From the NCBI RefSeq assembly GCF_003946915.1, contig NZ_RPOC01000001.1, positions 62,001 through 126,000 of the forward strand: a stretch of DNA of 64,000 nucleotides. The letters run 5' to 3'. The position numbers and the translations under genes are program-made. A model generated the notes under the pieces. That model ran no database searches and had not been told where the DNA came from. It worked only from the letters and a program-made list of their open reading frames with translations. Below, piece by piece: positions 1 through 64,000 of this stretch (within the stretch, counting starts at the first letter, position 1; each line of letters opens with the position of its first letter). The DNA comes from Flavobacterium ustbae. Lineage in GTDB: Bacteria > Bacteroidota > Bacteroidia > Flavobacteriales > Flavobacteriaceae.

Positions 1-498
1 ATTAGAGATTTTATGACCGAAGAATTACTTTCTGAACATGATGTACTTAGCAGTCGTCACGATTTTATTACGGGCACTTTTTGTCTATATCGAAATGCAG
101 AAATTACTAATAAGCTTTTTATGCAAAGCAAAGATTATCAAATGGTTTTTAGCAGCCCTGAACATTTTTGTTTTGACGAATGCAACTTTTTATTTTATGA
201 GTTACAAAATGGTGCATCTATATTTGATTTTCCTGAGCGTATACAAAGTATGACTTGGGTTGTTAAACAAGCTGAAAAAGAAGGAAAAATTAAAGCTTTT
301 TTCGATTTCATAATTGTGGAAGGATTACCGGGCGACGTAAAATGGGATAATGGAATTATTTTATACAAGGATGAATTTGAAGGTATGTATTACAATTTGA
401 TTCGGTTAAAAAATGTCTGCAAAGATCACATCGCATTAAATCCTGTTCCAAACATTTTTTATTTCACACCTAATGACATTGTTAAAGATAAAATATAG
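1..498 (+). CDS. DUF6625-like protein, C-terminal part (gene cut by window edge)
   Basis: The reading frame is open from the first base, so the gene begins before the window; the ATG at 13 is probably internal. The visible 165 residues contain a stretch like the acidic, aromatic-rich C-terminal half of DUF6625 proteins, a glycosyltransferase-like Bacteroidota family (ITGTFCLYRN, then a FDECNF motif). I recognise this from memory, so the family call is tentative and the enzymatic role unknown. The C39-peptidase ABC exporter starts 18 bp downstream on the same strand, suggesting one operon for making and exporting a peptide. Confidence 0.55.
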   Translation: MRDFMTEELLSEHDVLSSRHDFITGTFCLYRNAEITNKLFMQSKDYQMVFSSPEHFCFDECNFLFYELQNGASIFDFPERIQSMTWVVKQAEKEGKIKAFFDFIIVEGLPGDVKWDNGIILYKDEFEGMYYNLIRLKNVCKDHIALNPVPNIFYFTPNDIVKDKI

Positions 499-516
499 CC
501 TTCATAAATAAATCTA

Positions 517-2670
517 ATGATTTCAAAACACATTAAAAATACGCACACTCTACAACTTGAGAGATCTGATTGTGGCGTGGCTTGTTTATTATCAATTATT
601 AAATTTCATAAAGGCAATAACTCACTGGAAAAACTGAGAGAGCTTAGCGGTACTACCTCGCAAGGGACAACTATGCTCGGTTTATATGAAGTTGCCAAAA
701 ACATTGGCTTTGATTCAGAGGGATTTAATATCTCCATTGAAATACTGAAAGAAAATACAGAACCTTGCATTTTACAAGTCAAATTAGAAAATGGTTATGA
801 TCATTATGTGATTTGTTACGAGTATCAAAAAGAAACAGGATTTTTAATTGGTGACCCAGCTATGGGACTAAGATATTTATCAGAAAACAAACTATGTCAA
901 CTCTGGGAATCAAAAAACTGTTTATTTCTTTCTCCAAATCAAAACTTTGTAGCCGAAAAAGATATTAACAAAACAAAGAAAAAATATTTTATTAGTCTGT
1001 TAAAAGATGATTTTAAACTCCTTCTAATTTCTATCATTTTAGGCGTTTTTGTTGCTTTACTCGGAATGGCAATGTCTATATTTTCGCAAAAATTAATTGA
1101 CGATATTCTTCCTTCAAATAATATCCACAAATTAATTTCCGGAATTACTTTATTATCAATTTTGCTTTGTGCAAGAGTTGGCTTATCTATTTTAAGACAA
1201 CATTTTTTAATACAGCAATCTAAAGATTTTAATAATCGAATAAATAATACATTTTTTTCATCATTATTACAGCTTCCAAAATTCTTTTTTGACACCCGAA
1301 AAATTGGGGAATTAACAGCTCGTTTAAATGATACTCAGCGAATACAGAATGTCATAAAAACATTATCTTCTTCATTAGTAATTGATATTTTGGTGGCAAT
1401 CATTTCTTTAATTATTCTGTTCACTTATTCGATAAAATTAGGTCTAATTTCATTGTTAGGTCTTCCAGTCTATTTCTATATAATATACAGAAATAATAAA
1501 AATACTATTAATTCCCAAATAGATGTAATGCAAAATTATGCCTTGACTGAAAGTAATTTCATAAATACGATTCAAGGAATTTCAACTATAAAAAACAATA
1601 ATAAACAGGCCGTTTTTGACAAGTTGAATCAAAACATCTTTTCTGGTTTTCAGGAAAAAATTTTAAATCTTGGAAAAATAAACATTGTATTATCTTGGCA
1701 ATCTGGCTTATCGAGTGTTGTATTTATTGTTGGTATTCTAATTTACACCTCTATTCAGGTTTTCAATAAAGAAATTAAAATTGGAGAACTGATGGCTATT
1801 TTAGGAATAGCTGGTACACTGCTTCCTTCTATTGCAAATCTGGCGCTTATTTCAATCCCAATAAATGAAGCTAAAATCGCATTTAGCAGAATGTATGAAT
1901 TTGCATCAATAGAGAAAGAAAAGGAAGAGGGAATCGAAATTTATGAAATTAACACCATTTCTATTAAAAAAGTATCTTTTAGATTTCCAGGTCGAAGCAT
2001 TCTTTTTCATGATTTAAACATAGAAATTAAAAAAGGAAGCTTTATTGCTCTTGTCGGCGAAAGCGGAAGTGGAAAAAGCACTTTTGGTCAAATTTTAAAA
2101 CGCTTTTATTCGTTCGAAAAAGGAAATGTAATTGTAAATGATAAACATAATTTGACTGATGTTAGTCTCAAGAGTTATAGAGATTTATTGGGAGTAGTTC
2201 CACAAGAAGTTTCAATTTTTAATGGAACCATACTCGACAATATTTTACTTGGTACTACTGATGCTCTAGAAAATATCTTATTATTTATTCGTGAATATGG
2301 TTTTGAATATTATTTTGATCAATTGCCTCAAGGTCTATTGACGATTGTTGGTGAAGAAGGAATTAATTTAAGTGGAGGACAAAAACAAATTATTGCATTA
2401 GCGAGGGCTTTGTACAAAAAACCTCAATTTTTAATTATGGATGAGGCAACCTCTGCAATGGATCGCAATACGGAAAATTTTACAATGCAACTGCTTCAGA
2501 AAATAAAACCAGATTGCTCTATATTATTTATTTCGCATCGTCTTAACAAGCTCAAAAATATAGCCGATTTAATCTATGTTTTAGAAAATAGAACAATATC
2601 AAAATCTGGCTGTCATAAAAAGCTGATGGAAACAAAGAATTTTTATAGTGAATATTGGAAAGAAGAATAA
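517..2670 (+). CDS. Peptidase C39-containing ABC exporter (bacteriocin/RiPP type)
   Basis: A 717-residue one-chain exporter that should cleave a double-glycine leader from a peptide and pump the peptide across the inner membrane. The N-terminal C39 protease domain (about 1-140) has its catalytic Cys19 in LERSDCGVAC, His96 in DHYVI and Asp113 in GDPA. A membrane domain of about six helices spans roughly 165-440. The ATPase has Walker A GESGSGKST (514-522), signature LSGGQ (618-622), Walker B ending D642-E643 and switch His674. All catalytic residues are intact. No double-glycine precursor is visible downstream; the cargo gene is probably upstream, outside the window. No membrane-fusion partner follows. 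Confidence 0.92.
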   Translation: MISKHIKNTHTLQLERSDCGVACLLSIIKFHKGNNSLEKLRELSGTTSQGTTMLGLYEVAKNIGFDSEGFNISIEILKENTEPCILQVKLENGYDHYVICYEYQKETGFLIGDPAMGLRYLSENKLCQLWESKNCLFLSPNQNFVAEKDINKTKKKYFISLLKDDFKLLLISIILGVFVALLGMAMSIFSQKLIDDILPSNNIHKLISGITLLSILLCARVGLSILRQHFLIQQSKDFNNRINNTFFSSLLQLPKFFFDTRKIGELTARLNDTQRIQNVIKTLSSSLVIDILVAIISLIILFTYSIKLGLISLLGLPVYFYIIYRNNKNTINSQIDVMQNYALTESNFINTIQGISTIKNNNKQAVFDKLNQNIFSGFQEKILNLGKINIVLSWQSGLSSVVFIVGILIYTSIQVFNKEIKIGELMAILGIAGTLLPSIANLALISIPINEAKIAFSRMYEFASIEKEKEEGIEIYEINTISIKKVSFRFPGRSILFHDLNIEIKKGSFIALVGESGSGKSTFGQILKRFYSFEKGNVIVNDKHNLTDVSLKSYRDLLGVVPQEVSIFNGTILDNILLGTTDALENILLFIREYGFEYYFDQLPQGLLTIVGEEGINLSGGQKQIIALARALYKKPQFLIMDEATSAMDRNTENFTMQLLQKIKPDCSILFISHRLNKLKNIADLIYVLENRTISKSGCHKKLMETKNFYSEYWKEE

Positions 2671-2780
2671 GTAAAAAAATTATTTTGCTTATATTTACTT
2701 TTCAATTCATGAAAAACCCTTCTCAAAACTAATTAACTATTAGGCGATTAGAATTTTTCATTCAACAATTATAATTTAAA

Positions 2781-2975
2781 ATGACAAAAAAGAATTTTTT
2801 ACTCGTTTTTATTATCCTTGGTTTATTATACATCTGCATATCTTTAAGTCCGTTACTCAGGAAAGATATAAAAGACATTTCTTATTCCGATTTTAGATTG
2901 GTTATTGGACCATTTCTATCTACAGTTGCAGTTCTTGTAACTTACACACAATTGAAAAGAAGAAAAATATCATAA
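2781..2975 (+). CDS. Small two-helix membrane protein
   Basis: A 64-residue hypothetical protein with two predicted membrane helices (about 5-23 and 40-58) joined by a short charged loop, ending in a basic tail (KRRKIS). It lies 110 bp after the C39 exporter on the same strand and 21 bp before another tiny membrane protein, so the three may be co-transcribed. There is no double-glycine leader, which argues against it being the exported peptide. An immunity-type or accessory role is only a guess; I recognise no family. Confidence 0.55.
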   Translation: MTKKNFLLVFIILGLLYICISLSPLLRKDIKDISYSDFRLVIGPFLSTVAVLVTYTQLKRRKIS

Positions 2976-2996
2976 TACTTTAAAATTATAATAACT

Positions 2997-3179
2997 ATGA
3001 GAAACAGAGCTCCTAAATTATTTGTTGTTGCTTTTAATATTATTGCGTCATTGCTACTTTTTGGTAATGGAAAATTATTTGTTCAAATCGATGCTATTTG
3101 GGTTCATTTTCTATTTACATTACTCATAATATGGAACTTGCTCTTGTTTTATATGTTGGCAAAAACAGATAATAACTGA
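2997..3179 (+). CDS. Small two-helix membrane protein
   Basis: A 60-residue hypothetical protein with two hydrophobic segments (about 8-25 and 34-55), opening with a basic MRNRAPK. It follows the previous 64-residue membrane protein by 21 bp on the same strand, so the two are probably transcribed together. It resembles small integral membrane proteins often found beside peptide exporters, but I recognise no named family and infer no function. The gene that follows is convergent, 34 bp away. Confidence 0.5.
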   Translation: MRNRAPKLFVVAFNIIASLLLFGNGKLFVQIDAIWVHFLFTLLIIWNLLLFYMLAKTDNN

Positions 3180-3213
3180 TAACATTTTTAAAGGTAACTT
3201 TAGAAAATAAATA

Positions 3214-4929
3214 TCACCTCGCCCTATTATTCTCCGACTGCTCAACTTCAGATTTTTTATATCTTATCTTTTTCGAATCTCCAAAATTGTACGATACTAT
3301 CAATTTAAAATAATTACTCGTATAAGTTCTATGATAATAAATTTGAGTTTGTCCGACATTGTAATCTCCAGAAACCATAAACTTGTGAAAGATATCATTG
3401 GCAGAAAAATTGAGTTTTAACGCGTCTTTGAAAAAGTCTTTCTCAATTCCTAAAGTTACGGTCGAACGGCTGTTATCACTTCCCAATCCGTAGCTGCGAT
3501 CTCCTAAGTACCAAGCCAAAAGCTGCAGTTTAAAAAGTTTCGGAATCGTAAAGGTATTATTCGAATAAAAATAAAACTGCGGTTTTACGGGACTAAATTC
3601 AAATTCATAAAAATTGTCTACAGATTTCTGCCAAGTTACGCTGATGGTATTGGTCGAATTCCACCAATTGAGATTGAAAGACCTAGAAAGCGAAGTAAAA
3701 AACACATGTCCTTTTTCGAGATTTAAAGCTCTCAAAATATAGCTGTTTGGCGTGTCGCCGCGCAAAGCTGCTGCAGAAATCGGATCAATCTTATACGTAT
3801 AACCAATTTTAAAATCAAACTTTTTGTACATCGTGCCTATTTCAAAAGCATGCGTTTTTTCTGGGAGTAAATTCGGATTTCCCTCAATTGTAGTAAATGG
3901 ATCCTGATAAATCACATACGGATTTAAAGCTTGATATCTCGGTCTTGTTATTCTGGAAACATAAGAGAAGTGTCCTTTCCAATCTTCTGAAAAATTAAAA
4001 TTTAAAAGTGCGTTAGGGAAAAAATTACCATACGTTTTCTCAAATTGCTGAATTCCGTTGGCATTTGTAAAGAGATTATAACTGGTTTTTTCTGCTCTTG
4101 CACCAACTGAAAAATTGACTTTTTCGCCCAATGATCCGATGTAATTTATATAGGCGGCTGCGATTTTTTCGTTGTATTCAAAATCGCTCGAAAGTTCCTC
4201 ATCCAATTCGTAATTCATTTCATCGGCATCGGCAATCAAGAAATCTGTACCCGATTTTATTTTGGCATGGCTGAACTTTGCTCCTATTTCAAGCTTTGCC
4301 TTTTCATTTATTCTCTTCGAATAATCGGCTTGAAGGGCAATAATATTAATTCGGCTTCGAACATTATTCTTCAAATATCTTTGAGCATCTGTTTCTTCTA
4401 CCCAGCTATTTTCTTCAATAAAATCTCCAGTTGTCTGATTGTAATTGGAAAATTGTGAACCTATAAATAATGCAGAACCTTTTTCATCGGTTTTCCTATT
4501 ATAATTTAAATTGACAAATTGGTTCAGCAAAACATCATTCCGGTCAACATCCGTTGCATAAAAACTGTTTCCAGATTTATTAGTTATCGAATTCCGGCTT
4601 TCTGTAATTCCACCCAAATCATTTACATTTCCACTGTACGCTAGCGAAATATAATGGTCTGGAGAAAAACTATACTGAAGTCCAAATCCGAAATTGGAGT
4701 AATTATTAAATCTTCTTTTCCAGTCGGTTGTCAATTCCGATTTCATATAATCTTCTGGATTTGGGCGCGTTCTTGTGGTGTACAATAATTCGCGGTTTCT
4801 TCCTAACTGCAAACCGTAATTGGTTATAACAGAGAATTTTCCTTTCGAATAATTAAAATCTAAAAGCGTATTGTAACTCGTTCCGCCAAATTTAGAAACC
4901 GAAACATGTTGATTGGCCGTTCCCATCAT
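3214..4929 (-). CDS. TonB-dependent receptor-like beta-barrel, C-terminal part of a frameshifted gene
   Basis: 571 residues of an outer-membrane beta-barrel of the outer membrane beta-barrel family (CarboxypepD/plug/OMP_b-brl_3 type). It has no signal peptide or plug of its own. Those lie in the preceding frame, whose stop overlaps this start as ATGA. Reading through the A10 tract at 4941-4950 with one extra A (or two fewer) would join the two frames into one protein of about 750 residues, the normal size for the family. Many aromatic, alternating strands and the TRPRYQALNPYV segment support a barrel. It is either disrupted, phase-variable, or a homopolymer sequencing error. Confidence 0.75.
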   Translation of the reverse strand: MMGTANQHVSVSKFGGTSYNTLLDFNYSKGKFSVITNYGLQLGRNRELLYTTRTRPNPEDYMKSELTTDWKRRFNNYSNFGFGLQYSFSPDHYISLAYSGNVNDLGGITESRNSITNKSGNSFYATDVDRNDVLLNQFVNLNYNRKTDEKGSALFIGSQFSNYNQTTGDFIEENSWVEETDAQRYLKNNVRSRINIIALQADYSKRINEKAKLEIGAKFSHAKIKSGTDFLIADADEMNYELDEELSSDFEYNEKIAAAYINYIGSLGEKVNFSVGARAEKTSYNLFTNANGIQQFEKTYGNFFPNALLNFNFSEDWKGHFSYVSRITRPRYQALNPYVIYQDPFTTIEGNPNLLPEKTHAFEIGTMYKKFDFKIGYTYKIDPISAAALRGDTPNSYILRALNLEKGHVFFTSLSRSFNLNWWNSTNTISVTWQKSVDNFYEFEFSPVKPQFYFYSNNTFTIPKLFKLQLLAWYLGDRSYGLGSDNSRSTVTLGIEKDFFKDALKLNFSANDIFHKFMVSGDYNVGQTQIYYHRTYTSNYFKLIVSYNFGDSKKIRYKKSEVEQSENNRAR

Positions 4930-5459
4930 TCCGTTCTCACTTTTTTTTTTGTAATAATATTGATAACCGCTTTTCCTTCAGCATCGTATCTGGCAGAAGG
5001 ATTTGAAATCACTTCGATTTTCTGAATCTGCGAAACCGGAATTGCCGAAAACCGATCGTAATTGATCAAAACTCCATTGAGATAAATAATGACTTCGCCT
5101 TTTCCAAGCACACTAATTTCGCCATCGGCAACCACAACATTTGGAACTCTCGACAGTAATTCGTTTACCGAACTGCTCGTTGCCAAAACTGTTCCGTTCA
5201 CATTGACATCAATATTCCCATCGGCTCCGTATTTCAATAATGAAGGCTGGTTTTTTATTACAACTTCATTTAATTTATTATGTTCATCATCATTGGGAAT
5301 TATCGAATCCTGAACAGATAATGGTAATGTTTTTATAATTAAATCCTTCTCTTTAACAAAGGATTTATCTGTAACTTTTTTTACAGCTTGTGCTTTTATT
5401 TCGATTGATGAAAAAATCAAGAAATAAACATATAGGATAATTAAAATTAAAAACCTCAT
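4926..5459 (-). CDS. TonB-dependent receptor-like protein, signal peptide and plug part of a frameshifted gene
   Basis: 177 residues: a signal peptide (about 1-24, ending IKAQA), a linker, then a plug domain (about 68-172) with LNEVVIKN, SSSVNELLSRVPNVVV, YLNG and a closing INIITKKK. A plug of this kind continues directly into a barrel. Here the frame leaves the family sequence at the A10 tract and stops eight nucleotides past it, at the start of the 571-residue barrel frame. No carboxypeptidase-like domain precedes the plug. On its own this product would be a periplasmic plug without a pore. An AraC-type regulator lies upstream on the same strand, about 230 bp away. Confidence 0.72.
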   Translation of the reverse strand: MRFLILIILYVYFLIFSSIEIKAQAVKKVTDKSFVKEKDLIIKTLPLSVQDSIIPNDDEHNKLNEVVIKNQPSLLKYGADGNIDVNVNGTVLATSSSVNELLSRVPNVVVADGEISVLGKGEVIIYLNGVLINYDRFSAIPVSQIQKIEVISNPSARYDAEGKAVINIITKKKVRTE

Positions 5460-5559
5460 AAATTCTAGCGATTAAGTTTGACTTTGATGGAGCAAAAGTC
5501 AGTTCTAAATCGCGTTATAAGGTCGTCGAAAGCGAAATCAGGAGTACGGAATTATAAAT

Positions 5560-5665
5560 TAGGACTTCTTTTTGGGAGGGACAAAGGTTCAAAGTGACAG
5601 AGTAACAAAGGTTTCTTTATGAAATGCGAAACGATCGCGCAAAGTCGCAAAGTTTTAATTTTTAT
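5560..5665. repeat. Imperfect CAAAGG/CGCAAAG word repeat between the receptor and the AraC regulator
   Basis: The spacer holds irregular words such as GGGACAAAGGTTC, AGTAACAAAGG and GCGCAAAGTCGCAAAG. These belong to the same dispersed family as the blocks near 24.5, 36.7 and 43.7 kb. No coding potential is visible. Confidence 0.45.
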
Positions 5666-5692
5666 TCACTGCAAACTTTTCTAAACTAAAAT

Positions 5693-6754
5693 TTATCTAA
5701 GCGATAATTCTTGTAATTGATAATTTAAAGGTGTCGTCCCAGTATGTTTTTTGAATGCTGCGAAAAAGGTTGATTTTGAATTAAATCCAACATCGTAACC
5801 AACAGATTCTAAAGTTAGTTTATTGTTTGAGGCTATAATTTTACAAGCTTCAGCGATTCTAAATTCATTGACAAAACTGGTAAAATTCTTCCCTAGATTA
5901 TTATTTAAGAACTGTGATAATTGATGGCTCGAAATATTAATTTCTTGAGACAGATCTTGAAGAGTCAGGTTCGGGTTTTTATACAACCCCTTTTCGCGCA
6001 TGGCATTTTCTAGTTTTTCAGTCCAAATGACTGCTTCTGCTAAGTCTATTTTTTTATTAAAAATCTTTCCGTTCAATAAAAACAGATCGTCTGTTTTTTT
6101 TCTGTACAAAAGAATCGAAATTCCTAAATACAAAATAAATGAAAAAACAACTGCTCCGCTTATATAAGTTGCTCCTGGCGCTCCAATAATAGATAAGAAA
6201 TAAAATAGAAACAATAGAAAATTCCCTAAAAATAGCATTCCGAACCACATTTCGGCTGGAGTATTTTTCTCTTTTCTACTCAGGATTTTTTTCAAAACAG
6301 TGCGAAGTTCAAAGCCTGCAAATACAATATAAATGAACCACTGAAAGTAAATGATTCTTATAAAATAACCTCCCCAGAATTTTGGATAAACTTCATACGG
6401 ATATAAAATACCAACAGCTACAATTAAAATTCCCCAAAATGCGAATATCAATTTCCATGATTTAGGCATTATCTGAACTTCATCGACTGCCGATTTAATG
6501 AAATAATACAAACAAGGCCCTATAAAGAAACAAGCCGTCAAGCCAAACTGCAGATACATTTTAGGCAATTCTGGATGAAAATAAACAAATACAGATTTCC
6601 CTATTCGAATACTCAAAGCAAACAAAAGTGCGCCGAGAAAATAATTCGTCAGGTATTTTTTCTTGGTAAAAAAGAAGAAATAAACCCCGAGAATAATTCC
6701 GTTGAAAACTCCCAAAGCACTAAAAAAGAATAAAAGTTCTTTGCTAGTATCCAT
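5693..6754 (-). CDS. AraC-family regulator with seven-helix membrane domain
   Basis: 353 residues. The N-terminal two thirds (about 5-220) is hydrophobic with seven or so membrane helices; the C-terminal 100 residues form an AraC-type double helix-turn-helix (LTLQDLSQEINISSHQLSQF, then GYDVGFNSKSTFFAAFKKHT). Such proteins are membrane-anchored transcription regulators common in Flavobacteria, with unknown signals. It probably acts from the inner membrane on nearby genes; the split receptor downstream on the same strand is a plausible target by proximity only. Confidence 0.85.
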   Translation of the reverse strand: MDTSKELLFFFSALGVFNGIILGVYFFFFTKKKYLTNYFLGALLFALSIRIGKSVFVYFHPELPKMYLQFGLTACFFIGPCLYYFIKSAVDEVQIMPKSWKLIFAFWGILIVAVGILYPYEVYPKFWGGYFIRIIYFQWFIYIVFAGFELRTVLKKILSRKEKNTPAEMWFGMLFLGNFLLFLFYFLSIIGAPGATYISGAVVFSFILYLGISILLYRKKTDDLFLLNGKIFNKKIDLAEAVIWTEKLENAMREKGLYKNPNLTLQDLSQEINISSHQLSQFLNNNLGKNFTSFVNEFRIAEACKIIASNNKLTLESVGYDVGFNSKSTFFAAFKKHTGTTPLNYQLQELSLR

Positions 6755-6850
6755 AATTTAAATTAGTTATATCTTAAACAAAGCTAGAAAGATTATTCCT
6801 AAATGAAAATAAATCCGTTAACTTTATAATAGTCAAATCCTTCAGCAATT

Positions 6851-6982
6851 ATGGAAAATTTACAAGAACCAAGTGAAGAAACTAAAAACGAGTGGGAAAA
6901 TGATTATGCAAATCCTAGCTTTATTATAGTTATAGCGTTTTTCGCCTTGATCATTTTACTTTTCATTAAACATGGGAAATAA
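6851..6982 (+). CDS. 43-residue single-pass membrane peptide
   Basis: A short frame starting at an ATG encodes an acidic, hydrophilic N-terminus (MENLQEPSEETKNEW), then one hydrophobic helix (about residues 24-39) and a basic HGK end, a layout consistent with a real tail-anchored or N-out small membrane protein. It fills the otherwise empty spacer between the divergent AraC gene and the large barrel gene. No family is recognised. Its amino-acid composition is not that of random frame, but no homologue can be checked here. Confidence 0.5.
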   Translation: MENLQEPSEETKNEWENDYANPSFIIVIAFFALIILLFIKHGK

Positions 6983-7079
6983 AATATTTGCACTTCTTTC
7001 TGACCAATAAACTACAATTTTCGACACAACAATTCCCAATTATAAATACTACTTTTGGCTTTTTAGAGTTTAAGTATTT

Positions 7080-10000
7080 ATGTTGAAAAAATTACTGTTT
7101 TTGACGGTTTTCTTCTGGTTTTCTGCGCTTCAGGCTCAGGAAACTGAATCGCTGTACAAAACCAAAAAAGTAATTGTTTCAAAAGATACCATCCGCCTTG
7201 AAAAAATGTCTATCAACTCTGGATTTTTTCAAATTTTGAATACTAAAAACGAGCCGATCGACTCGACTTTTTATAATGTAAATTTTGAAAAAGGATATCT
7301 GCTTTTAAACGAAAAATTCCAATCAATTTCAGATACTTTAGTTGTCAATTATCTTAATTATCCAGATCTTTTAACCAAAGAATACAGCCTCTACAAAACA
7401 GATCAGATTGTAAGCGGCGACGTTGGAACAGACAAACTGTATCGATTAGATAATAATTCAAACAGTAAAAAAGTAACTCCGTTTGACGGACTGGAAACTT
7501 CAGGAAGCATTACGCGGGGTGTTACAGTTGGTAATAATCAGAGTACGGTTTTAAATTCTAATTTAGATCTTCAGATTACAGGAAAACTTTCAGACAAAGT
7601 AAGTTTGAGAGCTTCACTGCAAGACAGTAATATTCCGCTGCAAGACGGCGGTTATTCTCAAAAACTCGATCAATTTGATAATATTTTCATAGAACTTTTT
7701 AGTGATGATTGGAACATTCGCGCAGGCGATGTTTTTTTAGAAAATAGGAAAACCCAATTTTTAAGTTTCAATAAAAAAGTTCAAGGACTTTCTGCAAATT
7801 TTGATTTTGATACCGAAAAAAGCAAGACTAATGTTTTTGCTTCGGTTGCTTTTGTAAGAGGCCAATATGCCAAAAGCACTTTTATTGGACAGGAAGGAAA
7901 TCAAGGTCCATATAAATTAAAAGGTCTGAATGGCGAATTGTATGTTCTAGTGATTTCGGGTTCTGAGCGTGTTTATGTAAATGGCGTTCTGCTGAAACGT
8001 GGCGAAAACAATGATTATGTGATTGATTACAATGCGGGAGAAATTGTTTTCACTTCTCTTTTTACCATTACTTCAGAAATGCGTATTAATGTGGAATACC
8101 AATATTCGGAACGAAATTATAATAGACTAGTTACTTACGCGGGTGCAACGCACGAGAACAAAAACTGGAGTTTTGGCGGTTATTTGTATTCTGAAAATGA
8201 TATGAAAAACCAGCCTTTGCAGCAAAATCTTTCTCCAGAACAAGTTCAAATTTTAAGTGAAGCTGGAGACGATGTCAATTTGATGAAAGCGCCTTCTGCT
8301 TATGAAGATGCTTATGCCGAGAATAAAATTTTGTACAGAAAAATATTGGTCAATTCGGTTGAAGTTTATGAATATTCGAACAATCCTACTGATGTTTTGT
8401 ATAATGTGAGATTCAGTCAGGTTGGAGCAAATACAGGAAATTATATCATTCAGAACAACAATTCGGTTGAGCGTATTTATCAATATGTTGAACCCGTGAA
8501 TGGAGTTCTGCAAGGAAACTATGAACCTATTGTGCAACTTGTGGCTCCGATAAAACTCCAAGTGGCAACATTTTTAGGAAAATACAATCCGAATGAAAAA
8601 ACGTTGGTCGATTTTGAATTGGCTGTCAGCAATAATGATCAGAATTTATTTTCTGGAATTGATGATTCTAATAATGAAGGAATCGCTTTTAAAACCAATC
8701 TTAAAAAACGCCTTTTTTCTAGAGCGTGGAGTTTAGACGCTTTCGCGAATTATCAATATGTGCAGCAGGATTTTAAGTCGGTCGAGCGTTTGTATAATAT
8801 CGAATTTAATCGCGACTGGAATTTAACCGGAATCCTTTTAGGAAATCAAAGTCTTTTGGTCACGGGTTTGAATTTTGATTTGTTTTCGAAAAATAAAACT
8901 TCAAATATTGGTTTGCTCACCTATCAATTTGAGAAATTAGATTTTAGCGAAAGCTATTCTGGCGCCAGACATACGACAAATGCGCTTTTCAAATTAAAAA
9001 GATGGACAATTGAAAACAACGGAAGTTTCCTTAATTCTGATGCAACCGCTTCTACTTCAAAATTTATTAGAAACCAAACCAGAACCAAATATCATTTTGG
9101 CAAAAACTGGATTGGCGGGAGCGTGCAGCTCGAAGACAATCAGGAAAAAGATAAAATTACCAATCAGTTTTCGGCTTTAAGCCAAAGATTCTCAGAATAT
9201 GGTGTTTTTACTGGACGAGGCGACAGCACTAAAGTTTTTGTCGAAGTTGGTTTTCTGCAAAGACGAAATGATAGTTTGCAAAACGGATTATTGCAGCATG
9301 TAAATAATTCGCAGACCTATTATTTAAAGTCGAAATTAATTCAGAACAAAAAGACCGATTTAGCCGTTTATGCAAGTTACAGAAATTTGGATTTTACAGA
9401 CAAATCGAGACAAAACGAACCTTCTTTAAACTCGAGAATTTTATACAATGATCGATTTTTTAACCAATTAATGCAGATTGGAACGGCTTACGAAACCAGC
9501 TCTGGAACTATTGCCCAACAAGAATTTACGTATGTGGAAGTTCCGACAGGACAAGGCGTTTACACTTGGAATGATTACAACGGAAATGGCATTCAGGAAT
9601 TGGAGGAATTTGAAGTTGCCGTTTACCAAGATCAGGCGCGATTTGTTAGGATCTTTTTGCCGAATCAAGTTTACATTAAAACCAACCAAAATAAATTTTC
9701 GCAATCTTTAACGCTGAATCCGCTGCAATGGCAAAATGAAAAAGGTTTCAAAAAACTGCTGTCTTATTTTTACAATCAGACTTCTTTTATAATGGATAGA
9801 AAGGTAAAAAGTGACGGCGAAAAATTAGAACTCAATCCGTTTGCTTCGTCAGAAGAGAATATTTTAGGATTAAATTCGAGTTTCAGAAACAGTTTGTTCT
9901 ACAACCGAGGCAAGCAAAAACATTCTGTCACCTATTCTTATCTAGTGAACAAAGGCAAAAGTCTGCTGTCTGTTGGATCGCAAAATGTGCAAAATTATTC

Positions 10001-10514
10001 GCATCAAATTCAATATACGCACTTATATCAAAAAAGCTGGCTGTTTAATTTGTTCTCCAAAACCATAAAAAATGATTTGGTTTCTGAAGATTTTGTAGAA
10101 AAAAATTATGATATCAATGGCTGGCAGTTGGCACCAAAAATCAGTTATTTATTTTCAAAAAACACCAAATTGGATTTCTTCTATGAACTTCAAAACAAGA
10201 AAAATCAAATTGGAAATCATGAGACTTTAGACCAAAACAGAATCGGAACTTCTTTTTCTTATGCAGGCGAAAAGAAAGTAACCCTAAATGGAGAGTTTTC
10301 TTTTTATCAAAATAAATTTAACGGAAACGAATTTTCATCTGTAGGTTTTCAGATGTTGGAAGGACTTCAAGCTGGATCCAATTTGGTTTGGAAACTGCTT
10401 CTGCAAAAGAATCTTACGTCTTTTTTGGATGTTAATTTAAATTATCAAGGGCGTAAAAGTGAAACAGGATCGACTATTCATACAGGAAACGTTCAGCTTC
10501 GTGCATATTTTTAA
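7080..10514 (+). CDS. Large outer-membrane beta-barrel protein with SprA-like repeats
   Basis: 1144 residues with a signal peptide (1-19, ending LQAQ) and long runs of alternating aromatic/polar strands up to a terminal aromatic residue (RAYF), as in outer-membrane barrels. The N-terminal half has blocks that resemble, from memory, the type IX translocon protein SprA (GSITRGVTVGNNQS, DSNIPLQDGG, DYVIDYNAGEIVFT). It is less than half SprA's length, so it is a relative at best. Around residue 832 lies DYNGNGIQELEE, which matches a calcium-binding EF-hand/dockerin loop. It is followed 63 bp later by the Ala/Lys-rich protein. Function unknown. Confidence 0.7.
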   Translation: MLKKLLFLTVFFWFSALQAQETESLYKTKKVIVSKDTIRLEKMSINSGFFQILNTKNEPIDSTFYNVNFEKGYLLLNEKFQSISDTLVVNYLNYPDLLTKEYSLYKTDQIVSGDVGTDKLYRLDNNSNSKKVTPFDGLETSGSITRGVTVGNNQSTVLNSNLDLQITGKLSDKVSLRASLQDSNIPLQDGGYSQKLDQFDNIFIELFSDDWNIRAGDVFLENRKTQFLSFNKKVQGLSANFDFDTEKSKTNVFASVAFVRGQYAKSTFIGQEGNQGPYKLKGLNGELYVLVISGSERVYVNGVLLKRGENNDYVIDYNAGEIVFTSLFTITSEMRINVEYQYSERNYNRLVTYAGATHENKNWSFGGYLYSENDMKNQPLQQNLSPEQVQILSEAGDDVNLMKAPSAYEDAYAENKILYRKILVNSVEVYEYSNNPTDVLYNVRFSQVGANTGNYIIQNNNSVERIYQYVEPVNGVLQGNYEPIVQLVAPIKLQVATFLGKYNPNEKTLVDFELAVSNNDQNLFSGIDDSNNEGIAFKTNLKKRLFSRAWSLDAFANYQYVQQDFKSVERLYNIEFNRDWNLTGILLGNQSLLVTGLNFDLFSKNKTSNIGLLTYQFEKLDFSESYSGARHTTNALFKLKRWTIENNGSFLNSDATASTSKFIRNQTRTKYHFGKNWIGGSVQLEDNQEKDKITNQFSALSQRFSEYGVFTGRGDSTKVFVEVGFLQRRNDSLQNGLLQHVNNSQTYYLKSKLIQNKKTDLAVYASYRNLDFTDKSRQNEPSLNSRILYNDRFFNQLMQIGTAYETSSGTIAQQEFTYVEVPTGQGVYTWNDYNGNGIQELEEFEVAVYQDQARFVRIFLPNQVYIKTNQNKFSQSLTLNPLQWQNEKGFKKLLSYFYNQTSFIMDRKVKSDGEKLELNPFASSEENILGLNSSFRNSLFYNRGKQKHSVTYSYLVNKGKSLLSVGSQNVQNYSHQIQYTHLYQKSWLFNLFSKTIKNDLVSEDFVEKNYDINGWQLAPKISYLFSKNTKLDFFYELQNKKNQIGNHETLDQNRIGTSFSYAGEKKVTLNGEFSFYQNKFNGNEFSSVGFQMLEGLQAGSNLVWKLLLQKNLTSFLDVNLNYQGRKSETGSTIHTGNVQLRAYF

Positions 10515-10577
10515 GGAACTGCGAAAAAGATGACAATAAAATGTTTAATTTTAATTGAAATTTAAACATATAACCTT

Positions 10578-11153
10578 ATGAAAAAATTAGTATTAATCTG
10601 TTTATTAGTTGTTTTCTCTTCTAATTTTTACGCACAGGAAACAACTTCAAAAACTACGAAAAGCAAAACAGAAGCTTCGGCAAAAAAAGCTAAAACTACT
10701 GCAGACAAAGCTGCTACCGACGCCAAAAAAGAAGCCACAAAATCTAAAAAAGCGGCAGATGACGCAAAAGCGGCTTCGTCGAAAGCAAAGAAAGAATCTG
10801 CTGACGCAGCAAAAAAGACTGCCGATAAAGAAGCTGCAAAAGCTAAAGCTGATGCAAAAAAAGCTACTGCAGCGTCTGATAAAGCTAAAAGTTCTGCTGA
10901 CAAAGCTAAAAGCACTGCAGACAAAACCAAAGCCGATGCTAAAAAATCGACCGCAAAAGCTGACGCCGCTAAGAAAGATGCCACAGCTGCTAAAAAATCG
11001 GCAACTAAAACTTTAAAAGAAACTAACGAAAAAGCACCGTCTGTTCCAGATAAAGTTACGGGTGAATACAATGGAAAAAAAGTATATACAGGCCCAAGAG
11101 GAGGTAAATACTATATTAACAAAAATGGCAATAAAACGTATATTCAGGATTAA
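10578..11153 (+). CDS. Secreted Ala/Lys-rich coiled protein with PBCV basic-adaptor-like C-terminus
   Basis: 191 residues: a signal peptide (1-20, ending FYAQ), about 120 residues made almost only of Ala, Lys, Asp, Ser and Thr with a repeating AKxxADKAK pattern (a long helical, histone-H1-like rod), and a C-terminal 30-residue domain (GEYNGKKVYTGPRGGKYYIN...) that matches the PBCV-specific basic adaptor domain. The rod makes spurious long frames on both strands here; this one is chosen because it alone has a signal peptide and the adaptor motif. Role unknown; nucleic-acid or polymer binding in the periplasm or outside the cell is a guess. Confidence 0.8.
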   Translation: MKKLVLICLLVVFSSNFYAQETTSKTTKSKTEASAKKAKTTADKAATDAKKEATKSKKAADDAKAASSKAKKESADAAKKTADKEAAKAKADAKKATAASDKAKSSADKAKSTADKTKADAKKSTAKADAAKKDATAAKKSATKTLKETNEKAPSVPDKVTGEYNGKKVYTGPRGGKYYINKNGNKTYIQD

Positions 11154-11154
11154 G

Positions 11155-11365
11155 GTTCTACTAAGGTACTAAGGTGCTAAGCTTCTAAGTGCTTAGTAAT
11201 TAGTGCTTAGTGCTTAGTGCTTAGTGCTTAGTGTGAGGATTACTAAAAAGACCGAACTTTCAGTTCGGTCTTTTTGTTTTGAAAATAAAAAAATTAAAGT
11301 TTAGAATCTCAGCACCTTAGAAGCTTAGTACCTCAGAACCTTAGACCCTCAGTACCTTAAATTAA
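11155..11365. repeat. CTAAGG/GCTTAG word repeats forming arms around a terminator
   Basis: On the left, words like CTAAGGTACTAAGGTGCTAAG are followed by about five TGCTTAG copies (11196-11233). On the right (11308-11361), the complementary words CACCTTAGAAGCTTAGTACC and CAGAACCTTAG appear. The two sides can pair as an imperfect long stem with the 11245-11275 terminator hairpin at its tip. A smaller copy of the family lies at 40083-40122. Confidence 0.7.
11245..11275 (+). terminator. Intrinsic terminator
   Basis: A 13-bp stem (AAAAAGACCGAAC with GTTCGGTCTTTTT) around a five-base loop, ending in a T run. It lies 92 bp after the Ala/Lys-rich gene and before the glycosyltransferase. Confidence 0.85.
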
Positions 11366-11436
11366 TAATTTAGTAATACCCTCGAAATAACATAAAAAAC
11401 ATATTTTTCTATCTTCGTTTTTAAAACGTGCTAAAA

Positions 11437-12516
11437 ATGAGTATTGATTATTCTGCGAATAAAACTATTTTAATTGCTCCATTAAATTGGGGACTTGGAC
11501 ATGCTACGAGATGCATTCCTATTATTAAGGCGCTTCAAGAGAATAATTACATTCCTATTATTGCTTCTGATGGAGTCGCGCTTTCATTATTAAGAAAAGA
11601 ATTTCCTTACATACAAACTTTAGAACTTCCTTCTTATCATATTGAATATGCAAAGAATGGAAAAAACTTTAAATGGAAGCTGATTAAAAATCTTCCGAAG
11701 ATGATTACGGCTATTTTGGATGAGAAAAAAATGGTCAATCATTGGATAAAAAAACATGGCATTGACGGAATAATCTCAGACAACAGATTGGGCGTTTTTA
11801 GCAGAAAAGTGCCTTCTGTTTTTATTACGCATCAGCTAAATGTAATGACAGGAAATACGACTTGGTTTACGAGCAAATGCCATCAGCATTTTATTAAAAA
11901 ATACAATGAATGCTGGGTTCCTGATAATAATGGGGAAGTAAACCTTACTGGAGATTTAGGCCACTTAAAAAACAACGAACTAAATTTAAAATACATCGGT
12001 CCGTTGAGTCGTATGAAAAAAAAGGACACTCCAAAAATATATGATTTAATGATTATATTGTCTGGACCAGAACCTCAGCGAACTTTCTTAGATGAAAAAC
12101 TACAGAAAGAAGCGGCAAACTTTCCTGGAAAAGTAGTTTTTGTACAGGGAATTGTTGAAAAATCACAGGAGAAATGGCAGGCAGGAAATGTTACCTATTA
12201 TAATTTCATGAACTCCAAACAGTTGGAGCAGACTTTTAACGAAAGTGAATTTGTTTTATGCCGTTCTGGTTATACTACTGTAATGGATTTGGCAAAGTTG
12301 GGTAAAAAAGCTTTCTTTATTCCGACTCCGGGTCAGTACGAACAAGAATATCTTGCGATAAAACTTCAGGAAGAAAATCTTGTTCCGTATGCAATGCAGG
12401 ATGACTTTACGATTGAAGATTTATCAAAAGTAAAGTCATTTAAAGGATTATCTCAATTTGAAAACAAAATAGACTGGGATTCGTTATTTACGGTTTTCGA
12501 AGACAAAACAGCATAA
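11437..12516 (+). CDS. Glycosyltransferase (GT28/MurG-like fold)
   Basis: 359 residues from the ATG at 11437; the frame also allows a GTG at 11428, which would add three residues. The N-terminus has the GT-B opening ILIAPLNWGLGHATRCIPI, with the glycine-rich loop of MurG/GT28-type enzymes. The C-terminal half has the nucleotide-sugar site (VLCRSGYTTVMDLAKLGKK, then PTPGQYEQEYLA). It is a predicted cytosolic or membrane-associated sugar transferase with unknown acceptor. It stands alone between two terminators and is convergent with the porin gene. Confidence 0.82.
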   Translation: MSIDYSANKTILIAPLNWGLGHATRCIPIIKALQENNYIPIIASDGVALSLLRKEFPYIQTLELPSYHIEYAKNGKNFKWKLIKNLPKMITAILDEKKMVNHWIKKHGIDGIISDNRLGVFSRKVPSVFITHQLNVMTGNTTWFTSKCHQHFIKKYNECWVPDNNGEVNLTGDLGHLKNNELNLKYIGPLSRMKKKDTPKIYDLMIILSGPEPQRTFLDEKLQKEAANFPGKVVFVQGIVEKSQEKWQAGNVTYYNFMNSKQLEQTFNESEFVLCRSGYTTVMDLAKLGKKAFFIPTPGQYEQEYLAIKLQEENLVPYAMQDDFTIEDLSKVKSFKGLSQFENKIDWDSLFTVFEDKTA

Positions 12517-12590
12517 TGGTACTGGGATAAAACAGATTGCTATCGCAAAGACGCAGATTGTACAGATTTAAGCTTTGTCTTTTCCTATAA

Positions 12591-12620
12591 AAAAACCTCA
12601 AGTTAAAGCTTGAGGTTTTT
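12591..12620. terminator. Bidirectional intrinsic terminator
   Basis: A perfect 12-bp stem (AAAAACCTCAAG with CTTGAGGTTTTT) around a six-base loop, with A and T runs on opposite sides. It separates the convergent glycosyltransferase and porin genes. Confidence 0.85.
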
Positions 12621-12648
12621 GAATTATATAAAAATCCGTTTTTATCTA

Positions 12649-12664
12649 CGCTTTCGCGAAAGCG
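12649..12664. repeat. 16-bp perfect palindrome CGCTTTCGCGAAAGCG
   Basis: A self-complementary 16-mer lies between the terminator and the porin stop. Twelve bases of it recur at 63954-63966. I recall this word as frequent between flavobacterial genes, but its role is unknown. Confidence 0.6.
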
Positions 12665-12691
12665 AATCTGTTTTATCCGCGTAGTATCTTT

Positions 12692-13987
12692 TTAGAAGTT
12701 AAACTGCGCTTGCAATCTAAGCAGATTTCCTTGCTGTCTGTTTATTGGAAGGGCACTGTCTTCAAAAGTTCTGTCTGCCACTACATACTCTGCTGTAAAT
12801 TCTAACGCTTTAATTGGCTGCCATTCGATACCAAACTCAAAGTCTCTAACGACATAACTTCTAGCATCTTTCTCATATTTTTTTCCTCCGTCATAATACT
12901 GAAATTTGGCAAAAGGATAAATATGCTGTTTTTTAATATCCCATTTATAGTTTAACAAAACATAACCTCCGTTCAAATCGGTTTCGTCGATTGTGTTAGT
13001 AAGAGTATTATATCGCGGTCCAGTTCCGATGTTGTATTCAGTTTGGATTCCGAATGGTCTTGGGTACAAAACAAAGGTTGCTCCTACTCTCTGATCTTTT
13101 ACATATTGTGGATTGTTGACTGTAACTCCAGGTGAAACTTCTCCTGTAAACGCCCATTTACCTGTGTAGGCTTGAATACCAGGCTCGATAATCTGACTTC
13201 CGATTACAAAAGGATAAGTTACTCTAGCAACAACGTTTAAATCTCTATTTGCATCTAGCTTATTTGCGATTTGCCCATTGTAAACACCAAAGGCAAAGAC
13301 TCCAAAATCGCCAGAACCTTTATAACCGTCTTTAACAAGCATTTCAAAACGATCTCTAATTTCGGCTGGAGCCCAATAAAAGAATATTCCTAAATCACGC
13401 TCATTTAGAATCGAACTGTTAATTCCATCTGCACGATCTAAAGTTAAACGCTGTGAACTTGACTGCATATTTTCGAATCCATATGGAATTTTACTTTGCC
13501 CAACTCGTACGCGATATTCTTTTTTCTTATCAAAAGAAAGATCAAAGTACAAGTCTCTAATCTGTACAAAGTTCTGAATTCCTGTACTTGGCGAACTGGC
13601 AAAATCGGGTTGAAAATAAAAAAACACGTTCGGATGAACCTGTCCTGAAAATACTAAACGGGCACGACGAATAAAAAGTCCGTTGTTTGCTTTTGCATCG
13701 GGAGCCGTCGAAGTTGTTCCCCATGATTTATCACATTGATCGCAGGAAACTTTATCATTTGTAGAAAAAAGACCATTATATCTAATTTGAGCATATCCTC
13801 TCAACGAAATTCTATCGTACCAATGCTCTTCTCCACTTACTCCAGATTTGGTGTCCGGAAGTTTTGCTTTATTGATAGAATCTAAAAGACGCATTACTTC
13901 GTTTTTTATATCCTCTTTATTTATTTCTTGTGAATTTGCACCCCAAGATACCGCTAATACTACTGCAACAATTATTCTTTTTATCAT
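12692..13987 (-). CDS. OprO/OprP-type (phosphate-selective family) porin
   Basis: 431 residues with a signal peptide (1-19, ending GANSQ), a short helical segment, and a barrel containing family blocks such as GLFIRRARLVFSGQV, RVRVGQSKIPYGFENMQSS and NERDLGIFF, ending in an aromatic residue (AQFNF). The Porin_O_P family forms outer-membrane channels, including phosphate- and polyphosphate-selective ones in Pseudomonas. The link to phosphate here is strengthened by the PhoR/PhoB-like genes immediately upstream and by an 11-bp-phased motif array in its promoter (14033-14082). Its own selectivity cannot be read from sequence. Confidence 0.88.
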   Translation of the reverse strand: MIKRIIVAVVLAVSWGANSQEINKEDIKNEVMRLLDSINKAKLPDTKSGVSGEEHWYDRISLRGYAQIRYNGLFSTNDKVSCDQCDKSWGTTSTAPDAKANNGLFIRRARLVFSGQVHPNVFFYFQPDFASSPSTGIQNFVQIRDLYFDLSFDKKKEYRVRVGQSKIPYGFENMQSSSQRLTLDRADGINSSILNERDLGIFFYWAPAEIRDRFEMLVKDGYKGSGDFGVFAFGVYNGQIANKLDANRDLNVVARVTYPFVIGSQIIEPGIQAYTGKWAFTGEVSPGVTVNNPQYVKDQRVGATFVLYPRPFGIQTEYNIGTGPRYNTLTNTIDETDLNGGYVLLNYKWDIKKQHIYPFAKFQYYDGGKKYEKDARSYVVRDFEFGIEWQPIKALEFTAEYVVADRTFEDSALPINRQQGNLLRLQAQFNF

Positions 13988-14032
13988 TTTTTTCTAATGG
14001 CCTTAATTTCAGGATGCAAAGATGACTCACCT

Positions 14033-14082
14033 ATGTTAAGAAATCATTAACCAGATGTTACTATAATAAAAATTTAATGTTA
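14033..14082 (-). promoter_or_regulatory. Pho-box-like array upstream of the porin
   Basis: Read on the minus strand, TAACAT, TAATGA and TAACAT begin exactly 11 bp apart (plus-strand blocks at 14055, 14044 and 14033), with a fourth TAACAT a further 22 bp upstream (14077). Direct hexamers at 11-bp pitch are the known layout of PhoP sites (TTAACA-like) in Bacillus and of PhoB boxes in enterobacteria. The array lies 46-95 bp before the porin start. Seen in sequence; the factor is inferred from the adjacent regulator genes. Confidence 0.65.
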
Positions 14083-14107
14083 CGCACTAAATCCGTATGT
14101 TGATTTA

Positions 14108-14135
14108 TTGTTAAACACCCCGTCTTTAGGGCGTT
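14108..14135 (-). terminator. Possible terminator after the PhoR-like gene
   Basis: On the minus strand AACGCCC can pair with GGGGTGTT around a short loop, about 20 bp after the kinase stop. The stem is imperfect and the following T run is weak. Confidence 0.35.
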
Positions 14136-14155
14136 AGGCTTACTTGAGATTCTCT

Positions 14156-15235
14156 TTATTTAACCTCAGCTTTTACCGATTTATTTGCTTTTTCGAGTGT
14201 AAAAGAGAATTCAGATCCAATTCCGAACTCACTTTCTACATAAACTTTCTCCTTATGAGCTTCAATAATATGCTTCACAATCGCTAATCCTAAACCAGAA
14301 CCTCCTTCAGATCGTGTTCCGCTTTTATCTACTCGATAGAAACGCTCAAAAAGTCTTGGAATATTTTGCTTTTCGACCCCTTCTCCGTTATCACTAATTC
14401 GGATTAAGACTTTTTTCTTCGTTAAGTTTACCACGCCAACTTCGGTAAGACCGCCTTCTTTGCCGTATTTAATAGAGTTTACAATCAGGTTTTCCAGCAC
14501 TTGCTGAATTCTATCCTGATCTCCTCTAATCATAACCGATTTTACGTTTTTACTTTCAAAAGATAATTTGATTTTCTTTTTGTCTGCCTTCATTTCCAGC
14601 AGTTCAAAAACATTCTCAATCAATTCGACAATATCAAAATCAGTCATATTCAAATCTAAATCTCCTGATTCTAATTTGGTAATCATGTCCAGATCTTCTA
14701 CTATATATATAAGTCGCTCTACTCCTTTTTCGGCACGTTTTAAATATTTCTTTCTAATATTTTTATCATCCATTGCACCGTCTAGCAAAGTAGAAACGTA
14801 ACCTTGAACAGTAAACAAAGGGGTTTTTAATTCGTGCGAAACGTTTCCTAAAAACTCTCTTCTATATTGTTCACGAATTTCGAGCATTTCGATTTCAAGT
14901 TTTTTATCGGTTGCAAACTTTTTCACTTCACGCGAAAGCGTTTCCATATCGGTATTAATAGGCTGATTGATCAGTGTTGTTGATTCTAATAAAGAAACCT
15001 CATCGTAAATTTTCTTTACCCTTCTATAAATAAAGCGTTCTACACGATATTGCAAAACCAAAAAAGAGAATATATAAATGACAATAATAAAGATTATTCC
15101 AAATGCTACTTGATGTTTTAGCTGGTTTTTGTAAAACAAAGACATCAGCATGAGCACAAATCCTGTAGTAAATAGACTGATATACAATGCCGATTTAATA
15201 GCAAATTTGTATGTTTTTTTAAAATTAATCTTCAT
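14156..15235 (-). CDS. phoR: PhoR-like sensor histidine kinase
   Basis: 359 residues: two membrane helices (about 14-34 and 44-62) with almost no periplasmic loop, a linker, then a HisKA domain with phospho-acceptor His134 in NVSHELKTPL and an HATPase domain with N box (NLIVNSIKYG), DNGEGV and SGLGLAIV. The short-loop architecture fits PhoR-type kinases that sense phosphate through partners. It is the downstream partner of the OmpR-family regulator at 15444-16127, although a hairpin terminator lies between them. Naming it phoR rests on architecture, its partner and the neighbouring porin. Confidence 0.85.
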   Translation of the reverse strand: MKINFKKTYKFAIKSALYISLFTTGFVLMLMSLFYKNQLKHQVAFGIIFIIVIYIFSFLVLQYRVERFIYRRVKKIYDEVSLLESTTLINQPINTDMETLSREVKKFATDKKLEIEMLEIREQYRREFLGNVSHELKTPLFTVQGYVSTLLDGAMDDKNIRKKYLKRAEKGVERLIYIVEDLDMITKLESGDLDLNMTDFDIVELIENVFELLEMKADKKKIKLSFESKNVKSVMIRGDQDRIQQVLENLIVNSIKYGKEGGLTEVGVVNLTKKKVLIRISDNGEGVEKQNIPRLFERFYRVDKSGTRSEGGSGLGLAIVKHIIEAHKEKVYVESEFGIGSEFSFTLEKANKSVKAEVK

Positions 15236-15255
15236 TGAAATATTTAAAAATTATA

Positions 15256-15432
15256 TTTTGAACCGTATAAGTCATATAAGTTCATTTAAAGTAGAAAACT
15301 AAAAAATTACTTTATGACATAAAAAAAGGAAATCTTTGTCAAAGTTAAAAACTTTGACAAAGATGATCTTAAATTATTTATTATCGATACTATAAATTAA
15401 ATGAACTCATATGGCTTATATGGTTCAAATAT
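15256..15432. repeat. GAACCATATAAG-type inverted repeat around a terminator
   Basis: The words at 15256-15290 and 15395-15432 are near-perfect reverse complements (TTTGAACCGTATAAGTCATA with its counterpart ending GGCTTATATGGTTCAAAT). They enclose the phoB terminator. A third copy of the word lies at 62262-62292. Confidence 0.65.
15325..15364 (-). terminator. Terminator between the PhoB-like and PhoR-like genes
   Basis: A perfect 14-bp stem (ATCTTTGTCAAAGT with ACTTTGACAAAGAT, 15332-15364) around a five-base loop. On the minus strand it is followed by TTCCTTTTTTT. It lies 80 bp after the regulator stop and 97 bp before the kinase start. Confidence 0.8.
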
Positions 15433-15443
15433 TTACAGTATAA

Positions 15444-16127
15444 TTAAACCTCAAATTTATATCCTACTCCTTTGATTGTTTTAAAAAGGTCTTCTCCAAT
15501 TTTTTCTCTCAGTTTTCTGATATGAACGTCAATTGTTCTTCCTCCCACTACAACTTCGTTACCCCAAACTTTGTCCAAGATTTCGTCTCTTTTAAAAACT
15601 TTGCCTGGTTTTGAAGCCAATAAATAAAATAATTCGAACTCTTTTCTTGGTAAAGCGATTTCTACATTACCTTTTATGATTTTGTATTCCTCACGATTAA
15701 TCTCGATTCCGCCTACATTTAGCGTATCTGTAACAACTTCTTGTTCTTTTAACCTTCTTAACAGCGCCTTTACTTTAGACACTAATAATTTCGGTTTAAT
15801 TGGCTTAGTAATGTAGTCATCTGCACCAGCGTCAAAACCAGCCACTTGAGAATAATCTTCACTTCTTGCTGTAAGGAATGTTATGATAACATTATTTAAT
15901 TCTGGAATTTTTCTAATATGCTCGCAAGCCTCCATTCCGTCCATTTCTGCCATCATCACGTCCATAATGATTAATTCTGGCAGCTCCTTCTGCGCCTTTG
16001 CTATAGCATCTTTTCCGTTTGATGCTGTAACAATCTGGTAGCCTTCTTGAGCAAGGTTATAGCCAACGATTTCTAAGATATCTGGTTCGTCGTCAACTAA
16101 TAAAATCTTAGTTTGTGTTTTTTTCAT
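15444..16127 (-). CDS. phoB: PhoB-like OmpR-family response regulator
   Basis: 227 residues from the ATG at 16127; a TTG three codons upstream is less likely. The receiver domain has the acidic pair Asp12-Asp13, phospho-acceptor Asp56 in LIIMDVMM, and the Lys of ITKPIKP. The C-terminal winged helix ends with the OmpR-type VVGGRTIDVHIRKLREKIG and TIKGVGYKFEV. It should bind tandem direct repeats, which matches the 11-bp-phased arrays in front of the porin, the receptor and the lipoprotein. It is divergent from the receptor and shares its promoter region. Confidence 0.88.
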   Translation of the reverse strand: MKKTQTKILLVDDEPDILEIVGYNLAQEGYQIVTASNGKDAIAKAQKELPELIIMDVMMAEMDGMEACEHIRKIPELNNVIITFLTARSEDYSQVAGFDAGADDYITKPIKPKLLVSKVKALLRRLKEQEVVTDTLNVGGIEINREEYKIIKGNVEIALPRKEFELFYLLASKPGKVFKRDEILDKVWGNEVVVGGRTIDVHIRKLREKIGEDLFKTIKGVGYKFEV

Positions 16128-16254
16128 AAATAGCAAAAATTGAGATTTTTATATCGAAACTTCTTCATTAAACATTCGATATTTCTTATTTCACAGGGTA
16201 AATATACTAACAAAAGAACCTTTAAAAAATGGTGTTAACCGTAATTTAATCTCG

Positions 16255-16304
16255 TAACAATTTGATAATCTTAACAACACAAAAACATAACAAGTCGGTA
16301 ACAT
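16255..16304 (+). promoter_or_regulatory. Pho-box-like array upstream of the TonB receptor
   Basis: TAACAA (16255), TAATCT (16266), TAACAA (16288) and TAACAT (16299) all fall on one 11-bp register; only the 16277 slot is empty. An extra off-register TAACAA sits at 16272. The array lies between the divergent PhoB-like and receptor genes, 68-117 bp before the receptor start. Confidence 0.65.
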
Positions 16305-16371
16305 GGACTTCACAGAGTGGTTCTTTCTTTGCACCAAAATATTTAAGACACAAACACAACACTGAAAAAAA

Positions 16372-19122
16372 ATGAAAATCAATTTAAGATTTCTCTTTAT
16401 TGCATTATTTATCTGTACGATTTCGATCGCGCAAAACAAAGGTACGATTTCTGGAGTTCTAACTGATAAAGATATGAACAACGATCCTCTACCATTTGCT
16501 AATGTTTTAGTTAAAGGTACAAATATTAGCGTAAATACCGACGTAGATGGAAAATATTCCTTAAGCGTAAATCCTGGAAATTATACTTTAATTTTTAGTT
16601 TCCTAGGATATGAATCTGTAGAAGCTCCAGTTGCTGTAAAAGCAAACGAAACTGTAGTAGTTAATCAAGGACTTTCGTCAGGAAGTTATACCCTAAAAGA
16701 TGTAGTCGTTCAAGCAACTGCAGTAAGCAAACAAAAAGAAACAGCTCTTTTATTAGAACAAAAAAATGCGGTAGACATCAAACAGTCAATTGGTGCGCAA
16801 GAACTTTCTAGAAAAGGTGTGGGAGATGTGGCTGCCGCTGTTGTAAAAACATCAGGAGTTTCTAAACAAGAAGGAAGTAATAACATTTACGTAAGAGGTT
16901 TAGGAGACCGTTACAATACTACTTCTATGAACGGATTGCCGATCCCATCAAATGACCCACAGAAAAAGAACATTGCACTTGATCTTTTTTCAACCGATAT
17001 TGTAGAATACATCTCAATTGACAAATCATACGGAGCAAAAATGTATGGCGATTTTGGTGGAGGAAATGTAGATATCGTTTCTAAAGATTACCGTGGAAAA
17101 GGAATGTTCGAAATTTCTTTAGGTTCTAAAGTGAACACTAATGCCGTACAAAACTCAAGTGACTTCTTACTACAGCAAGGACCTACAAAAACTGGTTTTG
17201 TTTCATACGGAGTGCCTAACAACCCTTTGACTAGTTATAGTTTCGAAAACAGCTTAAATCCTAAAAAAGAAGCTCCTTTTGGAGGAAACTTCAACCTAAA
17301 AGCAGGCAAAACTTTCAATATTGGTGAAGAAGGAAAACTAAGCCTTTTTGCAACTGCAGGTTTTGGAAATGGTTACGAATATAGAGAAGGATTAACTCAA
17401 AGTGTAAATGCTCAAGGTGCTTCATTAAAATCTTTCAATCAAGAAAAATTCACTTACAACACCAATACTACTGGAATGTTCAACGCTAATTATCGTTTGA
17501 ACAAAAACCATAAAATTGGATACAACTTTTTGTTCGTAAATACATCTGAACAAACTAGAGATACTTATTATGGTTCTGATCGTGATTTTGATAATTCTGA
17601 TGCTAATCTTTATGTTCAAAGAGGTACGTTTACACAAAATACACTTTACATCAACCAGCTTTTAGGAAGTGATAAAATAACAGACAAAATTAATTTGGAT
17701 TGGGGTCTTTCATACAACACCGTAAAAGGTAATATGCCAGACAGAACTCAAAACAAAATGTTCCACAACCCTACAACTGACGTTTATACACTTGCTCAAA
17801 GAACAACGACAGATAACCAAAGATATTCTCAAGATCTTACAGAAGACGAAGCTGCCGCTAATATCGCTTTTAGCTATAAATTAGGAGATGCAGAAAATGG
17901 CGAGTCTAGAGGAAAAATAACTGCTGGTTACAACGGTAGATTTAAAAAACGTGACTTTGAAGCTATTCAGTTTAACTTTAACATAAGCCAGACAGGACAA
18001 AACACAAGTTTAAATCCAAATAATTTAGATGCATTCTTTAATCAGACAAATTATGATAATGGTTTATTCTCGATTGCAGCTTTTGCAGGAATGACTCCTC
18101 AAACTTATGATGGAAAACAGGATATACACGCAGGATTTGGTATGATAGAATACAAATTATCTGAAAAACTTAGTGGTGTATTAGGTCTTAGATATGAAAA
18201 AGTTTCTCAGACAGTTAACTGGAGAACACAACTTGATGCCGCTGGAGGAACAAATACATTTGACAGAAATGAATTTTTACCAAGTGCTATCTTAAAATAT
18301 GAGCTAAACGAAAAACAAAATCTTCGTTTTGCAGCTAGTAAAACGTACACATTGCCACAATTTAAAGAACGTGCTTTGTTTATTTACGAAGATGTAATGG
18401 AATCTGTACTTGGAAATCCAAGCTTATATCCTTCACAAAATTACAATGTTGACCTGAAATGGGAAATGTTCCCAAAAAGCGATGAGTTATTCTCTGTTAC
18501 TGCTTTTGGAAAATACATTTTAGACCCAATTAACCAAATCATTATCGCTTCTTCTGCAAATGATATTTCTTTTGTGAACATTGGAGATACTGGTTACGCA
18601 TACGGAGTAGAATTGGAAGCAAGAAAAAATATCCTTGAAATTGAAGGAGAATATACAAACAAATTATCTTTTGGATTTAACGCTTCTTTGATGAAAACGC
18701 ATCAAGATATTGACAATGCTAAAGTAAACGATGAAACAGACGGAAGAATCAACATTAACACAACAGATAGCAGTTCAGGATTTACAGGAGCTTCTGATTT
18801 GATTCTAAATGCAGATTTATCTTATACTAAAAACTTCAGAAACGATTCTGGAATTATGGCTACCCTAGCATACGCGCATTATTCTGACAAACTTTATGCT
18901 ATTGGAACGGAAGGAAAAGGAAATTTAGTAGATAAATCTATGGGATCTCTAGATCTTGTTTTCAAAACTAAGCTTAACAAAAACCTTGGAATTGACTTTG
19001 GAGCAAGAAACCTTTTAAACCCAGAATTTAAGAGAGTTCAAGAAAATGCAGGTGGAGATATTTTAGTTTTCAATTACAAAAAAGGAATCAATTTAGGATT
19101 GGGAGTAAACTACCAGTTCTAA
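16372..19122 (+). CDS. TonB-dependent receptor of the phosphate-type locus
   Basis: 916 residues: signal peptide (1-20, ending SIAQ), a carboxypeptidase-like regulatory domain (about 25-105, GVLTDKDMNNDPLPFANVLV and DVDGKYSLSVNPG), a plug (about 120-245, GVSKQEGSNNIYVRGLGDRY, GGGNVDIVSK), and a 22-strand-type barrel ending VNYQF. Such receptors import large or scarce solutes across the outer membrane using TonB energy. The substrate is not evident; organophosphates or another phosphate source would suit the adjacent PhoB/PhoR genes and promoter array. A beta-helix lipoprotein follows 140 bp downstream, the usual place for a surface partner. Confidence 0.9.
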   Translation: MKINLRFLFIALFICTISIAQNKGTISGVLTDKDMNNDPLPFANVLVKGTNISVNTDVDGKYSLSVNPGNYTLIFSFLGYESVEAPVAVKANETVVVNQGLSSGSYTLKDVVVQATAVSKQKETALLLEQKNAVDIKQSIGAQELSRKGVGDVAAAVVKTSGVSKQEGSNNIYVRGLGDRYNTTSMNGLPIPSNDPQKKNIALDLFSTDIVEYISIDKSYGAKMYGDFGGGNVDIVSKDYRGKGMFEISLGSKVNTNAVQNSSDFLLQQGPTKTGFVSYGVPNNPLTSYSFENSLNPKKEAPFGGNFNLKAGKTFNIGEEGKLSLFATAGFGNGYEYREGLTQSVNAQGASLKSFNQEKFTYNTNTTGMFNANYRLNKNHKIGYNFLFVNTSEQTRDTYYGSDRDFDNSDANLYVQRGTFTQNTLYINQLLGSDKITDKINLDWGLSYNTVKGNMPDRTQNKMFHNPTTDVYTLAQRTTTDNQRYSQDLTEDEAAANIAFSYKLGDAENGESRGKITAGYNGRFKKRDFEAIQFNFNISQTGQNTSLNPNNLDAFFNQTNYDNGLFSIAAFAGMTPQTYDGKQDIHAGFGMIEYKLSEKLSGVLGLRYEKVSQTVNWRTQLDAAGGTNTFDRNEFLPSAILKYELNEKQNLRFAASKTYTLPQFKERALFIYEDVMESVLGNPSLYPSQNYNVDLKWEMFPKSDELFSVTAFGKYILDPINQIIIASSANDISFVNIGDTGYAYGVELEARKNILEIEGEYTNKLSFGFNASLMKTHQDIDNAKVNDETDGRININTTDSSSGFTGASDLILNADLSYTKNFRNDSGIMATLAYAHYSDKLYAIGTEGKGNLVDKSMGSLDLVFKTKLNKNLGIDFGARNLLNPEFKRVQENAGGDILVFNYKKGINLGLGVNYQF

Positions 19123-19158
19123 GAGAAACACAAAACAAATGTTGAGTTATCAATTTCT

Positions 19159-19208
19159 TAACATTCCAATAAAAAACAAATAACAAATAGATTACAACGG
19201 CTTAACGT
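19159..19208 (+). promoter_or_regulatory. Pho-box-like array upstream of the lipoprotein
   Basis: Hexamers TAACAT (19159), TAAAAA (19170), TAACAA (19181), TTACAA (19192) and TAACGT (19203) follow each other at exactly 11 bp, the most complete of the three arrays. It lies 55-104 bp before the lipoprotein start. Confidence 0.65.
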
Positions 19209-19262
19209 TGATTCAGGCTTAAGTTCTAATCTTTGCATAAACACAAACTAATTAAAAAAGTA

Positions 19263-20459
19263 ATGAAAAAAACAATTTCAACAATTTTCAGTTTAGCGGC
19301 ATTATCGCTTGCAACACTTACAACATCTTGCTCTAGTGATGACAACAAAAACGAAGAGCCAAAATCAGATTTCGTAGTAGTTAGAGACAACTTACAAGGA
19401 GAAATCAACAGCGGAGAAGTTGTATTAGAATCTGGAACTTACAAACTTACAGGAAAATTAATTGTTAAAAATACAGCAAAACTTACAATTAAACCTGGAG
19501 TTATCATCGAGGCTACTAAATTAGGAGCAAATCAATTTGAGGCTGTAAGATATATTGCAGTTGCACAAGGAGGAAAAATCGATGTTCAAGGAACTGCTAC
19601 TAGTCCAGTTGTAATGACTTCTGAAGACAAAATACCATCTGCTTGGGGAGGATTAGTACTTTGCGGAAAAGCACCAATCAACAAAAACATTGGTAGTACT
19701 GCTACAGCTGAAGTTTCTGAGTTAGCTTACGGAGGAACTGATGCTGCTGACAACTCTGGATCAATCAAATATTTAAGAATTGAATACCCAGGTTACTCTT
19801 ACAGTGGTGATAAAGAATTCAACGGACTTTCTTTCTTCGGAGTTGGAAGCGGAACTGTTGTAGATTACGTTCAAGTTTACGAAAGTTCAGATGACGGATT
19901 CGAATGGTTCGGTGGAACTGTAAATGCATCTCACTTAGTAGTTTCTAACAAACATGCTGAAAAAGTAGGTGATGATTTATTTGATTGGACTGAAGGATGG
20001 GTTGGAACAGGTGAAAACTTCTACGGAATCAGAACTAACGCTGGTAACAGAGGTATCGAAGCTGATAACAACTCTAACAACCACTTAGCAGCTCCAATTT
20101 CTTTCCCAACAATCAAAAACTTAACTTTAATCGGAGCTGGAGTTAACGATACAAGTGCAGAAGCTCAAGCTTTCAAATTGAGAGTTGGTACTAAAGGTAA
20201 ATTTGATAACGTTGTATTAAAAGGTTGGAAAACTGGATTTGATGTTCAACACGACGAAAGCATCAAATATGCTGGAACTGACTTGTTAGCAACTAACGTA
20301 AAATTCGAAGACGTAACAGTTAAATCTAAAGCTACTGCTACTGCTGCTGGTGGATCTGTTGATATTTCTAAATTATTCACAGAATCTGCTAACGCAACTG
20401 GAGCTGGAAACGGATCAGGAGTTCCAACTTGGACTGCTGGATGGACAAAAGGTCTATAA
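19263..20459 (+). CDS. Surface lipoprotein with right-handed beta-helix fold
   Basis: 398 residues from the ATG at 19263 (a longer frame from a TTG at 19233 is unlikely). A lipoprotein signal ends at Cys23 (LTTSCSSDDN); the acidic residues just after the Cys match the Bacteroidota surface-export signal. The body has repeated turns typical of parallel beta-helices (KNTAKLTIKPGVIIEA, YLRIEYPGYSYSG, DDGFEWFGGTVNASHLVV, DLFDWTEGW). It ends without a sorting domain. Paired with the receptor and preceded by its own Pho-box-like array, it may capture substrate at the surface; that is inference. Confidence 0.8.
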   Translation: MKKTISTIFSLAALSLATLTTSCSSDDNKNEEPKSDFVVVRDNLQGEINSGEVVLESGTYKLTGKLIVKNTAKLTIKPGVIIEATKLGANQFEAVRYIAVAQGGKIDVQGTATSPVVMTSEDKIPSAWGGLVLCGKAPINKNIGSTATAEVSELAYGGTDAADNSGSIKYLRIEYPGYSYSGDKEFNGLSFFGVGSGTVVDYVQVYESSDDGFEWFGGTVNASHLVVSNKHAEKVGDDLFDWTEGWVGTGENFYGIRTNAGNRGIEADNNSNNHLAAPISFPTIKNLTLIGAGVNDTSAEAQAFKLRVGTKGKFDNVVLKGWKTGFDVQHDESIKYAGTDLLATNVKFEDVTVKSKATATAAGGSVDISKLFTESANATGAGNGSGVPTWTAGWTKGL

Positions 20460-20479
20460 TATTAGCTTAAAACATACTC

Positions 20480-20513
20480 AAAAACACCCTAATCAAATTA
20501 GGGTGTTTTTTTT
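20480..20513 (+). terminator. Terminator after the lipoprotein
   Basis: AAAACACCCTAAT pairs with ATTAGGGTGTTTT around a three-base loop, followed by T8. It lies 20 bp after the lipoprotein stop. Confidence 0.9.
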
Positions 20514-20580
20514 ATATAACGCTGAGTTTTTATAGTGAATAAAGTTTAAAATCTGTAATGTCTTATGAGACATAATGTTA

Positions 20581-20613
20581 AAAACATCCTAAATATTTAG
20601 GATGTTTTTTTTT
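20581..20613 (+). terminator. Second tandem terminator (perfect 28-bp palindrome)
   Basis: AAAACATCCTAAAT followed directly by its reverse complement and a T run. It lies 70 bp after the first terminator and just before the sorting-domain gene, insulating that gene from read-through. Confidence 0.8.
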
Positions 20614-20665
20614 GGCGTACTTTTTGTAATTTTTTTTGTATATTTACAGTAATCAAATACATGCG

Positions 20666-21004
20666 ATGGCAAAAAACTACTTTTATATTACTTTCTTATT
20701 GGCATTTTTCTTTACTGTAAGCGTCTCGGCGCAAGACAGCAAGCAATTACCAAAAACTCAGGAATCTACTTCTATTGAGGGTCTAAGTTTGTATCCTAAT
20801 CCAGTAACAAACGGAAAAGTCTATATCTCATCTAAAAACGATTTAGAGAAAGAAATCATTGTGTTTGACATCTTAGGCAAAAAAGTCCTGCAAGCGCATT
20901 TAGCATCTAAAGAATTAAGTGTTGCAGAATTGCCACCGGGTGTTTACATCATCAAAATAAGCGAACAAAATGCATCAGCAACCCGAAAACTCATTATTCG
21001 GTAA
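20666..21004 (+). CDS. Minimal type IX secretion sorting-domain protein
   Basis: 112 residues from the ATG at 20666 (a TTG-initiated longer frame lacks support). It has a signal peptide (about 1-22, ending VSAQ), a short linker, and then a complete type A sorting domain (LSLYPNPVTNGKVYISS, IVFDILGKKVLQ, ELPPGVYIIKISEQ, ATRKLIIR). The protein is therefore almost nothing but the tag that sends proteins through the type IX system to the surface. It may be a small secreted protein, a decoy, or the residue of a larger gene. It is flanked by terminators on both sides. Confidence 0.85.
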   Translation: MAKNYFYITFLLAFFFTVSVSAQDSKQLPKTQESTSIEGLSLYPNPVTNGKVYISSKNDLEKEIIVFDILGKKVLQAHLASKELSVAELPPGVYIIKISEQNASATRKLIIR

Positions 21005-21011
21005 AATATAG

Positions 21012-21039
21012 AAAAGCTCCTTTTATTGGGAGCTTTTTT
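21012..21039 (+). terminator. Terminator after the sorting-domain gene
   Basis: AAAAGCTCC pairs with GGAGCTTTTTT around an eight-base loop, seven bases after the stop codon. Confidence 0.85.
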
Positions 21040-21128
21040 AGTATTCAGCGTTCAGTATTTTAGTATTGACTTACTATTTTCATTTAGTTTAGAACTGAAC
21101 ACTTAAAGGCTGAATACTGAACACTAAA
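21040..21128. repeat. GTATTCAGT/ACTGAATAC inverted repeat
   Basis: Left words GTATTCAGCGTTCAGTATTT face right words GAACTGAACACTTAAAGG and CTGAATACTGAACAC. The 13-mer ACTGAACACTTAA (21094-21106) recurs inside leuS at 38366-38378. Confidence 0.6.
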
Positions 21129-21134
21129 AAACAA

Positions 21135-21142
21135 TATCTTTG
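21135..21142 (+). promoter_or_regulatory. TAnnTTTG promoter element (TATCTTTG)
   Basis: A match to the Bacteroidota minus-7 consensus 13 bp before the TTG start of the LuxE-like gene, implying a very short leader. Confidence 0.5.
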
Positions 21143-21155
21143 CAAAAAAAAAGTT

Positions 21156-22136
21156 TTGATTACAGCCAGCGATATCTTTACCATTTCGAGTCAGAAACAA
21201 TTTGAAAAAATAGCACTAAAAGTGTTTCGTTTTCAGCACGAGAACAATAAAGTCTATCACGATTTCTGTGATTTTTTAAAAGTTAATCCGCAGCAGGTAA
21301 AATCACTGCAACAAATTCCTTTTTTACCCATTCAGTTTTTCAAAAGCCACGACGTAGTTTCTACTCCTGATCCTGCACAGGTAACTTTTACCAGCAGCGG
21401 CACAACTGGAATGATTACCAGCAGACATTTAGTGACCGATGTTTCCCTATATGAGGAAAGTTACCGCAAAGGATTTTCTCAATTTTATGGCAATATCGAA
21501 GATTACGTTGTTTTAGCCCTTTTGCCGTCTTATTTAGAACGCGAAGGCTCTTCGTTAATTTATATGGTAGAAGATTTAATAAAACTCTCTAATCAGCCTG
21601 AAAGCGGGTTTTATTTGCACAATCATGACGACCTAATCAAAAAACTTCTTGAACTGGACGAAGCGGGCCAAAATGTAATCTTAATTGGAGTTACATACGC
21701 TTTATTAGATTTGATTGAAAAACATCAGTTCAATCTACAGAATACCATTATTATGGAAACGGGAGGAATGAAAGGAAAACGTAAAGAAATGATTCGCGAA
21801 GAATTGCACGACATTTTATGCAAAGGTTTTGGCGTTTCTTCTATTCATTCCGAATACGGAATGACAGAACTTTTAGCGCAAGCGTATTCTTTAGGAGAAG
21901 GTGTTTTTGAATGCCCTTCTTGGATGAACATTTTAGTTCGCGATCCAGAAGATGCCTTAACGTATGTAAAAGACGGAAAAACTGGCGGAATAAACGTCAT
22001 TGATTTAGCCAACATTAATTCCTGTTCTTTTATCGCGACGCAAGATTTAGGCAAAAAATATTCCAACAACTCTTTTGAGGTATTAGGACGTTTTGATAAT
22101 TCTGATATTCGTGGGTGTAATTTGATGGTTCTTTAA
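21156..22136 (+). CDS. LuxE/PaaK-like acyl transferase
   Basis: 326 residues. The start is a TTG at 21156; there is no earlier ATG in frame and the promoter element is just upstream. It belongs to the acyl-protein synthetase (LuxE) branch of adenylate-forming enzymes: TFTSSGTTG is the ATP-binding loop, SEYGMTELL the core motif, and the C-terminus ends at DIRGCNLMVL. These enzymes activate an acyl group as acyl-AMP and pass it to a thiol. No reductase or lux partner is nearby, so the substrate is unknown. Confidence 0.82.
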   Translation: MITASDIFTISSQKQFEKIALKVFRFQHENNKVYHDFCDFLKVNPQQVKSLQQIPFLPIQFFKSHDVVSTPDPAQVTFTSSGTTGMITSRHLVTDVSLYEESYRKGFSQFYGNIEDYVVLALLPSYLEREGSSLIYMVEDLIKLSNQPESGFYLHNHDDLIKKLLELDEAGQNVILIGVTYALLDLIEKHQFNLQNTIIMETGGMKGKRKEMIREELHDILCKGFGVSSIHSEYGMTELLAQAYSLGEGVFECPSWMNILVRDPEDALTYVKDGKTGGINVIDLANINSCSFIATQDLGKKYSNNSFEVLGRFDNSDIRGCNLMVL

Positions 22137-22151
22137 AGTTAATTTAAAAAC

Positions 22152-22560
22152 TTAATTCTCCTCAATTACACCAATACTACCAATACCTTCTTTTTCCTGA
22201 AGCTCTTTTTCCTTTTCGCATTTATTTTCCAATAGTCTGTAAACCCCGTAGAAAGCCAAAGCACCGAAAAGTACTAAAAGTATATTCCAACCTGAATTTG
22301 TAAAACTGTCATCGTTTACGCTGTCAACACCGCTAATAAGAACAGCTAAAAGCCCAATAATAAATCCTGAACAAGAGTACCTCCGTAATAAGAGACAATT
22401 CCAGCAGCAAAATAATCCCCACTTGTTCTTATCATATTCAAGAGCCAAATTGGTATATCCTTTTCAAATCCAGTAGATAAGTAAAATTCCAATCGTATCG
22501 ATTGAGTTAGTTTTAGGGAATAAACAAAAAACTGCTACGTTTTCAATATCAATATTTAAA
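22152..22560 (-). pseudogene. Decayed small membrane-protein gene
   Basis: Plausible membrane-protein sequence jumps between frames. An upstream piece (DTIGILLIYWI) ends at a stop, then the same frame continues GYTNLALEYDKNKWG. After that the sensible reading moves to another frame (YFAAGIVSYYGGTL) and returns (SGFIIGLLAVLISGV to the end). One stop and two compensating frameshifts would have to be repaired to give one protein of about 130 residues with three helices. The open 98-residue frame from a TTG at 22448 is only part of it. I do not recognise the family by name. Confidence 0.55.
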
Positions 22561-22569
22561 AAAATAAAA

Positions 22570-22608
22570 AATCCCAATAACTCGTTGTTTCAAAGTTATT
22601 GGGATTTT
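22570..22608 (-). terminator. Terminator after the toxin gene
   Basis: AATCCCAATAACT pairs with AGTTATTGGGATT around an 11-base loop, with a T-rich tail on the minus strand. It lies about 30 bp past the RelE-type toxin stop. Confidence 0.75.
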
Positions 22609-22636
22609 GATAATACTAATGGATTAAGTTTTTCAG

Positions 22637-22888
22637 TTATTCATAAATATCCTTTCGATGACCTAAATCAATTACATCAATTAAAAGCACTTCTTCAAAA
22701 ATTTCATATATAACTCTGTAGTCACCTACTCTTATTCTATATCCAGGCCTTCCTTTAAGCTTTTTATAACCGTTTGGTCGGGGATTTTCAGCTAACTTTC
22801 CAATAGCTGACAATATTGGATTTGCAATTACATCAGATAATTTGTCTAATTTCTTCTCTGCTTTTCTTGAAAAATCAATACTATACAT
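22637..22888 (-). CDS. RelE/ParE-family toxin
   Basis: 83 residues with the compact RelE fold signature: an N-terminal strand and helix (YSIDFSRKAEKKLDKL), then GYKKLKGRPGYRIRVGDYRVIYEI and a closing strand LLIDVIDLGHRKDIYE. RelE-type toxins are ribosome-dependent mRNA endonucleases. The conserved basic residues of the GRPGYRIRVGDYRV block are intact, so it looks functional. The start overlaps the antitoxin end by 8 bp, as is normal for such pairs. Confidence 0.88.
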   Translation of the reverse strand: MYSIDFSRKAEKKLDKLSDVIANPILSAIGKLAENPRPNGYKKLKGRPGYRIRVGDYRVIYEIFEEVLLIDVIDLGHRKDIYE

Positions 22889-23084
22889 TATCTTTTTTAG
22901 CCTTTCTGCTTTTTACATAATCCTCAAAAGATATTCGATATCCATCATCAACTTTTTTTGCTTCATCGTAAAGTCTAATATCATGCAAATCTTCCAATTG
23001 CTCAATCATCTTATTATACTTTTCAATTGGCAACAAAACTGCTGTCTTTCTACCTTTATCGTCTGTTAAAAATTGTGTTTTCAT
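22881..23084 (-). CDS. Antitoxin partner of the RelE-type toxin
   Basis: 67 residues. The N-terminal part (MKTQFLTDDKGRKTAVLLPIEKYNKMIEQ) resembles the Phd/YefM or RelB DNA-binding and dimer domain; the C-terminal half is charged (ISFEDYVKSRKAKKDNV) and should wrap the toxin. It is the first gene of the pair and probably represses its own promoter, as usual in type II systems. The tyrS stop lies 33 bp beyond its start on the same strand. Confidence 0.82.
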   Translation of the reverse strand: MKTQFLTDDKGRKTAVLLPIEKYNKMIEQLEDLHDIRLYDEAKKVDDGYRISFEDYVKSRKAKKDNV

Positions 23085-23116
23085 AACTAAAATGTATTTC
23101 TAGTAAAGTTATGAAT

Positions 23117-24412
23117 TTATTTAACTCGAATCACAAAGTAATTTTTCTTTCCACTTTGCAATAACACAAATTGATTATTGATTAAATCATTTACAGTTAA
23201 AACAAAATCTTCTTTTATCTTTTCTCTATTTACAGAAATTGAGTTTGCTGTTAAAGCACGCCTTGCTTCTCCGTTTGATTTAAAGAAACCTGTTTTTTCG
23301 TTTAAAACCGTAATAATATCCAATCCATTTTCTAAATCAGCTTTTGCGATTTCAGCTTGCGGAACTCCGTCAAAAACCTCCAAGAAAGTTCCTTCATCCA
23401 ATTTTTTCAAATCTTCTGCAGTCGAATTTCCGAATAAGATATTCGAAGCCTGAATCGCTTTTTCTAATTCCTCACGATTGTGAACAAAAACAGTAATTTC
23501 TTCTGCCAATTTCTTTTGTAAAACTCTTAAATGCGGAGCCGTTTGGTGCTCGGCAATTAAGGCATCAATAGTGTCTTTATCTAAGAATGTAAAGATTTTA
23601 ATATATTTCTCTGCATCAGCATCTGTAGTGTTTACCCAAAACTGGTAAAATTTGTAAACCGAAGTTTTATCAGCATCCAACCAAACGTTTCCTCCTTCAG
23701 ATTTTCCGAATTTAGATCCGTCTGCTTTTGTAATCAAAGGCGTTGTCAAGGCGTAAGCTTTAGCATTTTCGCCTCCCATTCTACGCACTAATTCTGTACC
23801 TGTGGTAATATTACCCCATTGGTCAGAACCACCCATTTGCAAAATACAATTGTTGTTTTTATATAAATGATAAAAATCGTAACCTTGAATTAATTGATAG
23901 GTAAACTCTGTAAATGACATTCCCTCACCTTCTCCGCTAAATCTCTTTTTTACAGAATCTTTAGCCATCATATAATTTACGGTGATTCTTTTTCCAACTT
24001 CACGTGCAAAATCGATAAAAGAGAATTCTTTCATCCAATCGTAGTTATTCACCATTACTGGTGCATTTGCTTCGGTCGAATTAAAATCTAAGAAACGAGA
24101 CAAAACACTTTTAATTCCAGCTACGTTTTTAGCCAAAGCCTCTTCATTCAGCAAGTTTCTTTCATCAGATTTACCAGAAGGATCTCCAATCATTCCTGTT
24201 GCTCCACCTACTAAAGCAATCGGTCTGTGCCCGAAATTCTTTAAGTGAACCAATAAAATGATCTGAACCATACTTCCGATGTGCAGTGAATCTGCCGTTG
24301 GATCAAAACCGATATACGCAGTGGTAGCTTCTTTTAGTAATTGCTCTTCCGTTCCAGGCATACTATCATGATATAACCCGCGCCATTTTAATTCTTCAAC
24401 TAGATTCTTCAT
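23117..24412 (-). CDS. tyrS: Tyrosine--tRNA ligase
   Basis: 431 residues, the normal length for the bacterial enzyme. It charges tRNA-Tyr with tyrosine in the cytosol. The class I HIGH motif is HIGS ([10 protein letters not shown]), the KMSKS loop is KFGKS, and the tyrosine-binding QGYDFYHL and GGSDQWGNI blocks are present. The C-terminal S4-type RNA-binding domain ([20 protein letters not shown]) completes it. It is monocistronic, with its own TATATTTG promoter element at 24431-24438. Confidence 0.97.
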
Positions 24413-24430
24413 TTTTTAAAATATTTTGCG

Positions 24431-24438
24431 CAAATATA
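24431..24438 (-). promoter_or_regulatory. tyrS promoter element (TATATTTG)
   Basis: An exact match to TAnnTTTG on the minus strand, 19 bp before the tyrS ATG, with TTGCAATTGACA a short distance upstream. Confidence 0.6.
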
Positions 24439-24465
24439 AGGATTGTCAATTGCAATAAAAAAATG

Positions 24466-24606
24466 TTATGCCACAAAGACGCAAAGACACAAATATTTTG
24501 ATAAAGCTATTAAAAAGAAAAACAAAGAAACTTTGAGCCTTTGTATCTTTGTGGCAAAAAACTTTGAACCTTTGTTGCTTCGTACCTTTGCACCTTTGCC
24601 ACAAAA
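24466..24606. repeat. CACAAAGACGCAAAG / CTTTGTGGC inverted repeat
   Basis: The left arm (GCCACAAAGACGCAAAGACA) faces right-arm words CCTTTGTATCTTTGTGGC, AACTTTGAACCTTTG and GCACCTTTGCCAC. It fills the spacer between the divergent tyrS and epimerase genes, so it sits between promoters rather than after genes. Confidence 0.65.
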
Positions 24607-24621
24607 ACTTATCTTTACAAC

Positions 24622-25623
24622 ATGATTTTAGTAACTGGAGGAACTGGTTTAGTGGGCGCACATTTATTACTTCATTTAATTGAAAATGGAGAAAATGTTC
24701 GGGCAATTTACAGAACCCAAAACAATGTTCAGAAAACGAAATTAGTTTTCGATTTTTATAAAAAAGGAGCTTTATTTGAAAAAATAAATTGGCTTGAAGC
24801 CGATATTCTAGACATACCTTCGCTCGAAACTGCTTTTATCGATATCAAGCAAGTATACCATTGCGCTGCTTTTATTTCGTTTGAACCAAAAGACGAAGAA
24901 ATCCTTAGAAAAACCAATATCGAAGGAACTGCAAACATGGTCAATTTTGCAATTGCCAAAGAAACCGAAAAGTTCTGCTACATTAGCTCGATTGCTGCAC
25001 TAGGCGACATTGCTACGCACGAAACACACATTACCGAAGAAACAGATTGGAATCCAGAAAAACCACATAGCGATTATGCCATATCTAAATATGGTGCCGA
25101 AATGGAAGTCTGGCGTGCACATCAGGAAGGATTAAATGTTATTATTGTAAATCCGGGCGTCATTTTAGGTCCACCAAAAATGATGGATATCTTTAACGAC
25201 GGAAGCAGTGAAATCTATCGAAAAGTTTCTAATGTCCTTTCATTTTACACGCTAGGAAGTACTGGTTTTATTTCTATTGATGATGTAGTAAAAACAAGTT
25301 ATGAACTGATGAAAAGCGAAGTTAAAAACGAACGTTTTACGCTTATCTCAGATAATATCGTCTTTAAAGATCTTTTAGACACCGTTTCTGATGTTTTAAA
25401 AGTCAAAAGACCGCACATTCACGCAAAACCTTTCCTGATGCATTTATTATGGATTGCTGACGGAATATTTTCTACTTTATTTTTTAGAAAAAGAAGTATT
25501 ACAAAAGCCACAGCAAAAGCCTCTTACTCAAAGAATCTATATAGTAATGAAAAAATAAAAACCGCTCTAGGAACGGTTTTCACTGATATTCATCATTATA
25601 TTAAAGAAAGTGCCAAACTATAG
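24622..25623 (+). CDS. NAD(P)-dependent epimerase/dehydratase family protein
   Basis: 333 residues, extended short-chain dehydrogenase. The Rossmann nucleotide loop is VTGGTGLVGAHL (4-15). The catalytic YxxxK is in SDYAISKYGAE, preceded by a Ser-rich CYISSIAAL. This is typical of flavobacterial NAD-dependent epimerase/dehydratase or dihydroflavonol-reductase-like proteins acting on sugar or isoprenoid-like substrates; the exact substrate is not deducible. Its stop overlaps the stop of the convergent DUF4296 gene by six bases. Confidence 0.85.
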   Translation: MILVTGGTGLVGAHLLLHLIENGENVRAIYRTQNNVQKTKLVFDFYKKGALFEKINWLEADILDIPSLETAFIDIKQVYHCAAFISFEPKDEEILRKTNIEGTANMVNFAIAKETEKFCYISSIAALGDIATHETHITEETDWNPEKPHSDYAISKYGAEMEVWRAHQEGLNVIIVNPGVILGPPKMMDIFNDGSSEIYRKVSNVLSFYTLGSTGFISIDDVVKTSYELMKSEVKNERFTLISDNIVFKDLLDTVSDVLKVKRPHIHAKPFLMHLLWIADGIFSTLFFRKRSITKATAKASYSKNLYSNEKIKTALGTVFTDIHHYIKESAKL

Positions 25624-26103
25624 CTTCTTTCTTCTGTCTTGCATTTGCATGTGGGCTCTCTTTATAGAGTCTACATTAATCTTCTGAACTGTCTTTTTTA
25701 AAGAATCTTTTGAGATTTCGGCTTTCTTTTTATTTGCCTTAGCTGCTTTTTTCTCCTCAATTTTAGCTAAAGAATCTGCTGCTCTCTCATTTACAGAAAT
25801 TCTTTTGTTTACCTCATCAAACATGTCCTTATAGTTATCATAATCAGAAGCATAATACATATTGTTTTGGGCAAATTGAAGACTGTCTACTTTGTATTTT
25901 TTCAAAATAAACTTAGTCGGATCATTTTCTAACGAATCCAAAGACAATGGTTTCTGGTATCTCATTGCTTCCAAAAGAGATAAATCATACATAATATCAA
26001 TCATTTTTTCTTTCTCAATAAGCTTTTCAGGCTGTTTTACAACCTCTTTTTTACAGCTTATAGAAAGAAACAAAACCAATAGTATTACGATAAAATTCTT
26101 CAT
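25618..26103 (-). CDS. DUF4296 lipoprotein
   Basis: 161 residues with a lipoprotein signal ending at Cys17 (LSISCKKE), then a helical domain opening EKMIDIMYDLSLLEAMRY (the DUF4296 hallmark) and a Lys/Ala/Glu-rich tail that is probably a coiled helix. Function of the family is unknown. It is the last gene of a tight minus-strand run (dpm1-like, pyrC, this), eight bases after pyrC, an arrangement common in Flavobacteria. Confidence 0.85.
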   Translation of the reverse strand: MKNFIVILLVLFLSISCKKEVVKQPEKLIEKEKMIDIMYDLSLLEAMRYQKPLSLDSLENDPTKFILKKYKVDSLQFAQNNMYYASDYDNYKDMFDEVNKRISVNERAADSLAKIEEKKAAKANKKKAEISKDSLKKTVQKINVDSIKRAHMQMQDRRKKL

Positions 26104-26111
26104 AGTTCTTT

Positions 26112-27452
26112 TTATCTATCAAACAATAATCTTTTTCCAGCTCTCGAATCTTTTACTTTGAAGTTATTGTAAAGCAATTCTCCATTTACAAAAGTATGCG
26201 TAATTCTAGATCTAAAAGTATAACCTTCAAAAGGAGACCAGCCACATTTTGCTAAAATATTATCCTGATTTACACTCCACGGCAAACTTGGATTTACAAT
26301 TACTAAATCGGCATAATAGCCTTCTTTAATAAAACCTCTTTTTTCAATCTTGAAAAGTTTAGCTGGATTGTGGCACATTTTCTCCACGATTTTTTCCACG
26401 CTAATTTTTCCTTGATGATGCGCTTCAAACATAGCCACAACCGCGTGCTGTACCAGCGGGCCACCAGAAGGCGCATTCAAATAAGACTGCTGTTTTTCTT
26501 CTTTGGTATGGGGAGCGTGATCGGTTGCAATTACGTCGATTCTTCCATCATTTAATGCTTCCCAGAGTGCTTTACGGTCTGCAGCCGTTTTTACAGCAGG
26601 ATTCCATTTAATGAAATTTCCTTTTGTTTTATAATCTTCATCTGTAAACCAAAGGTGGTGTACACAAACCTCAGCGGTAATTTTCTTTTCTTCTAAAGGA
26701 ATTTTGTTCGTAAACAATTCCATTTCTTTCGCTGTTGAAAGATGAAAAATATGCAATCTCGCCCCAGTTCGTTTTGCCAACGCCACAGCTTTTGAAGACG
26801 AAATGTAACAAGCTTCTTCGCTTCTTATTAAGTTATGCGCCGTTACCGGAACATCATCACCGTATTGCTCTTTAAAAGCGGCGAGATTATTTTTAATTGT
26901 AGTTTCATCTTCACAATGAACCGCAATTAACATTGGAGTGCTAGAAAAAATCTTTTCCAAAACTGCTTCATTATCAACCAGCATATTTCCGGTTGATGAA
27001 CCTAAAAAGATTTTAATTCCCGCTACATTTTTTGGATTCGTTTTTAAAACTTCTTCCAAATTATCATTGGTTGCTCCCATCATAAACGAATAATTCGCAA
27101 ATGATTTTTCAGAAGCAATCTGATATTTATCTTCTAATATTTCCTGCGTAACCGCATTCGGAACTGTATTGGGCTGTTCGATAAAAGAAGTAATTCCACC
27201 CGCAACAGCCGCACGAGATTCCGATTCGATATCTCCTTTATGCGTTAATCCTGGTTCTCTAAAATGCACTTGGTCGTCTATCGCGCCCGGCATTAGATAA
27301 TTTCCTTCAGCATCGATTACAATACAATCTGAAGTTTTTAATGAAATGCTGTCGGCAATTTCAACAATCAAATCGTTTTCAATTAAAACATCACCTTCAA
27401 AAATTGTCCCTTCGTTTACAATTTTGGCATTTTTTATTAGAATCCTGTTCAT
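26112..27452 (-). CDS. pyrC: Dihydroorotase (class I amidohydrolase)
   Basis: 446 residues. It closes carbamoyl-aspartate to dihydroorotate in pyrimidine synthesis. Metal-binding motifs are visible: DQVHFREPG near residue 60, a HCEDE histidine, and ATDHAPH near residue 310 that carries the catalytic Asp. The family also contains allantoinase; no purine-degradation genes are nearby, and flavobacteria use this type as PyrC. It lies 10 bp after the dolichol-phosphate-mannose-synthase-like gene. Confidence 0.9.
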   Translation of the reverse strand: MNRILIKNAKIVNEGTIFEGDVLIENDLIVEIADSISLKTSDCIVIDAEGNYLMPGAIDDQVHFREPGLTHKGDIESESRAAVAGGITSFIEQPNTVPNAVTQEILEDKYQIASEKSFANYSFMMGATNDNLEEVLKTNPKNVAGIKIFLGSSTGNMLVDNEAVLEKIFSSTPMLIAVHCEDETTIKNNLAAFKEQYGDDVPVTAHNLIRSEEACYISSSKAVALAKRTGARLHIFHLSTAKEMELFTNKIPLEEKKITAEVCVHHLWFTDEDYKTKGNFIKWNPAVKTAADRKALWEALNDGRIDVIATDHAPHTKEEKQQSYLNAPSGGPLVQHAVVAMFEAHHQGKISVEKIVEKMCHNPAKLFKIEKRGFIKEGYYADLVIVNPSLPWSVNQDNILAKCGWSPFEGYTFRSRITHTFVNGELLYNNFKVKDSRAGKRLLFDR

Positions 27453-27462
27453 TTCGGTTGGT

Positions 27463-28188
27463 TTATAATGAATTGACTAATTTTCTTAATCGAAGTGAAA
27501 TCACTCCAAGTATCGCTTCTTTAATAATAGCATTGCTCATTTTAGAAACTCCTTTTGTTCTATCTGTAAAAATAATTGGGACTTCGGTAATTTGAAATTT
27601 AGCACAATAAGTTCTGTACTTCATCTCAATTTGAAACGCATACCCGACAAATTTTATTTTGTTTAGATTAATTTTTTCCAAAACCTCTCTTTTATAACAT
27701 ACAAAACCTGCAGTCGCATCGTGAATTTTCATTCCGGTAATAAACTTCACGTAAACAGATGCAAAATAAGACATCAAAACTCGGCTTAAAGGCCAGTTTA
27801 CTACATTTACTCCAGTTACATAACGAGATCCAATGGCAAGATCTGCCCCACCAAAATGGCAGGCATCGTATAATTTTTCTAAATCATTAGGATTGTGCGA
27901 AAAATCGGCATCCATCTCAAAAATAAACTGATAGTTACGTTCCAAAGCCCATTTAAAGCCATGAACATATGCGGTGCCTAATCCTGATTTTTTTGTTCTT
28001 TGTTCTAAAAAAAGTTCTCCTGGAAACTCTTCCTGAAGAGCGATCACTTTATTAGCAGTATGATCGGGAGAATTATCATCAATAATCAGCAGATGAAAAG
28101 ATTTATGCTGCGAAAGTACAGCTCTAACTATACTTTCTATATTTTCAATTTCGTTATATGTGGGAATTATGACAATACTATCATTCAT
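27463..28188 (-). CDS. Polyprenyl-phosphate mannosyltransferase (DPM1-like GT2)
   Basis: 241 residues with a GT2 fold: PTYNEIENIESIV at the N-terminus, LLIIDDNSPDHTA for nucleotide binding, and the DxD-like metal motif EMDADFSHNP. This short form without membrane helices corresponds to polyprenol monophosphomannose synthase, which moves mannose from GDP to a lipid carrier for glycosylation. It heads the operon with pyrC and DUF4296 and is divergent from the DUF4271 gene. Confidence 0.9.
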   Translation of the reverse strand: MNDSIVIIPTYNEIENIESIVRAVLSQHKSFHLLIIDDNSPDHTANKVIALQEEFPGELFLEQRTKKSGLGTAYVHGFKWALERNYQFIFEMDADFSHNPNDLEKLYDACHFGGADLAIGSRYVTGVNVVNWPLSRVLMSYFASVYVKFITGMKIHDATAGFVCYKREVLEKINLNKIKFVGYAFQIEMKYRTYCAKFQITEVPIIFTDRTKGVSKMSNAIIKEAILGVISLRLRKLVNSL

Positions 28189-28279
28189 TTTTTCTCGGTA
28201 ATTTCACCGCAAAAGTAAACTTTTTATAGCATTTGATTCATAATAAATATATAATAAAAGTATTGCATCAAAAAATTAC

Positions 28280-28287
28280 TAATTTTG
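28280..28287 (+). promoter_or_regulatory. TAATTTTG promoter element, near-leaderless
   Basis: A TAnnTTTG match ending only seven bases before the ATG of the DUF4271 gene, so transcription would begin at or next to the start codon. Confidence 0.5.
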
Positions 28288-28294
28288 TAACGCT

Positions 28295-28963
28295 ATGATT
28301 GAACAACTTCACCCTCGAATTATTGAAAACAAAGACTGGGCAACACTTTTATTTGTGCTGACCTTTGCCGTTGTTGCCATGACAAAATCTGCTTACGAAA
28401 CAAGATTTAGTGAATTTAGTAAACTTATTTTTTCTGATAAATACGCTAAAATTTACCGAGACAACAGCCACATGAAAAATAGTTTTACAGTTGGTTTGTT
28501 TTTTGTCCAGATTGTATCGTTTGCTTTTTTTATTCTGCTTACTATGAATATTTTTGGACATGCGTCAAAAACCGACTGGGTTTTATTTATTCAGATTGCT
28601 ACTTTTCTACTTTATTTCATTTTAGGAAAGTATCTAATCGAAAAAATTGTAGCAGCATCATTCAATATTGACGAATTTGTAGAGCTATTTAACTTACAAA
28701 AAGTAACTTATCGGACTTATATTGGTGTTTTAATCCTTCCAATCAATGCTATTTTATTTTATTACAACAATATCCCACAGATTATCCCCCTAGTAATCAT
28801 AGGCATTTCACTGTGTATTAGCATATACTCTTACTTTATTTCTATCAAAACGTATCAAAACGTAATTATCGGCAAATTATTTTATTTTATTTTGTATCTT
28901 TGCGCTCTTGAAATAGCCCCTTATTATTTTCTTTATTATTGGATTACAAAAGGGAGTGCTTAG
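28295..28963 (+). CDS. DUF4271 integral membrane protein
   Basis: 222 residues with about five to six membrane helices and a short hydrophilic N-terminus (MIEQLHPRIIENKDWATLLF) that matches DUF4271 proteins of Flavobacteria. Its function is unknown. It sits 14 bp ahead of the uroporphyrinogen-III synthase gene on the same strand, a conserved pairing I recognise in this group; whether it aids heme synthesis is not known. Confidence 0.85.
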   Translation: MIEQLHPRIIENKDWATLLFVLTFAVVAMTKSAYETRFSEFSKLIFSDKYAKIYRDNSHMKNSFTVGLFFVQIVSFAFFILLTMNIFGHASKTDWVLFIQIATFLLYFILGKYLIEKIVAASFNIDEFVELFNLQKVTYRTYIGVLILPINAILFYYNNIPQIIPLVIIGISLCISIYSYFISIKTYQNVIIGKLFYFILYLCALEIAPYYFLYYWITKGSA

Positions 28964-28977
28964 AAAATATTTATAAT

Positions 28978-29727
28978 ATGAAAGTGAAAACAATTTTGGT
29001 GTCACAGCCTGAACCTAAAGTGGAGAATTCTCCTTACTTTGAGCTCCAACAAAAACACAAAATAAAAATTGATTTCAGACCATTTATTCATGTAGAAGGG
29101 GTTAGCGCAAAAGAGATTCGATTACAAAAAATCGATCTTAATCATTACACTGCGATCATTTTAACAAGTCGAAATGCTGTAGATCATTTTTTTAGAGTGG
29201 CTGATGAAATGCGTTACAAAGTTCCTGAAGGATTGAAATATTTTTGTCAATCTGAGGCTGTAGCGTTTTACCTTCAAAAGTATGTTGTATACAGAAAACG
29301 TAAAATTTACGTTGGAGCAAAAGATTTTGCAGATTTATCTCCGCTAATTAAGAAGTACAAAGACGAGAAGTTTTTACTTCCTGCATCTGACCAATTAAAT
29401 GCAGATGCTCCTGTTACCTTAAACGGTCTAAAAGTAGATTGGGCACAAGCTATTTTTTACAGAACTGTAATGAGTGATTTATCTGATTTAGCTGATGTTT
29501 ATTATGACGTTTTAGCTTTTTTCAGCCCAACAGGAATCAAATCATTGTTTAAAAATTTCCCAGATTTTAAACAAAACGATACCAGAATTGCCGTATTCGG
29601 AAGCACAACGCAGAAAGAGGCTTTAGACCATGGTTTAAGAATTGATATTCTTGCTCCAACTCCTGAAACTCCTTCTATGACAATGGCTTTAGAGAAATAC
29701 GTTGCAGAAGTAAACAAAGGAAAATAA
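28978..29727 (+). CDS. hemD: Uroporphyrinogen-III synthase
   Basis: 249 residues from the ATG at 28978; an upstream ATG at 28939 would overlap DUF4271 and is not preferred. It closes and inverts the tetrapyrrole ring to uroporphyrinogen III. The two-domain fold shows in ILTSRNAVDHFF, the middle FCQSEAVAFYL, FFSPTGIKSLF, and the final AVFGSTTQKEALDHG and PTPETPSMTMAL. Sequence of this enzyme is weakly conserved, but these blocks are the usual ones. Confidence 0.88.
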   Translation: MKVKTILVSQPEPKVENSPYFELQQKHKIKIDFRPFIHVEGVSAKEIRLQKIDLNHYTAIILTSRNAVDHFFRVADEMRYKVPEGLKYFCQSEAVAFYLQKYVVYRKRKIYVGAKDFADLSPLIKKYKDEKFLLPASDQLNADAPVTLNGLKVDWAQAIFYRTVMSDLSDLADVYYDVLAFFSPTGIKSLFKNFPDFKQNDTRIAVFGSTTQKEALDHGLRIDILAPTPETPSMTMALEKYVAEVNKGK

Positions 29728-29734
29728 ACCTAGA

Positions 29735-29878
29735 AATTACAATATTTAAAATTCCAAATTCCAAACTAATCACTTGGGATTTGGATTTTTTTTTGAATAA
29801 ATTCCAATATTTAAATTTCCAAATTCCAAGTAGCAAAATTGGAATTTGGAATTTTTTATATTGGAATTTTATTTCCAA
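29735..29878. repeat. TTCCAAATTCCAA / TTGGAATTTGGAA inverted repeat
   Basis: Left words AAATTCCAAATTCCAAAC and a middle ATTTCCAAATTCCAAG face right TTGGAATTTGGAATTTTTTA. Other copies lie at 30424-30452, 36600-36632, 37089-37155 and 52194-52250. Confidence 0.7.
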
Positions 29879-29946
29879 CGTCTTTTAACTACATTTGATT
29901 ACTATTCAAAACCCAAATCACAAAAAATAGTTTCAAATTATAAGTT

Positions 29947-30417
29947 ATGAAAATCAACTCCCTTTTAATTGAAATTGACGGAATCGATAAAGAAATTCTT
30001 CGATACCTAATGGACGATGCCCGAAAACCAATCTTACAAATCGCTAATAAAATTGGGATTTCTGGTGCTGCAATTCATCAGAGATTAAAAAAACTGGAAC
30101 AATCTGGCGTTATTTCTGGATCTAAGTTTACAGTAAATCCAAAAGTTTTGGGCTACAACACTATGGCTTTTGTTGGGGTTTATTTGGACAAAGCTTCTAG
30201 AAACTCAGAAGCAGTAAAAGAACTTAGAAAAATTCCAGAAGTTCTAGAATGCCATTATACCACAGGAAACTGGTCTGTTTTAATTAAAATTATCTGTCGC
30301 GATAATGAACATTTAATGCAGCTTCTAAATAATAAAATTCAGGCGATTGAAGGAGTTTCGAGAACTGAAACTTTTATTTCGTTGGATCAGCAGATTGATA
30401 GGCAGATTCAGCTTTAG
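29947..30417 (+). CDS. Lrp/AsnC-family transcriptional regulator
   Basis: 156 residues: an N-terminal winged helix (IDKEILRYLMDDARKPILQI, then GISGAAIHQRLKKLEQSGVI) and a C-terminal RAM/AsnC ligand domain (KIPEVLECHYTTGNWSVLIK, GVSRTETFISL). Members sense amino acids or related ligands and form octamers on DNA. The target is unknown. It is flanked by repeat DNA on the left and a shared terminator with a convergent gene on the right. Confidence 0.92.
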   Translation: MKINSLLIEIDGIDKEILRYLMDDARKPILQIANKIGISGAAIHQRLKKLEQSGVISGSKFTVNPKVLGYNTMAFVGVYLDKASRNSEAVKELRKIPEVLECHYTTGNWSVLIKIICRDNEHLMQLLNNKIQAIEGVSRTETFISLDQQIDRQIQL

Positions 30418-30469
30418 AAAAGAAATTCCAAATTTTTAAATTCCAAATTCCAATAGGCTTCGAAAATCA

Positions 30470-30506
30470 TCAAAAAAACCCGACAGGTTTTAAAACCTAT
30501 CGGGTG
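30470..30506. terminator. Bidirectional terminator
   Basis: ACCCGACAGGTTT pairs with AAACCTATCGGGT with a single mismatch (30478-30505). It stands between the convergent Lrp and zinc-peptidase genes. The same word type forms the 62742 terminator. Confidence 0.75.
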
Positions 30507-30539
30507 TACCATAAATTATCTAATTGTCTCAATTAGAAA

Positions 30540-31232
30540 TTAATCTCTCCTATTATTACTCCCTGCATAAATTGAGATATAGTATAACAACGTTGCAATT
30601 GAACCAAGAGCCGCTACTAGATACGTTCTTGCAGCCCATTTTAGAGCATCTTTTGCTCCTGCTTGTTCTTGCTGCGTTAACATATGTTTGTTTTCTAGCC
30701 ACGCCAAAGCTCTGTTACTCGCATCATACTCTACTGGTAGAGTAATAATTGAGAATAAGGTTGTTGTAGCAAAAAGCACAATTCCAACCAATAATAGCTG
30801 CGGAAATACCTGAATCATTAAAATTCCAGCCAATAATATCCATTGCATAAAATTTGAAGCCACATTTACAATTGGCACCAACTTAGAACGCATGGTTAAC
30901 CATTGATAACCTATTGCATGCTGTACAGCGTGCCCACATTCATGCGCCGCAACGGCTGCCGCTGCCGCATTACGATGGCTGTAAACAGCTTCACTTAAGT
31001 TTACTGTTTTATCTGATGGATTATAATGATCTGTCAATCGGCCGGGAGTTGAGATCACACGAACATCTGTAATACCATGATCGGCAAGCATTTTCTCGGC
31101 AATTTCGGCGCCGCTCATTCCGTTTCTTAATTGTAATTTCGAATATAGTTCAAATTTACGCTTCAGCTGTGAACTTACCAGCCAGCTGAACAACATGATA
31201 GCTCCAGCAATAATTAAATATCCAGGTCCCAT
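30540..31232 (-). CDS. YugP-family zinc metallopeptidase (membrane)
   Basis: 230 residues with an N-terminal membrane helix (3-18), a soluble part containing the zinc motif HECGH within AAHECGHAVQHAIGYQ, and two or three more helices after it (about 120-160 and 200-220). This is the neutral zinc metallopeptidase_2 (YugP) family, of unknown substrate. It is monocistronic. Confidence 0.9.
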   Translation of the reverse strand: MGPGYLIIAGAIMLFSWLVSSQLKRKFELYSKLQLRNGMSGAEIAEKMLADHGITDVRVISTPGRLTDHYNPSDKTVNLSEAVYSHRNAAAAAVAAHECGHAVQHAIGYQWLTMRSKLVPIVNVASNFMQWILLAGILMIQVFPQLLLVGIVLFATTTLFSIITLPVEYDASNRALAWLENKHMLTQQEQAGAKDALKWAARTYLVAALGSIATLLYYISIYAGSNNRRD

Positions 31233-31337
31233 ATTTTCTTGTGTTTTTTAGATTGATTTTTAAATTTACAAAACAAACTGCAAATTGCGAACCATTTTAA
31301 CAAAATGTCATTTTGGCATTTTTCTACCACTTTTGAC

Positions 31338-31973
31338 TTAATTCAGCATATTGTTTTTGAGCAGAAAAGCAATTAATTCTGCCACATTTTTCATTTTATA
31401 TTTTTGAAGAATATTACGGCGATGCGTTTGTACGGTTAAGAAACTTAAAAACAAATCATCGGCAATTTCCTGAGTCGATTTTCCCTGCGAAAGCAATAAA
31501 GCAATGTCCCGTTCTCTCCTACTCAAACCTGGAATTCGTTCTAAATCTTCAGACAAAGGTTGGCTAATTATGGTTTTTACTTCTTCACTAAAAACAATTT
31601 CGCCATCAATCGCTTTGTAAATACATTCTTTAAACTCATCAAAAGAAGCATTTTTAAGAATATAGCCGTTTCCTCCGTTCTGAATAAATTGCATCACCAA
31701 ACTTCTTTCAGACTGGCTGCTCATACCTAGGATTACAATTTTAGGATGCTTTTGCTTAATTGTTTTACACAAATCAACTCCATTTATTACAGGTAGAAAA
31801 ATATCCATTAAAATCAAATCTACTTTATTGTCTTCGATATAATCTAAAAGCGCAATTCCCGATTCGAATTTTTCTACTATTTCTATATCGTTTAGATCTG
31901 ATAGCAGACCCGCAATTCCAGAAATTACAATCGGATGATCGTCTACTATTACCGTTTTATATTTCATATTCAT
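31338..31973 (-). CDS. LuxR/NarL-type response regulator
   Basis: 211 residues. The receiver domain has acidic Asp11-Asp12 and the phospho-acceptor Asp57 (LILMDIFLP); the C-terminal helix-turn-helix has GLSRRERDIALLLSQGKSTQ and the recognition helix LTVQTHRRNIL. It overlaps the 3' end of its cognate kinase by 17 bp and is translated after it. Targets unknown. Confidence 0.93.
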   Translation of the reverse strand: MNMKYKTVIVDDHPIVISGIAGLLSDLNDIEIVEKFESGIALLDYIEDNKVDLILMDIFLPVINGVDLCKTIKQKHPKIVILGMSSQSERSLVMQFIQNGGNGYILKNASFDEFKECIYKAIDGEIVFSEEVKTIISQPLSEDLERIPGLSRRERDIALLLSQGKSTQEIADDLFLSFLTVQTHRRNILQKYKMKNVAELIAFLLKNNMLN

Positions 31974-33969
31974 GATTTGGGTTATATTTTAATTCGATAT
32001 AAGTCGAAGTTCCTTTTCCGCTAACAGAATCTATTTCTAATTTTCCGTTTAAAAAAGCCACACGGTTTTTGATATTTCGCAAGCCCATTCCGTCTCTTTT
32101 TTCTGCATATTCAACATTAAACCCGATTCCGTTATCTTCAACCGTAATAAAAAAAACATCTTTATTCTGTGAACACGAAACTAGAATCTGAGAAGCTTTG
32201 GCATATTTTAAAGCATTATTTAAAAGTTCTTGAATGATTCTGAAAATCATAATTTTAAAATGCTGAGGCAAAGTTGTTTTTTTAATCAGATACTGAAATT
32301 CAATTGCGGTTTCGGCTGTTGAATGCGAAGCGCATAAATCTCTTAAAGCATGTTCGAGTCCAAGTTTCATGAGACTTTCAGGCATTAAATTTTGAGAAAT
32401 ATTACGAAGTTCTTTTATCGAATCGTTCAGCATTCCGTTGATATTCGGAGCATTTTCATTGTTTTCGCGTTCGGCGAGATTTAAATGAATTTTCAGTCCA
32501 GAAAGCATACTTCCGAGTCCGTCGTGCAAATCTCTTGCAATTCTTTTACGCTCAATTTCTTCTCCTTCGATCAAAGCATTCGAAACCGATAATTTCTGCT
32601 GATTTTCTAATGCTTCTAGTTCTTGCTTATGATTCACTTCTTTTTGAAAACTTATTTTTTTCTGATAATTATTCCAACTCCACAAAAACAAAACAATTAA
32701 AAACAGAACAAACGAAAGAACCGCAAAAAGCATCATATTCAAACGATTGTTGTTTACCTGCAACACGGCTTTTTCATTTTCAGACTGAAGCAATCCGATT
32801 TTCTTTTCGCTTTCTGCTTTTTTATATTTGGCCTCAAGCTCAACAATTTCGTTCTTTAATTTCGCATCGTTAAGACTATCATTAATAACATTGTACTTAT
32901 TAGAATAAAAATAAGCTTTCGGATATTCCTTAGTCGCATTATAAACCTTAGACAATTCTTTATAATAGTTTTTCTTATCTACAATAAAGGGCGTGTTTTC
33001 TACCAAATATTCTAAATTACTTTTGGCCTTACCGTAATTTTTGAGTTTAAAAAGCACTTCATATTCGGCAAATTTCAATCTGTTGACGGCAATAGCATTA
33101 TGATGGCTTTCAGCAGATTTAATTCCTTTTGCAAAACTTTCTAATGCTTCGCTATGTTTGTTTTGTTTCGCATAATAAATCCCTTCCGAATAAAAATAAG
33201 AATCGTTTAAGTTAGACTCTGGGTATTTTTGTAAAGTCGAATAGGCTTTGTCTAGAATTTCTTTAGCATCATAAAAATGTTTGAGTTCAACTAAATTTTC
33301 TGCATTTATAATATACGTTTCCATCTTCGATTCGGCTAAAGTTGCCGATTTTTTAGTGGTATTCTCAATATATTTCTGTGCCTGATCCAGATATTCGTTT
33401 GCTTTTTCGCGTTCGTCATTATTCATGAAAATGATTGCAACAGCTTTATTTAAAGCACTAATCAATTCGTAATCACCACTTCTTTTAGCGATAGGAATAG
33501 CCTCATTTACTAATAATTTCATATAGGCATTTTCGTTATTCTTACGCTGTTGCATAATACCATAATTCTGAAGTATCACAGCCCGAAGTTTATACGCTTC
33601 TTTATTGCGATATTTTTTAAGCTTCGTATTAGCCTCAAGCAAAGCTTTTTCAAAACCTTCCAGATCGCCTTTTTCTATAAAACTATACGCATTATAAAAA
33701 ACAGAAGCGTCTCGTAAAAACGGGAACTTAGTCTTTAACCGATTTGCTTGTTCGAGATATTCTTTTGATTTTTTTGAATCCTGAGTCATTAAAAATAGTT
33801 TCGACAATCTGAAACTATTTAAACTTTTGACACTGTCTGATTTGGTGTTTTTTGTGATTTTAACAATACTGTCAATATAAACAGTATCATCATCTAAGGA
33901 AAGAATTACTTGTGAATGAGAAATTGCAGTGAAAAACAAAAAAAATAAAAAGGCGTAGATTTTCTTCAT
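31957..33969 (-). CDS. TPR-containing sensor histidine kinase (HisKA_3)
   Basis: 670 residues: signal sequence (1-19, ending SHSQ), a periplasmic TPR solenoid (about 45-390), one membrane helix (about 410-430, MMLFAVLSFVLFLIVLFLW), a coiled linker, then HisKA_3 with the acceptor in ERKRIARDLHDGLGS and a HATPase domain (DNGIGF, GMGLRNIKNRV). It should phosphorylate the overlapping LuxR-type regulator. Sensing through TPRs suggests protein or peptide partners rather than a small ligand. This layout is common in Flavobacteria. Confidence 0.92.
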   Translation of the reverse strand: MKKIYAFLFFLFFTAISHSQVILSLDDDTVYIDSIVKITKNTKSDSVKSLNSFRLSKLFLMTQDSKKSKEYLEQANRLKTKFPFLRDASVFYNAYSFIEKGDLEGFEKALLEANTKLKKYRNKEAYKLRAVILQNYGIMQQRKNNENAYMKLLVNEAIPIAKRSGDYELISALNKAVAIIFMNNDEREKANEYLDQAQKYIENTTKKSATLAESKMETYIINAENLVELKHFYDAKEILDKAYSTLQKYPESNLNDSYFYSEGIYYAKQNKHSEALESFAKGIKSAESHHNAIAVNRLKFAEYEVLFKLKNYGKAKSNLEYLVENTPFIVDKKNYYKELSKVYNATKEYPKAYFYSNKYNVINDSLNDAKLKNEIVELEAKYKKAESEKKIGLLQSENEKAVLQVNNNRLNMMLFAVLSFVLFLIVLFLWSWNNYQKKISFQKEVNHKQELEALENQQKLSVSNALIEGEEIERKRIARDLHDGLGSMLSGLKIHLNLAERENNENAPNINGMLNDSIKELRNISQNLMPESLMKLGLEHALRDLCASHSTAETAIEFQYLIKKTTLPQHFKIMIFRIIQELLNNALKYAKASQILVSCSQNKDVFFITVEDNGIGFNVEYAEKRDGMGLRNIKNRVAFLNGKLEIDSVSGKGTSTYIELKYNPNHEYEI

Positions 33970-34095
33970 ATATGTGGCATTTACTCAAAGTTATTAAAGC
34001 TTAATGACTTTCAAAAAGAAATTAACTGCTTTTACCTGATATCAGGTAAAAAAAAATACATTTTATCAGGTATTGACCTCTGGTTATTAACGAGC

Positions 34096-34103
34096 TAATT
34101 TTG
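34096..34103 (+). promoter_or_regulatory. TAATTTTG promoter element
   Basis: A TAnnTTTG match 33 bp before the MmpS-like lipoprotein ATG. Confidence 0.5.
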
Positions 34104-34136
34104 TTATATATCTGAATATTAATTAAAGAATTTATT

Positions 34137-34547
34137 ATGAAATCAATTTTGAAAACCTTAGCAATTGTATTGACTCTTGCCTTTACAGCAGTTTCTTGCA
34201 GCAGCGACAACGATGATAACGACAATAATGGCGGCTCAAACAACTCAAGAGATGTTAGATACGAAATCACTGGAAACTACACAGGAACTCTTTCTGCAAC
34301 TTATTTTGAAAAAGGAGGAAATGCTTTAAATGAAGACGTTACTAAACTTCCGTGGACTAAAGAATTTACGGCTGAAGCAAAATCTATGGGTGCATCTTTA
34401 AGTGCAAGTGGATACGGAGGTGCAGCTGGACAGACATTGACTGGAAAAATTTATATTGGAGGGAAATTGGAAAACGAACTAACTGCTACAGCAAATAGTG
34501 AAGGAATAATTGTACTACCTCTTACGCCATACGTTTTTCCACTATAA
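34137..34547 (+). CDS. MmpS-like-fold lipoprotein
   Basis: 136 residues with a lipoprotein signal ending at Cys21 (AVSCSSDNDD, with the acidic surface-export tail), then one small beta-sandwich domain (RYEITGNYTGTLSATYFEKG, KLPWTKEFTA, ASGYGGAAGQTLTGKIYIGG). The pattern fits the MmpS/transport-accessory-type small domain seen in Bacteroidota lipoproteins. The function is unknown. It stands alone, with its own promoter element and terminator. Confidence 0.75.
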   Translation: MKSILKTLAIVLTLAFTAVSCSSDNDDNDNNGGSNNSRDVRYEITGNYTGTLSATYFEKGGNALNEDVTKLPWTKEFTAEAKSMGASLSASGYGGAAGQTLTGKIYIGGKLENELTATANSEGIIVLPLTPYVFPL

Positions 34548-34582
34548 AATTTAGAATTTAGATTTTTTGTTTTTGGTAAAGA

Positions 34583-34613
34583 AAAAGCTTCGTGTAAAAC
34601 GAAGCTTTTCTTT
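34583..34613. terminator. Terminator shared by convergent genes
   Basis: AAAAGCTTCG pairs with CGAAGCTTTT around a seven-base loop, followed by CTTTTTT. It lies between the lipoprotein and the membrane protein of the sigma operon. Confidence 0.85.
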
Positions 34614-34614
34614 T

Positions 34615-35211
34615 TTATAATTCTAATTGACGATTAACCTCTTCAAACTTTTCAATAAGACTATTTATTTTATCCTGCTGTTTTTTAATTTGTCTAGGAC
34701 GAAGGTAAAACCAATTGAAGAGCATCCAGAATAAAGTGATTCCGTAAGTTAAACTCGCAGCTAAAACGCTCATTCTGCTGGCGTATTCGTACATATACAA
34801 ACAAATTCCGATTGTGAGAAACAGAAAGTAAAATGTCATCATTTTGGTTTGCAAAAACTGCTGTTTCTTTTTTATCAAAATCAGTTTTTGAATATATTCC
34901 TGATTGGTTTGTGTGGAATCGATGTTTCTGTAATCGTTCAATAATTTATTGTAAACAAACATATAAACTACCATAGCGAAAATGGTGAGTACAATTCCGA
35001 TTTTGGTCGAAATAAATTGTGGCTGATAATATATCCAGATAAAAGCAATAAAAGCACTTGTTGCCAAAAGCGTAATATTGGTGAACCACAAACAGCGTAA
35101 AGCCGTTTTTTTAAACTTACTTAATCGTGCCAACAAATCTTTCATATCGGGCTGACTTACGGTTTGTTTTTTCCATAAATCTTTAAAATCTATAGTATTA
35201 TCGTTGTCCAT
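34615..35211 (-). CDS. Membrane protein co-encoded with ECF sigma factor
   Basis: 198 residues with four membrane helices in two hairpins (about 38-58, 65-85, 120-138, 145-165) and a charged C-terminal helix. The first 35 residues (DFKDLWKKQTVSQPDMKDLL) are cytosolic. It overlaps the sigma gene by 14 bp, so the two are translated together. By position it could be an anti-sigma or an accessory factor, but it has none of the usual anti-sigma zinc or FecR motifs, so I leave the function open. Confidence 0.75.
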   Translation of the reverse strand: MDNDNTIDFKDLWKKQTVSQPDMKDLLARLSKFKKTALRCLWFTNITLLATSAFIAFIWIYYQPQFISTKIGIVLTIFAMVVYMFVYNKLLNDYRNIDSTQTNQEYIQKLILIKKKQQFLQTKMMTFYFLFLTIGICLYMYEYASRMSVLAASLTYGITLFWMLFNWFYLRPRQIKKQQDKINSLIEKFEEVNRQLEL

Positions 35212-35671
35212 TTTCTTTAAATTTTTGAGTCAATTTTTCTTTAATTCTGTGAATTTTCACTCTAACATTTGCTTCTGAAAGTCCGACGATTTTAGCAATT
35301 TCTGTTTGCTTGATATCTTCTAACTCTAACGAAATAATGATACGATCGGTTTCGGGAAGCTCAGCGATACATTTATACAAGAATTGAATCTGAGGTTCTA
35401 ATGAGGTTTGTTTTTCTTCTGAAAGATGAATAGGAAGTTCAGATTTCGGAAAACGTTTTTGCTTTTCGATCTGCCTTAAACAATTATTAGAAGCGATTCT
35501 AAAAATCCAAGTTCCAATAGCCGATTCGTTTCTAAAGGTTTCCAGTTTCTGCCAGACAATTATAAAGGTTTCCTGAGTTAAATCTTGCGCGACATCGTGA
35601 TCGTTGACAAACCCCATGCAAAGCCTAAAAATTCGATCCCAATAGGTTTTATATATTTCTTCGAATTCCAT
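35198..35671 (-). CDS. ECF-family RNA polymerase sigma factor
   Basis: 157 residues, full length for a group 4 sigma. Region 2 shows DHDVAQDLTQETFIIVWQ and TWIFRIASNNCLRQ (promoter minus-10 melting); region 4 has ELPETDRIIISLELEDIKQT and EIAKIVGLSEANVRVKIHRI (minus-35 recognition). It is preceded one base apart by the alpha/beta hydrolase and overlaps the membrane protein, forming one operon. Confidence 0.95.
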   Translation of the reverse strand: MEFEEIYKTYWDRIFRLCMGFVNDHDVAQDLTQETFIIVWQKLETFRNESAIGTWIFRIASNNCLRQIEKQKRFPKSELPIHLSEEKQTSLEPQIQFLYKCIAELPETDRIIISLELEDIKQTEIAKIVGLSEANVRVKIHRIKEKLTQKFKENGQR

Positions 35672-35672
35672 T

Positions 35673-36521
35673 TTAAGCTTTTATAAAATTGTTTAATTGC
35701 TCCAAATACCAAGCTGTATCATCGTACATAATGAAATGCAAACCTTTATTGGCGTATTTAAAATCGGCTGTTTTCAAATTTTTATATTGTTCGTCGATTG
35801 CAGGTTTTAAATTTATAAAATAAGACTCTAATAAAATTAGCGAAGGACATTTTATCTGTCCAATCTTAACTCGCAAATCGGTATTAAAGAAATCACAGTA
35901 CATTTGTCCAAATGTAGTTCTATCCGATTTCAAACTCCAATCGACAACCATTTCCAGTTTTGATTGATCTGCCAAAAGCCTTGGCATTGTTTGTTTCTGC
36001 ACATCGTAAAACTGCTTTTCATTCAGAGCCGTCATTTGATTGACAGTTACCGAACAATCATTATTTTCTTTTGATTGGAAAGAAGGATCAGTCAACGCCG
36101 CCAGACACGGAAGCGCATCTACAACTACAATTTTCTCGATTAATTCTGGATAATCTGCAGCAATTGCCAATGCCAGTCCGCCACCCATGCTATGACCAAT
36201 TAAAATTGGTTTTTCTATTTTATTGTCTTTTATATAATTAGCAATTTCTGTTTTCCAATTTTCAAAAGAAGGATTCGATTGTGGTTTTACTCCCGCGAAA
36301 CCCGCCATTGTTAATGTATAACAAGTAAAATTTTTCTCGAAATTATCTTTGGTTTCATTCCAAACATCGCCAGAAGAAGCAAATCCTGGAATGAAAATGA
36401 TAGATTTTTTTCCGTTTCCGGTTTTTACCACTTCAAACGGATATGATTTTGTTTGTCCGAAAACATTTAAACATAATGCTGAGAATAAGAATGCGATAAC
36501 TAATAGAATATACTTTTTCAT
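35673..36521 (-). CDS. Secreted alpha/beta hydrolase
   Basis: 282 residues with a signal peptide (1-22, ending NVFGQ). The fold is clear: SIIFIPGFASSGDVW oxyanion region, nucleophile Ser in GHSMGGGLAL, a late Asp in the RVKIGQIKCPSLILLES region, and the His in NKGLHFIMYDD. Substrate unknown; periplasmic or secreted. It heads the operon with the ECF sigma and the membrane protein (1-bp gap), an unusual partner for a sigma factor. Confidence 0.88.
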   Translation of the reverse strand: MKKYILLVIAFLFSALCLNVFGQTKSYPFEVVKTGNGKKSIIFIPGFASSGDVWNETKDNFEKNFTCYTLTMAGFAGVKPQSNPSFENWKTEIANYIKDNKIEKPILIGHSMGGGLALAIAADYPELIEKIVVVDALPCLAALTDPSFQSKENNDCSVTVNQMTALNEKQFYDVQKQTMPRLLADQSKLEMVVDWSLKSDRTTFGQMYCDFFNTDLRVKIGQIKCPSLILLESYFINLKPAIDEQYKNLKTADFKYANKGLHFIMYDDTAWYLEQLNNFIKA

Positions 36522-36599
36522 TTTAATAGTTTTTAAGTTTATAAATAATCGGATCCATGCTTTGGATACGAGAACTATTAAAATGTTACAAAAGTTTTT

Positions 36600-37155
36600 A
36601 AAATTTCAATTATTAAATTCCAAATTCCAATAATGGTGTGGGCTTAACCGCAAGGGGCGCAAAGGTTTTTCGCAAAGGGCGCTAGTTTTTTTGCCACGAA
36701 GGCGCTAAGACGCAAAGTTTTTTGTCAGCTTTTTTTGTCAGTCTGAGCGGAGTCGAAGACCACGCTAGTAGCTCCACAAAGAAAAGCCACATAGTATTTT
36801 GCCACAGATTTTACAGATTAAAAGGATTCTTTTCACGTAGATTCTACAGATTAGAGCAGATTTAATGTGATTTTTTATTTATTGAAATCTCTATAGATCT
36901 GCTTAAATCATTTAAAATCTGCGTGAAACAAAAAAATCAGTGGAAATCTTTTTAATCTGTGACAAAAAAGCTTTGTTCAGACTGACAAACTAGACTTAAT
37001 CACAAACTGATTTGGTAACTTTCCGCCACGAATTCACGAATTAATCACAAAAAAATTCGTGAATTCGTGGCGGAAAAACTAAGCACAAAAAAAATCCCAA
37101 ATCCCAATAAAATTGGAATTTGGAATTTTATCCCGATAGCTATCGGGATTGGAAT
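36600..37155. repeat. Composite repeat island, no gene
   Basis: This 550-bp stretch has no coding frame worth calling. In order it holds TTCCAAATTCCAA (36607-36632), GCAAAGGGCG/GCCACGAAGGCGC words (36645-36720), a CAGTCTGAGCGGAGTCGAAG word (36735-36762), paired ACAGATTTTACAGATT / AATCTGTGACAAAA arms (36799-36965), a perfect 22-bp hairpin of the GCCACGAATTCACGAATT family (37021-37075), TTGGAATTTGG words, and the perfect palindrome ATCCCGATAGCTATCGGGAT (37130-37149). Confidence 0.7.
37021..37075. repeat. Perfect 22-bp hairpin, GCCACGAATTCACGAATT family
   Basis: TTCCGCCACGAATTCACGAA and two further bases pair perfectly with the reverse complement at 37054-37075 around an 11-base loop. Located downstream of leuS. 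Confidence 0.8.
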
Positions 37156-37163
37156 TTATTTAG

Positions 37164-40079
37164 TTAACCAACCAAATTGATGATCTTTCCTGGAACAATA
37201 ATCACTTTATTTGGAGTTCTTCCGTCCAATTGTTTTTGTGTTCTTTCGTCTTTCATTACGATTTCTTCGATTTGTTCTTTGGTTAAATCCAAAGGTAATT
37301 CGATTGTGAAACGCATTTTTCCGTTGAAAGAAACTGGATATTCTTTATTCGTTTCAACCAAGTGTTTCTCTTCAAAAATTGGGAACGAAACTTCAGAAAT
37401 AGAAGTTGTGTTTCCTAATTGTGACCATAATTCTTCAGCAATATGCGGCGCATAAGGCGAAACCAAAATCGCTAATGGCTCTAATATGGCTCTTGAATGA
37501 CAGTTTTGAGAAGACAATTCATTCACACAAATCATAAACTGAGAAACCGAAGTATTGAAAGAGAAATTCTCAATATCATCTGCTACTTTTTTAATCGTTT
37601 TATGCAAAGATTTTAAGTTTTCTTTTGTTGGTTCGTCGTTGTTTACAATTAAACCATTATCATCAAAATACAATCGCCATAATTTTTTAAGGAAACCAAA
37701 AACTCCCGAAATACCAGCCGTATTCCAAGGTTTTGCCTGCTCCAACGGACCTAAGAACATTTCGTATAAACGTAATGTATCTGCTCCGTATTCTGCACAA
37801 ATATCGTCTGGCGTTACCACATTATAGTATGATTTCGACATTTTTTCGACTTCACGACCTACAATATATTTTCCGTTTTCGTCAAAAATAAATTCGGCTG
37901 AATTAAAATCTTCTCTCCATTTTTTAAACTTTTCAATATCCAATTCATCTGAAGAATTCACAAACTTAACATCAACACGAATTGGCTGTACATTTTGATC
38001 TCCGATTTTATTTTTAGAAACAAAAGTATTTGTTCCTTCCAATCTGTAAACATAAGCTGTCGTTCCCAAAATCATTCCCTGATTAATCAGTTTTTTGAAT
38101 GGTTCTTCTGTTGGAGCATAACCTCTGTCTTTTAAGAATTTGTTCCAGAAACGAGAATACAATAAGTGACCTGTAGCGTGCTCGCTTCCTCCAATGTATA
38201 AATCTACATTTTCCCAGTATTTTAATGCATCTTTGCTTGCAAATTCATTTTCATTGTGCGCATCCATATAACGCATCCAATACCATGAACTTCCCGCCCA
38301 ACCTGGCATTGTATTTAATTCTAAAGGAAAAATCGAAACATTGTCAACCAACTGAGTACTAACTACTGAACACTTAACACTGTCCCAAGCCCAAACAGCT
38401 GCGTTTCCTAATGGAGGCAAACCGTCTTCTGTTGGTAAATATTTTTCTACTTCTGGCAAAATAATTGGCAAATGTTGCGCGTCAATCATTTTTGGCAATC
38501 CGTTTACATAATAAACAGGAAACGGCTCTCCCCAATAACGCTGACGAGAGAAAACGGCATCACGCAAACGGTAATTTGTTTTACCAGTTCCCTGACCGAT
38601 TTTTTCCAAAGCCGTAATTGCAGCCTGAGTTGCTTCTTTATAATTTAATCCGTTTAAGAAATCAGAATTTGCTATTTCAACGTTGTCTTTAGATCCGTAA
38701 GCGGCTTCAGAAATATCAACATTTGCAAAAATGTTTTTGATTTCCTGCATTCCATTTTGTCCTTTAAAGAAATTAGCAAAAGCGTAATCTCTTTCGTCTC
38801 CGCAAGGAACCGCCATTACAGCACCTGTTCCATAACCTGCCAAAACGTAATCTCCAATCCAAACCGGAATTGGTTCTTTTGTAAATGGATGTTCAGCATA
38901 AGCTCCTGTGAAAACTCCAGAAATGGTTTTTACATCGGCCATACGCTCACGCTCCGAACGTTTAGACGTTTTTTCGATATACGCTTCAACTTCTGCTTTT
39001 TGTTCTGGAGTTGTAATTTTAGCAACCAAATCATGTTCTGGTGCCAAAGTCATAAAAGTAACTCCGAAAATAGTGTCAGGACGAGTGGTGAATACTTCGA
39101 TAAAATTTGTTTCAGGTTTCACGTTTAAAGTTTCTTCACTTTGTGCGTCAACCTGAGACTTGAAACTTGAAACTTGAAACTTAACTAAAGCTCCAACCGA
39201 TTTTCCGATCCAGTTTCTTTGAGATTCTTTAATTGATTCACTCCAATCAATATCATTTAGACCTTCAAGTAAACGTTCGGCATAAGCAGAAATTCGCATA
39301 CTCCACTGTGTCATTTTTTTTCTTATAACAGGAAAACCTCCACGCTCCGAAACTCCGTTTACAATTTCGTCGTTTGCCAAAACAGTTCCTAAGCCCGGGC
39401 ACCAGTTTACTTCAGTTTCTGCCAAATAAGTCAATCTGTATTGCAACAAGATTTTTTCTTTTTGATCTTCCGAATAAGAATTCCATTCCTCAGCAGTAAA
39501 AATAGTTACGTTATCATCGCAAACTGCTTCAACCAAAGCATTTCCTGATTCTTCAAAAACAGTAACCAACTCTGAAATATCAAAAGCTTGTCCTTGTTTT
39601 CTGCAGTACCAAGAATTGAATAATTGAATAAAAATCCACTGTGTATGTTTGTAATAATCTGGATTTGACGTACGCACTTCACGCGCCCAGTCAAATGAGA
39701 ATCCGATTTTATCTAATTGTTTTCTGTATCCGGCAATTTGTTTTCCTTCTTTGTCAACGCCTCCGTCAATATTTACACGCGTTGTATCTTCTGGACGCTG
39801 ACCCGTCTGAATCGCATATTGCTCAGCTGGCAATCCGAAACTATCGTAACCCATTGGGTGCAAAACATTGAAGCCTTGATGTCTTTTGAAACGCGAATAC
39901 ACATCTGATGCAATATACCCTAGCGGATGCCCAACGTGTAATCCTGCTCCTGACGGATAAGGAAACATGTCGAGAACATAATGCTTCGGTTTTTCAGAGT
40001 TGTTTTTTGCTGCAAAAGTTTGATTTTCTGCCCAATATTTCTGCCATTTGGCTTCTATTTCGTTTGGATTGTATTTCAT
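37164..40079 (-). CDS. leuS: Leucine--tRNA ligase with embedded repeat segment
   Basis: 971 residues, long for the family (about 860 in E. coli) partly from a Bacteroidota-type insert. It charges tRNA-Leu and edits errors. HIGH is HVGH (GAGLHVGHPLG), KMSKS is in VEKMSKSYYN, the editing site has TTRPDTIFGV, and the zinc/connective and DALA-like anticodon parts are present. Residues 300-324 are encoded by a copy of the dispersed TTTCAAGTTTCAAG repeat, giving KFQVSSFKSQV and following residues just before the editing site. A second repeat word occurs near residues 565-577. Both keep the frame, so the enzyme is presumably functional. Confidence 0.96.
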   Translation of the reverse strand: MKYNPNEIEAKWQKYWAENQTFAAKNNSEKPKHYVLDMFPYPSGAGLHVGHPLGYIASDVYSRFKRHQGFNVLHPMGYDSFGLPAEQYAIQTGQRPEDTTRVNIDGGVDKEGKQIAGYRKQLDKIGFSFDWAREVRTSNPDYYKHTQWIFIQLFNSWYCRKQGQAFDISELVTVFEESGNALVEAVCDDNVTIFTAEEWNSYSEDQKEKILLQYRLTYLAETEVNWCPGLGTVLANDEIVNGVSERGGFPVIRKKMTQWSMRISAYAERLLEGLNDIDWSESIKESQRNWIGKSVGALVKFQVSSFKSQVDAQSEETLNVKPETNFIEVFTTRPDTIFGVTFMTLAPEHDLVAKITTPEQKAEVEAYIEKTSKRSERERMADVKTISGVFTGAYAEHPFTKEPIPVWIGDYVLAGYGTGAVMAVPCGDERDYAFANFFKGQNGMQEIKNIFANVDISEAAYGSKDNVEIANSDFLNGLNYKEATQAAITALEKIGQGTGKTNYRLRDAVFSRQRYWGEPFPVYYVNGLPKMIDAQHLPIILPEVEKYLPTEDGLPPLGNAAVWAWDSVKCSVVSTQLVDNVSIFPLELNTMPGWAGSSWYWMRYMDAHNENEFASKDALKYWENVDLYIGGSEHATGHLLYSRFWNKFLKDRGYAPTEEPFKKLINQGMILGTTAYVYRLEGTNTFVSKNKIGDQNVQPIRVDVKFVNSSDELDIEKFKKWREDFNSAEFIFDENGKYIVGREVEKMSKSYYNVVTPDDICAEYGADTLRLYEMFLGPLEQAKPWNTAGISGVFGFLKKLWRLYFDDNGLIVNNDEPTKENLKSLHKTIKKVADDIENFSFNTSVSQFMICVNELSSQNCHSRAILEPLAILVSPYAPHIAEELWSQLGNTTSISEVSFPIFEEKHLVETNKEYPVSFNGKMRFTIELPLDLTKEQIEEIVMKDERTQKQLDGRTPNKVIIVPGKIINLVG
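39109..39182. repeat. TTTCAAG-family inverted repeat inside leuS
   Basis: Starts with GTTTCAGGTTTCA, which is identical to 60651-60663. It ends with a 25-base run of ACTTGAA words (39158-39182) identical to 60750-60774 in the asnS-rpoN spacer. The two sides are imperfect reverse complements. Confidence 0.8.
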
Positions 40080-40082
40080 TTT

Positions 40083-40122
40083 TAAGGTACTAAGGTTCTA
40101 AGTTGCAAAGGTTCTGAGGTTT
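40083..40122. repeat. AAGGTACTAAGGTTCTAAG words before leuS
   Basis: A short copy of the CTAAG family immediately upstream of the leuS start (minus-strand gene), so it lies in the leader or promoter of leuS. Confidence 0.6.
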
Positions 40123-40214
40123 TTCTCTCTTTGTCGCTTAATTCTAATCCGCAAATTTACATTTATTGTTGCTTGTTCCAAAGCTATTTTACTGACAAAC
40201 AAATAAAATAATAA

Positions 40215-40270
40215 ATTACGTATTTTAATTACGTAAAAATACGTATTATTGCAATCATAAAATACGTAAT
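40215..40270. promoter_or_regulatory. Cluster of four TACGTA sites with a 12-bp inverted repeat
   Basis: TACGTA starts at 40217, 40230, 40240 and 40263. The outer ATTACGTATTTT (40215-40226) and AAAATACGTAAT (40259-40270) are perfect reverse complements. The cluster is in the divergent spacer between leuS and the ModE-like gene and looks like an operator or a folded element. No factor is recognised. Confidence 0.5.
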
Positions 40271-40292
40271 GAAAAATATTAAATCTTTCTAA

Positions 40293-40438
40293 ACACATAG
40301 TCCCGACGCTTCGTGATAGATTTTTTATTCCTAAAAAAAAGACTATTAAAAAGAAATATATTTCTCACGCATAGCAAAACTATGTGTACTTTTATAAAAT
40401 GAAATGCATTTTTTCAACCATTTCAAAAACTATGTGTT
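40293..40438. repeat. ACACATAGT / ACTATGTGT inverted repeat
   Basis: ACACATAGT at 40293-40301 faces two copies of AAAACTATGTGT (ending 40387 and 40437), exactly 50 bp apart. It fills the remaining spacer in front of the ModE-like gene. Confidence 0.55.
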
Positions 40439-40449
40439 GAAAATGCTAA

Positions 40450-40812
40450 ATGAATAAATTGTCGATGTCAGAAAATAAGAAATATAATATTGAAGTCCGT
40501 GTTTGGATTGAAGAAGCTGAAGGGGCGTTTCTTGGAATTGGAAAAATCTGGCTTTTGGAAAACATCAAGAAAACCGGATCGATTACTAATGCCGCAAAAG
40601 AGATGAAAATGGCGTATCGTCAGGCTTGGCAATTGGTCGAAGAAATGAATCAACGTGCCGAATCTCCTTTGGTTGAAAAACTTCTTGGCGGAAAAGGCGG
40701 CGGCGGCGCAAAGTTGACCGAAGCAGGCGAACGTGCGATTGAAGTATTTTATGAAGTCGAAAAGCGTATTAAAGAATTTGCTTTGAAAGAAACTCAGAAT
40801 TTAAAATTTTAA
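40450..40812 (+). CDS. One-domain ModE-like winged-helix regulator
   Basis: 120 residues, only the DNA-binding domain of ModE/LysR type: KTGSITNAAKEMKMAYRQAW, LVEEMNQRAESPLVEK and the diagnostic GGKGGGGAKLTEAG. E. coli ModE (262 residues) has two further molybdate-binding MOP domains that are absent here, so how it would sense molybdate is open. An internal ATG at 40465 is an alternative start. It lies upstream of, and co-oriented with, a TonB receptor and a molybdopterin-fold lipoprotein, and a pair of palindromes separates it from the receptor. Confidence 0.88.
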   Translation: MNKLSMSENKKYNIEVRVWIEEAEGAFLGIGKIWLLENIKKTGSITNAAKEMKMAYRQAWQLVEEMNQRAESPLVEKLLGGKGGGGAKLTEAGERAIEVFYEVEKRIKEFALKETQNLKF

Positions 40813-40903
40813 TCGAAAACTAATAGGCTTTAATTTTTAAAGCCTCACTTATGATTTTAATCATATTTTATAAATTCAAAAAGCATTTTTTTTGCTCTAT
40901 AAA

Positions 40904-40929
40904 TCAGTATTCATTTTAAAACATACTGA
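40904..40929. promoter_or_regulatory. Operator-like palindrome, copy 1
   Basis: TCAGTAT and ATACTGA flank a 12-bp AT-rich core (TCATTTTAAAAC). It lies 79 bp before the receptor start. Confidence 0.6.
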
Positions 40930-40968
40930 TATGATTTCAAAAACAAATAACTAAACCATTTTTAACCA

Positions 40969-40994
40969 GCAGTATTCTTTTAAAAACATACTGA
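40969..40994. promoter_or_regulatory. Operator-like palindrome, copy 2
   Basis: CAGTAT and ATACTG again flank 12 bp (TCTTTTAAAAAC). It is the same sequence and spacing as copy 1, 65 bp away and 14 bp before the receptor ATG, well placed to block or activate transcription. Confidence 0.6.
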
Positions 40995-41007
40995 AAATAC
41001 CTCCTTT

Positions 41008-43011
41008 ATGAAATTAAAACTTCTTTCATTTTTATTTCTGCCCCTCATCGGATTTGCCCAGCAAAACAATCCAAAAACAACAGATTCTCTTAAGATTTCA
41101 AACGTCTTTAATCTTGGAGAAGTTATTATTACCAATCATCAAAATAAAGACACTTTAAACCGAATAACTTCAAAAGCAATGGAATCTCAAAACAAAATGG
41201 AGGTTTCCAGAGCTTTAAACATGTTGCCTGGAGTCAGTTTAACTGCTTCTGGCCCGAGAAACGAATCTATGGTTTCGATTAGAGGTTTTGATTTAAGGCA
41301 GGTTCCTGTTTATATGGACGGAATTCCAGTTTATGTGCCCTACGATGGTTATGTAGATTTGGCTAGATTTACCACTTTTGATTTGGCTGCTGTTGATGTT
41401 TCAAAAGGATTTTCGTCTGTACTTTATGGCCCAAATTCACTTGGAGGCGCCATAAATCTTATTTCGAGAAAACCTTCCAAAAAGTTAGAATACGATGGCT
41501 CTTTGGGAATGATTAATGAAAACGGATATAGAGGAAATGTAAATATCGGTTCCAACTTAGGTAAATTCTATTTTCAAGGCGGATTTTCTTATTTGGACAG
41601 AAATTCTACCAGAATGTCTTCGAACTTCATTCCTACAGCCAACGAAAACGGCGGTCAAAGAGACAATTCGTACCGAACAGATCAAAAAATTAGCTTTAAA
41701 GTTGGTTGGACTCCAACCGAAAAAAGTGAATACGCAATTGGTTACATCAATCAGCAAGGTGAAAAAGGAAATCCAGTTTATACAGGCTACGACACACAAA
41801 ATTCGCTTTTGCTAAAACCTCGCTACTGGCAATGGCCAAACTGGGATAAGGAAAGTTTTTATTTTATTTCGAACTCTGCTTTCGATAATAAAAACAGTTT
41901 CAAAAGCAGATTGTATTTTGATCGTTTCAAAAACACACTCGACAGCTACGACGATGCCACTTATTCGACACAAACAAAACCTTATGCTTTTGAAAGTATT
42001 TATAACGATTACACTTTTGGAGGAAATCTGGAATACAACACTAAAATAATTCCTAAAAACGATTTAAAAATTGCTTTCCATTTTAAAGAAGATGTGCATC
42101 GTGAGAACAATTTTGGCGAACCTGTTCGCCATTTTATAGACAATACGATTTTAATCGGAATTGAAGATGTTTACAAAGTCAGTTCAAAATTTACCGTTAT
42201 TCCAGGTGTTAGTTACAACATTCGAAAAAACCTTGAAGCCGAAGATTATAATAGTACTACAAAAACAATTTCAGATTTTCCAGATGCTAAAGCAAGTGAC
42301 GCTTTTAATGCGCAAGTTGGATTTTTCTATCAATTAAATAGCCAGCAAAAATTAGGCACTACCATTTCTCAGAAAACTAGATTTGCAACAATCAAAGACC
42401 GCTATTCTTACAGAATGGGAACTGCAATTCCGAACCCAGATTTGAAACCTGAAAAAGCAGTTAATTACGAATTGAATTATACCGCAAATCTTTTCGAGAA
42501 AATCACTTTTCAAACTGCATTATTCTACAGTTCGCTTTCAGATGCCATCTTAAATGTCAGCAACGTTGAACCTGGAAAATCGCAAATGCAAAATTTTGGA
42601 GAAGCCGATTATAAAGGAATCGAAGCACAATTAAATTATGGAATTCTAGACAACCTTTCGCTGAATTTGAATTACACTTACATCGAAAGAAAAAACATTA
42701 CCAATCCAAATATTCATTTTACAGATGTTCCGAATACGAAAGTTATGGGGACTTTAGAGTACAGCCCGATTAAAATAATACGATTAATTGCCAATGCCGA
42801 ATTTAATTCGCCACGTTTCAGTACAAGTTATGGGGCAAGAGTTCCAGATTACACTCTTTTGAATTTATATGCTTCAGGCAAAATCTTAAAAAATTTCAGC
42901 CTCGACGCAGGGATTAATAACATATTCGACAGAAATTATAGTCTTGTAGAAGGCTATCCAGAAGAAGGGCGCAATTTCTTTGTGACACTTCGCTTTTTCA
43001 ATTTTAACTAA
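41008..43011 (+). CDS. TonB-dependent receptor next to ModE-like regulator
   Basis: 667 residues: signal peptide (1-18, ending GFAQ), no carboxypeptidase-like domain, a plug (about 35-155, GEVIITN, NMLPGVSLTASGPRNESMVS, IRGFDLRQVPVYMDGIPVYV, GPNSLGGAINLISRKP) and a barrel to a C-terminal aromatic (RFFNFN). It resembles the FecA/siderophore-receptor class in size, but the neighbours suggest molybdate, tungstate or a molybdenum chelate as cargo; this is inference. The lipoprotein follows after 20 bp, so the two form an operon. Confidence 0.9.
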   Translation: MKLKLLSFLFLPLIGFAQQNNPKTTDSLKISNVFNLGEVIITNHQNKDTLNRITSKAMESQNKMEVSRALNMLPGVSLTASGPRNESMVSIRGFDLRQVPVYMDGIPVYVPYDGYVDLARFTTFDLAAVDVSKGFSSVLYGPNSLGGAINLISRKPSKKLEYDGSLGMINENGYRGNVNIGSNLGKFYFQGGFSYLDRNSTRMSSNFIPTANENGGQRDNSYRTDQKISFKVGWTPTEKSEYAIGYINQQGEKGNPVYTGYDTQNSLLLKPRYWQWPNWDKESFYFISNSAFDNKNSFKSRLYFDRFKNTLDSYDDATYSTQTKPYAFESIYNDYTFGGNLEYNTKIIPKNDLKIAFHFKEDVHRENNFGEPVRHFIDNTILIGIEDVYKVSSKFTVIPGVSYNIRKNLEAEDYNSTTKTISDFPDAKASDAFNAQVGFFYQLNSQQKLGTTISQKTRFATIKDRYSYRMGTAIPNPDLKPEKAVNYELNYTANLFEKITFQTALFYSSLSDAILNVSNVEPGKSQMQNFGEADYKGIEAQLNYGILDNLSLNLNYTYIERKNITNPNIHFTDVPNTKVMGTLEYSPIKIIRLIANAEFNSPRFSTSYGARVPDYTLLNLYASGKILKNFSLDAGINNIFDRNYSLVEGYPEEGRNFFVTLRFFNFN

Positions 43012-43031
43012 ATTCAAAAATTATATTTATT

Positions 43032-43625
43032 ATGAAAACGCAAAATTATATTCTCGTTTTACTGATTGCATTTTCATGCTCAATGTGTAATTCTTCTAAA
43101 AAAGATAAAGAAGATACTGTTGTAGAAAAAACAGTAACAACAGACAATGATAAACACGAAGTTCTTACTCCAGAAGACAGCTTAAAAATGGTTAATCATT
43201 CGATTGAAGTCAAAGGCGATGTCGAATTTCCATTGAACCTGACAGTAGATTCTTTAAAAAAGATGAAAGTGGTTACCATTGACGATTTTAAAGTAGTTTG
43301 CCAGAGCGGAGAAGTAAAAAAAGATAATAAAATATGCAAAGGTGTTCTTTTGAAAGATATTTTAGAAAAAGCAAAAATCAAACAAAACGGTCACAAAGAC
43401 CGAAACTTTTATATCGTAGCAAGAGCTTCAGACGATTATAAAGCAACATTTTCTTGGGCAGAACTTTTTAATAATCCGACAGGAGATAATGTTTTTGTTC
43501 TTTTTGAAGAAAATGGAAAACCAGTTAAAAACGGAGAAATGATTGCCATTAGCAAAACCGACATTAAAACTGGCCCAAGACATGTTTATTGGTTGAAAAG
43601 CATTGAAGTTTTTAAAGTTGAATGA
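43032..43625 (+). CDS. Lipoprotein with molybdopterin-oxidoreductase (sulfite-oxidase-like) fold
   Basis: 197 residues. A lipoprotein signal ends at Cys16 or Cys19 (AFSCSMCNSS). Residues about 55-195 follow the Oxidored_molyb/sulfite-oxidase-like pattern: EVKGDVEFPLNLTVDSLKKM, VVCQSGEVKKDNKICKGVLL, KDILEKAKI, ARASDDYKATFSW, FVLFEENGKPVKN and HVYWLKSIEVFKV. Whether it binds the cofactor is unknown; Cys residues are present around the VVCQSGEVKK block, but the larger cofactor-binding elements are short. Encoded 20 bp after the receptor. Confidence 0.8.
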   Translation: MKTQNYILVLLIAFSCSMCNSSKKDKEDTVVEKTVTTDNDKHEVLTPEDSLKMVNHSIEVKGDVEFPLNLTVDSLKKMKVVTIDDFKVVCQSGEVKKDNKICKGVLLKDILEKAKIKQNGHKDRNFYIVARASDDYKATFSWAELFNNPTGDNVFVLFEENGKPVKNGEMIAISKTDIKTGPRHVYWLKSIEVFKVE

Positions 43626-43860
43626 AGGTTCAGAGGGGCAAAGCAACAAAGGAATAAAGAGGCAAAGCAACAAAGGGATAAAGGTTTGAACATAGCCCAC
43701 GGTTTCGACCTTGGGTACGCAACGAATACACAATACGTTTCCCACGGTTGAAACCGTGGGCTATGTTTGAAAAAAGAATATAAAATTTGCTCACAAAGTC
43801 GCAAAGATTAATCAAACTTTGCGTCTTTGCGACTTTGCGCGATTTTTTTAAGGCTTAAAG
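43622..43860. repeat. Composite repeat island before ftsX
   Basis: In order: GGGGCAAAGCAACAAAGG words; CATAGCCCACGGTTTC (43691-43706) with its perfect complement GAAACCGTGGGCTATG (43750-43765); and CAAAGTCGCAAAGA (43794-43807) with complement TCTTTGCGACTTTG (43824-43837). No gene is evident in this spacer of about 390 bp. Confidence 0.7.
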
Positions 43861-44017
43861 CGAAATTCTTTGCGTGATTTGAGATTAAAAAAATCTCTCT
43901 CAGAAAAAAATCTCAATTCGATATTGTATATTTATGCTAATAAAGTCAAAACTTTGAACGTTATTAACCTAAATAAAAAAATTGTTTACTATTTTTACCA
44001 CATAATTTAAGCAGACT

Positions 44018-44893
44018 ATGAGTTCTAACTTTGATAAATTTCAAAAGCGCAGGTTAATTTCCTCTTATTTTTCGGTAGTATTAAGTGTATTCTTAGTTTT
44101 ATTCCTTTTAGGAGTACTAGGACTATTCATTATTAATTCTAAACAGCTAGCTGACGATTTTAAAGAAAAAATCGCTATGACTGTTTTCTTCAAAAATGAA
44201 GCCAACGACAGTATTGTAAAAGCCTTTAACACTGAACTAAAAAGAGCGCCTTTTGCATTATCTTATGTTTATGTTTCTAAAGAAAAAGCAGCAAAAGAGC
44301 ATACAGACATTATCGGAGAAGATTTCTTAACCTTTTTAGGAGAAAATCCTTTATTGAATTCATACGACATTCACTTAAAAGCAGATTATGTAGAGAGAGA
44401 CAGCATTGCCAAAATCGAAAGCCGTCTTCGTCAAAATACTATGATTTCAGACATTGTTTACGACAAGCAATTGGTAAATCTTGTAAACGACAACATCAGA
44501 AAAGTAAGTATGTGGATTTTGATTATTAGTGGTTTCTTAACTGTAATTGCTGTTTTATTAATCAATAGTTCACTTCGTTTATCTATACATTCTAATCGTT
44601 TTATTATTAAAACCATGCAGATGGTTGGTGCTACAAAAGCATTTATCCGTAAACCGTTTGTAATGCGAAGCGTAAAACTTGGAATGTTGGGCGCTGGTCT
44701 TGCCATTGTTGCTTTAATTGCACTTTTGCTTTATGTAGACAACAATTTCCCTGGTTTAGGAATTCTAGAAGACAAAGCTTTAACGGGCTTAGTTTTGGTT
44801 GCCGTTTTCGGATTGGGAGTTTTGATTACTTGGGTAAGCACGCATTTTGCGACACAGCGTTTCTTGAATCTAAGAACAGACGATCTTTATTAA
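44018..44893 (+). CDS. ftsX: Cell division permease-like FtsX
   Basis: 291 residues with the FtsX layout: a membrane helix near 20-40, a periplasmic domain (about 45-160), then three helices (about 170-190, 225-245, 260-282) in the MacB/FtsX fold, with MQMVGATKAFIRKPFVMRS between them. It is the membrane partner of FtsE in controlling cell-wall hydrolysis at division. FtsE is not nearby, as is usual for this group. It heads a run with DUF3098, uppP and truB. Confidence 0.93.
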   Translation: MSSNFDKFQKRRLISSYFSVVLSVFLVLFLLGVLGLFIINSKQLADDFKEKIAMTVFFKNEANDSIVKAFNTELKRAPFALSYVYVSKEKAAKEHTDIIGEDFLTFLGENPLLNSYDIHLKADYVERDSIAKIESRLRQNTMISDIVYDKQLVNLVNDNIRKVSMWILIISGFLTVIAVLLINSSLRLSIHSNRFIIKTMQMVGATKAFIRKPFVMRSVKLGMLGAGLAIVALIALLLYVDNNFPGLGILEDKALTGLVLVAVFGLGVLITWVSTHFATQRFLNLRTDDLY

Positions 44894-44924
44894 TTTTAGA
44901 TTGTAGAGTGTAGATTTTAGTTTT

Positions 44925-44965
44925 CAAAAATGCCTTCGACTACGCTCAGACTGACAAAATAAGTA
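44925..44965. repeat. CTTCGACTACGCTCAGACTGACA word
   Basis: TCGACTACGCTCAGACTGAC near the ftsX stop is the reverse-complement family member of CAGTCTGAGCGGAGTCGAAG at 36735-36762; a partial GAGCGTAGCGAAAGAAG occurs at 45290-45306. Confidence 0.6.
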
Positions 44966-45007
44966 CAAATACCTTGAACTTTGCTCAAGGTTACAAAAAA
45001 TAGAAAA

Positions 45008-45259
45008 ATGAAAAACAACAATAACGCAGAACAGCAGCCAAAACAGGAATTTCTTTTTGACAGCATTAATTATAAAATCTTATTAATCGGAATCGCGGTT
45101 ATTGCTCTTGGATTTATTTTAATGTCTGGCGGAGGAAGTAAAGATCCAAATGTTTTTAATGAGGATATTTTTAACTTTAGACGTATTCGTTTAGCGCCAA
45201 CAACTGTTTTAATCGGTTTCGGAATCACGATTTATTCTATATTCAAAAAATCAAAATAA
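45008..45259 (+). CDS. DUF3098 membrane protein
   Basis: 83 residues from the ATG at 45008 (the frame extends upstream to a TTG but this ATG gives the family N-terminus). A hydrophilic start is followed by two membrane helices (about 24-42 and 62-78) linked by LMSGGGSKDPNVFNEDIFNF, the DUF3098 hallmark. Function unknown. Conserved position between ftsX and uppP in Flavobacteria. Confidence 0.88.
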   Translation: MKNNNNAEQQPKQEFLFDSINYKILLIGIAVIALGFILMSGGGSKDPNVFNEDIFNFRRIRLAPTTVLIGFGITIYSIFKKSK

Positions 45260-45299
45260 ATCAGTTTTAAGATTTTAATTGAAAAACTTGAGCGTAGCG

Positions 45300-45342
45300 A
45301 AAGAAGCAATCTAAAATCTAAAATCTAAAATCTAAAATTTTA
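45300..45342. repeat. AATCTAAAATCTAAAATC words
   Basis: Direct heptamer words just before uppP; similar runs lie just before frr (48795-48820) and asnS (59164-59186), always directly upstream of the start codon. Confidence 0.6.
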
Positions 45343-45343
45343 A

Positions 45344-46141
45344 ATGAACACATTACAAGCTATTGTTCTTGCCATTATTGAAGGAATTACAGAATTTTTG
45401 CCTGTTTCTTCAACAGGTCACATGATTATTGCGTCTTCTTTTTTTGGAATTGCGCATGACGATTTCACTAAACTTTTTACCATTGTAATTCAGCTTGGCG
45501 CGATACTTTCGGTTGTAATTTTATACTTCAAACGTTTCTTTCAAAGTTTTGATTTTTATTTCAAACTTTTAGTTGCTTTTATACCAGCCGTTGTTTTAGG
45601 GTTATTATTAAGCGATTTTATTGACGGTTTATTAGAAAACCCAGTGACCGTTGCTATTTCTCTTTTAATTGGAGGTGTTATTTTATTAAAAGTAGACGAA
45701 TGGTTTAACAATCCAAATACACCTGAAACTTCTCAAGAAATCACTTATTTACAAGCTTTAAAAATTGGATTATTTCAATGTTTAGCAATGATTCCAGGAG
45801 TTTCTAGAAGCGGTGCAAGTATTGTAGGAGGAATGTCTCAAAAATTATCAAGAACTACAGCGGCAGAATTTTCATTTTTCTTAGCGGTTCCAACTATGCT
45901 CGGTGCCACTGCAAAAAAATGTTATGATTATTATAAGGCTGGTTTTGAATTATCTGGTGACCAGATCAATATGCTTATTATTGGTAATGTTGTGGCTTTT
46001 ATAGTAGCACTTTTAGCAATAAAAACTTTTATTGGCTTTTTGACTAAAAACGGATTTAAGGTTTTTGGTTATTACCGAATTATCGCCGGAATCGTTTTAT
46101 TATTGATTCACTTTTTCATTCACCCGCTTACTATTATATAA
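45344..46141 (+). CDS. uppP: Undecaprenyl-diphosphatase (BacA/UppP)
   Basis: 265 residues, about eight membrane helices. It recycles the lipid carrier of cell-wall synthesis and gives bacitracin resistance. The catalytic motifs [15 protein letters not shown] and [13 protein letters not shown] are present. The stop (TAA) shares its last base with the truB ATG. Confidence 0.95.
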
Positions 46142-46830
46142 TGACACCCGAAGAATATCTAGAAGGTCAGGTTTTATTGATTGATAAACCATTAAAATGG
46201 AGTTCGTTTCAGGCTGTCAATAAATTAAAATACCTTTTAATTAATAAAGTTGGGCTTCCAAAAAAATTCAAAATTGGACATGCCGGAACTTTAGACCCTT
46301 TGGCTACAGGTTTGTTATTAATCTGTACTGGGAAATTTACCAAAAGAATTTCTGAACTTCAAGGTCAGGCAAAAGAATATACGGGTACGTTTTATATTGG
46401 AGCCACTACTCCATCGTATGATCTGGAAACCGAAATCGATCAGACTTTTCCAACAGAACATATTGATGAAGCGTTGATTCATGAAACGGTAAAACAATTT
46501 TTAGGCGAAATCGACCAAAAACCACCTATTTTTTCGGCTATAAAAAAAGATGGCGTTCGTTTATACGAACATGCACGTGCAGGAGAATCTATCGAGATTG
46601 AAAGCAGAAAAACTACTATTCACGAATTTGAAATTACGAGAATCGCATTGCCAGAAGTAGACTTTAGAGTAGTTTGCTCTAAAGGAACTTACATTCGTTC
46701 TCTAGCTTATGATTTTGGAAAAGCAATGAATTCTGGTTCGCATTTAACGGTCTTGCGCCGAACAAAAATTGGCGATTACGATGTAAAAAATGCGATCGAT
46801 ATTACTTTGTTTGAAGAAAGTTTTAAATAG
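46141..46830 (+). CDS. truB: tRNA pseudouridine(55) synthase
   Basis: 229 residues. It isomerises uridine 55 in the T-loop of tRNA. The catalytic Asp52 is in HAGTLDPLATGLL; KPPIFSAIKKDGVRLYEHAR and SKGTYIRSLAYDFG are further family blocks. It lacks the C-terminal PUA domain, as many Bacteroidota enzymes do. It overlaps uppP by one base. Confidence 0.95.
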   Translation: MTPEEYLEGQVLLIDKPLKWSSFQAVNKLKYLLINKVGLPKKFKIGHAGTLDPLATGLLLICTGKFTKRISELQGQAKEYTGTFYIGATTPSYDLETEIDQTFPTEHIDEALIHETVKQFLGEIDQKPPIFSAIKKDGVRLYEHARAGESIEIESRKTTIHEFEITRIALPEVDFRVVCSKGTYIRSLAYDFGKAMNSGSHLTVLRRTKIGDYDVKNAIDITLFEESFK

Positions 46831-46844
46831 CTAAAAATAAAAAA

Positions 46845-46872
46845 GCACATTACTTTTTTATTTGTAATGTGC
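46845..46872. terminator. Terminator after truB
   Basis: GCACATTAC pairs with GTAATGTGC around a ten-base T-rich loop, in the spacer of about 340 bp before the convergent thioredoxin-like gene. Confidence 0.65.
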
Positions 46873-46918
46873 CAAGCTCCTTCTTAAACAAGTAATTCTA
46901 TTTCATACTTATCTAAAT

Positions 46919-46996
46919 TCAATAGTGAGGCACATTCTTTCCTCCAAATAAAAATGCAGAGAAGAAATCATAAAACCTTTCGAATAACTTTTTCAT
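46919..46996 (-). CDS. Possible 25-residue peptide
   Basis: A minus-strand ATG frame encodes a short, aromatic, partly hydrophobic peptide (MKKLFERFYDFFSAFLFGG and six more residues). It sits in an otherwise empty spacer. Nothing more supports it, so it may be chance. Confidence 0.25.
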   Translation of the reverse strand: MKKLFERFYDFFSAFLFGGKNVPHY

Positions 46997-47168
46997 AATA
47001 GTGTACTTTTAATTGTTGAACATTAAATAACACCAATAAAAAGAGTAAATCTAAAAGCTATAATAGATGTGGGATTAGTTTTACTAAGTTACAAAATTTC
47101 TTATAAATTAAAAATAGTTTAAGATAATTTTATCAACCAAATATTCTGCTTATCAACATGTTACGTCG

Positions 47169-47786
47169 TTAAAGCCTATTATATTTGATATTCTCCATAA
47201 TTTCGACCAATTCTTCCTGAACCGAAATTGCTTTATCTGCCAGGTACCATAACTGTAGATCTGTCTTTATTTTTTCGTCAATAGGCCCAACTTCTCTTTT
47301 ATGTTTTGCCATTAATTCGACAGCTCCCTTTGGTCTTGGTCCCCAGTCGGCACGCACGATTCCGGCTTCTTTGCAAATAATAATGACCTTTGGAATTGCT
47401 CTTCCGCCATTGGTCAAATATTGATTCATTAAATCTTCATTTTCATCGCGCAATGCAATTCTTAAATCGATTTTTTTATGAGAAGCCAAAGCCATTTTAT
47501 TTAAAATTGGAAGTATCTGCGCCGCATCTCCGCACCAGCCTTCTGAAAGTACTAGCCAAATATAATGGTTGTCTAAATTTTGAAGTTTATCTGCTACAGT
47601 TTCTGAGATAGTGATTGTTTTATCGAGCCTATTCATTCTGGCTTCATTCAATTTGGAATAATTGGTAAGACTTTCCGATTGTTCATTTCCGGTCGATTTG
47701 CCTTCAGTTAATAAATCAGATACTATTTTTCTATATTCAATATAAGGATGGCTATTGAATAATGCTTTGGCTACGATGCTTTTCAT
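47169..47786 (-). CDS. Thioredoxin-like family protein
   Basis: 205 residues with an atypical thioredoxin fold. A helical N-terminal part (about 1-60) is followed by a strand and the site WCGDAAQILPILNKMA, where the redox CxxC is reduced to a single Cys (WCGDA), then GGRAIPKVIIIC with the cis-Pro. Such DUF-type thioredoxin-like proteins of Bacteroidota are cytosolic with unknown partners. With a single Cys it cannot work as a classic disulfide reductase. Confidence 0.85.
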   Translation of the reverse strand: MKSIVAKALFNSHPYIEYRKIVSDLLTEGKSTGNEQSESLTNYSKLNEARMNRLDKTITISETVADKLQNLDNHYIWLVLSEGWCGDAAQILPILNKMALASHKKIDLRIALRDENEDLMNQYLTNGGRAIPKVIIICKEAGIVRADWGPRPKGAVELMAKHKREVGPIDEKIKTDLQLWYLADKAISVQEELVEIMENIKYNRL

Positions 47787-47945
47787 GTTTTGTTTTTTTG
47801 GTAGAATAAAAATACAAATTTTCCAAAGACTTAGAAAATGACAATTGTCACCTTTAAATGAAATAACTGTAAAGCCGTTTTGAATCTAAAATTGAGGAAC
47901 GAATTAATTTTTTGCAAACATTATTTTTAAAAATCAGAATATGTC

Positions 47946-47953
47946 TATATTTG
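47946..47953 (+). promoter_or_regulatory. pyrH promoter element (TATATTTG)
   Basis: An exact TAnnTTTG match 22 bp before the pyrH ATG. Confidence 0.55.
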
Positions 47954-47975
47954 CACAAATTAACGCAACACACAC

Positions 47976-48683
47976 ATGAAATATAAAAGAATTCTTCTAA
48001 AACTTAGCGGCGAAGCCCTAATGGGTGATTTACAATACGGTATAGACCCGAAAAGATTAGGCGAATATGCAGATGAAATCAAGCAGATTCACGACAAAGG
48101 AGTAGAAATTGCTATTGTTATTGGAGGAGGAAATATTTTTAGAGGCGTTGCAGGAGCAAGCTCAGGAATGGACAGAGTGCAAGGAGATTATATGGGAATG
48201 CTTGCAACTGTTATTAACGGAATGGCTTTGCAAGGCGCTCTTGAAGATAAAGGAATGAAAACTCGTCTGCAAACGGCTTTGAAAATGGAATCTATTGCAG
48301 AACCATACATTAAAAGAAGAGCTGACCGCCACCTTGAAAAAGGCAGAATTGTAATCTTTGGTGCCGGAACTGGGAATCCATATTTTACAACTGATACTGC
48401 TGCTGTTTTGAGAGGTATCGAAATTAATGCTGATGTTATCCTTAAAGGAACTCGCGTTGATGGTGTTTACGATTCTGATCCAGAAAAAAATGCTTCGGCT
48501 GTAAAATTTGACTACATCACTTTTGATGATGTTCTGAAAAAAGGATTAAATGTAATGGATACCACTGCATTTACATTAAGCCAGGAAAACAAATTGCCAA
48601 TTGTTGTTTTTGATATGAATAAAATCGGAAACCTTTTGAAAATCTGTGAAGGCGAAAACATTGGAACTGTAGTAAACATTTAG
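47976..48683 (+). CDS. pyrH: UMP kinase
   Basis: 235 residues, normal length. It phosphorylates UMP to UDP. The amino-acid-kinase fold shows in [40 protein letters not shown] and [14 protein letters not shown]. It precedes frr by 140 bp on the same strand, the widely conserved pyrH-frr pairing. Confidence 0.97.
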
Positions 48684-48822
48684 ACTGCGTAGATTTTTTT
48701 GGAATTTTATAAATTCTGAGAATCATTAAAGCAATCTAAAAAATTAAATTATATTAGTTAGTAAATTTAGATGTCTGTTTTAAACCCAAAATCAAACATC
48801 TAAAATCTAAAATTTAAAAAAA

Positions 48823-49386
48823 ATGACTGAAGAAATAGACTTTATTTTAGAAAGTACTGAGGAATCTATGAACGGTACTATTGCACACTTAGAGAAAGAA
48901 TTTCTTAATATTCGTGCAGGAAAAGCTTCTCCAGCTATGCTTGGAGGTGTTTTTGTAGATTATTACGGATCTGCTACACCGCTTTCTCAAGTCTCTAAAA
49001 TTAGCGTTCCAGATGCGAGAACAATTACATTACAGCCATTTGAAAAAAATATGCTGTCTGTTATTGAAAAAGCTATTTTGATTGCTAACATTGGTTTTAA
49101 CCCAATGAATAACGGAGACGTTATCATCATTAGCGTACCGCCTTTAACAGAAGAGCGTCGTCGTGATTTGGCAAAACAAGCAAAATCTGAAGCTGAAGAT
49201 GCAAAAATTGGTATTCGTAACTCTCGTAAAGATGCTAATACTGATATTAAAAAATTAGAAAAAGAAGGAACTTCTGAAGATATCTGCAAATCTGCAGAAG
49301 AAGAAGTTCAGAACTTGACAAACGCTTACATTAAAAAAATTGATGAACTTTTAGCTTTAAAAGAAGCTGAAATCATGAAAGTGTAA
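48823..49386 (+). CDS. frr: Ribosome recycling factor
   Basis: 187 residues, canonical length 185. It splits ribosomes after termination together with EF-G. Family blocks: NIRAGKASPAML, VDYYGSATPLSQVSKI, PFEKNMLSVIEKAI, PPLTEERRRDLAKQAK and the C-terminal helix with VQNLTNAYIKKIDELL. It is followed by its own terminator. Confidence 0.97.
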   Translation: MTEEIDFILESTEESMNGTIAHLEKEFLNIRAGKASPAMLGGVFVDYYGSATPLSQVSKISVPDARTITLQPFEKNMLSVIEKAILIANIGFNPMNNGDVIIISVPPLTEERRRDLAKQAKSEAEDAKIGIRNSRKDANTDIKKLEKEGTSEDICKSAEEEVQNLTNAYIKKIDELLALKEAEIMKV

Positions 49387-49407
49387 TTAGTTTTGCGATA
49401 AAATAGA

Positions 49408-49446
49408 AAATCCGTCTGGTGAATTGCATCAGACGGATTTTTTTAT
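49408..49446 (+). terminator. Terminator after frr
   Basis: AAATCCGTCTG pairs with CAGACGGATTT around an 11-base loop, followed by a T run. Confidence 0.9.
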
Positions 49447-49449
49447 TGT

Positions 49450-49457
49450 TATTTTTG
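49450..49457 (+). promoter_or_regulatory. TATTTTTG promoter element
   Basis: A TAnnTTTG match 47 bp before the DUF5686 gene, immediately after the frr terminator. Confidence 0.5.
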
Positions 49458-49504
49458 CATACGAAAATTAAATTCTTTTCGTTTTTGAAACTATATCATT
49501 CTGT

Positions 49505-52000
49505 ATGAAGCTATTTTGTTTTTTGACTTTGTTTTTTACGCTTACTCTTCAGGCGCAAATTCAAATAAACGGAATCGTAACCGATTCAAACAATAAACCT
49601 CTTCCGTTTGCCACTATTAAAACTTCAGAAAACAATAATGCCATTACAGATGTTGATGGCAAATTTATTTTTAAAATTAGCAATTCTGCCACATCGCTTA
49701 CGGTTTCTTATATTGGTTTTCAAACCAAAACTATTGCCCTAATTAACAGCAAAACTTTTTATTCGATATCGCTTTTAGAGCAAACCGATGACTTAAAAGA
49801 AGTAGTTGTTTCTAATGAAAATCCTGCTTTAACTATAATAAGAAAAGTTATAGCCAATAAATCGACAAATAATCCGCAGAAAAAGCTCCATAATTTTGAA
49901 TATAAAACTTATAACAAACTTATTGTAACCGCAAACCCTGATTCTATCGACGGACGCATTGACACTTCTGCAGCTTACAAAGATTTCGACAAAAAAAACA
50001 TTAACATCGATTCTTCCGATTATAAGTTTAAGGAGATTGTAAGCAAACAACACTTATTTCAGACTGAGAAAGTTTCTCAATATCAATTTGGAAACAACAA
50101 ACTGAAAGAAACCGTCTTGGCCACAAAAATTGCTGGTTTTAAGCAGCCTATTTATGAAGTTTTGGCTTTTAATCTTCAATCTATTTCGATCTACGATTCA
50201 AAATATGAATTGTTTGAAACTAAATATGAAAATCCTATTTCGAATAATGCTCCTTCAAGCTACAATTACAAATTGCTAGATACTGTGAGTATTCGAGGTC
50301 GTGACGTTTATATGATTTATTTTAAAAACAAAGCAAAACGTAAATCATCTGGTTTAGAAGGGGTTTTATATATTGACAAAGAAAATTTTGCTATTGCAAA
50401 AGCCGTAATGCGAGTCAAAAATGTTTTGGATATTAGTGGTATTCACGAATTTGAATATAATGCGAAAGAAAAAATTTGGTTTCAAAGTAATACGACTTTT
50501 AAAATCGTAAAAGGAAAAAATGACGATGATATTCGAATTCTTGGCGGGACAATTCAGTTTGATGGAGATGTTGAGGAAAATTTTGAACCTAGAAAAAAAG
50601 TAGCCTCAGATTTTACGTATCTACTTTCTGAAAGTAATAGCTTTGATATTCGCGTCAACACCGAAACTCCGATTAAAAATCCTTCAATATATATTGAAGT
50701 TAAAGATGATGCAGCTAAAAAACCTGAAAGTTACTGGGAAGCCTATCGCAAAGAAAATCTGGATTTAAAAAGTCAGAAAACGTATTTACTACTAGACAGT
50801 ATTTCTGTGAGCAATCGCATTGAAAAACGTCTCGGAATTGGCCGAAAAATCATTAACGGCTTTTACCCAATTGGACCAATTGATCTGGATTTAAAGAAAA
50901 TTATAAGCTACAACAATTACGAAGGTTTCAGACTTGGTTTGGGCGGGGTCACCAACGATCGATTTTCAAAAAGCTTTCGTTTAGAAAGTTATACTGCTTA
51001 TGGAACAAAAGATGGGGTTTTTAAATACAGCGCGGGCGGTGGCGTCTTACTAGATAAACATACAAACACTTGGTTAAATGGCTATTATGCCAATGATGTA
51101 CGCGAGATTGCGAGTACAGTTTTTGCGGTTGATAAACGTGTTTTTAAAATCTACGATCCTCGTCCGATCAATATTAGTACTTTTTACCAATACATCGGTT
51201 GGCGTGCAAATGTTCAAACCAAATTAATTCCGAAAACCGAAGCCGTACTAGAACTTTCTAGAAATCATATCGAGCCAAAATTTGATTATCTCTACAACTT
51301 AAACGGAAAACTGTATTCAAATTATACAATGACCACAGCTATGCTTTCTATTGTCTGGGCTCCATTTAGCAATTACATGCAGACTCCGACTGGACGAAAT
51401 GAAAGTGATAAAAAATTCCCGAGATTTACTTTGCAATACACGCAGTCATTGCCAGATGTGTTTGCAAACGACTTCACTTTTAGCAAAATAGACTTCAAGG
51501 CCGAATATGAAAAGCAATATTTGAACCGTCAGAAAACAAGCTTACTGTTTCAAGGAGGGTATGCAATGGGAGACGTGCCAATTACTCATTTGTACAACAC
51601 ATCTCCAAATAATTTAACAAAAGAAACTGTTATTCAGCGTATTACTTTTGCAGGAAGAAATGCTTTTGAAACGATGTATTTTAACGAATTCTTCTCGAGC
51701 CAATATCTGATGTTTCAAATTAAGCATGGTTTTGACCGAATTAGAATTATGAAAAAAGTTCGACCTTCGTTAGTCTTAGTAACCAGAATGGCTTGGGGGA
51801 ACATGGAAAATCCAGAACAGCATGTTGGTCCAGCTTACAAAACGCTTGATAAAGGTTTTTTTGAATCGGGAATAGAATTGAACAAAATTTTTAAAGGTTT
51901 TGGCTTAGGAGGTTTTTATAGATATGGACCAAATCAGTTATTACGATTTGAAGATAATATTGCGGTTAAGATTTCTTATGTACTTGATCTTGGTTTGTAG
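49505..52000 (+). CDS. DUF5686 and carboxypeptidase-like domain outer-membrane protein
   Basis: 831 residues: signal peptide (1-18, ending LQAQ), a carboxypeptidase-like regulatory domain (about 22-100, GIVTDSNNKPLPFATIKTSE, DVDGKFIFKISN), then the DUF5686 region with LTIIRKVIANKSTNNPQKKL, RGRDVYMIYFKNK, LGVLYIDKENFAIAKA-like strands and a barrel (about 460-831) ending in LDLGL. DUF5686 proteins are outer-membrane barrels of unknown function found in most Bacteroidota. It is monocistronic. Confidence 0.88.
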   Translation: MKLFCFLTLFFTLTLQAQIQINGIVTDSNNKPLPFATIKTSENNNAITDVDGKFIFKISNSATSLTVSYIGFQTKTIALINSKTFYSISLLEQTDDLKEVVVSNENPALTIIRKVIANKSTNNPQKKLHNFEYKTYNKLIVTANPDSIDGRIDTSAAYKDFDKKNINIDSSDYKFKEIVSKQHLFQTEKVSQYQFGNNKLKETVLATKIAGFKQPIYEVLAFNLQSISIYDSKYELFETKYENPISNNAPSSYNYKLLDTVSIRGRDVYMIYFKNKAKRKSSGLEGVLYIDKENFAIAKAVMRVKNVLDISGIHEFEYNAKEKIWFQSNTTFKIVKGKNDDDIRILGGTIQFDGDVEENFEPRKKVASDFTYLLSESNSFDIRVNTETPIKNPSIYIEVKDDAAKKPESYWEAYRKENLDLKSQKTYLLLDSISVSNRIEKRLGIGRKIINGFYPIGPIDLDLKKIISYNNYEGFRLGLGGVTNDRFSKSFRLESYTAYGTKDGVFKYSAGGGVLLDKHTNTWLNGYYANDVREIASTVFAVDKRVFKIYDPRPINISTFYQYIGWRANVQTKLIPKTEAVLELSRNHIEPKFDYLYNLNGKLYSNYTMTTAMLSIVWAPFSNYMQTPTGRNESDKKFPRFTLQYTQSLPDVFANDFTFSKIDFKAEYEKQYLNRQKTSLLFQGGYAMGDVPITHLYNTSPNNLTKETVIQRITFAGRNAFETMYFNEFFSSQYLMFQIKHGFDRIRIMKKVRPSLVLVTRMAWGNMENPEQHVGPAYKTLDKGFFESGIELNKIFKGFGLGGFYRYGPNQLLRFEDNIAVKISYVLDLGL

Positions 52001-52027
52001 ATAGTTTAAAATTTCAATCTCACCCAG

Positions 52028-52250
52028 TTTTTTAGCCACGAATTCACGAATTTAAATGATTTGCTTGCGAAGTTCTTATTCTACAAATTGCACAAATCTT
52101 GCAGAATAGTTTAGTAACAATTCGTGAATTCATCGGTAAAATTTTCGTAATGTTAAGGAAATAAATTCGTGAATTCGTGGCTAAAAAAATCCCAAATCCC
52201 AATAAGAAAATTGGAATTTGGAATTTAAAAATATTGGAATTTCCTAAAAT
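52028..52250. repeat. 27-bp perfect inverted repeat, GCCACGAATTCACGAATT family, plus TTGGAATTTGG words
   Basis: Arms at 52028-52054 and 52162-52188 are perfect reverse complements (27 bp, starting TTTTTTAGCCACGAATTCAC), enclosing about 107 bp. A TTGGAATTTGGAATTT run with complementary bits follows (52194-52250). This sits between the convergent DUF5686 and antiporter genes. Confidence 0.85.
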
Positions 52251-52252
52251 TT

Positions 52253-54523
52253 TTAAGGTTTCAAAATCAAAACCGATGGAGAATTATTCAGCCAGATACT
52301 TTGCGATTCGATTAGTTTTTTCCAGCTTTCTAGACTGATAATCATTAAATCCTGGCTTTCTAAAAATTCTTTCTTGAGCGTTCTGTCATTCATAATCATA
52401 ATATGATTCGGCGCAATCTGTTCGATAGAACGAATTGTTTCCTGAATTTCTCTTGTATTTTTCACTTCTCCGCCAGCGTCTAAAACTGTAATTTGAGAAC
52501 CGTTATTATTAATTAGCTTTTTGGCATATTCAATTAAAAAGGCATCTTCTCTATTAAAAATAGGCATCAAAACCTGATTTACTTCTTCTAGGTTTTTATC
52601 AATAAAAATTCCAACCGGCATTTTAGACTTTGCAATAATGTGGCGTGTTCTTTCATCAAAAGGAGAATTTTCAAACAATCCTTCTTTTCCCGTAAACTTA
52701 TCAATCAAACGATCCGGGTTTACCATTCGGGTTGTAAAACCAAGTATTTTTCCCAGTAAAGTTCCATCAAAAATAGACTGGCCTAACCCAACCAATAACA
52801 AATCATATTCGCCATGATTTGCTGTGTCAATTATATCCGAATCGATATCATTAGAAACTTTAAACAAACTCAACATATTTTGGTTCAGCGCATGCGATTC
52901 TTCAATAACTGGAACGAGCATTTTACGTTCATATTCTTTCACATCAAAGGAGTGCACTTCTGTACTTAACGAAATATGCATCGCCGTTACAATCGAATTG
53001 TCTGCTTGTTTTTTCACCAAACTGTTGGCAATTTTGAGCAGCTTTTTTCCTTTTTCTGGAGTCGCAAACGAAAGCAGAATCTTAAATTTACTTTTACTTC
53101 CTATTTCCTGAGGAACAGCTGTAATTTTATCTTTAAAAATAAATTCTATAAAATCCAGCGCAGGTCCCGTCATAAAAGTAGTTAACAAGGCCATAATGAC
53201 CATCATGGTAAAGATTTCTGTAGATAATACGCCAAGATCATAACCAATATTTAAAACCACGAGTTCCATTAAACCTCTCGTGTTCATTAAGGCACCAATT
53301 GCCAAACTGTCTTTCCAGTTTTGTCCCATAAATTTTGCGGCCAAAGCACTCCCAAAAAATTTACCAACTACGGCAACCAAAATAATCAGACCTGTAATTT
53401 TCCATAATTCAGGATCGTTCAGTAATCCAATTTGTGTACGCAAACCAGTAAATACGAAGAATAGTGGCAATAGAACAATAATGGCAACATCTTCTACTTT
53501 TTCTATAAATATGTTTCTGAATTTATTGTTTTCTGGCATGATTACCCCAGCTAAAAAAGCTCCAAATAAAGCATGGATTCCGATTAATTCTGAAGCATAA
53601 GAAGATACTAAAAGTGTAATGAAGAAAATCGCAACAACCGGTTTATTTAAGCTTTCGCGCGTTGCATTCAAATCACCTACTCTTTTTAAGAACGGACGAA
53701 CGATTTTTAGCATAATAATTACATACAAAATCGCCATTCCGATAACATAAAGCGAACTCGAAAGCGAACCCGCTTTTACAATCGCAATAACAACAGCCAA
53801 AATACACCAAGCCGTAATATCGTCTGCCGCGGCACAAGTAATAGCAATGGTTCCAAGTTTTGTTTTCTGCATACCGCGCTCTTGCACAATTCGAGCTAAA
53901 ACGGGGAAAGCCGTAATACTCATCGCAATACCCATAAATAATCCGAAAGAAGAAAACTCCACTCCTTCTGGCGCAAAAGTTTCGTATATAAAATAGGCTA
54001 ATGACAAACCTAACGCAAATGGAATGACAATACTGGCATGGCTAATTACAACAGCATCGTGCGCCTTATTTTTTAGGACTTTCAAGTCCAATTCCATTCC
54101 GATTACGAACATGAAAAGAATTAAACCGATCTGGCTTAAAAACTGTAAGTTTCCTAAAGATGCCGCAGGAAATAAAGCGGCTGAAAACTCTGGAAAATAC
54201 ATTCCGACTAAAGATGGGCCTAACACGATCCCGGCAATCATTTCTCCAATTACCGAAGGCTGTCCTATTTTCCTAAAAATCCATCCAAATAGACGAGCAG
54301 CTAAAATGATGGTCACAATTTGAGCCAATAAAATAGCCAAAGGATGCTGCAGGTTTTCGACCATTGAATGAAGAAAATCATTCCAATGATTACTCTCAAT
54401 TTGTTTTTTGACAATATTACGACCCACTTCTAGAGAAGCGCCTTTTGAAATTACCCAATATATTAGCGCTGTAAAACCGCCAATAATTGTGACATAAAAT
54501 ATAGAGTTCTTAATGTTATTCAT
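52253..54523 (-). CDS. Cation:proton antiporter (CPA2/KefB-like) with cytosolic USP-like tail
   Basis: 756 residues from the ATG at 54523 (an upstream ATG would add 20 poorly fitting residues). Residues 20-450 hold 12-13 helices with the Na/H exchanger core (EMIAGIVLGPSLVG, FMFVIGMELDL, TAFPVLARIVQE, ALLNTRGLMELVVLNIG). The C-terminal 300 residues are two cytosolic universal-stress-protein-like folds (SKFKILLSFATPEKGKKL, LLVGLGQS). It moves Na+ or K+ against H+; the ion is not deducible. Confidence 0.92.
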   Translation of the reverse strand: MNNIKNSIFYVTIIGGFTALIYWVISKGASLEVGRNIVKKQIESNHWNDFLHSMVENLQHPLAILLAQIVTIILAARLFGWIFRKIGQPSVIGEMIAGIVLGPSLVGMYFPEFSAALFPAASLGNLQFLSQIGLILFMFVIGMELDLKVLKNKAHDAVVISHASIVIPFALGLSLAYFIYETFAPEGVEFSSFGLFMGIAMSITAFPVLARIVQERGMQKTKLGTIAITCAAADDITAWCILAVVIAIVKAGSLSSSLYVIGMAILYVIIMLKIVRPFLKRVGDLNATRESLNKPVVAIFFITLLVSSYASELIGIHALFGAFLAGVIMPENNKFRNIFIEKVEDVAIIVLLPLFFVFTGLRTQIGLLNDPELWKITGLIILVAVVGKFFGSALAAKFMGQNWKDSLAIGALMNTRGLMELVVLNIGYDLGVLSTEIFTMMVIMALLTTFMTGPALDFIEFIFKDKITAVPQEIGSKSKFKILLSFATPEKGKKLLKIANSLVKKQADNSIVTAMHISLSTEVHSFDVKEYERKMLVPVIEESHALNQNMLSLFKVSNDIDSDIIDTANHGEYDLLLVGLGQSIFDGTLLGKILGFTTRMVNPDRLIDKFTGKEGLFENSPFDERTRHIIAKSKMPVGIFIDKNLEEVNQVLMPIFNREDAFLIEYAKKLINNNGSQITVLDAGGEVKNTREIQETIRSIEQIAPNHIMIMNDRTLKKEFLESQDLMIISLESWKKLIESQSIWLNNSPSVLILKP

Positions 54524-54636
54524 AACCCGTTCTTTAAATTTATTTGCGCAAATATCAGAACTGAGTTTTATGTGAAAAAGCAAATTTCCAGCTAATTTTC
54601 AATGTATGTAACAAGTCGGAAAAACTTTGTAATAAG

Positions 54637-55356
54637 TTATAATTTTACTTTTTTTAAAAAATCAGAACGGTAGGTTTCGCTTAAAATTAAGGCTGTATTT
54701 TTATTGTTTTCGTCCAAATGATGCAAGACAATTTCGGTATGGTTAAAGAATTTTATCGCTTTTACAGCTACAATTTCCTTTTTATTAATTCTACAGAAAT
54801 CGGTATCGGGCAATTCGTTTAGAAGTGTATCGAATTTTACATTTTTCAAATTCAGCAAACTCCCATCGGTAAGCAGAACCGTTTTGTCCCGACTATCGCT
54901 CAAAGCTGTTTTTATATATTGAATTGTATTAAAATAGAGTAACGTCTTTCCTTTGTCGGTATTAAGCTGTATGAATTTTTTAGCTGAATTGGATTTTTCG
55001 AAACGCTCAAATGCTTTTGCGACCGCTTTTTCTAGTCTTTCCAGTTTTACTGGTTTGGTAATATAATCAACAGCATCAATATTAAACGCTTCGGCTGCAT
55101 ACTCTTTATAAGCTGTACAAAAAATCACCAATTTATCCTGAAGTTTTTCAGCAAGATGCAACCCATCAATCCCTGGCATTTCGATGTCAGAAATCAGCAG
55201 ATCAAAATCTAAATCTGGAATATCCGACAAGAGTTTTTCAGGATTATTAAATGTTTTTACGATTTCCAATTCCGGAATTTGTTCGCAAAGCATTTTGAGG
55301 TACGTTAATCCTGGAATTTCATCGTCCAGCAGCAAGCATTTCAGTTTTGTATTCAA
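54637..55356 (-). CDS. LytTR-family response regulator
   Basis: 239 residues. A receiver domain with acidic Asp11-Asp12, phospho-acceptor Asp57 (LLISDIEMPG) and Lys in ITKPVKLERL is followed by a LytTR DNA-binding domain (IKTALSDSRDKTVLLTDGSL, FCRINKKEIVAVKAIKFF). It overlaps its kinase gene by 38 bp and should be translationally coupled to it. Target genes unknown. Confidence 0.93.
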   Translation of the reverse strand: MNTKLKCLLLDDEIPGLTYLKMLCEQIPELEIVKTFNNPEKLLSDIPDLDFDLLISDIEMPGIDGLHLAEKLQDKLVIFCTAYKEYAAEAFNIDAVDYITKPVKLERLEKAVAKAFERFEKSNSAKKFIQLNTDKGKTLLYFNTIQYIKTALSDSRDKTVLLTDGSLLNLKNVKFDTLLNELPDTDFCRINKKEIVAVKAIKFFNHTEIVLHHLDENNKNTALILSETYRSDFLKKVKL

Positions 55357-56080
55357 GTAAATCTATTTTTAGATGAGCAATATAGACGTCGTTTTCTATA
55401 AACCTGTCCAATTTGAAATTATTTTTATAAATAATGCGAAGACGATTTTCGAGCGTGGCATGTCCAAAACCGCTTCGTTCTTTTTTTAATACTTTTTTAT
55501 CAGAGACTTTATTCGAAACCGTCATAAAAAAAGCATTGTTTTTAAATTCAAAAACTACCGTAATAAAAGCATCTGCACTTTGAAGATCGGCATGTTTAAA
55601 AGCATTTTCAATTAAATCTATCGAAATTAAAGGCGCCAGCAAAGGCTGATCGTACAGTTTATCTTCCTGATTAATATTGGTTTTGACTTTTAATTCAAAA
55701 AGCGGACTGATTTTGATTTTATTGATTTCGATTAAATTCAGCGCAAAATCAATTTCTTCTTTTGCCGTTACAAACTTCTTTTTGCTTTCGTATAAAATAT
55801 AATCCAAAACATTGGCTAGTTTATCCAAAGCAAAATAAGTTTGATACGCGTGCGACTGAATCGAATTTAGAATATTCTTAAACAAATGCGGATTGAGTTT
55901 GGATTCTAAATTCTCCAATTGCAAATCGTTGACTTTTGCTTCTAAAGCATAAAAACTTTGTTCTGCATTTTCTTTTGCTTTTTTTGATTGCATTAATTGA
56001 TACATCATAATGCAGATGATGACAATTAAAAGCAAAAGAATTGCTAGAAAGATAAAGGTGGTTGTATTATTTTGCTGCAT
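55319..56080 (-). CDS. LytS-type (His_kinase) sensor kinase
   Basis: 253 residues: one N-terminal membrane helix (about 7-29), a coiled linker, then the His_kinase core with the acceptor in ESKLNPHLFKNILNSIQSHA, and an abbreviated ATPase domain (LLAPLISIDLIENAFKHADL, GFGHATLENRLRIIY). It has no periplasmic sensor. The last 38 bp overlap the LytTR regulator, its obvious partner. Such small pairs are common in Flavobacteria. Confidence 0.9.
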   Translation of the reverse strand: MQQNNTTTFIFLAILLLLIVIICIMMYQLMQSKKAKENAEQSFYALEAKVNDLQLENLESKLNPHLFKNILNSIQSHAYQTYFALDKLANVLDYILYESKKKFVTAKEEIDFALNLIEINKIKISPLFELKVKTNINQEDKLYDQPLLAPLISIDLIENAFKHADLQSADAFITVVFEFKNNAFFMTVSNKVSDKKVLKKERSGFGHATLENRLRIIYKNNFKLDRFIENDVYIAHLKIDLLEYKTEMLAAGR

Positions 56081-56341
56081 ATTCTTTTGTTAATGTCTTC
56101 GTCGAAATTTCATGAATAAATGTAGTAAATCTACTTCATTCTGTTAAATCTACGTAAAACCTTTTTCTTAATTGGAGAAAGCTAATATAATCCAGAGAAA
56201 TAAAAAATAATTGCAAATATGAGAAAAGCACTTGAGTTTACGAGCAAAACCAAGAAAATTATCCCCTTCTAAACACTTTCAAATTTGTGTTAACATTAAG
56301 TAAAATAGAATGGATTATTTATGATTTCGAGCTCTTTTCAC

Positions 56342-56349
56342 TACATTTG
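56342..56349 (+). promoter_or_regulatory. TACATTTG promoter element
   Basis: A TAnnTTTG match 21 bp before the exporter ATG at 56371. The rest of this 290-bp spacer shows nothing else I can support. Confidence 0.5.
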
Positions 56350-56370
56350 CAACCATTTTTTAAAGATGTT

Positions 56371-58737
56371 ATGAAAAACACTATTCAAGTTGGATTTTGG
56401 GAAAAATTGGCCCGAATCATACTTAAAAACAGAATTACAATTCTCGTTATACTTTCTGCCTTAACTATTTTCTTTGGTTATCAGTGGAAAAATCTTTCTA
56501 TGACTTATACCGAAGCAAACCTGCTTCCTAAAGATCATATTGCAAATAAAGATTATCAAAAATTCTTAGACAAATTTGGCGAAGAAGGAAATCTTATTGT
56601 AATTGGTTTTCAAGACAAAAACTTTTTTACGCCTAAAAATTATGCTGCTTGGAATGAATTAATGACTGGTTTAAAAAAATCTAAAGAGGTAGATTTAGTC
56701 GTTTCTCTGAATGATTTGAAAAAATTGGAGAAAGATACGGTTAACCAAAAATTTGTTTTAACGCCTTTTATTGATCAGAGTAAAGTTTTGGATCCTGCTT
56801 ATTTAAAAAAGGCTCAAGACGAATTGTTTAATAATCTGCCTTTTTACGAAGGACTTTTATTCAACAAAAAAAGCGGAAGTGTGCGTTCGGCAATTTACAT
56901 GAATAAAGCTTTAGTAAACACGGCTGAAAGAAAAACTTTCATACTAAAAACTCTGGTTCCTAAGATTGATAAATTTGAAAAAACAACAGGAATCGATCTG
57001 AAAGTTTCTGGAATGCCATACATTAGAACGATCAATGCCGACAACATGAAAGGCGAAATCGGATTATTCATTGGAGCATCTTTATTGACGGTTTCTTTAA
57101 TTTTCTTTTTCTTCTTCCGTTCGTTCAGAGCTACATTTATTTCGATCTGTATTTTAATTGTCGGTGTAACTTGGTCTTTTGGAATGCTTGGATTATTAGG
57201 TTATAAAATCACAATTTTAACGGCTATAATTCCGCCGCTGATTATCGTAATCGGAATTACAAACTGTATTTTCTTGATTAATAAATACCAGCAGGAAATT
57301 AAAATACACAACAATCAGGCAAAAGCGTTACAGCGTGTAATTTCTAAAATTGGTTCTTCGACTTTGATGACCAATTTAACCGCTGCAATTGGCTTTGCAA
57401 CTTTGATGATTACAGGAAACGAATTGTTGTTTGAATTCGGTTTGGTCACTTCTATCAACGTGCTTTCTGTTTATACTTTGACACTTTTTATCGTGCCAAT
57501 TATCTACAGTTTTATGCCGTTGCCAAAAGCAAAACACTTATACCACTTAGACAAAACGTATATTTCGACGCTTTTAAATTCGGTTGCCACTATTGTTAAA
57601 GGCAAAAAGACAATTGTTTACACTATTTATGCGGTGCTTTTTATCGTGAGTTTAAATGGTGTAAGACAAATGAAAGTTTCGGGAAGTTTAATTGGTGAAA
57701 TGCCAAAAACAGCTTCTTTCTTTAAAGATATTTTGTTTTACGAAAAAGAATTTAATGGTGTAATGCCGTTAGAAATCATGATTGACACCAAAAAGAAAAA
57801 AGGTGTTATGAAAGCTTCGACGATTCGTAAAATGGACGAACTGCAAAACACCATTGCAGAAATTCCTGAATTGGCAAAACCAGTTTCTGTAGTGAATTTA
57901 GTGAAATATTCTAAACAGGCTTTCTACAACGGAAATCCAGAATATTATCAATTGCCGACTTCGCAAGAGCAGACTTTTATTTTGAGTTATGCTAAAAATG
58001 CGACTAAAAACAGCAAAGAAAATCTAATGAAAGCTTACGTTGATTCGACTGGACAATATGCCAGAATCACAACTTTCATGAAAGATATTGGAACAGATGA
58101 AATGGCAAAAGTAGAAGGAAAAATTCGCAAGAAAATTGATGAAATTTTCCCAAAAGATCGTTACGAAGTTACGATTACTGGTAAAGCTTTGGTTTTCCAA
58201 AAAGGAACAACTTATTTGGCGCACAACTTAATCGAATCGTTGCTTTTTGCTATTGCAACAATTGCAATTTTAATGCTGTATTTGTTCCGTTCTTTCAAAA
58301 TGGTTGCGGCTTCTTTGATTACGAATATTTTACCGCTTTGTATTACTTCTGGATTAATGGGTTATTTCGGAATTCCGTTAAAACCTTCAACGATTTTGGT
58401 ATTTAGTATCGCTTTCGGAATTTCGGTTGATAATGCGATTCAGTTTATGGCGAAGTACAAACACGATCTGATTCAAAACAGAGGAAAAGTTAAAAAATCG
58501 GTTTTCAGTGCTTTAAGAGAAACTGGAGTAAGTACTTTTTATACTTCTGTAGTTTTGATTTTAGGTTTTGCAACTTTCACTTTATCAAGTTTCAGCGGAA
58601 CCATCGCTTTAGGAGGATTGATTTCTTGTACTTTGGTTTTTGCAATGTTTGCCAATTTGGTTGTGCTGCCATCTTTGGTTTTGACTTTTGAAAAGAAGAA
58701 AACGAAGAAAGAGGATTTGGAGAATTTGGAGAAGTAA
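56371..58737 (+). CDS. RND-superfamily (MMPL/HAE) membrane exporter
   Basis: 788 residues from the ATG at 56371; the longer frame starting at 56287 overlaps the promoter element and is rejected. Two halves each have one helix, a large periplasmic domain, then five or six helices (about 25-45, 235-420; 432-450, 620-760). FGISVDNAIQFMAKYKHDL near 700 and FFRSFRATFISICILIVGVT near 265 are RND motifs. It exports lipids or hydrophobic compounds by proton exchange, with the cargo unknown. The tail is basic and coiled (KKKTKKEDLENLEK). Confidence 0.9.
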   Translation: MKNTIQVGFWEKLARIILKNRITILVILSALTIFFGYQWKNLSMTYTEANLLPKDHIANKDYQKFLDKFGEEGNLIVIGFQDKNFFTPKNYAAWNELMTGLKKSKEVDLVVSLNDLKKLEKDTVNQKFVLTPFIDQSKVLDPAYLKKAQDELFNNLPFYEGLLFNKKSGSVRSAIYMNKALVNTAERKTFILKTLVPKIDKFEKTTGIDLKVSGMPYIRTINADNMKGEIGLFIGASLLTVSLIFFFFFRSFRATFISICILIVGVTWSFGMLGLLGYKITILTAIIPPLIIVIGITNCIFLINKYQQEIKIHNNQAKALQRVISKIGSSTLMTNLTAAIGFATLMITGNELLFEFGLVTSINVLSVYTLTLFIVPIIYSFMPLPKAKHLYHLDKTYISTLLNSVATIVKGKKTIVYTIYAVLFIVSLNGVRQMKVSGSLIGEMPKTASFFKDILFYEKEFNGVMPLEIMIDTKKKKGVMKASTIRKMDELQNTIAEIPELAKPVSVVNLVKYSKQAFYNGNPEYYQLPTSQEQTFILSYAKNATKNSKENLMKAYVDSTGQYARITTFMKDIGTDEMAKVEGKIRKKIDEIFPKDRYEVTITGKALVFQKGTTYLAHNLIESLLFAIATIAILMLYLFRSFKMVAASLITNILPLCITSGLMGYFGIPLKPSTILVFSIAFGISVDNAIQFMAKYKHDLIQNRGKVKKSVFSALRETGVSTFYTSVVLILGFATFTLSSFSGTIALGGLISCTLVFAMFANLVVLPSLVLTFEKKKTKKEDLENLEK

Positions 58738-58761
58738 TCTTTCATTCCCTTTTAGAAATTC

Positions 58762-58808
58762 GCCACGAATTCACGAATAAAAAAATAAATAATTCGTGAA
58801 TTCGTGGC
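58762..58808 (+). repeat. Perfect 17-bp hairpin, GCCACGAATTCACGAAT family
   Basis: GCCACGAATTCACGAAT and its reverse complement are separated by 13 bases, 25 bp after the RND exporter stop. It could double as a terminator but lacks a clear T run. Confidence 0.75.
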
Positions 58809-58860
58809 TTATAAATTTACACGAACAATTAAAAACGTGAAGTAAAAAAAAATTGCTTCA

Positions 58861-58952
58861 GCTGAAAACGAGTCTCCTAGCCCTGATCGAAGCGGCATCC
58901 TTTCTATTTTTTCTTTAAAAATAGAAAGATACAGCGAAGAGCAGGAAACAGC
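58861..58952 (+). ncRNA. Flavo-1-like structured RNA element (candidate)
   Basis: In a 450-bp gene-free spacer lies the string CTAGCCCTGATCGAAGCGGC, then a 12-bp perfect hairpin (CTTTCTATTTTT with AAAAATAGAAAG, 58900-58928), then GATACAGCGAAGAGCAGG. The outer CCTG/CAGG and GCTG/CAGC pair, leaving an internal loop rich in GA on both sides. The conserved AGCGGCATCC...GATACAGCGAAGAGC halves match what I recall of the Flavo-1 RNA motif of Flavobacteria (thought to be a noncoding RNA). The identity is from memory. Confidence 0.55.
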
Positions 58953-59112
58953 TTCAAAAATTAATTATTATTCAGAAATAAATCTTTTGATAATAAAGTA
59001 GTTTTGTAAATATCATGAAGATTTTCCAAAACTCTCACCACTGGTGAGAGAAATTAGTTAAACAAATAATTTCAAGAACAATAATCCACTTCAAAAATTA
59101 ATTATTATCGTT

Positions 59113-59120
59113 TATATTTG
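59113..59120 (+). promoter_or_regulatory. asnS promoter element (TATATTTG)
   Basis: An exact TAnnTTTG match 66 bp before the asnS ATG. Confidence 0.6.
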
Positions 59121-59186
59121 CAATTCGATATAAAAAATACTGGTTCGATTTAATATCAAATCAGCAATCTAAAATCTAAAATAAAA

Positions 59187-60632
59187 ATGAAACACACAAA
59201 AGTTAGAGACTTATTAAACAGTACGACGACGTTACAGGAAGTGAATGCAAAAGGATGGGTGAGAACTTTTAGAAATAATCAGTTCATCGCTTTAAATGAC
59301 GGTTCTACCATTAATAATATTCAATGTGTTGTTGATTTTGAAAATACTCCAGAAGAAACTTTAAAAAGAATCACAACTGGAGCTTCTGTTTCTGTAATTG
59401 GAACTTTGGTTGAAAGTAAAGGTGCGGGTCAGAAATACGAAATTCAGGTAAACAAACTGGAAATTCTTGGAGATTCTGATGCAGAGAAATTCCCAATGCA
59501 GCCTAAAAAACACTCTTTAGAATTTTTACGTGAAAACGCTCACTTGCGTGTACGTACAAATGCTTTTGGTGCGATTATGCGTGTGCGTTCGGTATTGTCT
59601 TATGCAGTTCACAAATATTTTCAGGATAAAGGTTTCGTTTACGTAAACACGCCGATTATTACGGGAGCTGATGCTGAAGGTGCTGGAGAAATGTTCCAAG
59701 TAACTTCTTTACCATTGGACAACTTGCCAAAAAATGAAGAAGGAAACATTGATTTCAAACAAGATTTCTTTGGAAAACATACCAATTTAACGGTTTCTGG
59801 ACAATTAGAAGGTGAAACTTTCGCCATGGCTTTGGGTCAGATTTATACTTTTGGACCAACTTTTAGAGCAGAAAATTCAAATACTTCTCGTCACTTAGCA
59901 GAATTCTGGATGATTGAGCCAGAAGTTGCTTTCAATGATTTGGATGACAATATGGATTTGGCTGAAGATTTTATTCAGTACGTAATTAAATATGCTTTAG
60001 ACAACTGTAAAGATGATTTAGCTTTCTTAGAAGGAAGACTTTTGGAAGAAGAAAAATCAAAACCACAGGCAGACAGAAGCGAAATGAGTTTGTTGGAGAA
60101 ATTGAATTTCGTTTTAGAAAATAATTTCAAACGTGTTTCTTATACAGAAGCAATTGATATTTTAAGAGATTCGACTCCAAATAAAAAGAAAAAATTCAGT
60201 TATCTAATCAACGAATGGGGAGCTGATTTACAGTCTGAACACGAACGTTATTTAGTAGAAAAACACTTTAAATGCCCAGTAATTTTATACGATTACCCAG
60301 CAAACATTAAAGCGTTTTACATGCGTTTGAACGACAACACTGAACCTGGAAGAGAAACCGTTCGTGCAATGGACATCCTTTTCCCTGGAATCGGAGAAAT
60401 CGTTGGTGGTTCTGAAAGAGAAGAGCGTTACGATGTTCTGGTTCAGAAAATGGAAGCTTTAGGAATCGACAAAGAAGAATTATACTGGTATTTAGATACA
60501 AGAAGATTCGGTTCTGCAACACATGCAGGTTTCGGTTTAGGATTTGAGCGTTTGGTATTGTTTGTTACAGGAATGACAAACATTAGAGATGTAATTCCTT
60601 TCCCAAGAACTCCGGGTAGTGCGGAATTTTAA
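59187..60632 (+). CDS. asnS: Asparagine--tRNA ligase
   Basis: 481 residues, normal length. It charges tRNA-Asn with asparagine. The N-terminal OB-fold anticodon domain ([20 protein letters not shown]) precedes the class II core with motif 2 ([20 protein letters not shown]) and motif 3 ([16 protein letters not shown]). The asparagine-specific [13 protein letters not shown] block distinguishes it from AspRS. The leader carries AATCTAAAATCT words. It is followed by a repeat spacer and rpoN. Confidence 0.97.
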
Positions 60633-60649
60633 TCTTTTTAGTTTAAAAA

Positions 60650-60775
60650 AGTTTCAGGTTTCAAGTTTCAGGTTGCTGGAACTTGAAACTAAAATCTATA
60701 AAAATTTGTTTCAGGTTTCAAGTTTTGAGTTTGTCCGTTCAGTTTGGCAACTTGAAACTTGAAACTTGAAACTTT
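60650..60775. repeat. TTTCAAG/CTTGAAA inverted repeat between asnS and rpoN
   Basis: GTTTCAGGTTTCAAGTTTCA words on the left and on the right a 25-base run of ACTTGAA words (60750-60774). Both ends are duplicated inside leuS (39109-39182). Confidence 0.75.
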
Positions 60776-60787
60776 TAACAAAAACAA

Positions 60788-62248
60788 ATGCTCAAGCAAT
60801 TTTTAAATTTAAAATTATCTCAAAAATTATCTCCACAGCAAATCCAGCTGATGAAGTTAATTCAATTGCCTACGCAAGCTTTTGAACAGCGTTTATTGGA
60901 AGAAATGAACGAAAATCCGGCGCTTGAAGCTGGAAAAGAAGACGAATACGAAGCTGATGAATATGCTAATGAAGACTACGACGATTACGACGATGCAGAA
61001 TCGGACAGAATCGAAGCAGACGATATTAACATTGATGAATACTTAAGCGACGACGATACGCCAGATTACAAAACTCAGGTCAATAATTACAGTGATGATG
61101 AAGAGCGCGAAACACCTTTTGCGGCTCCGATAAGTTTTCATCAGGATTTGATCAATCAGTTGAATACTTTTATTTTGAATGATGAAGAGCGCGAAATAGC
61201 CGAATTCTTAGTGGGAAGTATTGATGATATGGGTTATATCCGCAGAAGCATTCCGGATATTGTAGACGACATGGCCTTCACTCAGGGAATTTATACTGAT
61301 GAAACAATGGTCGAAAAAATGATGACCGTGATTCACGAACTGGAACCTTCGGGAGTTGGCGCGCGTGATTTGCAGGAATGCTTGTTATTACAATTAAAAC
61401 ATAAAACGCCAACTGAATATGTTGATTTAGCGATTGACATTATCGAAAATCAGTTTGATGCTTTTACGAAAAAACATTACGATAAATTATTACAGAAATA
61501 CAGCATTTCGAACGAACAGCTTAAAAAAGCGATTCACGAAATCGAGCGTTTGAATCCGAAACCGGGCGGTTCTTTTACTGGAAACAATAAAGTAACGGAG
61601 AATATCGTTCCCGATTTTGCTATTAGAATTGTAGATGGTGAATTAGAATTGACTTTAAACGGCCGTAATGCTCCTTCTCTGCACGTTTCTAAAGATTATC
61701 AGGAAATGATGCAGACGTATAAAGAATCTCGTGATAAATCGACTGCGCAGAAAGATGCGGTTCAGTTTATCAAACAAAAACTGGATTCGGCTAAATGGTT
61801 TATCGATGCAATAAGACAACGTCAGGAAACGCTTTTTGTAACAATGAATGCGATTATGCATTATCAAGAAGAATATTTCTTAGACGGAGACGAAACCAAA
61901 TTAAAACCAATGATCTTAAAAGATATTGCAGATATGGTTGGTTTGGATATTTCGACTATTTCGCGTGTAGCCAACAGCAAATATGTGGAAACACCATACG
62001 GAACGAAACTAATTAAAGAATTCTTCTCTGAAGCAATGAAAAATGATCAGGGAGAAGATGTTTCGACTTTAGAAATCAAAAAAATTCTTCAAAATACGAT
62101 TGAAGAAGAAGATAAGAGAAAACCGCTTCCAGATGATCAATTGGCCGAAATCTTAAAAGAAAAAGGATATCCAATTGCGAGAAGAACGATTGCTAAATAC
62201 CGTGAACAGCTTGATATTCCGGTGGCGAGAATGAGAAAGAAGATTTAG
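60788..62248 (+). CDS. rpoN: RNA polymerase sigma-54 factor
   Basis: 486 residues. The N-terminal activator-interacting region (LSQKLSPQQIQLMKLIQLPT) is followed by an acidic linker (about 50-100, DEYEADEYANEDYDD), the core-binding domain (LEPSGVGARDLQECLLLQLK), the helix-turn-helix (DISTISRVANSKYVETPYG) and the RpoN box (ARRTIAKYREQLDIPVAR). It directs RNA polymerase to minus-24/minus-12 promoters, activated by enhancer-binding proteins; none are encoded here. Confidence 0.97.
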   Translation: MLKQFLNLKLSQKLSPQQIQLMKLIQLPTQAFEQRLLEEMNENPALEAGKEDEYEADEYANEDYDDYDDAESDRIEADDINIDEYLSDDDTPDYKTQVNNYSDDEERETPFAAPISFHQDLINQLNTFILNDEEREIAEFLVGSIDDMGYIRRSIPDIVDDMAFTQGIYTDETMVEKMMTVIHELEPSGVGARDLQECLLLQLKHKTPTEYVDLAIDIIENQFDAFTKKHYDKLLQKYSISNEQLKKAIHEIERLNPKPGGSFTGNNKVTENIVPDFAIRIVDGELELTLNGRNAPSLHVSKDYQEMMQTYKESRDKSTAQKDAVQFIKQKLDSAKWFIDAIRQRQETLFVTMNAIMHYQEEYFLDGDETKLKPMILKDIADMVGLDISTISRVANSKYVETPYGTKLIKEFFSEAMKNDQGEDVSTLEIKKILQNTIEEEDKRKPLPDDQLAEILKEKGYPIARRTIAKYREQLDIPVARMRKKI

Positions 62249-62261
62249 ATTTTTTCTTTTT

Positions 62262-62292
62262 TAAACCATATAAGAAATATAAGTTTATTTAG
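62262..62292. repeat. AACCATATAAGAAATATAAG word
   Basis: A single-arm copy of the repeat that surrounds the phoB terminator at 15256-15432. Confidence 0.55.
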
Positions 62293-62435
62293 AATAACAA
62301 ACCCCAACAGATTTTAGAAATTTGTTGGGGTTTGTTTGTTTTTATATTGACCAAAAATTCTGCTGGAGTCAAAACTGAAATTTCAGAATTTTTAAAATCT
62401 TTCACGTTTCGAGTCAATATAATATCATCATTTAT
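62289..62435 (-). pseudogene. 3' remnant of a PIN-domain toxin gene
   Basis: Directly beyond the antitoxin stop, in another frame, the minus strand encodes DDIILTRNVKDFKNSEISVL and then TPAEFL, which is the typical C-terminal end of PIN-domain (VapC-like) ribonuclease toxins, including the conserved TRN and final EFL. The first hundred or so codons with the catalytic Asp residues are missing and there is no start. A deletion seems to have joined the antitoxin 3' end to the toxin 3' end. Confidence 0.6.
62297..62335. terminator. Terminator between rpoN and the antitoxin remnant
   Basis: ACAAACCCCAACA pairs perfectly with TGTTGGGGTTTGT around a 13-base loop, with T-rich ends on both sides. It would serve both strands. 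Confidence 0.75.
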
Positions 62436-62694
62436 GTTTTTCAGATAAATATTTTTCTCTGTTCTGTTTATAATCTAAATCATTGGCAATTTTTCCTTTT
62501 CCAACCGCAAGACTTTTTACAAAAGAGCTAATTTCATTTTCTTCTCTTTTATCCATTTTTTCCAGCTTAATAATTGCTCTTAAATAATTCTCAATCAAAA
62601 ACGACAAACTCTGTTTATGCTCAGCGGCATAGATTTTAGCCTTTTCAATTACATCCTTATCTAACTTCAATGTCAATTTTGCCTTCATAACCAT
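62428..62694 (-). CDS. DUF6364-type (CopG-like) antitoxin, now without its toxin
   Basis: 88 residues. A ribbon-helix-helix N-terminus (AKLTLKLDKDVIEKAKIYAA, HKQSLSFLIENYL) binds DNA; the charged C-terminus (KIANDLDYKQNREKYLSEKH) would hold the toxin. DUF6364 proteins are antitoxins of PIN toxins. ATGs at 62694 and 62688 are both possible. The partner toxin downstream survives only as a 3' remnant, so this antitoxin is an orphan. Confidence 0.82.
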   Translation of the reverse strand: MVMKAKLTLKLDKDVIEKAKIYAAEHKQSLSFLIENYLRAIIKLEKMDKREENEISSFVKSLAVGKGKIANDLDYKQNREKYLSEKHK

Positions 62695-62741
62695 TCATTT
62701 TGTCTGCACAAATTTACAAAGTAAATACGTACAAAAAAAAC

Positions 62742-62778
62742 AACCCGAAAGATTTAAAATCTGTCGGGTTATTTTTTT
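62742..62778 (-). terminator. Terminator after the 139-residue gene
   Basis: AACCCGAAAGATTT pairs with AAATCTGTCGGGTT (one mismatch), with T runs on both sides. Same word type as the 30470-30506 terminator. Confidence 0.75.
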
Positions 62779-62789
62779 TGCGTTCTAAT

Positions 62790-63209
62790 TTATTTATACT
62801 CGTCTGGCAAAATCTTCACATCAAATAAAAAAGATTGCTTTTTATCGGTGTAATGGTAAATTAGAGTATAATCGTTGTCTCTGAAAACTTGAAGTCCTGG
62901 ATTTCCTTTTGCGGTACTTATTAAGCTTTTCTTTAGTTCTTCTTGAATAACATTTACTTCAGCGGTTTCTTTTGCAACATTTAGCAACGTTAAATTATAC
63001 TGAACAAATCTTTCTTCTGGAAGACTTACGCTGTCCAGCCTCATTCCTTCCTGAATATTTAACGGACAACTTTTGTTATATTTTGCAACCAATTCTATTA
63101 CTTCAGTGCTTACCTCATCTGCATTTTTGGCGAGATAAAACTGGAAATAAACCACAAAAGCCACTGCAATTCCAATCAATACCAATAATAAAGCAGTCGA
63201 CTTTCTCAT
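62790..63209 (-). CDS. Membrane-anchored hypothetical protein
   Basis: 139 residues with one N-terminal membrane helix (about 6-26, LLLVLIGIAVAFVVYFQFYL) and a periplasmic domain with a long helix and strands (DEVSTEVIELVAKYNKSCPL, GMRLDSVSLPEERFVQYNLT, FRDNDYTLIYHYTDKKQSF). I do not recognise the family. It lies 32 bp after the thymidine kinase gene on the same strand, probably co-transcribed, and ends at its own terminator. Confidence 0.7.
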   Translation of the reverse strand: MRKSTALLLVLIGIAVAFVVYFQFYLAKNADEVSTEVIELVAKYNKSCPLNIQEGMRLDSVSLPEERFVQYNLTLLNVAKETAEVNVIQEELKKSLISTAKGNPGLQVFRDNDYTLIYHYTDKKQSFLFDVKILPDEYK

Positions 63210-63241
63210 ATTTAGTTTTTTATTAGGGGGAAATTTTAAAT

Positions 63242-63832
63242 TTATTTTTCCTGACTTTTCTTCATAGCATTAAAATACGCTGCACGACTTAGCGGCTCGT
63301 ATTCTTCAGTTTCTCCGAGCATTACCAATTTATCGTTGGCCGTTTTTCTAAAACTGTAATTGGCCAAATTTCCTGTTCGCGTACAAACGGCATGAACTTT
63401 TGTTACATATTCGGCCGTTGCCATAAGTCCAGGCATTGGTCCAAACGGATTACCTTTAAAATCCATATCCAGTCCGGCAACAATTACGCGTATTCCCTGA
63501 TTGGCCAAATCATTGCAAACGGTAATAATTTCATCATCAAAAAACTGAGCCTCGTCGATTCCGATTACGTCGCATCCTTGGGCCAAAATCATAATATTTG
63601 CCGCAGCAGGAACCGGTGTAGATCGAATTTCGTTAGAATCGTGAGATACTACCATTTCGTCATGATAACGGGTATCAATAGCAGGTTTAAAGATTTCGAC
63701 TCTTTGTTTGGCAAATTGGGCGCGCTTTAATCTTCGGATCAGCTCTTCGGTTTTACCCGAAAACATTGATCCACAAATAACTTCAATCCAACCAAATTGT
63801 TCTTTGTGATTTACTGTATTTTCGAGAAACAT
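63242..63832 (-). CDS. tdk: Thymidine kinase (TK1 type)
   Basis: 196 residues from the ATG at 63832; a longer frame to 63925 adds 31 residues lacking family match. It phosphorylates thymidine for salvage. P-loop [11 protein letters not shown], the Walker B-like DEAQFFDDE, and the lasso region with [15 protein letters not shown] are present. Zinc-site cysteines are partly replaced (only one Cys visible near the lasso), as in many bacterial enzymes. It probably forms an operon with the downstream hypothetical gene. Confidence 0.93.
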
Positions 63833-63953
63833 TTTGTATTTTTCTACCTTTAAAAATGAATAGTTTTTATTACTTTGTACTGGCAATAAATTGATGTAAA
63901 AATGTGCTGTTTTACATTTTTTCAAAAGTAGAAAATTTTTATCAAACCTTAGA

Positions 63954-63966
63954 TTCGCGAAAGCGT
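63954..63966. repeat. Partial copy of the CGCTTTCGCGAAAGCG palindrome
   Basis: TTCGCGAAAGCGT near the window end shares 12 bases with the palindrome at 12649-12664. Confidence 0.5.
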
Positions 63967-64000
63967 ATTAACAGAAATAAAAAAATATCTTTTGAATTTC

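Follow-up and report, generated by a model that had tools for sequence, protein, structure and literature searches.

Gene content of the locus

Three plus-strand genes and two short palindromes make up the locus described here (Table 1), which lies in the window, that is, the whole 64,000-nt stretch of Flavobacterium ustbae DNA that was analysed. Their open frames coincide exactly with the three genes proposed in the first-pass annotation, which had read them as a possible molybdenum uptake unit.

Table 1. Features of the locus, in window coordinates.
Feature	Position	Strand	Basis
ModE regulator with a single domain (winged helix; TOBE/DiMop absent)	40450..40812	+	Profile matches and PDB relatives
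Distal 24-nt palindrome CAGTATTCATTTTAAAACATACTG, predicted ModE operator	40905..40928	.	Genome-wide motif search
Proximal 24-nt palindrome CAGTATTCTTTTAAAAACATACTG, predicted ModE operator; 14 nt 5' of the receptor start codon	40970..40993	.	
TonB-dependent outer-membrane receptor (TBDR_a), 667 aa; predicted importer of molybdate or a Mo complex	41008..43011	+	
Short SUOX/PruR-fold lipoprotein (PF00174), 20 nt 3' of the receptor; a role in capture, release or sensing is predicted	43032..43625	+	

The regulator scores 86.1 bits (E 1.4e-24) against TIGR00637, whose cut-off of 98.5 bits is reached in none of the 299 genus genomes, while PF00126 is above its own cut-off in this 120-aa protein and the closest PDB relatives are the ModE entries 2ijl, 1b9m and 1o7l. 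Judging by eye from orthologues of 115 aa, the true start is probably the ATG at 40465. Profile searches found no C-terminal TOBE/DiMop molybdate-binding domains, in agreement with the one-domain ModE originally proposed; the lack of such a domain counts against the molybdenum reading. The next gene was correctly assigned to the TonB-dependent receptors, with the plug and barrel domains both above cut-off (PF07715, 78.7 bits; PF00593, 97.5 bits). An AlphaFold model of the receptor reached a mean pLDDT of only 54.7, its plug region being unusable, and was therefore not used for binding-site analysis.

Distribution of the unit and neighbours of the receptor

Close lipoprotein orthologues occur in 29 of the 299 congeneric genomes and, in the 28 of these other than the window's own, lie between leuS and ftsX. 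The content of this slot is variable: a porin or a receptor from an unrelated family can take the place of the receptor, and the slot contains ModE-porin-modABC at two loci (L130, L133) and modABC, with no ModE found there, at two others (L200, L201; L202 shows the leuS side only). ModE is present in 76 of the 299 genomes; 74 of these carry moaA, and the remaining two genomes are 68% and 70% complete. The receptor is present in 14, all of them moaA-positive and mostly large genomes of related species; 117 of the 299 are moaA-positive overall. The Fisher tests on this co-occurrence ignore kinship. Within the genus, F. johnsoniae CI04 (locus L258) is one example of a soil bacterium with the unit. 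The unit also recurs in other families of Bacteroidota. Of 80 receptor loci, 52 have ModE within 6 kb, 71 have PF00174 within 4 kb and 48 have both, leaving 28 without ModE nearby and nine without PF00174; in the 50 loci not labelled Flavobacterium or Flavobacteriaceae the corresponding figures are 33 for ModE and 42 for PF00174, all within 2 kb and none farther. Co-occurrence, the check originally suggested for the molybdenum reading, is strong.

In the first-pass annotation, a conserved gene context indicative of a different substrate was to count against the molybdenum reading. In a comparison with reference genes, both local and Mo-related, the neighbours recognised as recurring are modABC, Moco biosynthesis genes, TauE-type permeases and ModE. 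Receptor orthologues with 83% (L075) and 81% (L142) identity are found directly 3' of modA-mop-modB-modC in congeneric genomes (L265 and L270 denote the same two loci again), and orthologues adjoin modABC at L075, L142, L260, L267, L268, L271 and L275. A relative with 51% identity (L070) lies inside a Moco operon, between moeA and TauE-PF00174-moeB.

Conceivably, the receptor has a different cargo (haem, a pterin, copper or an iron-siderophore) that Mo-using cells require simultaneously, ModE control being part of a wider Mo/nitrate programme. The named receptors nearest by sequence are indeed of the haem, siderophore, colicin I and cobalamin types; however, among the best 25 of 29 NCBIfam receptor families matched (haem, siderophore, B12 and Cu models) none reached its cut-off, the best score being 148.5 bits against a cut-off of 316.85. 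An MbnH-like gene, resembling the di-heme protein of L075 and nearest to the MbnH family, is found beside the receptor in 35 of the 80 loci, and the MbnH-like type is known from copper loci. In PMC3621798, MbnH/MbnP pairs are discussed together with copper-binding methanobactin operons, and it is stated there that close MbnP homologues are not linked to copper by any data. The methanobactin import loci (MbnT with MbnP/MbnH) share with part of these loci (35, as regards the di-heme gene) a TonB receptor near an MbnH-like gene and a small periplasmic protein, but differ in that a PF00174 protein replaces MbnP, that ModE-type palindromes and Mo-gene neighbours are present, and that the window slot has no di-heme gene. 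No siderophore or copper gene set was seen by eye in L070, L071, L075, L076 and L077, and it is modABC, Moco genes and ModE that recur. We consider another substrate rather unlikely.

A ModE-type palindrome upstream of the receptor

Two CAGTAT-N12-ATACTG palindromes separate the ModE and receptor genes. They are the sole copies in the genome at up to two mismatches, and the only perfect TAT-N12-ATA palindromes within the window. The first-pass annotation did not include them. Their TAT-N12-ATA geometry, 5' of the receptor, is of the ModE type (an E. coli ModE consensus, ATCGCTATATANNNNNNTATATAACGAT, is given in a passage of PMC2700814), although the outer arms of the window copies are CAG instead of the CG(C/T) of E. 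coli. Arms with CG do occur outside Flavobacterium and 5' of Moco-operon ModE genes.

Across 50 slots compared, the element is found in all 33 that hold both ModE and receptor, in one of ten with ModE but without receptor (L044, where it lies 5' of the lipoprotein gene) and in none of seven without ModE. It is absent from the five slots in which the lipoprotein is the only member of the unit (L051, L057, L058, L059 and L062). In a genome-wide scan of 80 chosen genomes it was detected in 40 of 50 that are ModE-positive and in none of 30 that are ModE-negative, with no hit for the reversed-pattern control, and 52 of the 56 matches lie within 1 kb of ModE or receptor coordinates. Since such loci had served to define the motif, the ModE-positive figure arises partly by construction, while the ModE-negative figure and the single-target pattern do not. 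The ten ModE-positive genomes without the element comprise three with ModE alone, three of porin type, and G162, G030, G036 and G079; the porin-type slots show only degenerate forms, retained in two of their upstreams. The receptor upstreams quoted leave out the 3' half of the broken L043 receptor gene. In a further 52 receptor upstreams, which include two Flavobacterium MAGs (both negative), a TAT-N12-ATA palindrome is present in 34, compared with 28 of 1,040 random segments. Searches of 12 ModA upstreams revealed neither the CAGTAT nor the CGTTAT palindrome at up to two mismatches; ten of the 12 were additionally read for other palindromes.

Alternatively, the element might act as an RNA hairpin or be bound by a regulator other than ModE, its tie to ModE being one of neighbourhood only. 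In the orthologous receptor genes it is mostly located between -40 and -16 relative to the start codon, its interior is strongly conserved and oriented, and a six-pair hairpin is possible in which some arm variants (CAGTGT) retain G-U pairing. Other variants, such as ACACACTG, disrupt the pairing, and no Rfam family was found in 40000-44100 at gathering scores. Mere neighbourhood is at odds with the absence of the element from the ModE-negative genomes and the lipoprotein-only slots, and with its retention where the receptor lies apart from ModE (G273, G233 and G290). A further point against it comes from the paralogous ModE of Moco operons. Of its 19 loci, 14 show CGTTAT-N12-ATAACG upstream, beginning no more than 40 nt from the start codon in 11 of these, and this sequence fits the E. 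coli consensus; the five loci lacking a CGTTAT palindrome upstream are L128, L131, L132, L134 and L149. A hairpin or foreign site is on this evidence improbable, and the palindromes are better regarded as putative ModE operators.

Molybdenum use and the inner-membrane step

The home genome carries moaA together with three PF00384 and two MoCoBD_2 matches above cut-off, and by its gene content it makes Moco and has Mo enzymes. It has no TIGR02141 match, which, as far as the ModB permease is concerned, bears out the earlier statement that ABC molybdate genes are absent. Among the 117 Mo-using genomes of the genus, 102 have a TauE-type permease, 12 have ModB, none has both and three have neither; the two are mutually exclusive in this set. 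On a moaA tree of 60 genomes chosen from the 117 (with long-branch warnings) this exclusion involves at least eight state changes and, on supported branches, five independent pairs; the direction is nearly always the same, a result that is not formally significant by a sign test (p 0.0625). The inner-membrane step in the home genome would probably fall to the TauE/TSUP permease encoded in the Moco operon.

In other bacteria, ModE and ModA deal with both molybdate and tungstate, and the computed evidence does not separate Mo from W, so that the physiological substrate might be tungstate. This is, however, very unlikely given that the enzymes of the genome resemble nitrate reductase and xanthine dehydrogenase, usually Mo enzymes, and that the ModA encoded next to an orthologous receptor reaches 202.7 bits as a molybdate-binding protein (cut-off 62.5) and only 20.9 as WtpA.

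The SUOX-fold lipoprotein

The third product is the single PF00174 match in its genome (34 bits, cut-off 24), and a lipobox-like FSCSMC, recognised by eye, marks it as a predicted lipoprotein. Structure comparison identifies a SUOX core fold (Z 15.6 to 2blf over 138 residues, rmsd 2.6). Searching the PDB by sequence with the lipoprotein alone gave no match. A profile search of the PDB returned weak, probably chance matches (abscisic acid receptors from E 0.15; SorA at 0.88) and these were set aside.

Given the PF00174 match, the fold and C90, which by eye occupies what we take to be the expected place of the family's Mo-ligating cysteine, the lipoprotein might itself be a working sulfite-oxidase-type molybdoenzyme that the unit serves, in place of Mo import. 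We find this hardly credible, as the protein has 197 aa, against mostly 345-458 aa in the SUOX enzymes matched (YedY, 261), the cysteine, although present in the window copy, is kept in only nine of 30 aligned relatives and 11 of 29 slot orthologues, and the receptor and palindromes would be left without explanation. The earlier description as a lipoprotein of sulfite-oxidase fold stands as to fold, but in size the protein is nearer to PruR than to a molybdoenzyme, and the cysteine that it carries is missing from most of the relatives aligned. The presence of the cysteine on the tree in relation to receptor type is suggestive, but largely reflects one clade plus L063.

PruR, a periplasmic pterin-binding protein, is likewise a short secreted SUOX fold of ~170 aa, and both fold and size fit the window lipoprotein (best Foldseek match 7kom; VIA Z 14.4 over 121 residues, rmsd 2.5). 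It lacks the cysteine according to the portion of PMC13259868 that describes it, in contrast to the window copy, which is also a lipoprotein (by eye) and is made with a receptor; moreover, the neighbours in the window are the receptor and ftsX, with no DcpA/DTB-type partner next door.

Discussion

The identity of the genes, their synteny and their co-occurrence with Moco genes were computed directly, as were the element's conservation and the absence of ModB. Taken as a whole, the unit is best explained as a molybdenum-acquisition system under ModE control, to which we assign a probability of roughly three in four. This agrees with the uptake originally proposed, which is supported by co-occurrence, by Mo-gene neighbours and by ModE-type palindromes at receptor promoters. 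From these we infer binding of the element by ModE, the direction of regulation, transport and its substrate, and the roles of the lipoprotein and permease. In such a system the receptor would carry molybdate or a scarce Mo complex over the outer membrane, energised by TonB, and the one-domain ModE would bind the palindromes and switch receptor and lipoprotein in step with Mo status, repression while Mo is ample being the simplest mode. The lipoprotein, presumably co-made with the receptor, may bind or pass on either the substrate or a pterin linked to it, and the imported metal would serve the nitrate-reductase-like and xanthine-dehydrogenase-like enzymes.

A more specific proposal, which we regard as tentative and on balance doubtful, is that Flavobacterium without ModABC use an ABC-free Mo route of TonB receptor, PruR-like lipoprotein and TauE/TSUP permease, in which the substrate of the receptor is Mo carried by an organic molecule, perhaps a 'molybdophore' of the pterin or catechol type, and is unloaded by the pterin-fold lipoprotein (in other genera together with the MbnH-like di-heme enzyme).

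The proposed system shares with the E. coli ModE/ModABC regulon the ModE winged helix and the TAT-N12-ATA geometry, and in other species the slot or operon holds modA-mop-modB-modC. It differs in its one-domain ModE, in having an outer-membrane receptor as target with no element found before modA, in the CAG outer arm of Flavobacterium in place of CG(T/C), and in the lack of ModB in the home genome. TonB-dependent import is known for several metals. A passage of PMC8602904 describes MnoT (Mn) and OprC (Cu) as TonB-dependent metal receptors, which likewise provide scarcity-induced, active outer-membrane import of a scarce metal; for the window receptor the predicted substrate is instead molybdenum. 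Among the matches listed in searches of the open-access literature, we found neither a TonB receptor linked to Mo by operator, operon and phyletic evidence nor a TauE-type transporter for molybdate.

According to part of a 2018 survey (PMC6147048), 278 of 3,683 Mo-using bacteria have no recognised Mo transporter, and further uptake systems may exist. The unit and the permease are candidates at both membranes for such bacteria, and the predictions for operator, receptor, lipoprotein and TSUP permease are specific and testable in an ordinary soil Flavobacterium. If the reading is true, molybdenum can be scarce enough to warrant active uptake across the outer membrane.

Gene set and molybdenum equipment

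The three frames claimed by the first-pass annotation were found at exactly the coordinates it gave, all on the plus strand. As it had also claimed, ModE carries a winged helix only, with no molybdate-binding domain reported; a one-domain ModE is not new in itself (the PDB 2ijl chain is 135 residues). For the TonB receptor, none of the best 25 of 29 matching NCBIfam families reached its cut-off.

Features of the unit and of the Moco operon (window coordinates, except the permease, placed on L208, the home genome's Moco-operon locus)
Feature	Position	Strand	Remarks
leuS	37164-40079	-	flank of unit on ModE side
ModE	40450-40812	+	winged helix, from domain/profile matches and PDB relatives
Palindrome copy CAGTATTCATTTTAAAACATACTG	40905-40928		24 nt
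Palindrome copy CAGTATTCTTTTAAAAACATACTG	40970-40993		24 nt
TonB-dependent receptor	41008-43011	+	plug and barrel above Pfam cut-offs
PF00174 small protein	43032-43625	+	lipobox by eye; begins 20 nt after receptor
ftsX	44018-44893	+	flank of unit on lipoprotein side
TauE/TSUP permease of Moco operon (C33)	L208:11061-11807		home genome

The home genome (4.9 Mb) contains moaA in a molybdenum cofactor (Moco) operon, moeA-TauE-MobA-SUMT-moeB-moaE-moaC/mog-moaA (genes named by comparison with reference genes or by inspection); next to the operon is a protein most like assimilatory NasC (843 bits vs a cut-off of 1100). PF00384 (three matches) and MoCoBD_2 (two) exceeded their cut-offs, and a profile search of the genome gave no match to ModB; the earlier claim that ABC molybdate genes are absent thus stands for ModB, the component that this outcome covers. 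The organism is therefore a molybdenum user without ModB.

The palindromic element

The window has no perfect TAT-N12-ATA palindromes other than the two copies of CAGTAT-N12-ATACTG, a predicted ModE operator, and the home genome has no further copy of the element at ≤2 mismatches. The element usually lies at about -40 from the gene start and precedes 11 of the 12 receptor genes examined (one pseudogene half left out; the exception is locus L070), the receptors of the window and of locus L076, and 29 of 30 genes for an unrelated 852-aa TonB receptor. Among 50 leuS-ftsX slots besides that of the window (L044 and L124 counted as ModE-positive), it was present in 33/33 with ModE and a receptor, in 1/10 with ModE and no receptor (L044, upstream of the lipoprotein) and in 0/7 without ModE. 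Across 80 chosen genomes it was found in 40 of the 50 ModE-positive ones, a figure partly built in, since loci of this sort had supplied the motif, and in 0/30 ModE-negative ones, with 0 matches to the reversed-pattern control. ModE or the receptor lay within 1 kb of 52 of the 56 genome-wide matches; of the other four, three had two mismatches and the fourth is upstream of a di-heme gene at a modABC locus. This last copy (L203:7332-7355) has one mismatch and the gene adjoins modABC, the same genome's receptor being in the ModE slot (L143). The element is missing from ten ModE-positive genomes: in three ModE stands alone, three are of the porin type, and the others are G162, G030, G036 and G079. 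Counting against the reading of the genes as a molybdenum-uptake unit, a degenerate element precedes two of three porin genes and no such palindrome was found upstream of modA in 12 loci.

Upstream of a paralogous one-domain ModE in Moco operons, CGTTAT-N12-ATAACG was found in 14 of 19 loci (L126, L127, L135, L150, L152-L159, L161, L162), starting ≤40 nt from the start codon in 11. Its geometry is that of the E. coli ModE site, with the consensus ATCGCTATATANNNNNNTATATAACGAT in the accessible text of PMC2700814, and these operons are probably autoregulated through an E. coli-type site. The winged-helix region is kept among ModE proteins, whereas the outer arm is CAG in the slot and CG(T/C) for Moco-operon ModE and E. 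coli.

Distribution in the genus and beyond

In the genus sample of 299 genomes, moaA is present in 117, ModE in 76, the receptor in 14, ModB above cut-off in 12 and close lipoprotein orthologues in 29 (37 counting distant ones). Every one of the 14 genomes with the receptor and of the 12 with ModB also has moaA, as do 74 of the ModE genomes, the remaining two being 68% and 70% complete.

Its gene content suggests that the leuS-ftsX slot behaves like a molybdenum-transport slot: ModE is accompanied by the window-type receptor, the 852-aa receptor or both, by a porin and TauE (L123), or by a porin and modA-mop-modB-modC (L130, L133), while L200 and L201 have modABC with no ModE found there. ModE is alone in the slot (L140, L141) where the receptor lies instead at a modABC locus elsewhere, its orthologues (L075, 83%; L142, 81%) following modA-mop-modB-modC; at L075, modA and ModB exceeded their NCBIfam cut-offs and Mop and modC fell below theirs. 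At L070 a 51% receptor relative is flanked by moeA and TauE-PF00174-moeB. Lipoprotein-only slots (5/50) count against the unit.

The 852-aa receptor occupies the ModE slot in many species (L041:11456-14014, L043, L048, L052 and others). The porin belongs to the alginate-export type (PF13372, with L130 the one copy tested). Lying between ModE and modABC or TauE, it represents a third outer-membrane option in this slot.

When contigs from one genome per species were searched with two peptide patterns built on the receptor alignment, 344 relatives emerged; the best 80 were kept and come from Flavobacterium, Dyadobacter, Pedobacter, Chitinophaga, Spirosoma, Runella, Mucilaginibacter and others, with one MAG labelled Ignavibacteria. 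The co-occurrence check proposed by the first-pass annotation bore out the association: among these best 80 of 344, with profiles built partly from the same loci, ModE lay ≤6 kb from the receptor in 52, a PF00174 protein ≤4 kb in 71 and both in 48. Against the unit count the 28 loci without ModE nearby and a gene like the di-heme protein of L075 ≤4 kb from the receptor in 35/80; the L075 protein (9524-10642) is nearest the MbnH family (267.9 bits vs a cut-off of 362.85, for L075 only). In the 50 loci that carry neither a Flavobacterium nor a Flavobacteriaceae label, ModE (33) and PF00174 (42) matches all fell within 2 kb, with no match to either in the remaining flank. Five MAG loci (L279-L282, L284) lack PF00174 and all except L282 also lack ModE. 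By reading of neighbours, modABC, Moco or TauE genes also occur in 15/80 loci (two weak matches left out); some of the 80 are the same places as genus loci (L265=L075, L270=L142, L323=L070). A TAT-N12-ATA palindrome with ≥5/6 arm pairs precedes the receptor in 34 of 52 loci (L276-L330 minus three; two are Flavobacterium MAGs, both negative), compared with 28 of 1040 random 240-nt segments from the same loci; beyond the genus its arms are chiefly CGATAT and CGTTAT (17 each among 40 matches).

The lipoprotein

In the home genome PF00174 has no match besides the lipoprotein. The protein's predicted structure (mean pLDDT 76.4) shares the core fold of sulfite dehydrogenases, in agreement with the sulfite-oxidase-like fold first proposed, and also that of PruR, a fold described as pterin-binding in the accessible text of PMC13259868. 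Around codon 90 its loop reads VCQSGE, the cysteine form; because the cysteine is kept in just 11/29 slot orthologues and 9/30 aligned relatives, a general role as a molybdenum-cysteine enzyme is unlikely.

The cysteine-form slot orthologues (L041-L049, L063) belong mainly to a single clade of the tree, plus L063; nine of the 11 genomes hold the window-type receptor family, one as a broken gene, and it is absent from all 18 without the cysteine.

The inner-membrane step

The 117 moaA-positive genomes divide into 102 with a TauE/TSUP permease only (called at E ≤1e-40), 12 with ModB only, 0 with both and 3 with neither; the permease occurs in 2 of 182 moaA-negative genomes. Mapped on a moaA tree built from 60 selected genomes, the TauE/ModB state shows a minimum of 8 changes, and the five independent pairs with branch support agree with one another almost without exception (sign test p 0.0625, not significant because there are just five pairs). 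We read this pattern as replacement of ModABC by TSUP in molybdenum-using Flavobacterium, with the TauE/TSUP protein of the Moco operon a candidate inner-membrane molybdate transporter family.

Proposed mechanism

In E. coli, molybdenum-loaded ModE represses, and by analogy it may do so here, where ModE has no sensor domain. When molybdenum is scarce, ModE would leave the palindromes and the receptor and lipoprotein would be produced; the receptor would bring in a molybdenum species with TonB energy, the lipoprotein, through its PruR-type fold, would capture or unload it, and an inner-membrane carrier would then move it inward. Apart from the ModE-type palindrome being present, every step of this scheme is our inference. 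The kind of system is known, as TonB receptors that serve scarce metals are described in the accessible text of PMC8602904; as far as we found in the open-access literature searched, what would be new is that the metal is molybdenum, that the ModE-type element has nearly a single target and that the partner is PruR-like.
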